DNA of 64,000 nucleotides from assembly GCA_030272155.1 (NCBI GenBank), contig CP126194.1, forward strand, positions 124,001 to 188,000. The letters run 5' to 3'. The stretch is from Tetradesmus obliquus (Eukaryota > Chlorophyta > Chlorophyceae > Sphaeropleales > Scenedesmaceae). The position numbers and the translations under genes are program-made. The notes below the pieces were generated by a model. That model saw only the letters and a list, made by a program, of their open reading frames with translations, was not told the DNA's origin and did no database searches. This document shows positions 1 to 64,000 of the stretch, one piece after another. Numbering within the stretch: the first letter of the stretch is position 1; each line of letters starts with the position of its first letter.

Positions 1-258
1 CGAGCGCGAGGTGTGGCACTGCTGGTGGTGAGGAGGGCATGCCCTGCTGCGTGTGTCAGAGGATAGATTGAAGAAGTGTGCTGTGGATGCGCTGATCATC
101 AAGCGGATATAATGGCACTGCATTGTCTGTCGAGATATGCGGCACCTCTTTTTGCACTCTGGCATTTTCTTTATGCAACCCTGTGCAATCAGCAGAGCCA
201 GTGGGCTGGGCATGTGGGGCGCATGATGGCTGGCTGGCCTCCGAGCAGGCCGACCAGC

Positions 259-297
259 GGCTGTACCAGTGGGTGTGCTCTTGGCTGTACCAGTGGG
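259..297. repeat. Pair of 15-bp direct repeats
   Basis: GGCTGTACCAGTGGG occurs at 259-273 and again at 283-297, 24 bp apart. No function is suggested. Confidence 0.8.
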
Positions 298-768
298 ATT
301 ATTACATTTGACCACTGAGCACCCAGGGTTGAATGCCCCTTGTGCAACCTTTACCTGGCATATGGCACGTGCTGTCTGAGCAGCAACAGCGCAATTACGT
401 TTTGTACCGTCCAATGCATGCTGGGCAATGCCTGATTATTCGTGTTGCTGTCACAGCTGTCACCGCCGGCGCGTGCCTGCTGCAGCTGCTTCAGTGTGCC
501 GCGCGGCACTTTGCCATGACAACACTCACTGGCAATGTTGCATGTAGTACTGCCTGGGCAGTGAGTAGCATCGTCACTCTTACGTGATCAGCTGGTCATG
601 CATGCTATGCAGTAGTGCTGCAGAGTCGCTGTGGTGCACAGCGAGCAGCTTGGCGAGCAGCTTGTCACAGTGACCGTCCCGGTATTACACAGGTGGTGAT
701 GCCGCTTACATGGGCATTTGCAACGGTGAAATTGCCATAGCAATTGTAATGTATGCAATCGGCAACTT

Positions 769-780
769 TATATATATATA
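769..780. repeat. (TA)6 microsatellite
   Basis: Six TA units follow a TT pair. It could be read as a TATA-like element, but no gene start is recognisable downstream, so I call it a microsatellite only. Confidence 0.8.
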
Positions 781-1267
781 GCAATCCTTCCGTACCGTTA
801 AATGCGCTCTAGTGCACACTGTGCCAGTACAAAGTCGCGCCAAGCTTTGCTTGAAGGTGCGCAGCTTTGCTTTTTTCATGCTAGACTGTCCATCTTTTCA
901 AAGTGGTGCCATACCCTGGGGTCATAAAGCGTTTCAGTGACATTCAACGTGCTGTTGCTGCTGCTGCTGCTATCACAGTGTGTACGGCATCGGCAGCAAG
1001 AGGTGTGGGCACTATGGCAGCCCTACATGCGAGTTGTGCGGTTCAGAGTACACGGTGTCACTACCCAGACTACCACGGACAAGAGGATCGAAGACCGTCA
1101 GTGCCGTTGCCCCCGAAGGGCATCGTGGCTCTTCGGGACGGCGCTGACCAGGTGTTGTTATGTTTGCAGGTAATGCTAGACAACATAGGAGCAGACGCAG
1201 GACCTGCACATGCTAATCTGAGGTTCAGCAGCCATGGTGGCCTTTCGGGGGACCACTTCTTGCCATC

Positions 1268-1988
1268 ACTAGGCACTGGTACGAAAGTAGCGCAAAGGCA
1301 GCATACTCATTGAATGCAACTTTCAACAACGAATCTAAATCAAATTGAGCCACTATATGGGGTGCTGTGTAACTTGAGTAAAGTGCTTGCAAACCACCTG
1401 CTGCGCCCCGACTCTTTGAATTTTCGCGGGTCTGTTATCTGCTGCTTTCTGCTGCTATAGGGCGCTGCTGCCTGCACATATGTATTCATGTAACCGGTTC
1501 TACTTCTGGGCAGCACTTGCTGGCTGATCAGGCTCTGCAGTTGTGGTGTGCCAAGTGCCCTGCCGCTGTTGTTGCGGTCTGCTGTCTGGCCCTGTACGTT
1601 GTGCGCTGCGCTGCTGCTGCTAATCTTGTTGCGGATCACCGATCGACGTTTCAGCATTACAGGCAGCTGCTGCGCGTGTGCAGCTAGGGTGGTTGAGCAC
1701 AGTTGGTTGAGTGCTGCCATTCCACACACTCTCCTGCAGACATTCATCTTGTGTGATCACGCTGAATTCTGGAGCTGAAAAGAACTAGCAGTTTGGAGCG
1801 GGCGCTGCAAGCAGGTGAGGTGCCTGCAGGACAGCTGACATGCAAGCAAACCAAGGCAGCAGGTTCAGCAGCTGTGCCTTGCTGTACCTACCACAAGCAG
1901 CAGGTTGCTGTGCCAGCATGGCTTTCTGTTTGTGTGCTATGTGGCTTTGTCTCATATCTGGGATGCTAGGTTCGTACCCTACCCCACT
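1268..1988. mobile_element. L segment, leftmost copy (721 bp, MITE-like)
   Basis: L begins ACTAGGCACTGGTACGAA and ends TTCGTACCCTACCCCACT. Its ends are imperfect inverted copies: with the neighbouring C or G included, 17 of 25 positions match, among them an intact GGTACGAA and an in-register TAGC. Both ends carry ACT. In this copy the left neighbour is unique flank (TTGCCAT) rather than a core, so the left end of L is seen in two contexts and looks like a true boundary. No transposase is encoded. A 135-codon minus-strand frame at 1340-1747 resembles nothing I know. It could be a non-autonomous DNA transposon or remnant flank DNA copied during amplification. The left end reads CACTA when the preceding C is counted, but the right end does not give the matching TAGTG, so I do not assign it to the CACTA superfamily. 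Confidence 0.55.
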
Positions 1989-2290
1989 GAAGGCAAAAAT
2001 GCACATCTTCCTTTGCTGCAGCAGTTCTCAGCCTGCATTGCAATCCTGCTGCTGCTGTTTCTGGGCAAAGTTGATGAATTGCCTGCCCACCTGTTTATGT
2101 TATAGCAGGCCTGCTGCAGCTGCTGCTGGTGGTGCAGCTGTCCCAAATCCTGCATTACTGTTGTTTGCAATTGCTGGGACCTGCCTGGCCAGCAGCACAT
2201 TCAGCAGCAGACAGCAGAGTGCAGCTCAGAGGAGGGTGCTGTCACCTGCTGTAGCCTCTGTTTTTCGAATGCACACTTTGCCAGGCAAGA

Positions 2291-2305
2291 CAGCAGCAGC
2301 AGCAG
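2291..2305. repeat. (CAG)5 microsatellite
   Basis: Five CAG units lie inside the low-complexity start of the core. The repeat number is the same in every unit. Confidence 0.85.
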
Positions 2306-2490
2306 CCTGGTGGTCATGCAGTGCTGCTGCTAAATTTTCAAAAGCACATTCAGAGCACAGCCTTGTCTTGAAAGACGTTTTAAAAGCAATCCGAATTGTC
2401 TGCTGTTGCTGCCGCAGCACGATCGAGCTGGCGTAGCCTGCACAGGTGTCTTGGACTCACTGGCTCCGTGACCAGGCTGGCTGCCCGGCG

Positions 2491-2522
2491 TCTTACCGGA
2501 GAAAATTCTCGGCCCAGTAAGA
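2491..2522. other. Interrupted hairpin
   Basis: Outer arms TCTTAC (2491-2496) and GTAAGA (2517-2522) are perfect inverted repeats. An inner GAGAA/TTCTC pair (2499-2503 and 2506-2510) sits around two A residues. It lies directly before a TGTAA motif. It could be part of a 3' end or a protein-binding palindrome. The function is unknown. Confidence 0.4.
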
Positions 2523-2527
2523 TGTAA
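2523..2527 (+). promoter_or_regulatory. TGTAA, possible algal poly(A) signal
   Basis: TGTAA is the common poly(A) signal of chlorophyte mRNAs. Here it follows the hairpin at 2491-2522 and would serve a plus-strand transcript arriving from the left, for example one running out of L or the preceding unit. Such a short motif also occurs by chance. Confidence 0.25.
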
Positions 2528-3060
2528 GAATCAGCTATTATGTATGAGGATAAGTTTGCAGCGTGACAGCTGTCTGCATCGAGAGTGGCTGATTCGGCAG
2601 CACTTCCCCGTCACGGATTACCTGACTCAAACACAGCTTTCTCCTGCCGTGCGTCAGCTCAATTTAATTCTTGAATAGATGTTATTACAATGCCAAGAGT
2701 GCAGCGACATCAATGCATCCTGCTTGGTAGGGCAACCGTTGAGACAAGTAACGTGTGGTTCAGTAGCTGGAGCTGCATGAAGCACATGTTAGCACGTACA
2801 ATAATTAATTTCAACCGTAACAAGTACAATCATTCACGCACATCGGCTCAACTCGCCTGCATGTGAACTGCCCATCAACAGCACTGCTGCCCTGGCAGAA
2901 CTGCCTTGCCACGCGCCCGCGCTTTTCACTCTGGGCCAGTCTATGCACCAATACACCATCTGACAATTATTATCAGATAACAATCTATCAACTAATCATG
3001 CCTGTGGCTGTCCATGCTGGCATACAGTTGAAAACAAAGACATAACCACCCAGCTACAGC

Positions 3061-4571
3061 ATGGCACCAGCACATCGCCGGCGCCGTGCGGTGCGCACAC
3101 ACAGGAGCCCAACCAGCAGAGGAGCTGTCAGAAAGGTGAGCTTGCAGGGAGTGTCAATCAACGACCTGCTGACAGCTGCTAGCTGTCTAGAGTGCAGCCA
3201 GCAGCCATATACATTCTAAGCCCTGCAGCAGCAGCAGCAGCGTGCTCAGCGCTGATCATCCCTAGGCCAGTTGCCAGCCGTACCCGTGCGCTGCTTGTTG
3301 TCACGGCATACAAACACCCTGTCCAGCCTGCTGCGCACCACATCCCACAAATCTGGCAGCCTCAGTGCATCAGCCATGACAGAGGCAGGTGTGATGTTCA
3401 TGAATGTGTCACGCAGCGTCCGCTGCAGATCACGCGGTGATACATCTGCACCAGTCAGCTGGTAGGTGTTGTACAGATGGTTACGGAAGCTAGCCTTGAG
3501 GCTGCCGAATGCATGCTCAATGGGCTGGTTGAAGTCTGGGGAGTAGGGTGCAATTTGCAGCACCTGCTCTGGGCTGATGCCAACTGCAGCTAGGAGCTCT
3601 GCGGCATCTTGCCCGACATGAACACTGGGGTTGTCGAAGATGTACAGCGGCGTAGTGCCGCGCGTGCGCTGCTGTTGGTTAGCCTTCTCTGCAAGCTCCT
3701 TCATGCAGTGGACAAACTCCAGCTGTGTCATGCTCTTGGCCTTCACGTTCTTCTTCTTCTTCTGCCTCTTCAACTGCAGGTGCAGGTTTTGCCGGGTTGG
3801 CAGCGGAAAGCCTTGTTAGCAGCAGCGCAGCTGAATGTGGATGTGCAAGTGGATGATAAGGGACGCCCATTCATCAGGCTTGAGGCAGATGGGAAAAGCA
3901 GGCCCAGGATCATCAGCTTGGGGATACGCAAGCGGCCACTGCACTGGGCCATGACGGGTTGCCTGCCAGGTGTGCAGCACTTCAAGTTCTGCGAGCCGCG
4001 CGCTGCCGCAACTGAAGCAGCTCTGGAGTGCAAGCAGTGTGCATGTTTGATGCCTAATGTGGGTGGCACAGGCGCACGCAACATGCCTGCAAGTGAGGAG
4101 CAGCTGATGCGCAAGCTGTACAGGTTGGGAATATGTGACAGCATGTGCGCGCAAGTGGCAGTAGGGTGGTGGCGAGGCCGGGTCGATTTCTTGCATGCGC
4201 AGCGCAGCGTGCTGATTCAAGCAGATGGGACATGCCATGACACTGGTATGTATGACAACAGCACAGAGAAGCTGTTGCAGCGCAACGTTGCCTTCTGTGC
4301 TGCTGCGTATGCCAAGTTCCTGCCAGCAGGCGGCAGTGTGCTGCGGGTGCGCACATGTGAAAGTGACTGGCAGGATTCCCTGGAGACTGGTTTCCAGCTT
4401 GCTGCTGGGGGTGGTGTCATTGTGCTGTCACCAAGCTACTCTGTTGTTATGGTCAGCGCAGGCCGCGGTGTGCAGCGCGCCTTCCCTGAGGCACTGCGAG
4501 ATGCACTGCCACGTTGTGTGTACACAGAACGCAACAGCTGGCATGTCCTTCAATGGCGCGCATCTAACTAA
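3061..4571 (+). CDS. Vsr/DUF559/EDxHD-like nuclease, spliced (unit 1)
   Basis: Exon 1 is 3061-3135 and exon 2 is 3780-4571, giving 288 aa. The ATG at 3061 is preceded by an in-frame TAA at 3043. Exon 1 encodes a basic leader (eight Arg in 25 residues, an RRRR run; possible nuclear localisation signal) ending AAG|GTGAGC. The acceptor CTGCAG|GTG restores phase 0. Exon 2 has a Cys cluster (C96, C109, C112, C114; possible zinc site). The nuclease core follows: acidic E131/E132 heading a helix, D161 in VDF, then IQADGTCHD with D174, H178 and D179, and LRV (R214). This order matches the Vsr-fold DUF559/EDxHD nucleases, except that Gln replaces the usual Glu of IExDG. Exon 2 lies antisense inside the transposase intron. 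Without splicing, the first in-frame ATG after 3780 is at 3951, inside the conserved region. Reading through the donor instead gives a 52-aa product stopping at 3217-3219. The biological role is unknown; homing or a transposition accessory role is possible. Confidence 0.7.
3226..3240. repeat. (CAG)5 microsatellite
   Basis: Five CAG units lie just downstream of the transposase stop codon (minus strand), inside the nuclease intron. Confidence 0.85.
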
Positions 4572-5467
4572 TAGCAGCACACACTCACATAGTATGGTGT
4601 GTTGGGGTTGCCAACGTGGTCAATGTTGTCTGTTGTGCCGGTGGTGAACTTGCAGTAGACAGCGCCGTGCACCGCGTTGACGGCGCACACAAAGTGTAGC
4701 TTGACTGGTTTGTTGTCCTGGCCCTTGCGCATCCACTTGCATGGTAGCACAGCATGTACGTTTGCATCATGTGCATCGCAATACACCTTGATGGCGCCGC
4801 CTGCTAGGTTGGACATCCAGAGTTTGCACTCATCAACAAAATAAATTCTGCTCAGCAAGTCTGGCTCATCCTGGAACATCTTGTAGAGCCTCTCTGCTGC
4901 AGCCTTTCTCCTGTCTTTCTGCTTGTCTGTCAGGTCCATCTTTACATCTATTCTTCTGCGCACCAGGTTGGGGTCGACAGCTTTCATGCGCTTCAGCAGT
5001 TGCTTGGGCCTGATGTTGTACTTCCTGCATAGGCCACCCAGGTACTCATTTTCCTGACAAGCAAGTTTGATTGATGTCCACCATACATGCACGTCGACTT
5101 TCTTCTTTGCTTCTGCACTTGGGTAGGCCTTGACTACCTTGCCAGCTTTGAATGTTTCACTGGCCTTTAATGCCACGTCATCTGGGACTTTTGGGGGTCT
5201 GCCCTTGTGCTTGGGAGTTGCCACCGTGCCATACTGCTTGAAGTTCTTGTAGTGGGTCATGCAGAAGGAATTCAGGTCCTGTTTGATTTGAGCAGCATGC
5301 TTAGGATAGTGTACTCTGTAATAGCCTGCCGCGCCCTTTGGACTGCCGGCGATGGCTAGCATCGTGAGCACCGCCACCACCGCCGCCACCCGCGCGCCCG
5401 TTGACTTGCGGTTGCTCTCCCATCCCAAAGGGTGCTTGCGCACCATGGACAGCCACCCTGCAGCCAT
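3246..5467 (-). CDS. Tc1/mariner/IS630-type DDE transposase, spliced (unit 1)
   Basis: Exon 1 is 5467-4589 (293 codons) and exon 2 is 3773-3246 (175 aa plus TGA), giving 468 aa. The start is the first ATG after an in-frame stop. The donor TAT|GTGAGT and acceptor CTGCAG|TTG join in phase 0. A CTAAC branch-point-like motif lies about 40 nt before the acceptor. Predicted domains: N-terminal DNA-binding region with a GRPPK (AT-hook-like) linker at residues 89-93; catalytic D212 in YFVDECKLW; a GTTD motif near 277; a Lys-rich run at the start of exon 2 (possible nuclear signal); D340 in IFDNPSVH; and E379 in YSPDFNQPIEH. These are the three catalytic positions of the superfamily, with 38 residues between D340 and E379 (DD38E spacing). 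Splicing is required: exon 1 alone ends six codons past the donor and lacks D340 and E379. The 815-bp intron carries nuclease exon 2 on the other strand. I see no inactivating change. Confidence 0.9.
3774..3779. other. Palindromic CTGCAG, 3' splice site for both genes
   Basis: On the plus strand CTGCAG is followed by GTG, the first codon of nuclease exon 2. On the minus strand the same six bases are followed by TTG, the first codon of transposase exon 2. Both joins are in phase 0. A plus-strand pyrimidine tract (3749-3773) precedes it, formed by the complement of the transposase lysine codons. Equivalent sites start at 7364, 10954, 15264, 18854, 22444, 26034, 30344, 33934, 37524, 41834, 46144, 49734, 54044, 58354 and 61944. 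A second plus-strand acceptor, GTGCAG|GTT, lies 6 nt downstream and would drop two residues. Confidence 0.65.
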
Positions 5468-5571
5468 GGATTCAAAACATATGCAGGCGTCAGCTGTGCT
5501 TCTGCTAGCAGTGCAAACAGAAATAACATGTCAGGTCAACCTAATGTTTGCAGCAACCTGGGGTTTGACCA

Positions 5572-5584
5572 GCCTTCTGAAGGC
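5572..5584. other. 13-bp palindromic core junction, W = T
   Basis: GCCTTC-T-GAAGGC joins core 1 to core 2. The same T form occurs at 9162, 20652, 24242, 35732, 60152 and 63742 (start positions). The two arms are the inverted 6-bp ends of the core, so the cores abut with a one-base spacer. Confidence 0.95.
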
Positions 5585-6650
5585 AAAAATGCACATCTTC
5601 CTTTGCTGCAGCAGTTCTCAGCCTGCATTGCAATCCTGCTGCTGCTGTTTCTGGGCAAAGTTGATGAATTGCCTGCCCACCTGTTTATGTTATAGCAGGC
5701 CTGCTGCAGCTGCTGCTGGTGGTGCAGCTGTCCCAAATCCTGCATTACTGTTGTTTGCAATTGCTGGGACCTGCCTGGCCAGCAGCACATTCAGCAGCAG
5801 ACAGCAGAGTGCAGCTCAGAGGAGGGTGCTGTCACCTGCTGTAGCCTCTGTTTTTCGAATGCACACTTTGCCAGGCAAGACAGCAGCAGCAGCAGCCTGG
5901 TGGTCATGCAGTGCTGCTGCTAAATTTTCAAAAGCACATTCAGAGCACAGCCTTGTCTTGAAAGACGTTTTAAAAGCAATCCGAATTGTCTGCTGTTGCT
6001 GCCGCAGCACGATCGAGCTGGCGTAGCCTGCACAGGTGTCTTGGACTCACTGGCTCCGTGACCAGGCTGGCTGCCCGGCGTCTTACCGGAGAAAATTCTC
6101 GGCCCAGTAAGATGTAAGAATCAGCTATTATGTATGAGGATAAGTTTGCAGCGTGACAGCTGTCTGCATCGAGAGTGGCTGATTCGGCAGCACTTCCCCG
6201 TCACGGATTACCTGACTCAAACACAGCTTTCTCCTGCCGTGCGTCAGCTCAATTTAATTCTTGAATAGATGTTATTACAATGCCAAGAGTGCAGCGACAT
6301 CAATGCATCCTGCTTGGTAGGGCAACCGTTGAGACAAGTAACGTGTGGTTCAGTAGCTGGAGCTGCATGAAGCACATGTTAGCACGTACAATAATTAATT
6401 TCAACCGTAACAAGTACAATCATTCACGCACATCGGCTCAACTCGCCTGCATGTGAACTGCCCATCAACAGCACTGCTGCCCTGGCAGAACTGCCTTGCC
6501 ACGCGCCCGCGCTTTTCACTCTGGGCCAGTCTATGCACCAATACACCATCTGACAATTATTATCAGATAACAATCTATCAACTAATCATGCCTGTGGCTG
6601 TCCATGCTGGCATACAGTTGAAAACAAAGACATAACCACCCAGCTACAGC

Positions 6651-8161
6651 ATGGCACCAGCACATCGCCGGCGCCGTGCGGTGCGCACACACAGGAGCCC
6701 AACCAGCAGAGGAGCTGTCAGAAAGGTGAGCTTGCAGGGAGTGTCAATCAACGACCTGCTGACAGCTGCTAGCTGTCTAGAGTGCAGCCAGCAGCCATAT
6801 ACATTCTAAGCCCTGCAGCAGCAGCAGCAGCGTGCTCAGCGCTGATCATCCCTAGGCCAGTTGCCAGCCGTACCCGTGCGCTGCTTGTTGTCACGGCATA
6901 CAAACACCCTGTCCAGCCTGCTGCGCACCACATCCCACAAATCTGGCAGCCTCAGTGCATCAGCCATGACAGAGGCAGGTGTGATGTTCATGAATGTGTC
7001 ACGCAGCGTCCGCTGCAGATCACGCGGTGATACATCTGCACCAGTCAGCTGGTAGGTGTTGTACAGATGGTTACGGAAGCTAGCCTTGAGGCTGCCGAAT
7101 GCATGCTCAATGGGCTGGTTGAAGTCTGGGGAGTAGGGTGCAATTTGCAGCACCTGCTCTGGGCTGATGCCAACTGCAGCTAGGAGCTCTGCGGCATCTT
7201 GCCCGACATGAACACTGGGGTTGTCGAAGATGTACAGCGGCGTAGTGCCGCGCGTGCGCTGCTGTTGGTTAGCCTTCTCTGCAAGCTCCTTCATGCAGTG
7301 GACAAACTCCAGCTGTGTCATGCTCTTGGCCTTCACGTTCTTCTTCTTCTTCTGCCTCTTCAACTGCAGGTGCAGGTTTTGCCGGGTTGGCAGCGGAAAG
7401 CCTTGTTAGCAGCAGCGCAGCTGAATGTGGATGTGCAAGTGGATGATAAGGGACGCCCATTCATCAGGCTTGAGGCAGATGGGAAAAGCAGGCCCAGGAT
7501 CATCAGCTTGGGGATACGCAAGCGGCCACTGCACTGGGCCATGACGGGTTGCCTGCCAGGTGTGCAGCACTTCAAGTTCTGCGAGCCGCGCGCTGCCGCA
7601 ACTGAAGCAGCTCTGGAGTGCAAGCAGTGTGCATGTTTGATGCCTAATGTGGGTGGCACAGGCGCACGCAACATGCCTGCAAGTGAGGAGCAGCTGATGC
7701 GCAAGCTGTACAGGTTGGGAATATGTGACAGCATGTGCGCGCAAGTGGCAGTAGGGTGGTGGCGAGGCCGGGTCGATTTCTTGCATGCGCAGCGCAGCGT
7801 GCTGATTCAAGCAGATGGGACATGCCATGACACTGGTATGTATGACAACAGCACAGAGAAGCTGTTGCAGCGCAACGTTGCCTTCTGTGCTGCTGCGTAT
7901 GCCAAGTTCCTGCCAGCAGGCGGCAGTGTGCTGCGGGTGCGCACATGTGAAAGTGACTGGCAGGATTCCCTGGAGACTGGTTTCCAGCTTGCTGCTGGGG
8001 GTGGTGTCATTGTGCTGTCACCAAGCTACTCTGTTGTTATGGTCAGCGCAGGCCGCGGTGTGCAGCGCGCCTTCCCTGAGGCACTGCGAGATGCACTGCC
8101 ACGTTGTGTGTACACAGAACGCAACAGCTGGCATGTCCTTCAATGGCGCGCATCTAACTAA
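6651..8161 (+). CDS. Vsr/DUF559/EDxHD-like nuclease (unit 2)
   Basis: Exons 6651-6725 and 7370-8161. Identical in translation to the copy at 3061-4571. Its upstream side faces core 1 without L. Confidence 0.7.
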
Positions 8162-9057
8162 TAGCAGCACACACTCACATAGTATGGTGTGTTGGGGTTG
8201 CCAACGTGGTCAATGTTGTCTGTTGTGCCGGTGGTGAACTTGCAGTAGACAGCGCCGTGCACCGCGTTGACGGCGCACACAAAGTGTAGCTTGACTGGTT
8301 TGTTGTCCTGGCCCTTGCGCATCCACTTGCATGGTAGCACAGCATGTACGTTTGCATCATGTGCATCGCAATACACCTTGATGGCGCCGCCTGCTAGGTT
8401 GGACATCCAGAGTTTGCACTCATCAACAAAATAAATTCTGCTCAGCAAGTCTGGCTCATCCTGGAACATCTTGTAGAGCCTCTCTGCTGCAGCCTTTCTC
8501 CTGTCTTTCTGCTTGTCTGTCAGGTCCATCTTTACATCTATTCTTCTGCGCACCAGGTTGGGGTCGACAGCTTTCATGCGCTTCAGCAGTTGCTTGGGCC
8601 TGATGTTGTACTTCCTGCATAGGCCACCCAGGTACTCATTTTCCTGACAAGCAAGTTTGATTGATGTCCACCATACATGCACGTCGACTTTCTTCTTTGC
8701 TTCTGCACTTGGGTAGGCCTTGACTACCTTGCCAGCTTTGAATGTTTCACTGGCCTTTAATGCCACGTCATCTGGGACTTTTGGGGGTCTGCCCTTGTGC
8801 TTGGGAGTTGCCACCGTGCCATACTGCTTGAAGTTCTTGTAGTGGGTCATGCAGAAGGAATTCAGGTCCTGTTTGATTTGAGCAGCATGCTTAGGATAGT
8901 GTACTCTGTAATAGCCTGCCGCGCCCTTTGGACTGCCGGCGATGGCTAGCATCGTGAGCACCGCCACCACCGCCGCCACCCGCGCGCCCGTTGACTTGCG
9001 GTTGCTCTCCCATCCCAAAGGGTGCTTGCGCACCATGGACAGCCACCCTGCAGCCAT
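6836..9057 (-). CDS. Tc1/mariner/IS630-type transposase (unit 2)
   Basis: Exon 1 9057-8179, exon 2 7363-6836. Identical in translation to the copy at 3246-5467. Its 5' side faces core 3 directly. Confidence 0.9.
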
Positions 9058-10240
9058 GGATTCAAAACATATGCAGGCGTCAGCTGTGCTTCTGCTAGCA
9101 GTGCAAACAGAAATAACATGTCAGGTCAACCTAATGTTTGCAGCAACCTGGGGTTTGACCAGCCTTCTGAAGGCAAAAATGCACATCTTCCTTTGCTGCA
9201 GCAGTTCTCAGCCTGCATTGCAATCCTGCTGCTGCTGTTTCTGGGCAAAGTTGATGAATTGCCTGCCCACCTGTTTATGTTATAGCAGGCCTGCTGCAGC
9301 TGCTGCTGGTGGTGCAGCTGTCCCAAATCCTGCATTACTGTTGTTTGCAATTGCTGGGACCTGCCTGGCCAGCAGCACATTCAGCAGCAGACAGCAGAGT
9401 GCAGCTCAGAGGAGGGTGCTGTCACCTGCTGTAGCCTCTGTTTTTCGAATGCACACTTTGCCAGGCAAGACAGCAGCAGCAGCAGCCTGGTGGTCATGCA
9501 GTGCTGCTGCTAAATTTTCAAAAGCACATTCAGAGCACAGCCTTGTCTTGAAAGACGTTTTAAAAGCAATCCGAATTGTCTGCTGTTGCTGCCGCAGCAC
9601 GATCGAGCTGGCGTAGCCTGCACAGGTGTCTTGGACTCACTGGCTCCGTGACCAGGCTGGCTGCCCGGCGTCTTACCGGAGAAAATTCTCGGCCCAGTAA
9701 GATGTAAGAATCAGCTATTATGTATGAGGATAAGTTTGCAGCGTGACAGCTGTCTGCATCGAGAGTGGCTGATTCGGCAGCACTTCCCCGTCACGGATTA
9801 CCTGACTCAAACACAGCTTTCTCCTGCCGTGCGTCAGCTCAATTTAATTCTTGAATAGATGTTATTACAATGCCAAGAGTGCAGCGACATCAATGCATCC
9901 TGCTTGGTAGGGCAACCGTTGAGACAAGTAACGTGTGGTTCAGTAGCTGGAGCTGCATGAAGCACATGTTAGCACGTACAATAATTAATTTCAACCGTAA
10001 CAAGTACAATCATTCACGCACATCGGCTCAACTCGCCTGCATGTGAACTGCCCATCAACAGCACTGCTGCCCTGGCAGAACTGCCTTGCCACGCGCCCGC
10101 GCTTTTCACTCTGGGCCAGTCTATGCACCAATACACCATCTGACAATTATTATCAGATAACAATCTATCAACTAATCATGCCTGTGGCTGTCCATGCTGG
10201 CATACAGTTGAAAACAAAGACATAACCACCCAGCTACAGC

Positions 10241-11751
10241 ATGGCACCAGCACATCGCCGGCGCCGTGCGGTGCGCACACACAGGAGCCCAACCAGCAGA
10301 GGAGCTGTCAGAAAGGTGAGCTTGCAGGGAGTGTCAATCAACGACCTGCTGACAGCTGCTAGCTGTCTAGAGTGCAGCCAGCAGCCATATACATTCTAAG
10401 CCCTGCAGCAGCAGCAGCAGCGTGCTCAGCGCTGATCATCCCTAGGCCAGTTGCCAGCCGTACCCGTGCGCTGCTTGTTGTCACGGCATACAAACACCCT
10501 GTCCAGCCTGCTGCGCACCACATCCCACAAATCTGGCAGCCTCAGTGCATCAGCCATGACAGAGGCAGGTGTGATGTTCATGAATGTGTCACGCAGCGTC
10601 CGCTGCAGATCACGCGGTGATACATCTGCACCAGTCAGCTGGTAGGTGTTGTACAGATGGTTACGGAAGCTAGCCTTGAGGCTGCCGAATGCATGCTCAA
10701 TGGGCTGGTTGAAGTCTGGGGAGTAGGGTGCAATTTGCAGCACCTGCTCTGGGCTGATGCCAACTGCAGCTAGGAGCTCTGCGGCATCTTGCCCGACATG
10801 AACACTGGGGTTGTCGAAGATGTACAGCGGCGTAGTGCCGCGCGTGCGCTGCTGTTGGTTAGCCTTCTCTGCAAGCTCCTTCATGCAGTGGACAAACTCC
10901 AGCTGTGTCATGCTCTTGGCCTTCACGTTCTTCTTCTTCTTCTGCCTCTTCAACTGCAGGTGCAGGTTTTGCCGGGTTGGCAGCGGAAAGCCTTGTTAGC
11001 AGCAGCGCAGCTGAATGTGGATGTGCAAGTGGATGATAAGGGACGCCCATTCATCAGGCTTGAGGCAGATGGGAAAAGCAGGCCCAGGATCATCAGCTTG
11101 GGGATACGCAAGCGGCCACTGCACTGGGCCATGACGGGTTGCCTGCCAGGTGTGCAGCACTTCAAGTTCTGCGAGCCGCGCGCTGCCGCAACTGAAGCAG
11201 CTCTGGAGTGCAAGCAGTGTGCATGTTTGATGCCTAATGTGGGTGGCACAGGCGCACGCAACATGCCTGCAAGTGAGGAGCAGCTGATGCGCAAGCTGTA
11301 CAGGTTGGGAATATGTGACAGCATGTGCGCGCAAGTGGCAGTAGGGTGGTGGCGAGGCCGGGTCGATTTCTTGCATGCGCAGCGCAGCGTGCTGATTCAA
11401 GCAGATGGGACATGCCATGACACTGGTATGTATGACAACAGCACAGAGAAGCTGTTGCAGCGCAACGTTGCCTTCTGTGCTGCTGCGTATGCCAAGTTCC
11501 TGCCAGCAGGCGGCAGTGTGCTGCGGGTGCGCACATGTGAAAGTGACTGGCAGGATTCCCTGGAGACTGGTTTCCAGCTTGCTGCTGGGGGTGGTGTCAT
11601 TGTGCTGTCACCAAGCTACTCTGTTGTTATGGTCAGCGCAGGCCGCGGTGTGCAGCGCGCCTTCCCTGAGGCACTGCGAGATGCACTGCCACGTTGTGTG
11701 TACACAGAACGCAACAGCTGGCATGTCCTTCAATGGCGCGCATCTAACTAA
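10241..11751 (+). CDS. Vsr/DUF559/EDxHD-like nuclease (unit 3)
   Basis: Exons 10241-10315 and 10960-11751; same protein as unit 1. Confidence 0.7.
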
Positions 11752-12647
11752 TAGCAGCACACACTCACATAGTATGGTGTGTTGGGGTTGCCAACGTGGT
11801 CAATGTTGTCTGTTGTGCCGGTGGTGAACTTGCAGTAGACAGCGCCGTGCACCGCGTTGACGGCGCACACAAAGTGTAGCTTGACTGGTTTGTTGTCCTG
11901 GCCCTTGCGCATCCACTTGCATGGTAGCACAGCATGTACGTTTGCATCATGTGCATCGCAATACACCTTGATGGCGCCGCCTGCTAGGTTGGACATCCAG
12001 AGTTTGCACTCATCAACAAAATAAATTCTGCTCAGCAAGTCTGGCTCATCCTGGAACATCTTGTAGAGCCTCTCTGCTGCAGCCTTTCTCCTGTCTTTCT
12101 GCTTGTCTGTCAGGTCCATCTTTACATCTATTCTTCTGCGCACCAGGTTGGGGTCGACAGCTTTCATGCGCTTCAGCAGTTGCTTGGGCCTGATGTTGTA
12201 CTTCCTGCATAGGCCACCCAGGTACTCATTTTCCTGACAAGCAAGTTTGATTGATGTCCACCATACATGCACGTCGACTTTCTTCTTTGCTTCTGCACTT
12301 GGGTAGGCCTTGACTACCTTGCCAGCTTTGAATGTTTCACTGGCCTTTAATGCCACGTCATCTGGGACTTTTGGGGGTCTGCCCTTGTGCTTGGGAGTTG
12401 CCACCGTGCCATACTGCTTGAAGTTCTTGTAGTGGGTCATGCAGAAGGAATTCAGGTCCTGTTTGATTTGAGCAGCATGCTTAGGATAGTGTACTCTGTA
12501 ATAGCCTGCCGCGCCCTTTGGACTGCCGGCGATGGCTAGCATCGTGAGCACCGCCACCACCGCCGCCACCCGCGCGCCCGTTGACTTGCGGTTGCTCTCC
12601 CATCCCAAAGGGTGCTTGCGCACCATGGACAGCCACCCTGCAGCCAT
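10426..12647 (-). CDS. Tc1/mariner/IS630-type transposase (unit 3)
   Basis: Exon 1 12647-11769, exon 2 10953-10426; same protein as unit 1. Its 5' side faces L, which begins 111 bp upstream of the start codon, so any L-borne promoter effect would act here. Confidence 0.9.
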
Positions 12648-12757
12648 GGATTCAAAACATATGCAGGCGTCAGCTGTGCTTCTGCTAGCAGTGCAAACAG
12701 AAATAACATGTCAGGTCAACCTAATGTTTGCAGCAACCTGGGGTTTGACCAGCCTTC

Positions 12758-13478
12758 ACTAGGCACTGGTACGAAAGTAGCGCAAAGGCAGCATACTCAT
12801 TGAATGCAACTTTCAACAACGAATCTAAATCAAATTGAGCCACTATATGGGGTGCTGTGTAACTTGAGTAAAGTGCTTGCAAACCACCTGCTGCGCCCCG
12901 ACTCTTTGAATTTTCGCGGGTCTGTTATCTGCTGCTTTCTGCTGCTATAGGGCGCTGCTGCCTGCACATATGTATTCATGTAACCGGTTCTACTTCTGGG
13001 CAGCACTTGCTGGCTGATCAGGCTCTGCAGTTGTGGTGTGCCAAGTGCCCTGCCGCTGTTGTTGCGGTCTGCTGTCTGGCCCTGTACGTTGTGCGCTGCG
13101 CTGCTGCTGCTAATCTTGTTGCGGATCACCGATCGACGTTTCAGCATTACAGGCAGCTGCTGCGCGTGTGCAGCTAGGGTGGTTGAGCACAGTTGGTTGA
13201 GTGCTGCCATTCCACACACTCTCCTGCAGACATTCATCTTGTGTGATCACGCTGAATTCTGGAGCTGAAAAGAACTAGCAGTTTGGAGCGGGCGCTGCAA
13301 GCAGGTGAGGTGCCTGCAGGACAGCTGACATGCAAGCAAACCAAGGCAGCAGGTTCAGCAGCTGTGCCTTGCTGTACCTACCACAAGCAGCAGGTTGCTG
13401 TGCCAGCATGGCTTTCTGTTTGTGTGCTATGTGGCTTTGTCTCATATCTGGGATGCTAGGTTCGTACCCTACCCCACT
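12758..13478. mobile_element. L segment, copy 2
   Basis: This copy lies between cores 3 and 4 and reads GCCTTC|ACT...ACT|GAAGGC at its edges. It matches the copy at 1268-1988. Confidence 0.55.
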
Positions 13479-14550
13479 GAAGGCAAAAATGCACATCTTC
13501 CTTTGCTGCAGCAGTTCTCAGCCTGCATTGCAATCCTGCTGCTGCTGTTTCTGGGCAAAGTTGATGAATTGCCTGCCCACCTGTTTATGTTATAGCAGGC
13601 CTGCTGCAGCTGCTGCTGGTGGTGCAGCTGTCCCAAATCCTGCATTACTGTTGTTTGCAATTGCTGGGACCTGCCTGGCCAGCAGCACATTCAGCAGCAG
13701 ACAGCAGAGTGCAGCTCAGAGGAGGGTGCTGTCACCTGCTGTAGCCTCTGTTTTTCGAATGCACACTTTGCCAGGCAAGACAGCAGCAGCAGCAGCCTGG
13801 TGGTCATGCAGTGCTGCTGCTAAATTTTCAAAAGCACATTCAGAGCACAGCCTTGTCTTGAAAGACGTTTTAAAAGCAATCCGAATTGTCTGCTGTTGCT
13901 GCCGCAGCACGATCGAGCTGGCGTAGCCTGCACAGGTGTCTTGGACTCACTGGCTCCGTGACCAGGCTGGCTGCCCGGCGTCTTACCGGAGAAAATTCTC
14001 GGCCCAGTAAGATGTAAGAATCAGCTATTATGTATGAGGATAAGTTTGCAGCGTGACAGCTGTCTGCATCGAGAGTGGCTGATTCGGCAGCACTTCCCCG
14101 TCACGGATTACCTGACTCAAACACAGCTTTCTCCTGCCGTGCGTCAGCTCAATTTAATTCTTGAATAGATGTTATTACAATGCCAAGAGTGCAGCGACAT
14201 CAATGCATCCTGCTTGGTAGGGCAACCGTTGAGACAAGTAACGTGTGGTTCAGTAGCTGGAGCTGCATGAAGCACATGTTAGCACGTACAATAATTAATT
14301 TCAACCGTAACAAGTACAATCATTCACGCACATCGGCTCAACTCGCCTGCATGTGAACTGCCCATCAACAGCACTGCTGCCCTGGCAGAACTGCCTTGCC
14401 ACGCGCCCGCGCTTTTCACTCTGGGCCAGTCTATGCACCAATACACCATCTGACAATTATTATCAGATAACAATCTATCAACTAATCATGCCTGTGGCTG
14501 TCCATGCTGGCATACAGTTGAAAACAAAGACATAACCACCCAGCTACAGC

Positions 14551-16061
14551 ATGGCACCAGCACATCGCCGGCGCCGTGCGGTGCGCACACACAGGAGCCC
14601 AACCAGCAGAGGAGCTGTCAGAAAGGTGAGCTTGCAGGGAGTGTCAATCAACGACCTGCTGACAGCTGCTAGCTGTCTAGAGTGCAGCCAGCAGCCATAT
14701 ACATTCTAAGCCCTGCAGCAGCAGCAGCAGCGTGCTCAGCGCTGATCATCCCTAGGCCAGTTGCCAGCCGTACCCGTGCGCTGCTTGTTGTCACGGCATA
14801 CAAACACCCTGTCCAGCCTGCTGCGCACCACATCCCACAAATCTGGCAGCCTCAGTGCATCAGCCATGACAGAGGCAGGTGTGATGTTCATGAATGTGTC
14901 ACGCAGCGTCCGCTGCAGATCACGCGGTGATACATCTGCACCAGTCAGCTGGTAGGTGTTGTACAGATGGTTACGGAAGCTAGCCTTGAGGCTGCCGAAT
15001 GCATGCTCAATGGGCTGGTTGAAGTCTGGGGAGTAGGGTGCAATTTGCAGCACCTGCTCTGGGCTGATGCCAACTGCAGCTAGGAGCTCTGCGGCATCTT
15101 GCCCGACATGAACACTGGGGTTGTCGAAGATGTACAGCGGCGTAGTGCCGCGCGTGCGCTGCTGTTGGTTAGCCTTCTCTGCAAGCTCCTTCATGCAGTG
15201 GACAAACTCCAGCTGTGTCATGCTCTTGGCCTTCACGTTCTTCTTCTTCTTCTGCCTCTTCAACTGCAGGTGCAGGTTTTGCCGGGTTGGCAGCGGAAAG
15301 CCTTGTTAGCAGCAGCGCAGCTGAATGTGGATGTGCAAGTGGATGATAAGGGACGCCCATTCATCAGGCTTGAGGCAGATGGGAAAAGCAGGCCCAGGAT
15401 CATCAGCTTGGGGATACGCAAGCGGCCACTGCACTGGGCCATGACGGGTTGCCTGCCAGGTGTGCAGCACTTCAAGTTCTGCGAGCCGCGCGCTGCCGCA
15501 ACTGAAGCAGCTCTGGAGTGCAAGCAGTGTGCATGTTTGATGCCTAATGTGGGTGGCACAGGCGCACGCAACATGCCTGCAAGTGAGGAGCAGCTGATGC
15601 GCAAGCTGTACAGGTTGGGAATATGTGACAGCATGTGCGCGCAAGTGGCAGTAGGGTGGTGGCGAGGCCGGGTCGATTTCTTGCATGCGCAGCGCAGCGT
15701 GCTGATTCAAGCAGATGGGACATGCCATGACACTGGTATGTATGACAACAGCACAGAGAAGCTGTTGCAGCGCAACGTTGCCTTCTGTGCTGCTGCGTAT
15801 GCCAAGTTCCTGCCAGCAGGCGGCAGTGTGCTGCGGGTGCGCACATGTGAAAGTGACTGGCAGGATTCCCTGGAGACTGGTTTCCAGCTTGCTGCTGGGG
15901 GTGGTGTCATTGTGCTGTCACCAAGCTACTCTGTTGTTATGGTCAGCGCAGGCCGCGGTGTGCAGCGCGCCTTCCCTGAGGCACTGCGAGATGCACTGCC
16001 ACGTTGTGTGTACACAGAACGCAACAGCTGGCATGTCCTTCAATGGCGCGCATCTAACTAA
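14551..16061 (+). CDS. Vsr/DUF559/EDxHD-like nuclease (unit 4)
   Basis: Exons 14551-14625 and 15270-16061; same protein as unit 1. Upstream context is L, as in unit 1. Confidence 0.7.
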
Positions 16062-16957
16062 TAGCAGCACACACTCACATAGTATGGTGTGTTGGGGTTG
16101 CCAACGTGGTCAATGTTGTCTGTTGTGCCGGTGGTGAACTTGCAGTAGACAGCGCCGTGCACCGCGTTGACGGCGCACACAAAGTGTAGCTTGACTGGTT
16201 TGTTGTCCTGGCCCTTGCGCATCCACTTGCATGGTAGCACAGCATGTACGTTTGCATCATGTGCATCGCAATACACCTTGATGGCGCCGCCTGCTAGGTT
16301 GGACATCCAGAGTTTGCACTCATCAACAAAATAAATTCTGCTCAGCAAGTCTGGCTCATCCTGGAACATCTTGTAGAGCCTCTCTGCTGCAGCCTTTCTC
16401 CTGTCTTTCTGCTTGTCTGTCAGGTCCATCTTTACATCTATTCTTCTGCGCACCAGGTTGGGGTCGACAGCTTTCATGCGCTTCAGCAGTTGCTTGGGCC
16501 TGATGTTGTACTTCCTGCATAGGCCACCCAGGTACTCATTTTCCTGACAAGCAAGTTTGATTGATGTCCACCATACATGCACGTCGACTTTCTTCTTTGC
16601 TTCTGCACTTGGGTAGGCCTTGACTACCTTGCCAGCTTTGAATGTTTCACTGGCCTTTAATGCCACGTCATCTGGGACTTTTGGGGGTCTGCCCTTGTGC
16701 TTGGGAGTTGCCACCGTGCCATACTGCTTGAAGTTCTTGTAGTGGGTCATGCAGAAGGAATTCAGGTCCTGTTTGATTTGAGCAGCATGCTTAGGATAGT
16801 GTACTCTGTAATAGCCTGCCGCGCCCTTTGGACTGCCGGCGATGGCTAGCATCGTGAGCACCGCCACCACCGCCGCCACCCGCGCGCCCGTTGACTTGCG
16901 GTTGCTCTCCCATCCCAAAGGGTGCTTGCGCACCATGGACAGCCACCCTGCAGCCAT
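14736..16957 (-). CDS. Tc1/mariner/IS630-type transposase (unit 4)
   Basis: Exon 1 16957-16079, exon 2 15263-14736; same protein as unit 1. 5' side faces core 5 across the A junction. Confidence 0.9.
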
Positions 16958-17061
16958 GGATTCAAAACATATGCAGGCGTCAGCTGTGCTTCTGCTAGCA
17001 GTGCAAACAGAAATAACATGTCAGGTCAACCTAATGTTTGCAGCAACCTGGGGTTTGACCA

Positions 17062-17074
17062 GCCTTCAGAAGGC
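17062..17074. other. 13-bp palindromic core junction, W = A
   Basis: GCCTTC-A-GAAGGC joins cores 4 and 5. The A form recurs only at 32142 and 47942 (start positions). In all three cases the core to its left is itself preceded by L. Confidence 0.95.
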
Positions 17075-18140
17075 AAAAATGCACATCTTCCTTTGCTGCA
17101 GCAGTTCTCAGCCTGCATTGCAATCCTGCTGCTGCTGTTTCTGGGCAAAGTTGATGAATTGCCTGCCCACCTGTTTATGTTATAGCAGGCCTGCTGCAGC
17201 TGCTGCTGGTGGTGCAGCTGTCCCAAATCCTGCATTACTGTTGTTTGCAATTGCTGGGACCTGCCTGGCCAGCAGCACATTCAGCAGCAGACAGCAGAGT
17301 GCAGCTCAGAGGAGGGTGCTGTCACCTGCTGTAGCCTCTGTTTTTCGAATGCACACTTTGCCAGGCAAGACAGCAGCAGCAGCAGCCTGGTGGTCATGCA
17401 GTGCTGCTGCTAAATTTTCAAAAGCACATTCAGAGCACAGCCTTGTCTTGAAAGACGTTTTAAAAGCAATCCGAATTGTCTGCTGTTGCTGCCGCAGCAC
17501 GATCGAGCTGGCGTAGCCTGCACAGGTGTCTTGGACTCACTGGCTCCGTGACCAGGCTGGCTGCCCGGCGTCTTACCGGAGAAAATTCTCGGCCCAGTAA
17601 GATGTAAGAATCAGCTATTATGTATGAGGATAAGTTTGCAGCGTGACAGCTGTCTGCATCGAGAGTGGCTGATTCGGCAGCACTTCCCCGTCACGGATTA
17701 CCTGACTCAAACACAGCTTTCTCCTGCCGTGCGTCAGCTCAATTTAATTCTTGAATAGATGTTATTACAATGCCAAGAGTGCAGCGACATCAATGCATCC
17801 TGCTTGGTAGGGCAACCGTTGAGACAAGTAACGTGTGGTTCAGTAGCTGGAGCTGCATGAAGCACATGTTAGCACGTACAATAATTAATTTCAACCGTAA
17901 CAAGTACAATCATTCACGCACATCGGCTCAACTCGCCTGCATGTGAACTGCCCATCAACAGCACTGCTGCCCTGGCAGAACTGCCTTGCCACGCGCCCGC
18001 GCTTTTCACTCTGGGCCAGTCTATGCACCAATACACCATCTGACAATTATTATCAGATAACAATCTATCAACTAATCATGCCTGTGGCTGTCCATGCTGG
18101 CATACAGTTGAAAACAAAGACATAACCACCCAGCTACAGC

Positions 18141-19651
18141 ATGGCACCAGCACATCGCCGGCGCCGTGCGGTGCGCACACACAGGAGCCCAACCAGCAGA
18201 GGAGCTGTCAGAAAGGTGAGCTTGCAGGGAGTGTCAATCAACGACCTGCTGACAGCTGCTAGCTGTCTAGAGTGCAGCCAGCAGCCATATACATTCTAAG
18301 CCCTGCAGCAGCAGCAGCAGCGTGCTCAGCGCTGATCATCCCTAGGCCAGTTGCCAGCCGTACCCGTGCGCTGCTTGTTGTCACGGCATACAAACACCCT
18401 GTCCAGCCTGCTGCGCACCACATCCCACAAATCTGGCAGCCTCAGTGCATCAGCCATGACAGAGGCAGGTGTGATGTTCATGAATGTGTCACGCAGCGTC
18501 CGCTGCAGATCACGCGGTGATACATCTGCACCAGTCAGCTGGTAGGTGTTGTACAGATGGTTACGGAAGCTAGCCTTGAGGCTGCCGAATGCATGCTCAA
18601 TGGGCTGGTTGAAGTCTGGGGAGTAGGGTGCAATTTGCAGCACCTGCTCTGGGCTGATGCCAACTGCAGCTAGGAGCTCTGCGGCATCTTGCCCGACATG
18701 AACACTGGGGTTGTCGAAGATGTACAGCGGCGTAGTGCCGCGCGTGCGCTGCTGTTGGTTAGCCTTCTCTGCAAGCTCCTTCATGCAGTGGACAAACTCC
18801 AGCTGTGTCATGCTCTTGGCCTTCACGTTCTTCTTCTTCTTCTGCCTCTTCAACTGCAGGTGCAGGTTTTGCCGGGTTGGCAGCGGAAAGCCTTGTTAGC
18901 AGCAGCGCAGCTGAATGTGGATGTGCAAGTGGATGATAAGGGACGCCCATTCATCAGGCTTGAGGCAGATGGGAAAAGCAGGCCCAGGATCATCAGCTTG
19001 GGGATACGCAAGCGGCCACTGCACTGGGCCATGACGGGTTGCCTGCCAGGTGTGCAGCACTTCAAGTTCTGCGAGCCGCGCGCTGCCGCAACTGAAGCAG
19101 CTCTGGAGTGCAAGCAGTGTGCATGTTTGATGCCTAATGTGGGTGGCACAGGCGCACGCAACATGCCTGCAAGTGAGGAGCAGCTGATGCGCAAGCTGTA
19201 CAGGTTGGGAATATGTGACAGCATGTGCGCGCAAGTGGCAGTAGGGTGGTGGCGAGGCCGGGTCGATTTCTTGCATGCGCAGCGCAGCGTGCTGATTCAA
19301 GCAGATGGGACATGCCATGACACTGGTATGTATGACAACAGCACAGAGAAGCTGTTGCAGCGCAACGTTGCCTTCTGTGCTGCTGCGTATGCCAAGTTCC
19401 TGCCAGCAGGCGGCAGTGTGCTGCGGGTGCGCACATGTGAAAGTGACTGGCAGGATTCCCTGGAGACTGGTTTCCAGCTTGCTGCTGGGGGTGGTGTCAT
19501 TGTGCTGTCACCAAGCTACTCTGTTGTTATGGTCAGCGCAGGCCGCGGTGTGCAGCGCGCCTTCCCTGAGGCACTGCGAGATGCACTGCCACGTTGTGTG
19601 TACACAGAACGCAACAGCTGGCATGTCCTTCAATGGCGCGCATCTAACTAA
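18141..19651 (+). CDS. Vsr/DUF559/EDxHD-like nuclease (unit 5)
   Basis: Exons 18141-18215 and 18860-19651; same protein as unit 1. Confidence 0.7.
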
Positions 19652-20547
19652 TAGCAGCACACACTCACATAGTATGGTGTGTTGGGGTTGCCAACGTGGT
19701 CAATGTTGTCTGTTGTGCCGGTGGTGAACTTGCAGTAGACAGCGCCGTGCACCGCGTTGACGGCGCACACAAAGTGTAGCTTGACTGGTTTGTTGTCCTG
19801 GCCCTTGCGCATCCACTTGCATGGTAGCACAGCATGTACGTTTGCATCATGTGCATCGCAATACACCTTGATGGCGCCGCCTGCTAGGTTGGACATCCAG
19901 AGTTTGCACTCATCAACAAAATAAATTCTGCTCAGCAAGTCTGGCTCATCCTGGAACATCTTGTAGAGCCTCTCTGCTGCAGCCTTTCTCCTGTCTTTCT
20001 GCTTGTCTGTCAGGTCCATCTTTACATCTATTCTTCTGCGCACCAGGTTGGGGTCGACAGCTTTCATGCGCTTCAGCAGTTGCTTGGGCCTGATGTTGTA
20101 CTTCCTGCATAGGCCACCCAGGTACTCATTTTCCTGACAAGCAAGTTTGATTGATGTCCACCATACATGCACGTCGACTTTCTTCTTTGCTTCTGCACTT
20201 GGGTAGGCCTTGACTACCTTGCCAGCTTTGAATGTTTCACTGGCCTTTAATGCCACGTCATCTGGGACTTTTGGGGGTCTGCCCTTGTGCTTGGGAGTTG
20301 CCACCGTGCCATACTGCTTGAAGTTCTTGTAGTGGGTCATGCAGAAGGAATTCAGGTCCTGTTTGATTTGAGCAGCATGCTTAGGATAGTGTACTCTGTA
20401 ATAGCCTGCCGCGCCCTTTGGACTGCCGGCGATGGCTAGCATCGTGAGCACCGCCACCACCGCCGCCACCCGCGCGCCCGTTGACTTGCGGTTGCTCTCC
20501 CATCCCAAAGGGTGCTTGCGCACCATGGACAGCCACCCTGCAGCCAT
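18326..20547 (-). CDS. Tc1/mariner/IS630-type transposase (unit 5)
   Basis: Exon 1 20547-19669, exon 2 18853-18326; same protein as unit 1. Confidence 0.9.
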
Positions 20548-21730
20548 GGATTCAAAACATATGCAGGCGTCAGCTGTGCTTCTGCTAGCAGTGCAAACAG
20601 AAATAACATGTCAGGTCAACCTAATGTTTGCAGCAACCTGGGGTTTGACCAGCCTTCTGAAGGCAAAAATGCACATCTTCCTTTGCTGCAGCAGTTCTCA
20701 GCCTGCATTGCAATCCTGCTGCTGCTGTTTCTGGGCAAAGTTGATGAATTGCCTGCCCACCTGTTTATGTTATAGCAGGCCTGCTGCAGCTGCTGCTGGT
20801 GGTGCAGCTGTCCCAAATCCTGCATTACTGTTGTTTGCAATTGCTGGGACCTGCCTGGCCAGCAGCACATTCAGCAGCAGACAGCAGAGTGCAGCTCAGA
20901 GGAGGGTGCTGTCACCTGCTGTAGCCTCTGTTTTTCGAATGCACACTTTGCCAGGCAAGACAGCAGCAGCAGCAGCCTGGTGGTCATGCAGTGCTGCTGC
21001 TAAATTTTCAAAAGCACATTCAGAGCACAGCCTTGTCTTGAAAGACGTTTTAAAAGCAATCCGAATTGTCTGCTGTTGCTGCCGCAGCACGATCGAGCTG
21101 GCGTAGCCTGCACAGGTGTCTTGGACTCACTGGCTCCGTGACCAGGCTGGCTGCCCGGCGTCTTACCGGAGAAAATTCTCGGCCCAGTAAGATGTAAGAA
21201 TCAGCTATTATGTATGAGGATAAGTTTGCAGCGTGACAGCTGTCTGCATCGAGAGTGGCTGATTCGGCAGCACTTCCCCGTCACGGATTACCTGACTCAA
21301 ACACAGCTTTCTCCTGCCGTGCGTCAGCTCAATTTAATTCTTGAATAGATGTTATTACAATGCCAAGAGTGCAGCGACATCAATGCATCCTGCTTGGTAG
21401 GGCAACCGTTGAGACAAGTAACGTGTGGTTCAGTAGCTGGAGCTGCATGAAGCACATGTTAGCACGTACAATAATTAATTTCAACCGTAACAAGTACAAT
21501 CATTCACGCACATCGGCTCAACTCGCCTGCATGTGAACTGCCCATCAACAGCACTGCTGCCCTGGCAGAACTGCCTTGCCACGCGCCCGCGCTTTTCACT
21601 CTGGGCCAGTCTATGCACCAATACACCATCTGACAATTATTATCAGATAACAATCTATCAACTAATCATGCCTGTGGCTGTCCATGCTGGCATACAGTTG
21701 AAAACAAAGACATAACCACCCAGCTACAGC

Positions 21731-23241
21731 ATGGCACCAGCACATCGCCGGCGCCGTGCGGTGCGCACACACAGGAGCCCAACCAGCAGAGGAGCTGTCA
21801 GAAAGGTGAGCTTGCAGGGAGTGTCAATCAACGACCTGCTGACAGCTGCTAGCTGTCTAGAGTGCAGCCAGCAGCCATATACATTCTAAGCCCTGCAGCA
21901 GCAGCAGCAGCGTGCTCAGCGCTGATCATCCCTAGGCCAGTTGCCAGCCGTACCCGTGCGCTGCTTGTTGTCACGGCATACAAACACCCTGTCCAGCCTG
22001 CTGCGCACCACATCCCACAAATCTGGCAGCCTCAGTGCATCAGCCATGACAGAGGCAGGTGTGATGTTCATGAATGTGTCACGCAGCGTCCGCTGCAGAT
22101 CACGCGGTGATACATCTGCACCAGTCAGCTGGTAGGTGTTGTACAGATGGTTACGGAAGCTAGCCTTGAGGCTGCCGAATGCATGCTCAATGGGCTGGTT
22201 GAAGTCTGGGGAGTAGGGTGCAATTTGCAGCACCTGCTCTGGGCTGATGCCAACTGCAGCTAGGAGCTCTGCGGCATCTTGCCCGACATGAACACTGGGG
22301 TTGTCGAAGATGTACAGCGGCGTAGTGCCGCGCGTGCGCTGCTGTTGGTTAGCCTTCTCTGCAAGCTCCTTCATGCAGTGGACAAACTCCAGCTGTGTCA
22401 TGCTCTTGGCCTTCACGTTCTTCTTCTTCTTCTGCCTCTTCAACTGCAGGTGCAGGTTTTGCCGGGTTGGCAGCGGAAAGCCTTGTTAGCAGCAGCGCAG
22501 CTGAATGTGGATGTGCAAGTGGATGATAAGGGACGCCCATTCATCAGGCTTGAGGCAGATGGGAAAAGCAGGCCCAGGATCATCAGCTTGGGGATACGCA
22601 AGCGGCCACTGCACTGGGCCATGACGGGTTGCCTGCCAGGTGTGCAGCACTTCAAGTTCTGCGAGCCGCGCGCTGCCGCAACTGAAGCAGCTCTGGAGTG
22701 CAAGCAGTGTGCATGTTTGATGCCTAATGTGGGTGGCACAGGCGCACGCAACATGCCTGCAAGTGAGGAGCAGCTGATGCGCAAGCTGTACAGGTTGGGA
22801 ATATGTGACAGCATGTGCGCGCAAGTGGCAGTAGGGTGGTGGCGAGGCCGGGTCGATTTCTTGCATGCGCAGCGCAGCGTGCTGATTCAAGCAGATGGGA
22901 CATGCCATGACACTGGTATGTATGACAACAGCACAGAGAAGCTGTTGCAGCGCAACGTTGCCTTCTGTGCTGCTGCGTATGCCAAGTTCCTGCCAGCAGG
23001 CGGCAGTGTGCTGCGGGTGCGCACATGTGAAAGTGACTGGCAGGATTCCCTGGAGACTGGTTTCCAGCTTGCTGCTGGGGGTGGTGTCATTGTGCTGTCA
23101 CCAAGCTACTCTGTTGTTATGGTCAGCGCAGGCCGCGGTGTGCAGCGCGCCTTCCCTGAGGCACTGCGAGATGCACTGCCACGTTGTGTGTACACAGAAC
23201 GCAACAGCTGGCATGTCCTTCAATGGCGCGCATCTAACTAA
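21731..23241 (+). CDS. Vsr/DUF559/EDxHD-like nuclease (unit 6)
   Basis: Exons 21731-21805 and 22450-23241; same protein as unit 1. Confidence 0.7.
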
Positions 23242-24137
23242 TAGCAGCACACACTCACATAGTATGGTGTGTTGGGGTTGCCAACGTGGTCAATGTTGTC
23301 TGTTGTGCCGGTGGTGAACTTGCAGTAGACAGCGCCGTGCACCGCGTTGACGGCGCACACAAAGTGTAGCTTGACTGGTTTGTTGTCCTGGCCCTTGCGC
23401 ATCCACTTGCATGGTAGCACAGCATGTACGTTTGCATCATGTGCATCGCAATACACCTTGATGGCGCCGCCTGCTAGGTTGGACATCCAGAGTTTGCACT
23501 CATCAACAAAATAAATTCTGCTCAGCAAGTCTGGCTCATCCTGGAACATCTTGTAGAGCCTCTCTGCTGCAGCCTTTCTCCTGTCTTTCTGCTTGTCTGT
23601 CAGGTCCATCTTTACATCTATTCTTCTGCGCACCAGGTTGGGGTCGACAGCTTTCATGCGCTTCAGCAGTTGCTTGGGCCTGATGTTGTACTTCCTGCAT
23701 AGGCCACCCAGGTACTCATTTTCCTGACAAGCAAGTTTGATTGATGTCCACCATACATGCACGTCGACTTTCTTCTTTGCTTCTGCACTTGGGTAGGCCT
23801 TGACTACCTTGCCAGCTTTGAATGTTTCACTGGCCTTTAATGCCACGTCATCTGGGACTTTTGGGGGTCTGCCCTTGTGCTTGGGAGTTGCCACCGTGCC
23901 ATACTGCTTGAAGTTCTTGTAGTGGGTCATGCAGAAGGAATTCAGGTCCTGTTTGATTTGAGCAGCATGCTTAGGATAGTGTACTCTGTAATAGCCTGCC
24001 GCGCCCTTTGGACTGCCGGCGATGGCTAGCATCGTGAGCACCGCCACCACCGCCGCCACCCGCGCGCCCGTTGACTTGCGGTTGCTCTCCCATCCCAAAG
24101 GGTGCTTGCGCACCATGGACAGCCACCCTGCAGCCAT
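21916..24137 (-). CDS. Tc1/mariner/IS630-type transposase (unit 6)
   Basis: Exon 1 24137-23259, exon 2 22443-21916; same protein as unit 1. Confidence 0.9.
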
Positions 24138-25320
24138 GGATTCAAAACATATGCAGGCGTCAGCTGTGCTTCTGCTAGCAGTGCAAACAGAAATAACATG
24201 TCAGGTCAACCTAATGTTTGCAGCAACCTGGGGTTTGACCAGCCTTCTGAAGGCAAAAATGCACATCTTCCTTTGCTGCAGCAGTTCTCAGCCTGCATTG
24301 CAATCCTGCTGCTGCTGTTTCTGGGCAAAGTTGATGAATTGCCTGCCCACCTGTTTATGTTATAGCAGGCCTGCTGCAGCTGCTGCTGGTGGTGCAGCTG
24401 TCCCAAATCCTGCATTACTGTTGTTTGCAATTGCTGGGACCTGCCTGGCCAGCAGCACATTCAGCAGCAGACAGCAGAGTGCAGCTCAGAGGAGGGTGCT
24501 GTCACCTGCTGTAGCCTCTGTTTTTCGAATGCACACTTTGCCAGGCAAGACAGCAGCAGCAGCAGCCTGGTGGTCATGCAGTGCTGCTGCTAAATTTTCA
24601 AAAGCACATTCAGAGCACAGCCTTGTCTTGAAAGACGTTTTAAAAGCAATCCGAATTGTCTGCTGTTGCTGCCGCAGCACGATCGAGCTGGCGTAGCCTG
24701 CACAGGTGTCTTGGACTCACTGGCTCCGTGACCAGGCTGGCTGCCCGGCGTCTTACCGGAGAAAATTCTCGGCCCAGTAAGATGTAAGAATCAGCTATTA
24801 TGTATGAGGATAAGTTTGCAGCGTGACAGCTGTCTGCATCGAGAGTGGCTGATTCGGCAGCACTTCCCCGTCACGGATTACCTGACTCAAACACAGCTTT
24901 CTCCTGCCGTGCGTCAGCTCAATTTAATTCTTGAATAGATGTTATTACAATGCCAAGAGTGCAGCGACATCAATGCATCCTGCTTGGTAGGGCAACCGTT
25001 GAGACAAGTAACGTGTGGTTCAGTAGCTGGAGCTGCATGAAGCACATGTTAGCACGTACAATAATTAATTTCAACCGTAACAAGTACAATCATTCACGCA
25101 CATCGGCTCAACTCGCCTGCATGTGAACTGCCCATCAACAGCACTGCTGCCCTGGCAGAACTGCCTTGCCACGCGCCCGCGCTTTTCACTCTGGGCCAGT
25201 CTATGCACCAATACACCATCTGACAATTATTATCAGATAACAATCTATCAACTAATCATGCCTGTGGCTGTCCATGCTGGCATACAGTTGAAAACAAAGA
25301 CATAACCACCCAGCTACAGC

Positions 25321-26831
25321 ATGGCACCAGCACATCGCCGGCGCCGTGCGGTGCGCACACACAGGAGCCCAACCAGCAGAGGAGCTGTCAGAAAGGTGAG
25401 CTTGCAGGGAGTGTCAATCAACGACCTGCTGACAGCTGCTAGCTGTCTAGAGTGCAGCCAGCAGCCATATACATTCTAAGCCCTGCAGCAGCAGCAGCAG
25501 CGTGCTCAGCGCTGATCATCCCTAGGCCAGTTGCCAGCCGTACCCGTGCGCTGCTTGTTGTCACGGCATACAAACACCCTGTCCAGCCTGCTGCGCACCA
25601 CATCCCACAAATCTGGCAGCCTCAGTGCATCAGCCATGACAGAGGCAGGTGTGATGTTCATGAATGTGTCACGCAGCGTCCGCTGCAGATCACGCGGTGA
25701 TACATCTGCACCAGTCAGCTGGTAGGTGTTGTACAGATGGTTACGGAAGCTAGCCTTGAGGCTGCCGAATGCATGCTCAATGGGCTGGTTGAAGTCTGGG
25801 GAGTAGGGTGCAATTTGCAGCACCTGCTCTGGGCTGATGCCAACTGCAGCTAGGAGCTCTGCGGCATCTTGCCCGACATGAACACTGGGGTTGTCGAAGA
25901 TGTACAGCGGCGTAGTGCCGCGCGTGCGCTGCTGTTGGTTAGCCTTCTCTGCAAGCTCCTTCATGCAGTGGACAAACTCCAGCTGTGTCATGCTCTTGGC
26001 CTTCACGTTCTTCTTCTTCTTCTGCCTCTTCAACTGCAGGTGCAGGTTTTGCCGGGTTGGCAGCGGAAAGCCTTGTTAGCAGCAGCGCAGCTGAATGTGG
26101 ATGTGCAAGTGGATGATAAGGGACGCCCATTCATCAGGCTTGAGGCAGATGGGAAAAGCAGGCCCAGGATCATCAGCTTGGGGATACGCAAGCGGCCACT
26201 GCACTGGGCCATGACGGGTTGCCTGCCAGGTGTGCAGCACTTCAAGTTCTGCGAGCCGCGCGCTGCCGCAACTGAAGCAGCTCTGGAGTGCAAGCAGTGT
26301 GCATGTTTGATGCCTAATGTGGGTGGCACAGGCGCACGCAACATGCCTGCAAGTGAGGAGCAGCTGATGCGCAAGCTGTACAGGTTGGGAATATGTGACA
26401 GCATGTGCGCGCAAGTGGCAGTAGGGTGGTGGCGAGGCCGGGTCGATTTCTTGCATGCGCAGCGCAGCGTGCTGATTCAAGCAGATGGGACATGCCATGA
26501 CACTGGTATGTATGACAACAGCACAGAGAAGCTGTTGCAGCGCAACGTTGCCTTCTGTGCTGCTGCGTATGCCAAGTTCCTGCCAGCAGGCGGCAGTGTG
26601 CTGCGGGTGCGCACATGTGAAAGTGACTGGCAGGATTCCCTGGAGACTGGTTTCCAGCTTGCTGCTGGGGGTGGTGTCATTGTGCTGTCACCAAGCTACT
26701 CTGTTGTTATGGTCAGCGCAGGCCGCGGTGTGCAGCGCGCCTTCCCTGAGGCACTGCGAGATGCACTGCCACGTTGTGTGTACACAGAACGCAACAGCTG
26801 GCATGTCCTTCAATGGCGCGCATCTAACTAA
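25321..26831 (+). CDS. Vsr/DUF559/EDxHD-like nuclease (unit 7)
   Basis: Exons 25321-25395 and 26040-26831; same protein as unit 1. Confidence 0.7.
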
Positions 26832-27727
26832 TAGCAGCACACACTCACATAGTATGGTGTGTTGGGGTTGCCAACGTGGTCAATGTTGTCTGTTGTGCCG
26901 GTGGTGAACTTGCAGTAGACAGCGCCGTGCACCGCGTTGACGGCGCACACAAAGTGTAGCTTGACTGGTTTGTTGTCCTGGCCCTTGCGCATCCACTTGC
27001 ATGGTAGCACAGCATGTACGTTTGCATCATGTGCATCGCAATACACCTTGATGGCGCCGCCTGCTAGGTTGGACATCCAGAGTTTGCACTCATCAACAAA
27101 ATAAATTCTGCTCAGCAAGTCTGGCTCATCCTGGAACATCTTGTAGAGCCTCTCTGCTGCAGCCTTTCTCCTGTCTTTCTGCTTGTCTGTCAGGTCCATC
27201 TTTACATCTATTCTTCTGCGCACCAGGTTGGGGTCGACAGCTTTCATGCGCTTCAGCAGTTGCTTGGGCCTGATGTTGTACTTCCTGCATAGGCCACCCA
27301 GGTACTCATTTTCCTGACAAGCAAGTTTGATTGATGTCCACCATACATGCACGTCGACTTTCTTCTTTGCTTCTGCACTTGGGTAGGCCTTGACTACCTT
27401 GCCAGCTTTGAATGTTTCACTGGCCTTTAATGCCACGTCATCTGGGACTTTTGGGGGTCTGCCCTTGTGCTTGGGAGTTGCCACCGTGCCATACTGCTTG
27501 AAGTTCTTGTAGTGGGTCATGCAGAAGGAATTCAGGTCCTGTTTGATTTGAGCAGCATGCTTAGGATAGTGTACTCTGTAATAGCCTGCCGCGCCCTTTG
27601 GACTGCCGGCGATGGCTAGCATCGTGAGCACCGCCACCACCGCCGCCACCCGCGCGCCCGTTGACTTGCGGTTGCTCTCCCATCCCAAAGGGTGCTTGCG
27701 CACCATGGACAGCCACCCTGCAGCCAT
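25506..27727 (-). CDS. Tc1/mariner/IS630-type transposase (unit 7)
   Basis: Exon 1 27727-26849, exon 2 26033-25506; same protein as unit 1. 5' side faces L. Confidence 0.9.
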
Positions 27728-27837
27728 GGATTCAAAACATATGCAGGCGTCAGCTGTGCTTCTGCTAGCAGTGCAAACAGAAATAACATGTCAGGTCAAC
27801 CTAATGTTTGCAGCAACCTGGGGTTTGACCAGCCTTC

Positions 27838-28558
27838 ACTAGGCACTGGTACGAAAGTAGCGCAAAGGCAGCATACTCATTGAATGCAACTTTCAACAAC
27901 GAATCTAAATCAAATTGAGCCACTATATGGGGTGCTGTGTAACTTGAGTAAAGTGCTTGCAAACCACCTGCTGCGCCCCGACTCTTTGAATTTTCGCGGG
28001 TCTGTTATCTGCTGCTTTCTGCTGCTATAGGGCGCTGCTGCCTGCACATATGTATTCATGTAACCGGTTCTACTTCTGGGCAGCACTTGCTGGCTGATCA
28101 GGCTCTGCAGTTGTGGTGTGCCAAGTGCCCTGCCGCTGTTGTTGCGGTCTGCTGTCTGGCCCTGTACGTTGTGCGCTGCGCTGCTGCTGCTAATCTTGTT
28201 GCGGATCACCGATCGACGTTTCAGCATTACAGGCAGCTGCTGCGCGTGTGCAGCTAGGGTGGTTGAGCACAGTTGGTTGAGTGCTGCCATTCCACACACT
28301 CTCCTGCAGACATTCATCTTGTGTGATCACGCTGAATTCTGGAGCTGAAAAGAACTAGCAGTTTGGAGCGGGCGCTGCAAGCAGGTGAGGTGCCTGCAGG
28401 ACAGCTGACATGCAAGCAAACCAAGGCAGCAGGTTCAGCAGCTGTGCCTTGCTGTACCTACCACAAGCAGCAGGTTGCTGTGCCAGCATGGCTTTCTGTT
28501 TGTGTGCTATGTGGCTTTGTCTCATATCTGGGATGCTAGGTTCGTACCCTACCCCACT
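27838..28558. mobile_element. L segment, copy 3
   Basis: This copy lies between cores 7 and 8 and has the same edges and length as copy 2. Confidence 0.55.
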
Positions 28559-29630
28559 GAAGGCAAAAATGCACATCTTCCTTTGCTGCAGCAGTTCTCA
28601 GCCTGCATTGCAATCCTGCTGCTGCTGTTTCTGGGCAAAGTTGATGAATTGCCTGCCCACCTGTTTATGTTATAGCAGGCCTGCTGCAGCTGCTGCTGGT
28701 GGTGCAGCTGTCCCAAATCCTGCATTACTGTTGTTTGCAATTGCTGGGACCTGCCTGGCCAGCAGCACATTCAGCAGCAGACAGCAGAGTGCAGCTCAGA
28801 GGAGGGTGCTGTCACCTGCTGTAGCCTCTGTTTTTCGAATGCACACTTTGCCAGGCAAGACAGCAGCAGCAGCAGCCTGGTGGTCATGCAGTGCTGCTGC
28901 TAAATTTTCAAAAGCACATTCAGAGCACAGCCTTGTCTTGAAAGACGTTTTAAAAGCAATCCGAATTGTCTGCTGTTGCTGCCGCAGCACGATCGAGCTG
29001 GCGTAGCCTGCACAGGTGTCTTGGACTCACTGGCTCCGTGACCAGGCTGGCTGCCCGGCGTCTTACCGGAGAAAATTCTCGGCCCAGTAAGATGTAAGAA
29101 TCAGCTATTATGTATGAGGATAAGTTTGCAGCGTGACAGCTGTCTGCATCGAGAGTGGCTGATTCGGCAGCACTTCCCCGTCACGGATTACCTGACTCAA
29201 ACACAGCTTTCTCCTGCCGTGCGTCAGCTCAATTTAATTCTTGAATAGATGTTATTACAATGCCAAGAGTGCAGCGACATCAATGCATCCTGCTTGGTAG
29301 GGCAACCGTTGAGACAAGTAACGTGTGGTTCAGTAGCTGGAGCTGCATGAAGCACATGTTAGCACGTACAATAATTAATTTCAACCGTAACAAGTACAAT
29401 CATTCACGCACATCGGCTCAACTCGCCTGCATGTGAACTGCCCATCAACAGCACTGCTGCCCTGGCAGAACTGCCTTGCCACGCGCCCGCGCTTTTCACT
29501 CTGGGCCAGTCTATGCACCAATACACCATCTGACAATTATTATCAGATAACAATCTATCAACTAATCATGCCTGTGGCTGTCCATGCTGGCATACAGTTG
29601 AAAACAAAGACATAACCACCCAGCTACAGC

Positions 29631-31141
29631 ATGGCACCAGCACATCGCCGGCGCCGTGCGGTGCGCACACACAGGAGCCCAACCAGCAGAGGAGCTGTCA
29701 GAAAGGTGAGCTTGCAGGGAGTGTCAATCAACGACCTGCTGACAGCTGCTAGCTGTCTAGAGTGCAGCCAGCAGCCATATACATTCTAAGCCCTGCAGCA
29801 GCAGCAGCAGCGTGCTCAGCGCTGATCATCCCTAGGCCAGTTGCCAGCCGTACCCGTGCGCTGCTTGTTGTCACGGCATACAAACACCCTGTCCAGCCTG
29901 CTGCGCACCACATCCCACAAATCTGGCAGCCTCAGTGCATCAGCCATGACAGAGGCAGGTGTGATGTTCATGAATGTGTCACGCAGCGTCCGCTGCAGAT
30001 CACGCGGTGATACATCTGCACCAGTCAGCTGGTAGGTGTTGTACAGATGGTTACGGAAGCTAGCCTTGAGGCTGCCGAATGCATGCTCAATGGGCTGGTT
30101 GAAGTCTGGGGAGTAGGGTGCAATTTGCAGCACCTGCTCTGGGCTGATGCCAACTGCAGCTAGGAGCTCTGCGGCATCTTGCCCGACATGAACACTGGGG
30201 TTGTCGAAGATGTACAGCGGCGTAGTGCCGCGCGTGCGCTGCTGTTGGTTAGCCTTCTCTGCAAGCTCCTTCATGCAGTGGACAAACTCCAGCTGTGTCA
30301 TGCTCTTGGCCTTCACGTTCTTCTTCTTCTTCTGCCTCTTCAACTGCAGGTGCAGGTTTTGCCGGGTTGGCAGCGGAAAGCCTTGTTAGCAGCAGCGCAG
30401 CTGAATGTGGATGTGCAAGTGGATGATAAGGGACGCCCATTCATCAGGCTTGAGGCAGATGGGAAAAGCAGGCCCAGGATCATCAGCTTGGGGATACGCA
30501 AGCGGCCACTGCACTGGGCCATGACGGGTTGCCTGCCAGGTGTGCAGCACTTCAAGTTCTGCGAGCCGCGCGCTGCCGCAACTGAAGCAGCTCTGGAGTG
30601 CAAGCAGTGTGCATGTTTGATGCCTAATGTGGGTGGCACAGGCGCACGCAACATGCCTGCAAGTGAGGAGCAGCTGATGCGCAAGCTGTACAGGTTGGGA
30701 ATATGTGACAGCATGTGCGCGCAAGTGGCAGTAGGGTGGTGGCGAGGCCGGGTCGATTTCTTGCATGCGCAGCGCAGCGTGCTGATTCAAGCAGATGGGA
30801 CATGCCATGACACTGGTATGTATGACAACAGCACAGAGAAGCTGTTGCAGCGCAACGTTGCCTTCTGTGCTGCTGCGTATGCCAAGTTCCTGCCAGCAGG
30901 CGGCAGTGTGCTGCGGGTGCGCACATGTGAAAGTGACTGGCAGGATTCCCTGGAGACTGGTTTCCAGCTTGCTGCTGGGGGTGGTGTCATTGTGCTGTCA
31001 CCAAGCTACTCTGTTGTTATGGTCAGCGCAGGCCGCGGTGTGCAGCGCGCCTTCCCTGAGGCACTGCGAGATGCACTGCCACGTTGTGTGTACACAGAAC
31101 GCAACAGCTGGCATGTCCTTCAATGGCGCGCATCTAACTAA
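29631..31141 (+). CDS. Vsr/DUF559/EDxHD-like nuclease (unit 8)
   Basis: Exons 29631-29705 and 30350-31141; same protein as unit 1. Upstream context is L. Confidence 0.7.
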
Positions 31142-32037
31142 TAGCAGCACACACTCACATAGTATGGTGTGTTGGGGTTGCCAACGTGGTCAATGTTGTC
31201 TGTTGTGCCGGTGGTGAACTTGCAGTAGACAGCGCCGTGCACCGCGTTGACGGCGCACACAAAGTGTAGCTTGACTGGTTTGTTGTCCTGGCCCTTGCGC
31301 ATCCACTTGCATGGTAGCACAGCATGTACGTTTGCATCATGTGCATCGCAATACACCTTGATGGCGCCGCCTGCTAGGTTGGACATCCAGAGTTTGCACT
31401 CATCAACAAAATAAATTCTGCTCAGCAAGTCTGGCTCATCCTGGAACATCTTGTAGAGCCTCTCTGCTGCAGCCTTTCTCCTGTCTTTCTGCTTGTCTGT
31501 CAGGTCCATCTTTACATCTATTCTTCTGCGCACCAGGTTGGGGTCGACAGCTTTCATGCGCTTCAGCAGTTGCTTGGGCCTGATGTTGTACTTCCTGCAT
31601 AGGCCACCCAGGTACTCATTTTCCTGACAAGCAAGTTTGATTGATGTCCACCATACATGCACGTCGACTTTCTTCTTTGCTTCTGCACTTGGGTAGGCCT
31701 TGACTACCTTGCCAGCTTTGAATGTTTCACTGGCCTTTAATGCCACGTCATCTGGGACTTTTGGGGGTCTGCCCTTGTGCTTGGGAGTTGCCACCGTGCC
31801 ATACTGCTTGAAGTTCTTGTAGTGGGTCATGCAGAAGGAATTCAGGTCCTGTTTGATTTGAGCAGCATGCTTAGGATAGTGTACTCTGTAATAGCCTGCC
31901 GCGCCCTTTGGACTGCCGGCGATGGCTAGCATCGTGAGCACCGCCACCACCGCCGCCACCCGCGCGCCCGTTGACTTGCGGTTGCTCTCCCATCCCAAAG
32001 GGTGCTTGCGCACCATGGACAGCCACCCTGCAGCCAT
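29816..32037 (-). CDS. Tc1/mariner/IS630-type transposase (unit 8)
   Basis: Exon 1 32037-31159, exon 2 30343-29816; same protein as unit 1. Confidence 0.9.
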
Positions 32038-33220
32038 GGATTCAAAACATATGCAGGCGTCAGCTGTGCTTCTGCTAGCAGTGCAAACAGAAATAACATG
32101 TCAGGTCAACCTAATGTTTGCAGCAACCTGGGGTTTGACCAGCCTTCAGAAGGCAAAAATGCACATCTTCCTTTGCTGCAGCAGTTCTCAGCCTGCATTG
32201 CAATCCTGCTGCTGCTGTTTCTGGGCAAAGTTGATGAATTGCCTGCCCACCTGTTTATGTTATAGCAGGCCTGCTGCAGCTGCTGCTGGTGGTGCAGCTG
32301 TCCCAAATCCTGCATTACTGTTGTTTGCAATTGCTGGGACCTGCCTGGCCAGCAGCACATTCAGCAGCAGACAGCAGAGTGCAGCTCAGAGGAGGGTGCT
32401 GTCACCTGCTGTAGCCTCTGTTTTTCGAATGCACACTTTGCCAGGCAAGACAGCAGCAGCAGCAGCCTGGTGGTCATGCAGTGCTGCTGCTAAATTTTCA
32501 AAAGCACATTCAGAGCACAGCCTTGTCTTGAAAGACGTTTTAAAAGCAATCCGAATTGTCTGCTGTTGCTGCCGCAGCACGATCGAGCTGGCGTAGCCTG
32601 CACAGGTGTCTTGGACTCACTGGCTCCGTGACCAGGCTGGCTGCCCGGCGTCTTACCGGAGAAAATTCTCGGCCCAGTAAGATGTAAGAATCAGCTATTA
32701 TGTATGAGGATAAGTTTGCAGCGTGACAGCTGTCTGCATCGAGAGTGGCTGATTCGGCAGCACTTCCCCGTCACGGATTACCTGACTCAAACACAGCTTT
32801 CTCCTGCCGTGCGTCAGCTCAATTTAATTCTTGAATAGATGTTATTACAATGCCAAGAGTGCAGCGACATCAATGCATCCTGCTTGGTAGGGCAACCGTT
32901 GAGACAAGTAACGTGTGGTTCAGTAGCTGGAGCTGCATGAAGCACATGTTAGCACGTACAATAATTAATTTCAACCGTAACAAGTACAATCATTCACGCA
33001 CATCGGCTCAACTCGCCTGCATGTGAACTGCCCATCAACAGCACTGCTGCCCTGGCAGAACTGCCTTGCCACGCGCCCGCGCTTTTCACTCTGGGCCAGT
33101 CTATGCACCAATACACCATCTGACAATTATTATCAGATAACAATCTATCAACTAATCATGCCTGTGGCTGTCCATGCTGGCATACAGTTGAAAACAAAGA
33201 CATAACCACCCAGCTACAGC

Positions 33221-34731
33221 ATGGCACCAGCACATCGCCGGCGCCGTGCGGTGCGCACACACAGGAGCCCAACCAGCAGAGGAGCTGTCAGAAAGGTGAG
33301 CTTGCAGGGAGTGTCAATCAACGACCTGCTGACAGCTGCTAGCTGTCTAGAGTGCAGCCAGCAGCCATATACATTCTAAGCCCTGCAGCAGCAGCAGCAG
33401 CGTGCTCAGCGCTGATCATCCCTAGGCCAGTTGCCAGCCGTACCCGTGCGCTGCTTGTTGTCACGGCATACAAACACCCTGTCCAGCCTGCTGCGCACCA
33501 CATCCCACAAATCTGGCAGCCTCAGTGCATCAGCCATGACAGAGGCAGGTGTGATGTTCATGAATGTGTCACGCAGCGTCCGCTGCAGATCACGCGGTGA
33601 TACATCTGCACCAGTCAGCTGGTAGGTGTTGTACAGATGGTTACGGAAGCTAGCCTTGAGGCTGCCGAATGCATGCTCAATGGGCTGGTTGAAGTCTGGG
33701 GAGTAGGGTGCAATTTGCAGCACCTGCTCTGGGCTGATGCCAACTGCAGCTAGGAGCTCTGCGGCATCTTGCCCGACATGAACACTGGGGTTGTCGAAGA
33801 TGTACAGCGGCGTAGTGCCGCGCGTGCGCTGCTGTTGGTTAGCCTTCTCTGCAAGCTCCTTCATGCAGTGGACAAACTCCAGCTGTGTCATGCTCTTGGC
33901 CTTCACGTTCTTCTTCTTCTTCTGCCTCTTCAACTGCAGGTGCAGGTTTTGCCGGGTTGGCAGCGGAAAGCCTTGTTAGCAGCAGCGCAGCTGAATGTGG
34001 ATGTGCAAGTGGATGATAAGGGACGCCCATTCATCAGGCTTGAGGCAGATGGGAAAAGCAGGCCCAGGATCATCAGCTTGGGGATACGCAAGCGGCCACT
34101 GCACTGGGCCATGACGGGTTGCCTGCCAGGTGTGCAGCACTTCAAGTTCTGCGAGCCGCGCGCTGCCGCAACTGAAGCAGCTCTGGAGTGCAAGCAGTGT
34201 GCATGTTTGATGCCTAATGTGGGTGGCACAGGCGCACGCAACATGCCTGCAAGTGAGGAGCAGCTGATGCGCAAGCTGTACAGGTTGGGAATATGTGACA
34301 GCATGTGCGCGCAAGTGGCAGTAGGGTGGTGGCGAGGCCGGGTCGATTTCTTGCATGCGCAGCGCAGCGTGCTGATTCAAGCAGATGGGACATGCCATGA
34401 CACTGGTATGTATGACAACAGCACAGAGAAGCTGTTGCAGCGCAACGTTGCCTTCTGTGCTGCTGCGTATGCCAAGTTCCTGCCAGCAGGCGGCAGTGTG
34501 CTGCGGGTGCGCACATGTGAAAGTGACTGGCAGGATTCCCTGGAGACTGGTTTCCAGCTTGCTGCTGGGGGTGGTGTCATTGTGCTGTCACCAAGCTACT
34601 CTGTTGTTATGGTCAGCGCAGGCCGCGGTGTGCAGCGCGCCTTCCCTGAGGCACTGCGAGATGCACTGCCACGTTGTGTGTACACAGAACGCAACAGCTG
34701 GCATGTCCTTCAATGGCGCGCATCTAACTAA
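33221..34731 (+). CDS. Vsr/DUF559/EDxHD-like nuclease (unit 9)
   Basis: Exons 33221-33295 and 33940-34731; same protein as unit 1. Confidence 0.7.
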
Positions 34732-35627
34732 TAGCAGCACACACTCACATAGTATGGTGTGTTGGGGTTGCCAACGTGGTCAATGTTGTCTGTTGTGCCG
34801 GTGGTGAACTTGCAGTAGACAGCGCCGTGCACCGCGTTGACGGCGCACACAAAGTGTAGCTTGACTGGTTTGTTGTCCTGGCCCTTGCGCATCCACTTGC
34901 ATGGTAGCACAGCATGTACGTTTGCATCATGTGCATCGCAATACACCTTGATGGCGCCGCCTGCTAGGTTGGACATCCAGAGTTTGCACTCATCAACAAA
35001 ATAAATTCTGCTCAGCAAGTCTGGCTCATCCTGGAACATCTTGTAGAGCCTCTCTGCTGCAGCCTTTCTCCTGTCTTTCTGCTTGTCTGTCAGGTCCATC
35101 TTTACATCTATTCTTCTGCGCACCAGGTTGGGGTCGACAGCTTTCATGCGCTTCAGCAGTTGCTTGGGCCTGATGTTGTACTTCCTGCATAGGCCACCCA
35201 GGTACTCATTTTCCTGACAAGCAAGTTTGATTGATGTCCACCATACATGCACGTCGACTTTCTTCTTTGCTTCTGCACTTGGGTAGGCCTTGACTACCTT
35301 GCCAGCTTTGAATGTTTCACTGGCCTTTAATGCCACGTCATCTGGGACTTTTGGGGGTCTGCCCTTGTGCTTGGGAGTTGCCACCGTGCCATACTGCTTG
35401 AAGTTCTTGTAGTGGGTCATGCAGAAGGAATTCAGGTCCTGTTTGATTTGAGCAGCATGCTTAGGATAGTGTACTCTGTAATAGCCTGCCGCGCCCTTTG
35501 GACTGCCGGCGATGGCTAGCATCGTGAGCACCGCCACCACCGCCGCCACCCGCGCGCCCGTTGACTTGCGGTTGCTCTCCCATCCCAAAGGGTGCTTGCG
35601 CACCATGGACAGCCACCCTGCAGCCAT
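33406..35627 (-). CDS. Tc1/mariner/IS630-type transposase (unit 9)
   Basis: Exon 1 35627-34749, exon 2 33933-33406; same protein as unit 1. Confidence 0.9.
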
Positions 35628-36810
35628 GGATTCAAAACATATGCAGGCGTCAGCTGTGCTTCTGCTAGCAGTGCAAACAGAAATAACATGTCAGGTCAAC
35701 CTAATGTTTGCAGCAACCTGGGGTTTGACCAGCCTTCTGAAGGCAAAAATGCACATCTTCCTTTGCTGCAGCAGTTCTCAGCCTGCATTGCAATCCTGCT
35801 GCTGCTGTTTCTGGGCAAAGTTGATGAATTGCCTGCCCACCTGTTTATGTTATAGCAGGCCTGCTGCAGCTGCTGCTGGTGGTGCAGCTGTCCCAAATCC
35901 TGCATTACTGTTGTTTGCAATTGCTGGGACCTGCCTGGCCAGCAGCACATTCAGCAGCAGACAGCAGAGTGCAGCTCAGAGGAGGGTGCTGTCACCTGCT
36001 GTAGCCTCTGTTTTTCGAATGCACACTTTGCCAGGCAAGACAGCAGCAGCAGCAGCCTGGTGGTCATGCAGTGCTGCTGCTAAATTTTCAAAAGCACATT
36101 CAGAGCACAGCCTTGTCTTGAAAGACGTTTTAAAAGCAATCCGAATTGTCTGCTGTTGCTGCCGCAGCACGATCGAGCTGGCGTAGCCTGCACAGGTGTC
36201 TTGGACTCACTGGCTCCGTGACCAGGCTGGCTGCCCGGCGTCTTACCGGAGAAAATTCTCGGCCCAGTAAGATGTAAGAATCAGCTATTATGTATGAGGA
36301 TAAGTTTGCAGCGTGACAGCTGTCTGCATCGAGAGTGGCTGATTCGGCAGCACTTCCCCGTCACGGATTACCTGACTCAAACACAGCTTTCTCCTGCCGT
36401 GCGTCAGCTCAATTTAATTCTTGAATAGATGTTATTACAATGCCAAGAGTGCAGCGACATCAATGCATCCTGCTTGGTAGGGCAACCGTTGAGACAAGTA
36501 ACGTGTGGTTCAGTAGCTGGAGCTGCATGAAGCACATGTTAGCACGTACAATAATTAATTTCAACCGTAACAAGTACAATCATTCACGCACATCGGCTCA
36601 ACTCGCCTGCATGTGAACTGCCCATCAACAGCACTGCTGCCCTGGCAGAACTGCCTTGCCACGCGCCCGCGCTTTTCACTCTGGGCCAGTCTATGCACCA
36701 ATACACCATCTGACAATTATTATCAGATAACAATCTATCAACTAATCATGCCTGTGGCTGTCCATGCTGGCATACAGTTGAAAACAAAGACATAACCACC
36801 CAGCTACAGC

Positions 36811-38321
36811 ATGGCACCAGCACATCGCCGGCGCCGTGCGGTGCGCACACACAGGAGCCCAACCAGCAGAGGAGCTGTCAGAAAGGTGAGCTTGCAGGGA
36901 GTGTCAATCAACGACCTGCTGACAGCTGCTAGCTGTCTAGAGTGCAGCCAGCAGCCATATACATTCTAAGCCCTGCAGCAGCAGCAGCAGCGTGCTCAGC
37001 GCTGATCATCCCTAGGCCAGTTGCCAGCCGTACCCGTGCGCTGCTTGTTGTCACGGCATACAAACACCCTGTCCAGCCTGCTGCGCACCACATCCCACAA
37101 ATCTGGCAGCCTCAGTGCATCAGCCATGACAGAGGCAGGTGTGATGTTCATGAATGTGTCACGCAGCGTCCGCTGCAGATCACGCGGTGATACATCTGCA
37201 CCAGTCAGCTGGTAGGTGTTGTACAGATGGTTACGGAAGCTAGCCTTGAGGCTGCCGAATGCATGCTCAATGGGCTGGTTGAAGTCTGGGGAGTAGGGTG
37301 CAATTTGCAGCACCTGCTCTGGGCTGATGCCAACTGCAGCTAGGAGCTCTGCGGCATCTTGCCCGACATGAACACTGGGGTTGTCGAAGATGTACAGCGG
37401 CGTAGTGCCGCGCGTGCGCTGCTGTTGGTTAGCCTTCTCTGCAAGCTCCTTCATGCAGTGGACAAACTCCAGCTGTGTCATGCTCTTGGCCTTCACGTTC
37501 TTCTTCTTCTTCTGCCTCTTCAACTGCAGGTGCAGGTTTTGCCGGGTTGGCAGCGGAAAGCCTTGTTAGCAGCAGCGCAGCTGAATGTGGATGTGCAAGT
37601 GGATGATAAGGGACGCCCATTCATCAGGCTTGAGGCAGATGGGAAAAGCAGGCCCAGGATCATCAGCTTGGGGATACGCAAGCGGCCACTGCACTGGGCC
37701 ATGACGGGTTGCCTGCCAGGTGTGCAGCACTTCAAGTTCTGCGAGCCGCGCGCTGCCGCAACTGAAGCAGCTCTGGAGTGCAAGCAGTGTGCATGTTTGA
37801 TGCCTAATGTGGGTGGCACAGGCGCACGCAACATGCCTGCAAGTGAGGAGCAGCTGATGCGCAAGCTGTACAGGTTGGGAATATGTGACAGCATGTGCGC
37901 GCAAGTGGCAGTAGGGTGGTGGCGAGGCCGGGTCGATTTCTTGCATGCGCAGCGCAGCGTGCTGATTCAAGCAGATGGGACATGCCATGACACTGGTATG
38001 TATGACAACAGCACAGAGAAGCTGTTGCAGCGCAACGTTGCCTTCTGTGCTGCTGCGTATGCCAAGTTCCTGCCAGCAGGCGGCAGTGTGCTGCGGGTGC
38101 GCACATGTGAAAGTGACTGGCAGGATTCCCTGGAGACTGGTTTCCAGCTTGCTGCTGGGGGTGGTGTCATTGTGCTGTCACCAAGCTACTCTGTTGTTAT
38201 GGTCAGCGCAGGCCGCGGTGTGCAGCGCGCCTTCCCTGAGGCACTGCGAGATGCACTGCCACGTTGTGTGTACACAGAACGCAACAGCTGGCATGTCCTT
38301 CAATGGCGCGCATCTAACTAA
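36811..38321 (+). CDS. Vsr/DUF559/EDxHD-like nuclease (unit 10)
   Basis: Exons 36811-36885 and 37530-38321; same protein as unit 1. Confidence 0.7.
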
Positions 38322-39217
38322 TAGCAGCACACACTCACATAGTATGGTGTGTTGGGGTTGCCAACGTGGTCAATGTTGTCTGTTGTGCCGGTGGTGAACT
38401 TGCAGTAGACAGCGCCGTGCACCGCGTTGACGGCGCACACAAAGTGTAGCTTGACTGGTTTGTTGTCCTGGCCCTTGCGCATCCACTTGCATGGTAGCAC
38501 AGCATGTACGTTTGCATCATGTGCATCGCAATACACCTTGATGGCGCCGCCTGCTAGGTTGGACATCCAGAGTTTGCACTCATCAACAAAATAAATTCTG
38601 CTCAGCAAGTCTGGCTCATCCTGGAACATCTTGTAGAGCCTCTCTGCTGCAGCCTTTCTCCTGTCTTTCTGCTTGTCTGTCAGGTCCATCTTTACATCTA
38701 TTCTTCTGCGCACCAGGTTGGGGTCGACAGCTTTCATGCGCTTCAGCAGTTGCTTGGGCCTGATGTTGTACTTCCTGCATAGGCCACCCAGGTACTCATT
38801 TTCCTGACAAGCAAGTTTGATTGATGTCCACCATACATGCACGTCGACTTTCTTCTTTGCTTCTGCACTTGGGTAGGCCTTGACTACCTTGCCAGCTTTG
38901 AATGTTTCACTGGCCTTTAATGCCACGTCATCTGGGACTTTTGGGGGTCTGCCCTTGTGCTTGGGAGTTGCCACCGTGCCATACTGCTTGAAGTTCTTGT
39001 AGTGGGTCATGCAGAAGGAATTCAGGTCCTGTTTGATTTGAGCAGCATGCTTAGGATAGTGTACTCTGTAATAGCCTGCCGCGCCCTTTGGACTGCCGGC
39101 GATGGCTAGCATCGTGAGCACCGCCACCACCGCCGCCACCCGCGCGCCCGTTGACTTGCGGTTGCTCTCCCATCCCAAAGGGTGCTTGCGCACCATGGAC
39201 AGCCACCCTGCAGCCAT
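36996..39217 (-). CDS. Tc1/mariner/IS630-type transposase (unit 10)
   Basis: Exon 1 39217-38339, exon 2 37523-36996; same protein as unit 1. 5' side faces L. Confidence 0.9.
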
Positions 39218-39327
39218 GGATTCAAAACATATGCAGGCGTCAGCTGTGCTTCTGCTAGCAGTGCAAACAGAAATAACATGTCAGGTCAACCTAATGTTTG
39301 CAGCAACCTGGGGTTTGACCAGCCTTC

Positions 39328-40048
39328 ACTAGGCACTGGTACGAAAGTAGCGCAAAGGCAGCATACTCATTGAATGCAACTTTCAACAACGAATCTAAAT
39401 CAAATTGAGCCACTATATGGGGTGCTGTGTAACTTGAGTAAAGTGCTTGCAAACCACCTGCTGCGCCCCGACTCTTTGAATTTTCGCGGGTCTGTTATCT
39501 GCTGCTTTCTGCTGCTATAGGGCGCTGCTGCCTGCACATATGTATTCATGTAACCGGTTCTACTTCTGGGCAGCACTTGCTGGCTGATCAGGCTCTGCAG
39601 TTGTGGTGTGCCAAGTGCCCTGCCGCTGTTGTTGCGGTCTGCTGTCTGGCCCTGTACGTTGTGCGCTGCGCTGCTGCTGCTAATCTTGTTGCGGATCACC
39701 GATCGACGTTTCAGCATTACAGGCAGCTGCTGCGCGTGTGCAGCTAGGGTGGTTGAGCACAGTTGGTTGAGTGCTGCCATTCCACACACTCTCCTGCAGA
39801 CATTCATCTTGTGTGATCACGCTGAATTCTGGAGCTGAAAAGAACTAGCAGTTTGGAGCGGGCGCTGCAAGCAGGTGAGGTGCCTGCAGGACAGCTGACA
39901 TGCAAGCAAACCAAGGCAGCAGGTTCAGCAGCTGTGCCTTGCTGTACCTACCACAAGCAGCAGGTTGCTGTGCCAGCATGGCTTTCTGTTTGTGTGCTAT
40001 GTGGCTTTGTCTCATATCTGGGATGCTAGGTTCGTACCCTACCCCACT
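39328..40048. mobile_element. L segment, copy 4
   Basis: This copy lies between cores 10 and 11 and has the same edges and length as copy 2. Confidence 0.55.
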
Positions 40049-41120
40049 GAAGGCAAAAATGCACATCTTCCTTTGCTGCAGCAGTTCTCAGCCTGCATTG
40101 CAATCCTGCTGCTGCTGTTTCTGGGCAAAGTTGATGAATTGCCTGCCCACCTGTTTATGTTATAGCAGGCCTGCTGCAGCTGCTGCTGGTGGTGCAGCTG
40201 TCCCAAATCCTGCATTACTGTTGTTTGCAATTGCTGGGACCTGCCTGGCCAGCAGCACATTCAGCAGCAGACAGCAGAGTGCAGCTCAGAGGAGGGTGCT
40301 GTCACCTGCTGTAGCCTCTGTTTTTCGAATGCACACTTTGCCAGGCAAGACAGCAGCAGCAGCAGCCTGGTGGTCATGCAGTGCTGCTGCTAAATTTTCA
40401 AAAGCACATTCAGAGCACAGCCTTGTCTTGAAAGACGTTTTAAAAGCAATCCGAATTGTCTGCTGTTGCTGCCGCAGCACGATCGAGCTGGCGTAGCCTG
40501 CACAGGTGTCTTGGACTCACTGGCTCCGTGACCAGGCTGGCTGCCCGGCGTCTTACCGGAGAAAATTCTCGGCCCAGTAAGATGTAAGAATCAGCTATTA
40601 TGTATGAGGATAAGTTTGCAGCGTGACAGCTGTCTGCATCGAGAGTGGCTGATTCGGCAGCACTTCCCCGTCACGGATTACCTGACTCAAACACAGCTTT
40701 CTCCTGCCGTGCGTCAGCTCAATTTAATTCTTGAATAGATGTTATTACAATGCCAAGAGTGCAGCGACATCAATGCATCCTGCTTGGTAGGGCAACCGTT
40801 GAGACAAGTAACGTGTGGTTCAGTAGCTGGAGCTGCATGAAGCACATGTTAGCACGTACAATAATTAATTTCAACCGTAACAAGTACAATCATTCACGCA
40901 CATCGGCTCAACTCGCCTGCATGTGAACTGCCCATCAACAGCACTGCTGCCCTGGCAGAACTGCCTTGCCACGCGCCCGCGCTTTTCACTCTGGGCCAGT
41001 CTATGCACCAATACACCATCTGACAATTATTATCAGATAACAATCTATCAACTAATCATGCCTGTGGCTGTCCATGCTGGCATACAGTTGAAAACAAAGA
41101 CATAACCACCCAGCTACAGC

Positions 41121-42631
41121 ATGGCACCAGCACATCGCCGGCGCCGTGCGGTGCGCACACACAGGAGCCCAACCAGCAGAGGAGCTGTCAGAAAGGTGAG
41201 CTTGCAGGGAGTGTCAATCAACGACCTGCTGACAGCTGCTAGCTGTCTAGAGTGCAGCCAGCAGCCATATACATTCTAAGCCCTGCAGCAGCAGCAGCAG
41301 CGTGCTCAGCGCTGATCATCCCTAGGCCAGTTGCCAGCCGTACCCGTGCGCTGCTTGTTGTCACGGCATACAAACACCCTGTCCAGCCTGCTGCGCACCA
41401 CATCCCACAAATCTGGCAGCCTCAGTGCATCAGCCATGACAGAGGCAGGTGTGATGTTCATGAATGTGTCACGCAGCGTCCGCTGCAGATCACGCGGTGA
41501 TACATCTGCACCAGTCAGCTGGTAGGTGTTGTACAGATGGTTACGGAAGCTAGCCTTGAGGCTGCCGAATGCATGCTCAATGGGCTGGTTGAAGTCTGGG
41601 GAGTAGGGTGCAATTTGCAGCACCTGCTCTGGGCTGATGCCAACTGCAGCTAGGAGCTCTGCGGCATCTTGCCCGACATGAACACTGGGGTTGTCGAAGA
41701 TGTACAGCGGCGTAGTGCCGCGCGTGCGCTGCTGTTGGTTAGCCTTCTCTGCAAGCTCCTTCATGCAGTGGACAAACTCCAGCTGTGTCATGCTCTTGGC
41801 CTTCACGTTCTTCTTCTTCTTCTGCCTCTTCAACTGCAGGTGCAGGTTTTGCCGGGTTGGCAGCGGAAAGCCTTGTTAGCAGCAGCGCAGCTGAATGTGG
41901 ATGTGCAAGTGGATGATAAGGGACGCCCATTCATCAGGCTTGAGGCAGATGGGAAAAGCAGGCCCAGGATCATCAGCTTGGGGATACGCAAGCGGCCACT
42001 GCACTGGGCCATGACGGGTTGCCTGCCAGGTGTGCAGCACTTCAAGTTCTGCGAGCCGCGCGCTGCCGCAACTGAAGCAGCTCTGGAGTGCAAGCAGTGT
42101 GCATGTTTGATGCCTAATGTGGGTGGCACAGGCGCACGCAACATGCCTGCAAGTGAGGAGCAGCTGATGCGCAAGCTGTACAGGTTGGGAATATGTGACA
42201 GCATGTGCGCGCAAGTGGCAGTAGGGTGGTGGCGAGGCCGGGTCGATTTCTTGCATGCGCAGCGCAGCGTGCTGATTCAAGCAGATGGGACATGCCATGA
42301 CACTGGTATGTATGACAACAGCACAGAGAAGCTGTTGCAGCGCAACGTTGCCTTCTGTGCTGCTGCGTATGCCAAGTTCCTGCCAGCAGGCGGCAGTGTG
42401 CTGCGGGTGCGCACATGTGAAAGTGACTGGCAGGATTCCCTGGAGACTGGTTTCCAGCTTGCTGCTGGGGGTGGTGTCATTGTGCTGTCACCAAGCTACT
42501 CTGTTGTTATGGTCAGCGCAGGCCGCGGTGTGCAGCGCGCCTTCCCTGAGGCACTGCGAGATGCACTGCCACGTTGTGTGTACACAGAACGCAACAGCTG
42601 GCATGTCCTTCAATGGCGCGCATCTAACTAA
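41121..42631 (+). CDS. Vsr/DUF559/EDxHD-like nuclease (unit 11)
   Basis: Exons 41121-41195 and 41840-42631; same protein as unit 1. Upstream context is L. Confidence 0.7.
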
Positions 42632-43527
42632 TAGCAGCACACACTCACATAGTATGGTGTGTTGGGGTTGCCAACGTGGTCAATGTTGTCTGTTGTGCCG
42701 GTGGTGAACTTGCAGTAGACAGCGCCGTGCACCGCGTTGACGGCGCACACAAAGTGTAGCTTGACTGGTTTGTTGTCCTGGCCCTTGCGCATCCACTTGC
42801 ATGGTAGCACAGCATGTACGTTTGCATCATGTGCATCGCAATACACCTTGATGGCGCCGCCTGCTAGGTTGGACATCCAGAGTTTGCACTCATCAACAAA
42901 ATAAATTCTGCTCAGCAAGTCTGGCTCATCCTGGAACATCTTGTAGAGCCTCTCTGCTGCAGCCTTTCTCCTGTCTTTCTGCTTGTCTGTCAGGTCCATC
43001 TTTACATCTATTCTTCTGCGCACCAGGTTGGGGTCGACAGCTTTCATGCGCTTCAGCAGTTGCTTGGGCCTGATGTTGTACTTCCTGCATAGGCCACCCA
43101 GGTACTCATTTTCCTGACAAGCAAGTTTGATTGATGTCCACCATACATGCACGTCGACTTTCTTCTTTGCTTCTGCACTTGGGTAGGCCTTGACTACCTT
43201 GCCAGCTTTGAATGTTTCACTGGCCTTTAATGCCACGTCATCTGGGACTTTTGGGGGTCTGCCCTTGTGCTTGGGAGTTGCCACCGTGCCATACTGCTTG
43301 AAGTTCTTGTAGTGGGTCATGCAGAAGGAATTCAGGTCCTGTTTGATTTGAGCAGCATGCTTAGGATAGTGTACTCTGTAATAGCCTGCCGCGCCCTTTG
43401 GACTGCCGGCGATGGCTAGCATCGTGAGCACCGCCACCACCGCCGCCACCCGCGCGCCCGTTGACTTGCGGTTGCTCTCCCATCCCAAAGGGTGCTTGCG
43501 CACCATGGACAGCCACCCTGCAGCCAT
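41306..43527 (-). CDS. Tc1/mariner/IS630-type transposase (unit 11)
   Basis: Exon 1 43527-42649, exon 2 41833-41306; same protein as unit 1. 5' side faces L. Confidence 0.9.
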
Positions 43528-43637
43528 GGATTCAAAACATATGCAGGCGTCAGCTGTGCTTCTGCTAGCAGTGCAAACAGAAATAACATGTCAGGTCAAC
43601 CTAATGTTTGCAGCAACCTGGGGTTTGACCAGCCTTC

Positions 43638-44358
43638 ACTAGGCACTGGTACGAAAGTAGCGCAAAGGCAGCATACTCATTGAATGCAACTTTCAACAAC
43701 GAATCTAAATCAAATTGAGCCACTATATGGGGTGCTGTGTAACTTGAGTAAAGTGCTTGCAAACCACCTGCTGCGCCCCGACTCTTTGAATTTTCGCGGG
43801 TCTGTTATCTGCTGCTTTCTGCTGCTATAGGGCGCTGCTGCCTGCACATATGTATTCATGTAACCGGTTCTACTTCTGGGCAGCACTTGCTGGCTGATCA
43901 GGCTCTGCAGTTGTGGTGTGCCAAGTGCCCTGCCGCTGTTGTTGCGGTCTGCTGTCTGGCCCTGTACGTTGTGCGCTGCGCTGCTGCTGCTAATCTTGTT
44001 GCGGATCACCGATCGACGTTTCAGCATTACAGGCAGCTGCTGCGCGTGTGCAGCTAGGGTGGTTGAGCACAGTTGGTTGAGTGCTGCCATTCCACACACT
44101 CTCCTGCAGACATTCATCTTGTGTGATCACGCTGAATTCTGGAGCTGAAAAGAACTAGCAGTTTGGAGCGGGCGCTGCAAGCAGGTGAGGTGCCTGCAGG
44201 ACAGCTGACATGCAAGCAAACCAAGGCAGCAGGTTCAGCAGCTGTGCCTTGCTGTACCTACCACAAGCAGCAGGTTGCTGTGCCAGCATGGCTTTCTGTT
44301 TGTGTGCTATGTGGCTTTGTCTCATATCTGGGATGCTAGGTTCGTACCCTACCCCACT
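43638..44358. mobile_element. L segment, copy 5
   Basis: This copy lies between cores 11 and 12 and has the same edges and length as copy 2. Confidence 0.55.
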
Positions 44359-45430
44359 GAAGGCAAAAATGCACATCTTCCTTTGCTGCAGCAGTTCTCA
44401 GCCTGCATTGCAATCCTGCTGCTGCTGTTTCTGGGCAAAGTTGATGAATTGCCTGCCCACCTGTTTATGTTATAGCAGGCCTGCTGCAGCTGCTGCTGGT
44501 GGTGCAGCTGTCCCAAATCCTGCATTACTGTTGTTTGCAATTGCTGGGACCTGCCTGGCCAGCAGCACATTCAGCAGCAGACAGCAGAGTGCAGCTCAGA
44601 GGAGGGTGCTGTCACCTGCTGTAGCCTCTGTTTTTCGAATGCACACTTTGCCAGGCAAGACAGCAGCAGCAGCAGCCTGGTGGTCATGCAGTGCTGCTGC
44701 TAAATTTTCAAAAGCACATTCAGAGCACAGCCTTGTCTTGAAAGACGTTTTAAAAGCAATCCGAATTGTCTGCTGTTGCTGCCGCAGCACGATCGAGCTG
44801 GCGTAGCCTGCACAGGTGTCTTGGACTCACTGGCTCCGTGACCAGGCTGGCTGCCCGGCGTCTTACCGGAGAAAATTCTCGGCCCAGTAAGATGTAAGAA
44901 TCAGCTATTATGTATGAGGATAAGTTTGCAGCGTGACAGCTGTCTGCATCGAGAGTGGCTGATTCGGCAGCACTTCCCCGTCACGGATTACCTGACTCAA
45001 ACACAGCTTTCTCCTGCCGTGCGTCAGCTCAATTTAATTCTTGAATAGATGTTATTACAATGCCAAGAGTGCAGCGACATCAATGCATCCTGCTTGGTAG
45101 GGCAACCGTTGAGACAAGTAACGTGTGGTTCAGTAGCTGGAGCTGCATGAAGCACATGTTAGCACGTACAATAATTAATTTCAACCGTAACAAGTACAAT
45201 CATTCACGCACATCGGCTCAACTCGCCTGCATGTGAACTGCCCATCAACAGCACTGCTGCCCTGGCAGAACTGCCTTGCCACGCGCCCGCGCTTTTCACT
45301 CTGGGCCAGTCTATGCACCAATACACCATCTGACAATTATTATCAGATAACAATCTATCAACTAATCATGCCTGTGGCTGTCCATGCTGGCATACAGTTG
45401 AAAACAAAGACATAACCACCCAGCTACAGC

Positions 45431-46941
45431 ATGGCACCAGCACATCGCCGGCGCCGTGCGGTGCGCACACACAGGAGCCCAACCAGCAGAGGAGCTGTCA
45501 GAAAGGTGAGCTTGCAGGGAGTGTCAATCAACGACCTGCTGACAGCTGCTAGCTGTCTAGAGTGCAGCCAGCAGCCATATACATTCTAAGCCCTGCAGCA
45601 GCAGCAGCAGCGTGCTCAGCGCTGATCATCCCTAGGCCAGTTGCCAGCCGTACCCGTGCGCTGCTTGTTGTCACGGCATACAAACACCCTGTCCAGCCTG
45701 CTGCGCACCACATCCCACAAATCTGGCAGCCTCAGTGCATCAGCCATGACAGAGGCAGGTGTGATGTTCATGAATGTGTCACGCAGCGTCCGCTGCAGAT
45801 CACGCGGTGATACATCTGCACCAGTCAGCTGGTAGGTGTTGTACAGATGGTTACGGAAGCTAGCCTTGAGGCTGCCGAATGCATGCTCAATGGGCTGGTT
45901 GAAGTCTGGGGAGTAGGGTGCAATTTGCAGCACCTGCTCTGGGCTGATGCCAACTGCAGCTAGGAGCTCTGCGGCATCTTGCCCGACATGAACACTGGGG
46001 TTGTCGAAGATGTACAGCGGCGTAGTGCCGCGCGTGCGCTGCTGTTGGTTAGCCTTCTCTGCAAGCTCCTTCATGCAGTGGACAAACTCCAGCTGTGTCA
46101 TGCTCTTGGCCTTCACGTTCTTCTTCTTCTTCTGCCTCTTCAACTGCAGGTGCAGGTTTTGCCGGGTTGGCAGCGGAAAGCCTTGTTAGCAGCAGCGCAG
46201 CTGAATGTGGATGTGCAAGTGGATGATAAGGGACGCCCATTCATCAGGCTTGAGGCAGATGGGAAAAGCAGGCCCAGGATCATCAGCTTGGGGATACGCA
46301 AGCGGCCACTGCACTGGGCCATGACGGGTTGCCTGCCAGGTGTGCAGCACTTCAAGTTCTGCGAGCCGCGCGCTGCCGCAACTGAAGCAGCTCTGGAGTG
46401 CAAGCAGTGTGCATGTTTGATGCCTAATGTGGGTGGCACAGGCGCACGCAACATGCCTGCAAGTGAGGAGCAGCTGATGCGCAAGCTGTACAGGTTGGGA
46501 ATATGTGACAGCATGTGCGCGCAAGTGGCAGTAGGGTGGTGGCGAGGCCGGGTCGATTTCTTGCATGCGCAGCGCAGCGTGCTGATTCAAGCAGATGGGA
46601 CATGCCATGACACTGGTATGTATGACAACAGCACAGAGAAGCTGTTGCAGCGCAACGTTGCCTTCTGTGCTGCTGCGTATGCCAAGTTCCTGCCAGCAGG
46701 CGGCAGTGTGCTGCGGGTGCGCACATGTGAAAGTGACTGGCAGGATTCCCTGGAGACTGGTTTCCAGCTTGCTGCTGGGGGTGGTGTCATTGTGCTGTCA
46801 CCAAGCTACTCTGTTGTTATGGTCAGCGCAGGCCGCGGTGTGCAGCGCGCCTTCCCTGAGGCACTGCGAGATGCACTGCCACGTTGTGTGTACACAGAAC
46901 GCAACAGCTGGCATGTCCTTCAATGGCGCGCATCTAACTAA
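45431..46941 (+). CDS. Vsr/DUF559/EDxHD-like nuclease (unit 12)
   Basis: Exons 45431-45505 and 46150-46941; same protein as unit 1. Upstream context is L. Confidence 0.7.
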
Positions 46942-47837
46942 TAGCAGCACACACTCACATAGTATGGTGTGTTGGGGTTGCCAACGTGGTCAATGTTGTC
47001 TGTTGTGCCGGTGGTGAACTTGCAGTAGACAGCGCCGTGCACCGCGTTGACGGCGCACACAAAGTGTAGCTTGACTGGTTTGTTGTCCTGGCCCTTGCGC
47101 ATCCACTTGCATGGTAGCACAGCATGTACGTTTGCATCATGTGCATCGCAATACACCTTGATGGCGCCGCCTGCTAGGTTGGACATCCAGAGTTTGCACT
47201 CATCAACAAAATAAATTCTGCTCAGCAAGTCTGGCTCATCCTGGAACATCTTGTAGAGCCTCTCTGCTGCAGCCTTTCTCCTGTCTTTCTGCTTGTCTGT
47301 CAGGTCCATCTTTACATCTATTCTTCTGCGCACCAGGTTGGGGTCGACAGCTTTCATGCGCTTCAGCAGTTGCTTGGGCCTGATGTTGTACTTCCTGCAT
47401 AGGCCACCCAGGTACTCATTTTCCTGACAAGCAAGTTTGATTGATGTCCACCATACATGCACGTCGACTTTCTTCTTTGCTTCTGCACTTGGGTAGGCCT
47501 TGACTACCTTGCCAGCTTTGAATGTTTCACTGGCCTTTAATGCCACGTCATCTGGGACTTTTGGGGGTCTGCCCTTGTGCTTGGGAGTTGCCACCGTGCC
47601 ATACTGCTTGAAGTTCTTGTAGTGGGTCATGCAGAAGGAATTCAGGTCCTGTTTGATTTGAGCAGCATGCTTAGGATAGTGTACTCTGTAATAGCCTGCC
47701 GCGCCCTTTGGACTGCCGGCGATGGCTAGCATCGTGAGCACCGCCACCACCGCCGCCACCCGCGCGCCCGTTGACTTGCGGTTGCTCTCCCATCCCAAAG
47801 GGTGCTTGCGCACCATGGACAGCCACCCTGCAGCCAT
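45616..47837 (-). CDS. Tc1/mariner/IS630-type transposase (unit 12)
   Basis: Exon 1 47837-46959, exon 2 46143-45616; same protein as unit 1. Confidence 0.9.
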
Positions 47838-49020
47838 GGATTCAAAACATATGCAGGCGTCAGCTGTGCTTCTGCTAGCAGTGCAAACAGAAATAACATG
47901 TCAGGTCAACCTAATGTTTGCAGCAACCTGGGGTTTGACCAGCCTTCAGAAGGCAAAAATGCACATCTTCCTTTGCTGCAGCAGTTCTCAGCCTGCATTG
48001 CAATCCTGCTGCTGCTGTTTCTGGGCAAAGTTGATGAATTGCCTGCCCACCTGTTTATGTTATAGCAGGCCTGCTGCAGCTGCTGCTGGTGGTGCAGCTG
48101 TCCCAAATCCTGCATTACTGTTGTTTGCAATTGCTGGGACCTGCCTGGCCAGCAGCACATTCAGCAGCAGACAGCAGAGTGCAGCTCAGAGGAGGGTGCT
48201 GTCACCTGCTGTAGCCTCTGTTTTTCGAATGCACACTTTGCCAGGCAAGACAGCAGCAGCAGCAGCCTGGTGGTCATGCAGTGCTGCTGCTAAATTTTCA
48301 AAAGCACATTCAGAGCACAGCCTTGTCTTGAAAGACGTTTTAAAAGCAATCCGAATTGTCTGCTGTTGCTGCCGCAGCACGATCGAGCTGGCGTAGCCTG
48401 CACAGGTGTCTTGGACTCACTGGCTCCGTGACCAGGCTGGCTGCCCGGCGTCTTACCGGAGAAAATTCTCGGCCCAGTAAGATGTAAGAATCAGCTATTA
48501 TGTATGAGGATAAGTTTGCAGCGTGACAGCTGTCTGCATCGAGAGTGGCTGATTCGGCAGCACTTCCCCGTCACGGATTACCTGACTCAAACACAGCTTT
48601 CTCCTGCCGTGCGTCAGCTCAATTTAATTCTTGAATAGATGTTATTACAATGCCAAGAGTGCAGCGACATCAATGCATCCTGCTTGGTAGGGCAACCGTT
48701 GAGACAAGTAACGTGTGGTTCAGTAGCTGGAGCTGCATGAAGCACATGTTAGCACGTACAATAATTAATTTCAACCGTAACAAGTACAATCATTCACGCA
48801 CATCGGCTCAACTCGCCTGCATGTGAACTGCCCATCAACAGCACTGCTGCCCTGGCAGAACTGCCTTGCCACGCGCCCGCGCTTTTCACTCTGGGCCAGT
48901 CTATGCACCAATACACCATCTGACAATTATTATCAGATAACAATCTATCAACTAATCATGCCTGTGGCTGTCCATGCTGGCATACAGTTGAAAACAAAGA
49001 CATAACCACCCAGCTACAGC

Positions 49021-50531
49021 ATGGCACCAGCACATCGCCGGCGCCGTGCGGTGCGCACACACAGGAGCCCAACCAGCAGAGGAGCTGTCAGAAAGGTGAG
49101 CTTGCAGGGAGTGTCAATCAACGACCTGCTGACAGCTGCTAGCTGTCTAGAGTGCAGCCAGCAGCCATATACATTCTAAGCCCTGCAGCAGCAGCAGCAG
49201 CGTGCTCAGCGCTGATCATCCCTAGGCCAGTTGCCAGCCGTACCCGTGCGCTGCTTGTTGTCACGGCATACAAACACCCTGTCCAGCCTGCTGCGCACCA
49301 CATCCCACAAATCTGGCAGCCTCAGTGCATCAGCCATGACAGAGGCAGGTGTGATGTTCATGAATGTGTCACGCAGCGTCCGCTGCAGATCACGCGGTGA
49401 TACATCTGCACCAGTCAGCTGGTAGGTGTTGTACAGATGGTTACGGAAGCTAGCCTTGAGGCTGCCGAATGCATGCTCAATGGGCTGGTTGAAGTCTGGG
49501 GAGTAGGGTGCAATTTGCAGCACCTGCTCTGGGCTGATGCCAACTGCAGCTAGGAGCTCTGCGGCATCTTGCCCGACATGAACACTGGGGTTGTCGAAGA
49601 TGTACAGCGGCGTAGTGCCGCGCGTGCGCTGCTGTTGGTTAGCCTTCTCTGCAAGCTCCTTCATGCAGTGGACAAACTCCAGCTGTGTCATGCTCTTGGC
49701 CTTCACGTTCTTCTTCTTCTTCTGCCTCTTCAACTGCAGGTGCAGGTTTTGCCGGGTTGGCAGCGGAAAGCCTTGTTAGCAGCAGCGCAGCTGAATGTGG
49801 ATGTGCAAGTGGATGATAAGGGACGCCCATTCATCAGGCTTGAGGCAGATGGGAAAAGCAGGCCCAGGATCATCAGCTTGGGGATACGCAAGCGGCCACT
49901 GCACTGGGCCATGACGGGTTGCCTGCCAGGTGTGCAGCACTTCAAGTTCTGCGAGCCGCGCGCTGCCGCAACTGAAGCAGCTCTGGAGTGCAAGCAGTGT
50001 GCATGTTTGATGCCTAATGTGGGTGGCACAGGCGCACGCAACATGCCTGCAAGTGAGGAGCAGCTGATGCGCAAGCTGTACAGGTTGGGAATATGTGACA
50101 GCATGTGCGCGCAAGTGGCAGTAGGGTGGTGGCGAGGCCGGGTCGATTTCTTGCATGCGCAGCGCAGCGTGCTGATTCAAGCAGATGGGACATGCCATGA
50201 CACTGGTATGTATGACAACAGCACAGAGAAGCTGTTGCAGCGCAACGTTGCCTTCTGTGCTGCTGCGTATGCCAAGTTCCTGCCAGCAGGCGGCAGTGTG
50301 CTGCGGGTGCGCACATGTGAAAGTGACTGGCAGGATTCCCTGGAGACTGGTTTCCAGCTTGCTGCTGGGGGTGGTGTCATTGTGCTGTCACCAAGCTACT
50401 CTGTTGTTATGGTCAGCGCAGGCCGCGGTGTGCAGCGCGCCTTCCCTGAGGCACTGCGAGATGCACTGCCACGTTGTGTGTACACAGAACGCAACAGCTG
50501 GCATGTCCTTCAATGGCGCGCATCTAACTAA
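49021..50531 (+). CDS. Vsr/DUF559/EDxHD-like nuclease (unit 13)
   Basis: Exons 49021-49095 and 49740-50531; same protein as unit 1. Confidence 0.7.
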
Positions 50532-51427
50532 TAGCAGCACACACTCACATAGTATGGTGTGTTGGGGTTGCCAACGTGGTCAATGTTGTCTGTTGTGCCG
50601 GTGGTGAACTTGCAGTAGACAGCGCCGTGCACCGCGTTGACGGCGCACACAAAGTGTAGCTTGACTGGTTTGTTGTCCTGGCCCTTGCGCATCCACTTGC
50701 ATGGTAGCACAGCATGTACGTTTGCATCATGTGCATCGCAATACACCTTGATGGCGCCGCCTGCTAGGTTGGACATCCAGAGTTTGCACTCATCAACAAA
50801 ATAAATTCTGCTCAGCAAGTCTGGCTCATCCTGGAACATCTTGTAGAGCCTCTCTGCTGCAGCCTTTCTCCTGTCTTTCTGCTTGTCTGTCAGGTCCATC
50901 TTTACATCTATTCTTCTGCGCACCAGGTTGGGGTCGACAGCTTTCATGCGCTTCAGCAGTTGCTTGGGCCTGATGTTGTACTTCCTGCATAGGCCACCCA
51001 GGTACTCATTTTCCTGACAAGCAAGTTTGATTGATGTCCACCATACATGCACGTCGACTTTCTTCTTTGCTTCTGCACTTGGGTAGGCCTTGACTACCTT
51101 GCCAGCTTTGAATGTTTCACTGGCCTTTAATGCCACGTCATCTGGGACTTTTGGGGGTCTGCCCTTGTGCTTGGGAGTTGCCACCGTGCCATACTGCTTG
51201 AAGTTCTTGTAGTGGGTCATGCAGAAGGAATTCAGGTCCTGTTTGATTTGAGCAGCATGCTTAGGATAGTGTACTCTGTAATAGCCTGCCGCGCCCTTTG
51301 GACTGCCGGCGATGGCTAGCATCGTGAGCACCGCCACCACCGCCGCCACCCGCGCGCCCGTTGACTTGCGGTTGCTCTCCCATCCCAAAGGGTGCTTGCG
51401 CACCATGGACAGCCACCCTGCAGCCAT
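49206..51427 (-). CDS. Tc1/mariner/IS630-type transposase (unit 13)
   Basis: Exon 1 51427-50549, exon 2 49733-49206; same protein as unit 1. 5' side faces L. Confidence 0.9.
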
Positions 51428-51537
51428 GGATTCAAAACATATGCAGGCGTCAGCTGTGCTTCTGCTAGCAGTGCAAACAGAAATAACATGTCAGGTCAAC
51501 CTAATGTTTGCAGCAACCTGGGGTTTGACCAGCCTTC

Positions 51538-52258
51538 ACTAGGCACTGGTACGAAAGTAGCGCAAAGGCAGCATACTCATTGAATGCAACTTTCAACAAC
51601 GAATCTAAATCAAATTGAGCCACTATATGGGGTGCTGTGTAACTTGAGTAAAGTGCTTGCAAACCACCTGCTGCGCCCCGACTCTTTGAATTTTCGCGGG
51701 TCTGTTATCTGCTGCTTTCTGCTGCTATAGGGCGCTGCTGCCTGCACATATGTATTCATGTAACCGGTTCTACTTCTGGGCAGCACTTGCTGGCTGATCA
51801 GGCTCTGCAGTTGTGGTGTGCCAAGTGCCCTGCCGCTGTTGTTGCGGTCTGCTGTCTGGCCCTGTACGTTGTGCGCTGCGCTGCTGCTGCTAATCTTGTT
51901 GCGGATCACCGATCGACGTTTCAGCATTACAGGCAGCTGCTGCGCGTGTGCAGCTAGGGTGGTTGAGCACAGTTGGTTGAGTGCTGCCATTCCACACACT
52001 CTCCTGCAGACATTCATCTTGTGTGATCACGCTGAATTCTGGAGCTGAAAAGAACTAGCAGTTTGGAGCGGGCGCTGCAAGCAGGTGAGGTGCCTGCAGG
52101 ACAGCTGACATGCAAGCAAACCAAGGCAGCAGGTTCAGCAGCTGTGCCTTGCTGTACCTACCACAAGCAGCAGGTTGCTGTGCCAGCATGGCTTTCTGTT
52201 TGTGTGCTATGTGGCTTTGTCTCATATCTGGGATGCTAGGTTCGTACCCTACCCCACT
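51538..52258. mobile_element. L segment, copy 6
   Basis: This copy lies between cores 13 and 14 and has the same edges and length as copy 2. Confidence 0.55.
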
Positions 52259-53330
52259 GAAGGCAAAAATGCACATCTTCCTTTGCTGCAGCAGTTCTCA
52301 GCCTGCATTGCAATCCTGCTGCTGCTGTTTCTGGGCAAAGTTGATGAATTGCCTGCCCACCTGTTTATGTTATAGCAGGCCTGCTGCAGCTGCTGCTGGT
52401 GGTGCAGCTGTCCCAAATCCTGCATTACTGTTGTTTGCAATTGCTGGGACCTGCCTGGCCAGCAGCACATTCAGCAGCAGACAGCAGAGTGCAGCTCAGA
52501 GGAGGGTGCTGTCACCTGCTGTAGCCTCTGTTTTTCGAATGCACACTTTGCCAGGCAAGACAGCAGCAGCAGCAGCCTGGTGGTCATGCAGTGCTGCTGC
52601 TAAATTTTCAAAAGCACATTCAGAGCACAGCCTTGTCTTGAAAGACGTTTTAAAAGCAATCCGAATTGTCTGCTGTTGCTGCCGCAGCACGATCGAGCTG
52701 GCGTAGCCTGCACAGGTGTCTTGGACTCACTGGCTCCGTGACCAGGCTGGCTGCCCGGCGTCTTACCGGAGAAAATTCTCGGCCCAGTAAGATGTAAGAA
52801 TCAGCTATTATGTATGAGGATAAGTTTGCAGCGTGACAGCTGTCTGCATCGAGAGTGGCTGATTCGGCAGCACTTCCCCGTCACGGATTACCTGACTCAA
52901 ACACAGCTTTCTCCTGCCGTGCGTCAGCTCAATTTAATTCTTGAATAGATGTTATTACAATGCCAAGAGTGCAGCGACATCAATGCATCCTGCTTGGTAG
53001 GGCAACCGTTGAGACAAGTAACGTGTGGTTCAGTAGCTGGAGCTGCATGAAGCACATGTTAGCACGTACAATAATTAATTTCAACCGTAACAAGTACAAT
53101 CATTCACGCACATCGGCTCAACTCGCCTGCATGTGAACTGCCCATCAACAGCACTGCTGCCCTGGCAGAACTGCCTTGCCACGCGCCCGCGCTTTTCACT
53201 CTGGGCCAGTCTATGCACCAATACACCATCTGACAATTATTATCAGATAACAATCTATCAACTAATCATGCCTGTGGCTGTCCATGCTGGCATACAGTTG
53301 AAAACAAAGACATAACCACCCAGCTACAGC

Positions 53331-54841
53331 ATGGCACCAGCACATCGCCGGCGCCGTGCGGTGCGCACACACAGGAGCCCAACCAGCAGAGGAGCTGTCA
53401 GAAAGGTGAGCTTGCAGGGAGTGTCAATCAACGACCTGCTGACAGCTGCTAGCTGTCTAGAGTGCAGCCAGCAGCCATATACATTCTAAGCCCTGCAGCA
53501 GCAGCAGCAGCGTGCTCAGCGCTGATCATCCCTAGGCCAGTTGCCAGCCGTACCCGTGCGCTGCTTGTTGTCACGGCATACAAACACCCTGTCCAGCCTG
53601 CTGCGCACCACATCCCACAAATCTGGCAGCCTCAGTGCATCAGCCATGACAGAGGCAGGTGTGATGTTCATGAATGTGTCACGCAGCGTCCGCTGCAGAT
53701 CACGCGGTGATACATCTGCACCAGTCAGCTGGTAGGTGTTGTACAGATGGTTACGGAAGCTAGCCTTGAGGCTGCCGAATGCATGCTCAATGGGCTGGTT
53801 GAAGTCTGGGGAGTAGGGTGCAATTTGCAGCACCTGCTCTGGGCTGATGCCAACTGCAGCTAGGAGCTCTGCGGCATCTTGCCCGACATGAACACTGGGG
53901 TTGTCGAAGATGTACAGCGGCGTAGTGCCGCGCGTGCGCTGCTGTTGGTTAGCCTTCTCTGCAAGCTCCTTCATGCAGTGGACAAACTCCAGCTGTGTCA
54001 TGCTCTTGGCCTTCACGTTCTTCTTCTTCTTCTGCCTCTTCAACTGCAGGTGCAGGTTTTGCCGGGTTGGCAGCGGAAAGCCTTGTTAGCAGCAGCGCAG
54101 CTGAATGTGGATGTGCAAGTGGATGATAAGGGACGCCCATTCATCAGGCTTGAGGCAGATGGGAAAAGCAGGCCCAGGATCATCAGCTTGGGGATACGCA
54201 AGCGGCCACTGCACTGGGCCATGACGGGTTGCCTGCCAGGTGTGCAGCACTTCAAGTTCTGCGAGCCGCGCGCTGCCGCAACTGAAGCAGCTCTGGAGTG
54301 CAAGCAGTGTGCATGTTTGATGCCTAATGTGGGTGGCACAGGCGCACGCAACATGCCTGCAAGTGAGGAGCAGCTGATGCGCAAGCTGTACAGGTTGGGA
54401 ATATGTGACAGCATGTGCGCGCAAGTGGCAGTAGGGTGGTGGCGAGGCCGGGTCGATTTCTTGCATGCGCAGCGCAGCGTGCTGATTCAAGCAGATGGGA
54501 CATGCCATGACACTGGTATGTATGACAACAGCACAGAGAAGCTGTTGCAGCGCAACGTTGCCTTCTGTGCTGCTGCGTATGCCAAGTTCCTGCCAGCAGG
54601 CGGCAGTGTGCTGCGGGTGCGCACATGTGAAAGTGACTGGCAGGATTCCCTGGAGACTGGTTTCCAGCTTGCTGCTGGGGGTGGTGTCATTGTGCTGTCA
54701 CCAAGCTACTCTGTTGTTATGGTCAGCGCAGGCCGCGGTGTGCAGCGCGCCTTCCCTGAGGCACTGCGAGATGCACTGCCACGTTGTGTGTACACAGAAC
54801 GCAACAGCTGGCATGTCCTTCAATGGCGCGCATCTAACTAA
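53331..54841 (+). CDS. Vsr/DUF559/EDxHD-like nuclease (unit 14)
   Basis: Exons 53331-53405 and 54050-54841; same protein as unit 1. Upstream context is L. Confidence 0.7.
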
Positions 54842-55737
54842 TAGCAGCACACACTCACATAGTATGGTGTGTTGGGGTTGCCAACGTGGTCAATGTTGTC
54901 TGTTGTGCCGGTGGTGAACTTGCAGTAGACAGCGCCGTGCACCGCGTTGACGGCGCACACAAAGTGTAGCTTGACTGGTTTGTTGTCCTGGCCCTTGCGC
55001 ATCCACTTGCATGGTAGCACAGCATGTACGTTTGCATCATGTGCATCGCAATACACCTTGATGGCGCCGCCTGCTAGGTTGGACATCCAGAGTTTGCACT
55101 CATCAACAAAATAAATTCTGCTCAGCAAGTCTGGCTCATCCTGGAACATCTTGTAGAGCCTCTCTGCTGCAGCCTTTCTCCTGTCTTTCTGCTTGTCTGT
55201 CAGGTCCATCTTTACATCTATTCTTCTGCGCACCAGGTTGGGGTCGACAGCTTTCATGCGCTTCAGCAGTTGCTTGGGCCTGATGTTGTACTTCCTGCAT
55301 AGGCCACCCAGGTACTCATTTTCCTGACAAGCAAGTTTGATTGATGTCCACCATACATGCACGTCGACTTTCTTCTTTGCTTCTGCACTTGGGTAGGCCT
55401 TGACTACCTTGCCAGCTTTGAATGTTTCACTGGCCTTTAATGCCACGTCATCTGGGACTTTTGGGGGTCTGCCCTTGTGCTTGGGAGTTGCCACCGTGCC
55501 ATACTGCTTGAAGTTCTTGTAGTGGGTCATGCAGAAGGAATTCAGGTCCTGTTTGATTTGAGCAGCATGCTTAGGATAGTGTACTCTGTAATAGCCTGCC
55601 GCGCCCTTTGGACTGCCGGCGATGGCTAGCATCGTGAGCACCGCCACCACCGCCGCCACCCGCGCGCCCGTTGACTTGCGGTTGCTCTCCCATCCCAAAG
55701 GGTGCTTGCGCACCATGGACAGCCACCCTGCAGCCAT
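53516..55737 (-). CDS. Tc1/mariner/IS630-type transposase (unit 14)
   Basis: Exon 1 55737-54859, exon 2 54043-53516; same protein as unit 1. 5' side faces L. Confidence 0.9.
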
Positions 55738-55847
55738 GGATTCAAAACATATGCAGGCGTCAGCTGTGCTTCTGCTAGCAGTGCAAACAGAAATAACATG
55801 TCAGGTCAACCTAATGTTTGCAGCAACCTGGGGTTTGACCAGCCTTC

Positions 55848-56568
55848 ACTAGGCACTGGTACGAAAGTAGCGCAAAGGCAGCATACTCATTGAATGCAAC
55901 TTTCAACAACGAATCTAAATCAAATTGAGCCACTATATGGGGTGCTGTGTAACTTGAGTAAAGTGCTTGCAAACCACCTGCTGCGCCCCGACTCTTTGAA
56001 TTTTCGCGGGTCTGTTATCTGCTGCTTTCTGCTGCTATAGGGCGCTGCTGCCTGCACATATGTATTCATGTAACCGGTTCTACTTCTGGGCAGCACTTGC
56101 TGGCTGATCAGGCTCTGCAGTTGTGGTGTGCCAAGTGCCCTGCCGCTGTTGTTGCGGTCTGCTGTCTGGCCCTGTACGTTGTGCGCTGCGCTGCTGCTGC
56201 TAATCTTGTTGCGGATCACCGATCGACGTTTCAGCATTACAGGCAGCTGCTGCGCGTGTGCAGCTAGGGTGGTTGAGCACAGTTGGTTGAGTGCTGCCAT
56301 TCCACACACTCTCCTGCAGACATTCATCTTGTGTGATCACGCTGAATTCTGGAGCTGAAAAGAACTAGCAGTTTGGAGCGGGCGCTGCAAGCAGGTGAGG
56401 TGCCTGCAGGACAGCTGACATGCAAGCAAACCAAGGCAGCAGGTTCAGCAGCTGTGCCTTGCTGTACCTACCACAAGCAGCAGGTTGCTGTGCCAGCATG
56501 GCTTTCTGTTTGTGTGCTATGTGGCTTTGTCTCATATCTGGGATGCTAGGTTCGTACCCTACCCCACT
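55848..56568. mobile_element. L segment, copy 7
   Basis: This copy lies between cores 14 and 15 and has the same edges and length as copy 2. It is the last L in the window. Confidence 0.55.
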
Positions 56569-57640
56569 GAAGGCAAAAATGCACATCTTCCTTTGCTGCA
56601 GCAGTTCTCAGCCTGCATTGCAATCCTGCTGCTGCTGTTTCTGGGCAAAGTTGATGAATTGCCTGCCCACCTGTTTATGTTATAGCAGGCCTGCTGCAGC
56701 TGCTGCTGGTGGTGCAGCTGTCCCAAATCCTGCATTACTGTTGTTTGCAATTGCTGGGACCTGCCTGGCCAGCAGCACATTCAGCAGCAGACAGCAGAGT
56801 GCAGCTCAGAGGAGGGTGCTGTCACCTGCTGTAGCCTCTGTTTTTCGAATGCACACTTTGCCAGGCAAGACAGCAGCAGCAGCAGCCTGGTGGTCATGCA
56901 GTGCTGCTGCTAAATTTTCAAAAGCACATTCAGAGCACAGCCTTGTCTTGAAAGACGTTTTAAAAGCAATCCGAATTGTCTGCTGTTGCTGCCGCAGCAC
57001 GATCGAGCTGGCGTAGCCTGCACAGGTGTCTTGGACTCACTGGCTCCGTGACCAGGCTGGCTGCCCGGCGTCTTACCGGAGAAAATTCTCGGCCCAGTAA
57101 GATGTAAGAATCAGCTATTATGTATGAGGATAAGTTTGCAGCGTGACAGCTGTCTGCATCGAGAGTGGCTGATTCGGCAGCACTTCCCCGTCACGGATTA
57201 CCTGACTCAAACACAGCTTTCTCCTGCCGTGCGTCAGCTCAATTTAATTCTTGAATAGATGTTATTACAATGCCAAGAGTGCAGCGACATCAATGCATCC
57301 TGCTTGGTAGGGCAACCGTTGAGACAAGTAACGTGTGGTTCAGTAGCTGGAGCTGCATGAAGCACATGTTAGCACGTACAATAATTAATTTCAACCGTAA
57401 CAAGTACAATCATTCACGCACATCGGCTCAACTCGCCTGCATGTGAACTGCCCATCAACAGCACTGCTGCCCTGGCAGAACTGCCTTGCCACGCGCCCGC
57501 GCTTTTCACTCTGGGCCAGTCTATGCACCAATACACCATCTGACAATTATTATCAGATAACAATCTATCAACTAATCATGCCTGTGGCTGTCCATGCTGG
57601 CATACAGTTGAAAACAAAGACATAACCACCCAGCTACAGC

Positions 57641-59151
57641 ATGGCACCAGCACATCGCCGGCGCCGTGCGGTGCGCACACACAGGAGCCCAACCAGCAGA
57701 GGAGCTGTCAGAAAGGTGAGCTTGCAGGGAGTGTCAATCAACGACCTGCTGACAGCTGCTAGCTGTCTAGAGTGCAGCCAGCAGCCATATACATTCTAAG
57801 CCCTGCAGCAGCAGCAGCAGCGTGCTCAGCGCTGATCATCCCTAGGCCAGTTGCCAGCCGTACCCGTGCGCTGCTTGTTGTCACGGCATACAAACACCCT
57901 GTCCAGCCTGCTGCGCACCACATCCCACAAATCTGGCAGCCTCAGTGCATCAGCCATGACAGAGGCAGGTGTGATGTTCATGAATGTGTCACGCAGCGTC
58001 CGCTGCAGATCACGCGGTGATACATCTGCACCAGTCAGCTGGTAGGTGTTGTACAGATGGTTACGGAAGCTAGCCTTGAGGCTGCCGAATGCATGCTCAA
58101 TGGGCTGGTTGAAGTCTGGGGAGTAGGGTGCAATTTGCAGCACCTGCTCTGGGCTGATGCCAACTGCAGCTAGGAGCTCTGCGGCATCTTGCCCGACATG
58201 AACACTGGGGTTGTCGAAGATGTACAGCGGCGTAGTGCCGCGCGTGCGCTGCTGTTGGTTAGCCTTCTCTGCAAGCTCCTTCATGCAGTGGACAAACTCC
58301 AGCTGTGTCATGCTCTTGGCCTTCACGTTCTTCTTCTTCTTCTGCCTCTTCAACTGCAGGTGCAGGTTTTGCCGGGTTGGCAGCGGAAAGCCTTGTTAGC
58401 AGCAGCGCAGCTGAATGTGGATGTGCAAGTGGATGATAAGGGACGCCCATTCATCAGGCTTGAGGCAGATGGGAAAAGCAGGCCCAGGATCATCAGCTTG
58501 GGGATACGCAAGCGGCCACTGCACTGGGCCATGACGGGTTGCCTGCCAGGTGTGCAGCACTTCAAGTTCTGCGAGCCGCGCGCTGCCGCAACTGAAGCAG
58601 CTCTGGAGTGCAAGCAGTGTGCATGTTTGATGCCTAATGTGGGTGGCACAGGCGCACGCAACATGCCTGCAAGTGAGGAGCAGCTGATGCGCAAGCTGTA
58701 CAGGTTGGGAATATGTGACAGCATGTGCGCGCAAGTGGCAGTAGGGTGGTGGCGAGGCCGGGTCGATTTCTTGCATGCGCAGCGCAGCGTGCTGATTCAA
58801 GCAGATGGGACATGCCATGACACTGGTATGTATGACAACAGCACAGAGAAGCTGTTGCAGCGCAACGTTGCCTTCTGTGCTGCTGCGTATGCCAAGTTCC
58901 TGCCAGCAGGCGGCAGTGTGCTGCGGGTGCGCACATGTGAAAGTGACTGGCAGGATTCCCTGGAGACTGGTTTCCAGCTTGCTGCTGGGGGTGGTGTCAT
59001 TGTGCTGTCACCAAGCTACTCTGTTGTTATGGTCAGCGCAGGCCGCGGTGTGCAGCGCGCCTTCCCTGAGGCACTGCGAGATGCACTGCCACGTTGTGTG
59101 TACACAGAACGCAACAGCTGGCATGTCCTTCAATGGCGCGCATCTAACTAA
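57641..59151 (+). CDS. Vsr/DUF559/EDxHD-like nuclease (unit 15)
   Basis: Exons 57641-57715 and 58360-59151; same protein as unit 1. Upstream context is L. Confidence 0.7.
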
Positions 59152-60047
59152 TAGCAGCACACACTCACATAGTATGGTGTGTTGGGGTTGCCAACGTGGT
59201 CAATGTTGTCTGTTGTGCCGGTGGTGAACTTGCAGTAGACAGCGCCGTGCACCGCGTTGACGGCGCACACAAAGTGTAGCTTGACTGGTTTGTTGTCCTG
59301 GCCCTTGCGCATCCACTTGCATGGTAGCACAGCATGTACGTTTGCATCATGTGCATCGCAATACACCTTGATGGCGCCGCCTGCTAGGTTGGACATCCAG
59401 AGTTTGCACTCATCAACAAAATAAATTCTGCTCAGCAAGTCTGGCTCATCCTGGAACATCTTGTAGAGCCTCTCTGCTGCAGCCTTTCTCCTGTCTTTCT
59501 GCTTGTCTGTCAGGTCCATCTTTACATCTATTCTTCTGCGCACCAGGTTGGGGTCGACAGCTTTCATGCGCTTCAGCAGTTGCTTGGGCCTGATGTTGTA
59601 CTTCCTGCATAGGCCACCCAGGTACTCATTTTCCTGACAAGCAAGTTTGATTGATGTCCACCATACATGCACGTCGACTTTCTTCTTTGCTTCTGCACTT
59701 GGGTAGGCCTTGACTACCTTGCCAGCTTTGAATGTTTCACTGGCCTTTAATGCCACGTCATCTGGGACTTTTGGGGGTCTGCCCTTGTGCTTGGGAGTTG
59801 CCACCGTGCCATACTGCTTGAAGTTCTTGTAGTGGGTCATGCAGAAGGAATTCAGGTCCTGTTTGATTTGAGCAGCATGCTTAGGATAGTGTACTCTGTA
59901 ATAGCCTGCCGCGCCCTTTGGACTGCCGGCGATGGCTAGCATCGTGAGCACCGCCACCACCGCCGCCACCCGCGCGCCCGTTGACTTGCGGTTGCTCTCC
60001 CATCCCAAAGGGTGCTTGCGCACCATGGACAGCCACCCTGCAGCCAT
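57826..60047 (-). CDS. Tc1/mariner/IS630-type transposase (unit 15)
   Basis: Exon 1 60047-59169, exon 2 58353-57826; same protein as unit 1. Confidence 0.9.
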
Positions 60048-61230
60048 GGATTCAAAACATATGCAGGCGTCAGCTGTGCTTCTGCTAGCAGTGCAAACAG
60101 AAATAACATGTCAGGTCAACCTAATGTTTGCAGCAACCTGGGGTTTGACCAGCCTTCTGAAGGCAAAAATGCACATCTTCCTTTGCTGCAGCAGTTCTCA
60201 GCCTGCATTGCAATCCTGCTGCTGCTGTTTCTGGGCAAAGTTGATGAATTGCCTGCCCACCTGTTTATGTTATAGCAGGCCTGCTGCAGCTGCTGCTGGT
60301 GGTGCAGCTGTCCCAAATCCTGCATTACTGTTGTTTGCAATTGCTGGGACCTGCCTGGCCAGCAGCACATTCAGCAGCAGACAGCAGAGTGCAGCTCAGA
60401 GGAGGGTGCTGTCACCTGCTGTAGCCTCTGTTTTTCGAATGCACACTTTGCCAGGCAAGACAGCAGCAGCAGCAGCCTGGTGGTCATGCAGTGCTGCTGC
60501 TAAATTTTCAAAAGCACATTCAGAGCACAGCCTTGTCTTGAAAGACGTTTTAAAAGCAATCCGAATTGTCTGCTGTTGCTGCCGCAGCACGATCGAGCTG
60601 GCGTAGCCTGCACAGGTGTCTTGGACTCACTGGCTCCGTGACCAGGCTGGCTGCCCGGCGTCTTACCGGAGAAAATTCTCGGCCCAGTAAGATGTAAGAA
60701 TCAGCTATTATGTATGAGGATAAGTTTGCAGCGTGACAGCTGTCTGCATCGAGAGTGGCTGATTCGGCAGCACTTCCCCGTCACGGATTACCTGACTCAA
60801 ACACAGCTTTCTCCTGCCGTGCGTCAGCTCAATTTAATTCTTGAATAGATGTTATTACAATGCCAAGAGTGCAGCGACATCAATGCATCCTGCTTGGTAG
60901 GGCAACCGTTGAGACAAGTAACGTGTGGTTCAGTAGCTGGAGCTGCATGAAGCACATGTTAGCACGTACAATAATTAATTTCAACCGTAACAAGTACAAT
61001 CATTCACGCACATCGGCTCAACTCGCCTGCATGTGAACTGCCCATCAACAGCACTGCTGCCCTGGCAGAACTGCCTTGCCACGCGCCCGCGCTTTTCACT
61101 CTGGGCCAGTCTATGCACCAATACACCATCTGACAATTATTATCAGATAACAATCTATCAACTAATCATGCCTGTGGCTGTCCATGCTGGCATACAGTTG
61201 AAAACAAAGACATAACCACCCAGCTACAGC

Positions 61231-62741
61231 ATGGCACCAGCACATCGCCGGCGCCGTGCGGTGCGCACACACAGGAGCCCAACCAGCAGAGGAGCTGTCA
61301 GAAAGGTGAGCTTGCAGGGAGTGTCAATCAACGACCTGCTGACAGCTGCTAGCTGTCTAGAGTGCAGCCAGCAGCCATATACATTCTAAGCCCTGCAGCA
61401 GCAGCAGCAGCGTGCTCAGCGCTGATCATCCCTAGGCCAGTTGCCAGCCGTACCCGTGCGCTGCTTGTTGTCACGGCATACAAACACCCTGTCCAGCCTG
61501 CTGCGCACCACATCCCACAAATCTGGCAGCCTCAGTGCATCAGCCATGACAGAGGCAGGTGTGATGTTCATGAATGTGTCACGCAGCGTCCGCTGCAGAT
61601 CACGCGGTGATACATCTGCACCAGTCAGCTGGTAGGTGTTGTACAGATGGTTACGGAAGCTAGCCTTGAGGCTGCCGAATGCATGCTCAATGGGCTGGTT
61701 GAAGTCTGGGGAGTAGGGTGCAATTTGCAGCACCTGCTCTGGGCTGATGCCAACTGCAGCTAGGAGCTCTGCGGCATCTTGCCCGACATGAACACTGGGG
61801 TTGTCGAAGATGTACAGCGGCGTAGTGCCGCGCGTGCGCTGCTGTTGGTTAGCCTTCTCTGCAAGCTCCTTCATGCAGTGGACAAACTCCAGCTGTGTCA
61901 TGCTCTTGGCCTTCACGTTCTTCTTCTTCTTCTGCCTCTTCAACTGCAGGTGCAGGTTTTGCCGGGTTGGCAGCGGAAAGCCTTGTTAGCAGCAGCGCAG
62001 CTGAATGTGGATGTGCAAGTGGATGATAAGGGACGCCCATTCATCAGGCTTGAGGCAGATGGGAAAAGCAGGCCCAGGATCATCAGCTTGGGGATACGCA
62101 AGCGGCCACTGCACTGGGCCATGACGGGTTGCCTGCCAGGTGTGCAGCACTTCAAGTTCTGCGAGCCGCGCGCTGCCGCAACTGAAGCAGCTCTGGAGTG
62201 CAAGCAGTGTGCATGTTTGATGCCTAATGTGGGTGGCACAGGCGCACGCAACATGCCTGCAAGTGAGGAGCAGCTGATGCGCAAGCTGTACAGGTTGGGA
62301 ATATGTGACAGCATGTGCGCGCAAGTGGCAGTAGGGTGGTGGCGAGGCCGGGTCGATTTCTTGCATGCGCAGCGCAGCGTGCTGATTCAAGCAGATGGGA
62401 CATGCCATGACACTGGTATGTATGACAACAGCACAGAGAAGCTGTTGCAGCGCAACGTTGCCTTCTGTGCTGCTGCGTATGCCAAGTTCCTGCCAGCAGG
62501 CGGCAGTGTGCTGCGGGTGCGCACATGTGAAAGTGACTGGCAGGATTCCCTGGAGACTGGTTTCCAGCTTGCTGCTGGGGGTGGTGTCATTGTGCTGTCA
62601 CCAAGCTACTCTGTTGTTATGGTCAGCGCAGGCCGCGGTGTGCAGCGCGCCTTCCCTGAGGCACTGCGAGATGCACTGCCACGTTGTGTGTACACAGAAC
62701 GCAACAGCTGGCATGTCCTTCAATGGCGCGCATCTAACTAA
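61231..62741 (+). CDS. Vsr/DUF559/EDxHD-like nuclease (unit 16)
   Basis: Exons 61231-61305 and 61950-62741; same protein as unit 1. Confidence 0.7.
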
Positions 62742-63637
62742 TAGCAGCACACACTCACATAGTATGGTGTGTTGGGGTTGCCAACGTGGTCAATGTTGTC
62801 TGTTGTGCCGGTGGTGAACTTGCAGTAGACAGCGCCGTGCACCGCGTTGACGGCGCACACAAAGTGTAGCTTGACTGGTTTGTTGTCCTGGCCCTTGCGC
62901 ATCCACTTGCATGGTAGCACAGCATGTACGTTTGCATCATGTGCATCGCAATACACCTTGATGGCGCCGCCTGCTAGGTTGGACATCCAGAGTTTGCACT
63001 CATCAACAAAATAAATTCTGCTCAGCAAGTCTGGCTCATCCTGGAACATCTTGTAGAGCCTCTCTGCTGCAGCCTTTCTCCTGTCTTTCTGCTTGTCTGT
63101 CAGGTCCATCTTTACATCTATTCTTCTGCGCACCAGGTTGGGGTCGACAGCTTTCATGCGCTTCAGCAGTTGCTTGGGCCTGATGTTGTACTTCCTGCAT
63201 AGGCCACCCAGGTACTCATTTTCCTGACAAGCAAGTTTGATTGATGTCCACCATACATGCACGTCGACTTTCTTCTTTGCTTCTGCACTTGGGTAGGCCT
63301 TGACTACCTTGCCAGCTTTGAATGTTTCACTGGCCTTTAATGCCACGTCATCTGGGACTTTTGGGGGTCTGCCCTTGTGCTTGGGAGTTGCCACCGTGCC
63401 ATACTGCTTGAAGTTCTTGTAGTGGGTCATGCAGAAGGAATTCAGGTCCTGTTTGATTTGAGCAGCATGCTTAGGATAGTGTACTCTGTAATAGCCTGCC
63501 GCGCCCTTTGGACTGCCGGCGATGGCTAGCATCGTGAGCACCGCCACCACCGCCGCCACCCGCGCGCCCGTTGACTTGCGGTTGCTCTCCCATCCCAAAG
63601 GGTGCTTGCGCACCATGGACAGCCACCCTGCAGCCAT
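61416..63637 (-). CDS. Tc1/mariner/IS630-type transposase (unit 16)
   Basis: Exon 1 63637-62759, exon 2 61943-61416; same protein as unit 1. Confidence 0.9.
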
Positions 63638-63748
63638 GGATTCAAAACATATGCAGGCGTCAGCTGTGCTTCTGCTAGCAGTGCAAACAGAAATAACATG
63701 TCAGGTCAACCTAATGTTTGCAGCAACCTGGGGTTTGACCAGCCTTCT

Positions 63749-64000
63749 GAAGGCAAAAATGCACATCTTCCTTTGCTGCAGCAGTTCTCAGCCTGCATTG
63801 CAATCCTGCTGCTGCTGTTTCTGGGCAAAGTTGATGAATTGCCTGCCCACCTGTTTATGTTATAGCAGGCCTGCTGCAGCTGCTGCTGGTGGTGCAGCTG
63901 TCCCAAATCCTGCATTACTGTTGTTTGCAATTGCTGGGACCTGCCTGGCCAGCAGCACATTCAGCAGCAGACAGCAGAGTGCAGCTCAGAGGAGGGTGCT
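63749..64000. repeat. Core unit 17, cut by the window end
   Basis: Only the first 252 bp (CTG/CAG-rich start of the core) are visible, so the array continues to the right. Confidence 0.95.

Follow-up and report, generated by a model that had tools for sequence, protein, structure and literature searches.

In the green alga Tetradesmus obliquus, two genes of opposite orientation probably form an interlocked, spliced pair inside the internal region (INT) of a composite-like transposon. The layout of the element is LTDR-INT-LTDR (LTDR, long terminal direct repeat), the genes would encode a transposase of IS630-Tc1-mariner type and a VSR/DUF559-like protein, and the element would grow both by transposition and in arrays. 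The pair occupies positions 3061–5467 of a 64,000-nt window of contig CP126194.1, the whole stretch of DNA that was analysed and to which all positions refer.

The order along the DNA is nuclease exon 1, transposase exon 2, nuclease exon 2, transposase exon 1. On the plus strand, the nuclease-like gene joins 3061–3135 (25 codons, starting with ATG) to 3780–4571 (263 codons and a stop, weakly DUF559-like) to encode 288 aa; its predicted 644-bp intron, 3136–3779 (GTGAGC...CTGCAG), holds transposase exon 2. On the minus strand, the transposase gene joins 5467–4589 (293 codons) to 3773–3246 and encodes 468 aa; its predicted 815-bp intron, 4588–3774 (GTGAGT...CTGCAG), holds nuclease exon 2. Neither reading frame has an internal stop. 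The two genes are convergent with crossed tails, the last exon of each lying wholly inside the single intron of the other. This anatomy is real, and the coordinates, frames and splice dinucleotides of the original prediction were correct as given. CTGCAG, which the prediction had counted twice, is the acceptor on both strands but is one palindromic hexamer at 3774–3779, not two sites. Since both introns end at this same palindrome, the two coding sequences have no base in common. The arrangement had also been said to repeat in all 16 units of the window. Both genes are indeed intact in every one of the 16, but sequence does not vary among units over 3061–5577, the sole differences in the compared interval being junction bases 5578–5580. 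The units therefore count as one observation; treating them as 16 separate ones was rejected.

A second family (family B) supports the proposed reciprocal interleave, through both conservation and selection. At 73% DNA identity to the window family (family A), family B keeps the exon order, ATGs, donors, CTGCAG and frames. Comparison of A with B gave dN/dS values (95% bootstrap limits) of 0.35 (0.25–0.48) for transposase exon 1, 0.35 (0.22–0.54) for transposase exon 2 and 0.53 (0.38–0.71) for nuclease exon 2. All three upper limits are below 1, and these exons are under purifying selection. Conserved exon order with a synonymous bias on both strands had been suggested as a check of the prediction; the bias was found in these three exons, while the interval for nuclease exon 1 spans 1. 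Anatomy and conservation together indicate that each gene has an exon inside an intron of the other.

Splice-element patterns built from families A and B (with 24 bases for the acceptor context) matched 281 (plus donor), 274 (acceptor) and 269 (minus donor) sites genome-wide, with no matches for controls. In INT, GTGAGY is found at only two sites per strand, and with a layout kept at 73% DNA identity this scarcity makes the arrangement more than chance; CTGCAG is common in INT (8 occurrences), so the acceptor by itself proves little. In the 11 database homologues of transposase exon 1, which are 32–93% identical to it, the donor position is occupied by valine (GTN) in every case, followed by serine in 10, and all 11 proteins stop 2–45 residues past the donor. 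The intron divides the DDE triad, with the first D (residue 212) in exon 1 and the second D and the E (D340 and E379) in exon 2, and SETMAR aligns, weakly (E 0.096), to both transposase exons in the correct order.

If there were no splicing, the interval would hold four separate open frames of a decaying satellite, with splice-like signals arising by chance. Neither a spliced transcript nor a processed copy was found, as this reading would have it: no protein spans either junction among the 11 transposase exon 1 and 21 nuclease database matches, and a search of the genome with spliced-junction DNA patterns revealed no processed or intronless copies. With the plus pattern, 2 sites matched at 3 mismatches (0 in the control), neither of them resembling the families; with the minus pattern, 60 sites matched at 1 or 2 mismatches and none exactly, against 25 in the control. 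Processed copies are therefore without support. However, a triad divided between two frames, signals kept in family B, a transposase donor position shared by each of the 11 homologues, even at 32% identity, and selection on three of the four exons (both of the transposase and nuclease exon 2) make the absence of splicing very improbable. We infer that both genes are spliced. Each may extend its untranslated 3′ end into the other gene, in which case complementarity between the mature mRNAs is possible. The expectation that loss of either gene would damage its partner agrees with the protein P0029, whose DNA has no room for the other gene's exon; it does not extend to point decay, as in L042, where transposase exon 2 contains stops and nuclease exon 2 is still open.

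Nuclease exon 1 is the part of lowest certainty. Its dN/dS against family B is 0.65 (95% 0.25–1.67) over 25 codons only, which is not confidently below 1, and three other frames of the same codons gave values as low or lower (0.51–0.64). Moreover, no splicing is needed for the plus frame to stay open upstream of 3780, and it can be read as 320 aa from a TTG at 3609. It is thus conceivable, though unlikely, that the transposase is spliced as described and nuclease exon 1 is wrong, translation starting elsewhere, in the unspliced frame or in another exon. Against such a start, the unspliced upstream extension (51 codons) has a dN/dS of 1.15 and its in-frame ATG is absent from family B; the first methionines within nuclease exon 2 are at 58 in A and at 24 and 27 in B. 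Families A and B and L042 all keep the ATG, length and GTGAGC donor of exon 1, P0029 has an exon-1-like stretch at its N-terminus, and changes between exon 1 and its L042 counterpart avoid second codon positions (4, 0 and 7 changes at the three positions). A spliced start at 3061 is the preferred reading.

The identification of the minus-strand product as a transposase holds. The Pfam DDE_3 match is barely above cutoff in family A (E=1.2e-6, 28.9 bits vs 28.6) and below it in family B (E 9.9e-5); it is confined to exon 2, and joining the exons raises neither score. As in IS630-Tc1-mariner elements, the DDE_3 domain has 38 residues between the second D and the E, in keeping with the DD34-41E/D range given for this group in PMC8533490, and short remnants of terminal bases (CTG, CAG and CATG, read as excision remnants) are found where an element is missing, comparable to the 2–4-bp Tc1/mariner excision footprints mentioned in PMC7913693. 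Unlike that group, the element has no TA (or TA-containing) target duplication, has a composite LTDR architecture and a second gene, and places 127 residues, with the intron among them, between the first and second D. Its target duplication is of 3 bp; this length is that of the Zator superfamily too, whose definition also takes in a Zator-clade transposase. Pfam searches with 12 members of the transposase exon 1 profile (A2) revealed no transposase family. AlphaFold modeling of exon 1 alone (mean pLDDT 61.4) gave helices in the N-terminal part and, from residue 209 onward, three strands, with low confidence around D212. Scans of IMG/VR with the transposase and with profiles A1 and A2 yielded no relative.

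The plus-strand product had been called a nuclease, which is plausible: it is probably a VSR/DUF559-like endonuclease. DUF559 matches 14 of 21 members at E<=1 (best, 0.0018), whereas seven other Pfam families match 1 or 2 of the 21 each at this threshold. The assignment is a weak one, the window copy itself scoring below the cutoff (12.1 bits vs 20.6, E 0.19–0.22). The protein contains the motif GRVDF...QADG-CHD, with invariant D136, Q147 and H153. At one position where VSR/DUF559 proteins carry E, it has a Q. Seven of the 21 homologues are named very-short-patch-repair endonuclease by JGI. The AlphaFold model is poor (pLDDT 52.6), and a Foldseek search with it gave no match at E<=0.001. A PDB sequence search also gave no match, and NCBIfam produced one chance match in a single member. 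A profile search with A1 retrieved 27 proteins, 21 of them already known, and no bridge to bacterial nucleases.

The LTDR composite transposon that surrounds the gene pair was absent from the original prediction. A 723-bp LTDR with its own imperfect inverted ends, CA...TG, lies at 1267–1989 and is delimited by array, single-copy and array-end junctions. It is followed by INT (1990–5576; 3587 bp), which contains both genes; a single-copy LTDR-INT-LTDR is also present in family B. The tandem multimer of LTDR and INT extends over 1267–64000, with 16 complete gene pairs, and continues beyond the window to ~C4:275.4 kb. A target duplication of the whole array, CAT, is present at 1264–1266 and again after the last LTDR at the right array end (L045). 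Duplications of 3 bp were found at all ten insertions with both ends read (CAT, GTG, GTA, ATC, TCA, TTG, GGT, AGC, TTT and TCT). Some INT units follow one another with no LTDR between them: at 5577–5579 the LTDR is missing and a remnant, CTG, is left, with CAG at other junctions. The 33 INT ends on C4:104-258 kb are followed by an LTDR (14), CTG and INT (10) or CAG and INT (9), and six more INT-INT junctions contain CAG (4), CTG (1) or CATG (1). Missing LTDRs were also considered as assembly gaps; this was rejected, since 3–4-bp remnants recur at INT-INT junctions on C3, C4, C5, C12, C13 and C14. Tandem Repeats Finder, whose longest covered period was 500, found no repeat.

The composite LTDR architecture has been described for one animal Kolobok lineage, KolobokP, and was considered there to be without parallel among DNA transposons (Kojima and Bao 2022, PMC9587614). 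According to the available part of that description, both elements have an LTDR-INT-LTDR layout with short inverted ends on the LTDRs themselves (here seen in single copies and at array ends), (LTDR-INT)n-LTDR multimers flanked on the outside by target duplications (3–4 or 4–5 bp in KolobokP), INT-INT junctions from lost LTDRs, and a DDD/E transposase with a downstream accessory nuclease, here a putative one, on the opposite strand. These likenesses would fit a KolobokP family that entered another host, but we regard this origin as extremely improbable. The ends are CA...TG in families A and B rather than the 5'-RR/YY-3' of Kolobok, and the transposase is of IS630-Tc1-mariner type, matching DDE_3 and, weakly, a mariner transposase. 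The accessory protein is DUF559/VSR-like, albeit by a weak assignment, in contrast to the His-Me nuclease of KolobokP, and no His-Me finger (His-Cys box) family was among the Pfam matches of the 21 members at E<=1. INT-INT junctions keep 3–4 bp of the LTDR ends, whereas in KolobokP 3–4 bp are lost from the INT tip. By our reading the genes here are both spliced and interlocked, and the host is a green alga, while the same text records KolobokP from animal phyla only. The likeness is probably convergent. We think it somewhat more probable than otherwise that a lineage of Tc1/mariner type independently gained a KolobokP-style, array-forming life cycle, with its genes interlocked around one palindromic hexamer serving each of them as 3' splice site. 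Judged from titles, literature searches revealed no LTDR element other than KolobokP and no reciprocal interleave of two genes.

Known arrangements include genes that lie in introns and convergent gene pairs that overlap. As there, an exon of one gene lies in an intron of an opposite-strand gene; here the nesting is reciprocal, in a mobile element, with a single palindromic 3' splice site for both introns. The pair would be a clear example from nature of two genes nested in each other with a common bidirectional splice acceptor, and makes testable the splicing of two convergent overlapping pre-mRNAs and the use of overlap as regulation of a selfish element. The interlock would hold the two genes together during recombination in arrays and prevent overlap between the coding parts of the messages from the two strands, and the genes may compete for expression on the same DNA.

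In the mechanism that we propose, the element multiplies by transposition and by tandem array growth. The transposase would recognise the inverted ends bounding each LTDR and move the whole element, generating the observed 3-bp target duplication, and could also excise single LTDRs, leaving the observed CAG or CTG remnant. The nuclease would break LTDRs, and repair by unequal exchange would lengthen the arrays, as proposed for KolobokP. Since this architecture recurs here with another transposase and another accessory protein, the combination of direct repeats and a nuclease may be a route that DNA transposons can take repeatedly to large homogeneous tandem arrays.

Rarer families may be present in the same genome; own-genome searches with P0010, P0009 and P0018 gave closest identities of 36, 36 and 59%, respectively, among the matches listed. 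Copies of the element, located with exon proteins and sequence patterns, number about 270, which by our estimate amounts to ~1 Mb.

The nuclease-like gene has coding exons at 3061-3135 and 3780-4571 on the plus strand, and the transposase gene has exons at 5467-4589 and 3773-3246 on the minus strand. Translation of the joined exons gave proteins of 288 aa (+) and 468 aa (-), confirming the coordinates and frames of the original prediction. The last exon of each gene lies inside the single intron of the other. The plus-strand donor is GTGAGC after AAAG, and the minus-strand donor is GTGAGT after CTAT. CTGCAG, proposed to occur twice, would serve as acceptor on both strands, but as the same six bases, a single palindromic hexamer at 3774-3779. 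Within the 3587-bp internal region (INT), GTGAGY is found on the plus strand at 3136 and 5364 and on the minus strand at two places, including the transposase donor; CTGCAG is found eight times. The arrangement had been said to repeat in 16 units, and both joined frames are intact in 16/16. However, the units do not differ at any base between 3061 and 5577, so the array counts as one observation, not sixteen.

The source genome (104.7 Mb, 17 contigs) was searched with the exon proteins, yielding at least 150 matches to transposase exon 2 (from 319 candidates) and at least 145 to nuclease exon 2 (from 274 candidates). A second family, B (represented by C4:4321801-4326200), is 73% identical in DNA to the window's family, A, over the gene region, with all exons, both ATGs, both donors, CTGCAG, stops and frames retained. 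Nei-Gojobori counts for A versus B gave dN/dS values (95% bootstrap limits) of 0.35 (0.25-0.48) for transposase exon 1, 0.35 (0.22-0.54) for transposase exon 2 and 0.53 (0.38-0.71) for nuclease exon 2. Alternative frames of these three alignments gave 0.83-1.72, except antisense frame -1 (0.46-0.66). The predicted conservation of exon order with synonymous bias on both strands thus held for the order and the three long exons; for the 25 codons of nuclease exon 1 dN/dS was 0.65 (0.25-1.67). Since alternative frames of this exon gave 0.51-1.05, the A-B comparison alone is not enough to show it. Compared with an 87% identical copy, L042 (C6:5539301-5543300), exon 1 has 4, 0 and 7 changes at codon positions 1, 2 and 3. 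An unspliced nuclease frame in place of the spliced gene is disfavoured, because its 51-codon upstream extension has a dN/dS of 1.15 and the ATG of that extension is absent from family B. L042 itself is truncated, ending within transposase exon 1, and continues into unrelated sequence that gives the impression of a retroelement gag; it has stops in transposase exon 2, yet nuclease exon 2 is open.

Splice-signal patterns spanning both families were searched genome-wide with up to three mismatches allowed and reversed patterns as controls. The plus donor gave 281 matches, the shared acceptor (extended into the start of each second exon) 274 and the minus donor 269, each against 0 for its control; among the matches listed, all three had 0 mismatches throughout. 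A genome-wide search for processed copies with spliced-junction patterns found none. We conclude that the predicted anatomy of both genes stands and is evolutionarily maintained; splicing of both is predicted from anatomy and conservation. The shared palindromic acceptor and the surrounding composite, array-forming transposon are additions to the original account.

Among the best 7998 candidates, 11 database proteins were homologous to transposase exon 1 (32-93% identity in alignment). None of the 11 reached exon 2; they stop 2-45 residues past the last exon-1 residue. Directly after that residue all 11 have V, from which GTN was deduced as the comparison was made on proteins; the next residue is S in 10 and G in one. 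The donor position thus probably predates the split between proteins that now have a third of their residues in common. For the nuclease, 21 homologues (27 by profile search) matched exon 2 alone, except P0029, a metagenomic protein. No protein spanning either splice junction was present among the 11 transposase and 21 (profile: 27) nuclease homologues. P0029 starts with an exon-1-like stretch and reads straight through the donor. Only 65 residues lie between this start and mid-exon 2, which leaves no room there for the 528-bp transposase exon 2. P0029 may illustrate the lock between the two genes, if its contig is not chimeric. Candidate functions of the interlock, unranked, are keeping coding sequences from overlapping, tying the genes against deletion and forcing the pre-mRNAs to overlap. 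Among the papers covered by a literature search on interleaved gene pairs, none was relevant, judged by title.

DDE_3 (PF13358) was detected in transposase exon 2 just above the cutoff in family A (E 1.2e-6) and below it in family B (E 9.9e-5), with no gain in score from joining the exons. The intron separates D212 from D340, and E379 lies 38 residues beyond D340. Human SETMAR, which carries a mariner transposase domain, aligned with exon 1 near the first D of the triad and with exon 2 near the second D, in the right order (E 0.096 overall; neither piece significant alone). When exon 1 was modelled alone with AlphaFold (pLDDT 61.4), it showed, at low confidence, a helical N-terminal region and, from residue 209 onwards, three strands, the layout expected where an RNase H fold begins. 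Similarity of the plus-strand protein to DUF559 was seen in 14 of 21 members (best E 0.0018; 0.19 for the window copy), and the protein carries a GRVDF...QADG-CHD motif with invariant D136, Q147 and H153; seven of the 21 homologues are annotated by JGI as very-short-patch-repair endonuclease. AlphaFold modelled the protein poorly (pLDDT 52.6), and Foldseek with this model gave no match at E<=0.001. The protein is likely a nuclease, its activity being predicted.

The repeating unit comprises a long terminal direct repeat (LTDR; 1267-1989, 723 bp) and an INT (1990-5576), and a single family B copy on contig C16 reads LTDR-INT-LTDR. The LTDR ends are inverted, near-perfectly across 25 bp in B and imperfectly in A; a family B LTDR-end pattern gave 361 matches (two ends per LTDR; control 0). 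Outer LTDRs are flanked by a 3-bp duplication (CAT, GTG, GTA, ATC, TCA, TTG, GGT, AGC, TTT, TCT) in all ten insertions read at both ends, namely the window's array on C4, copies on C16 and C13, and seven copies chosen as apparently single in match lists; L042 and another locus, L043, being truncated or not read at both ends, lie outside this count. The contig starts with the plant-type telomere repeat CCCTAAA, and the host is probably a green alga. On C4:104001-258000, 14 of 33 INT ends lead into an LTDR; at 10 the next INT comes after CTG, and at 9 after CAG. Six INT-INT junctions elsewhere have CAG (four B arrays) or CTG and CATG (C13). As LTDRs start with CA and end with TG, excision of an LTDR one or two bases in from its ends would leave just these bases. 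Since arrays are homogenised, the 19 LTDR-less junctions on C4 cannot be counted as independent. At C4:222217-223662 two LTDRs abut with no INT or spacer (...CCCCACTG followed directly by CACTAGG...), as if one INT had been lost exactly.

From this anatomy, the transposase would most likely bind the inverted LTDR ends, move LTDR-INT-LTDR into a target cut with a 3-bp stagger, and additionally excise LTDRs from arrays. Unequal exchange among LTDRs would give rise to the arrays, and the accessory nuclease might promote it; the target duplication that flanks the C4 array on both sides would fit growth in place.

Zator makes 3-bp target duplications, and the Sleeping Beauty footprint, CAG/CTG, closely resembles the remnants here. 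Typical Tc1/mariner elements duplicate TA, whereas no TA duplication was found for this element. Footprints of Tc1/mariner elements are given as 2-4 bp (PMC7913693). Among the papers covered by a literature search on LTDR elements, only that on KolobokP matched, an animal composite transposon with an LTDR layout that forms multimers and INT-INT junctions, excises LTDRs and carries an accessory nuclease gene on the opposite strand (PMC9587614). Of these characters, the layout, multimers, INT-INT junctions and opposite-strand accessory gene are shared. However, KolobokP has RR/YY rather than CA...TG ends, loses 3-4 bp of INT at INT-INT junctions where 3-4 bp of LTDR ends are kept here, encodes a His-Me rather than a DUF559-like protein, and differs in its animal hosts and probably in transposase lineage. 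The element would work like KolobokP yet falls outside it in two defining characters, ends and nuclease type.

All 16 units (1267-64000) are base-identical across the gene region and the preceding 1071 bp, implying that they spread very recently or are strongly homogenised. Ahead of nuclease exon 1, a ~1.07-kb stretch of INT (1990-3060) contains no convincing coding frame and diverges strongly between families (~44-68% identity by stretch; LTDR ~70%). With just 109 bp between its ATG and the end of the INT, the transposase gene may have its promoter in the adjoining LTDR. On C13 (~1146-1151.5 kb; L079 and L080) one INT is inverted yet keeps the register of the array exactly (1144425 to 1153039 equals 2 x 4307). 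The two adjoining LTDRs share its orientation and the junctions read have no spare bases, the arrangement that in-place inversion of an entire LTDR-INT-LTDR would give. INTs of both orientations also occur in arrays at C3 7158-7216 kb and C5 near 4690 kb.
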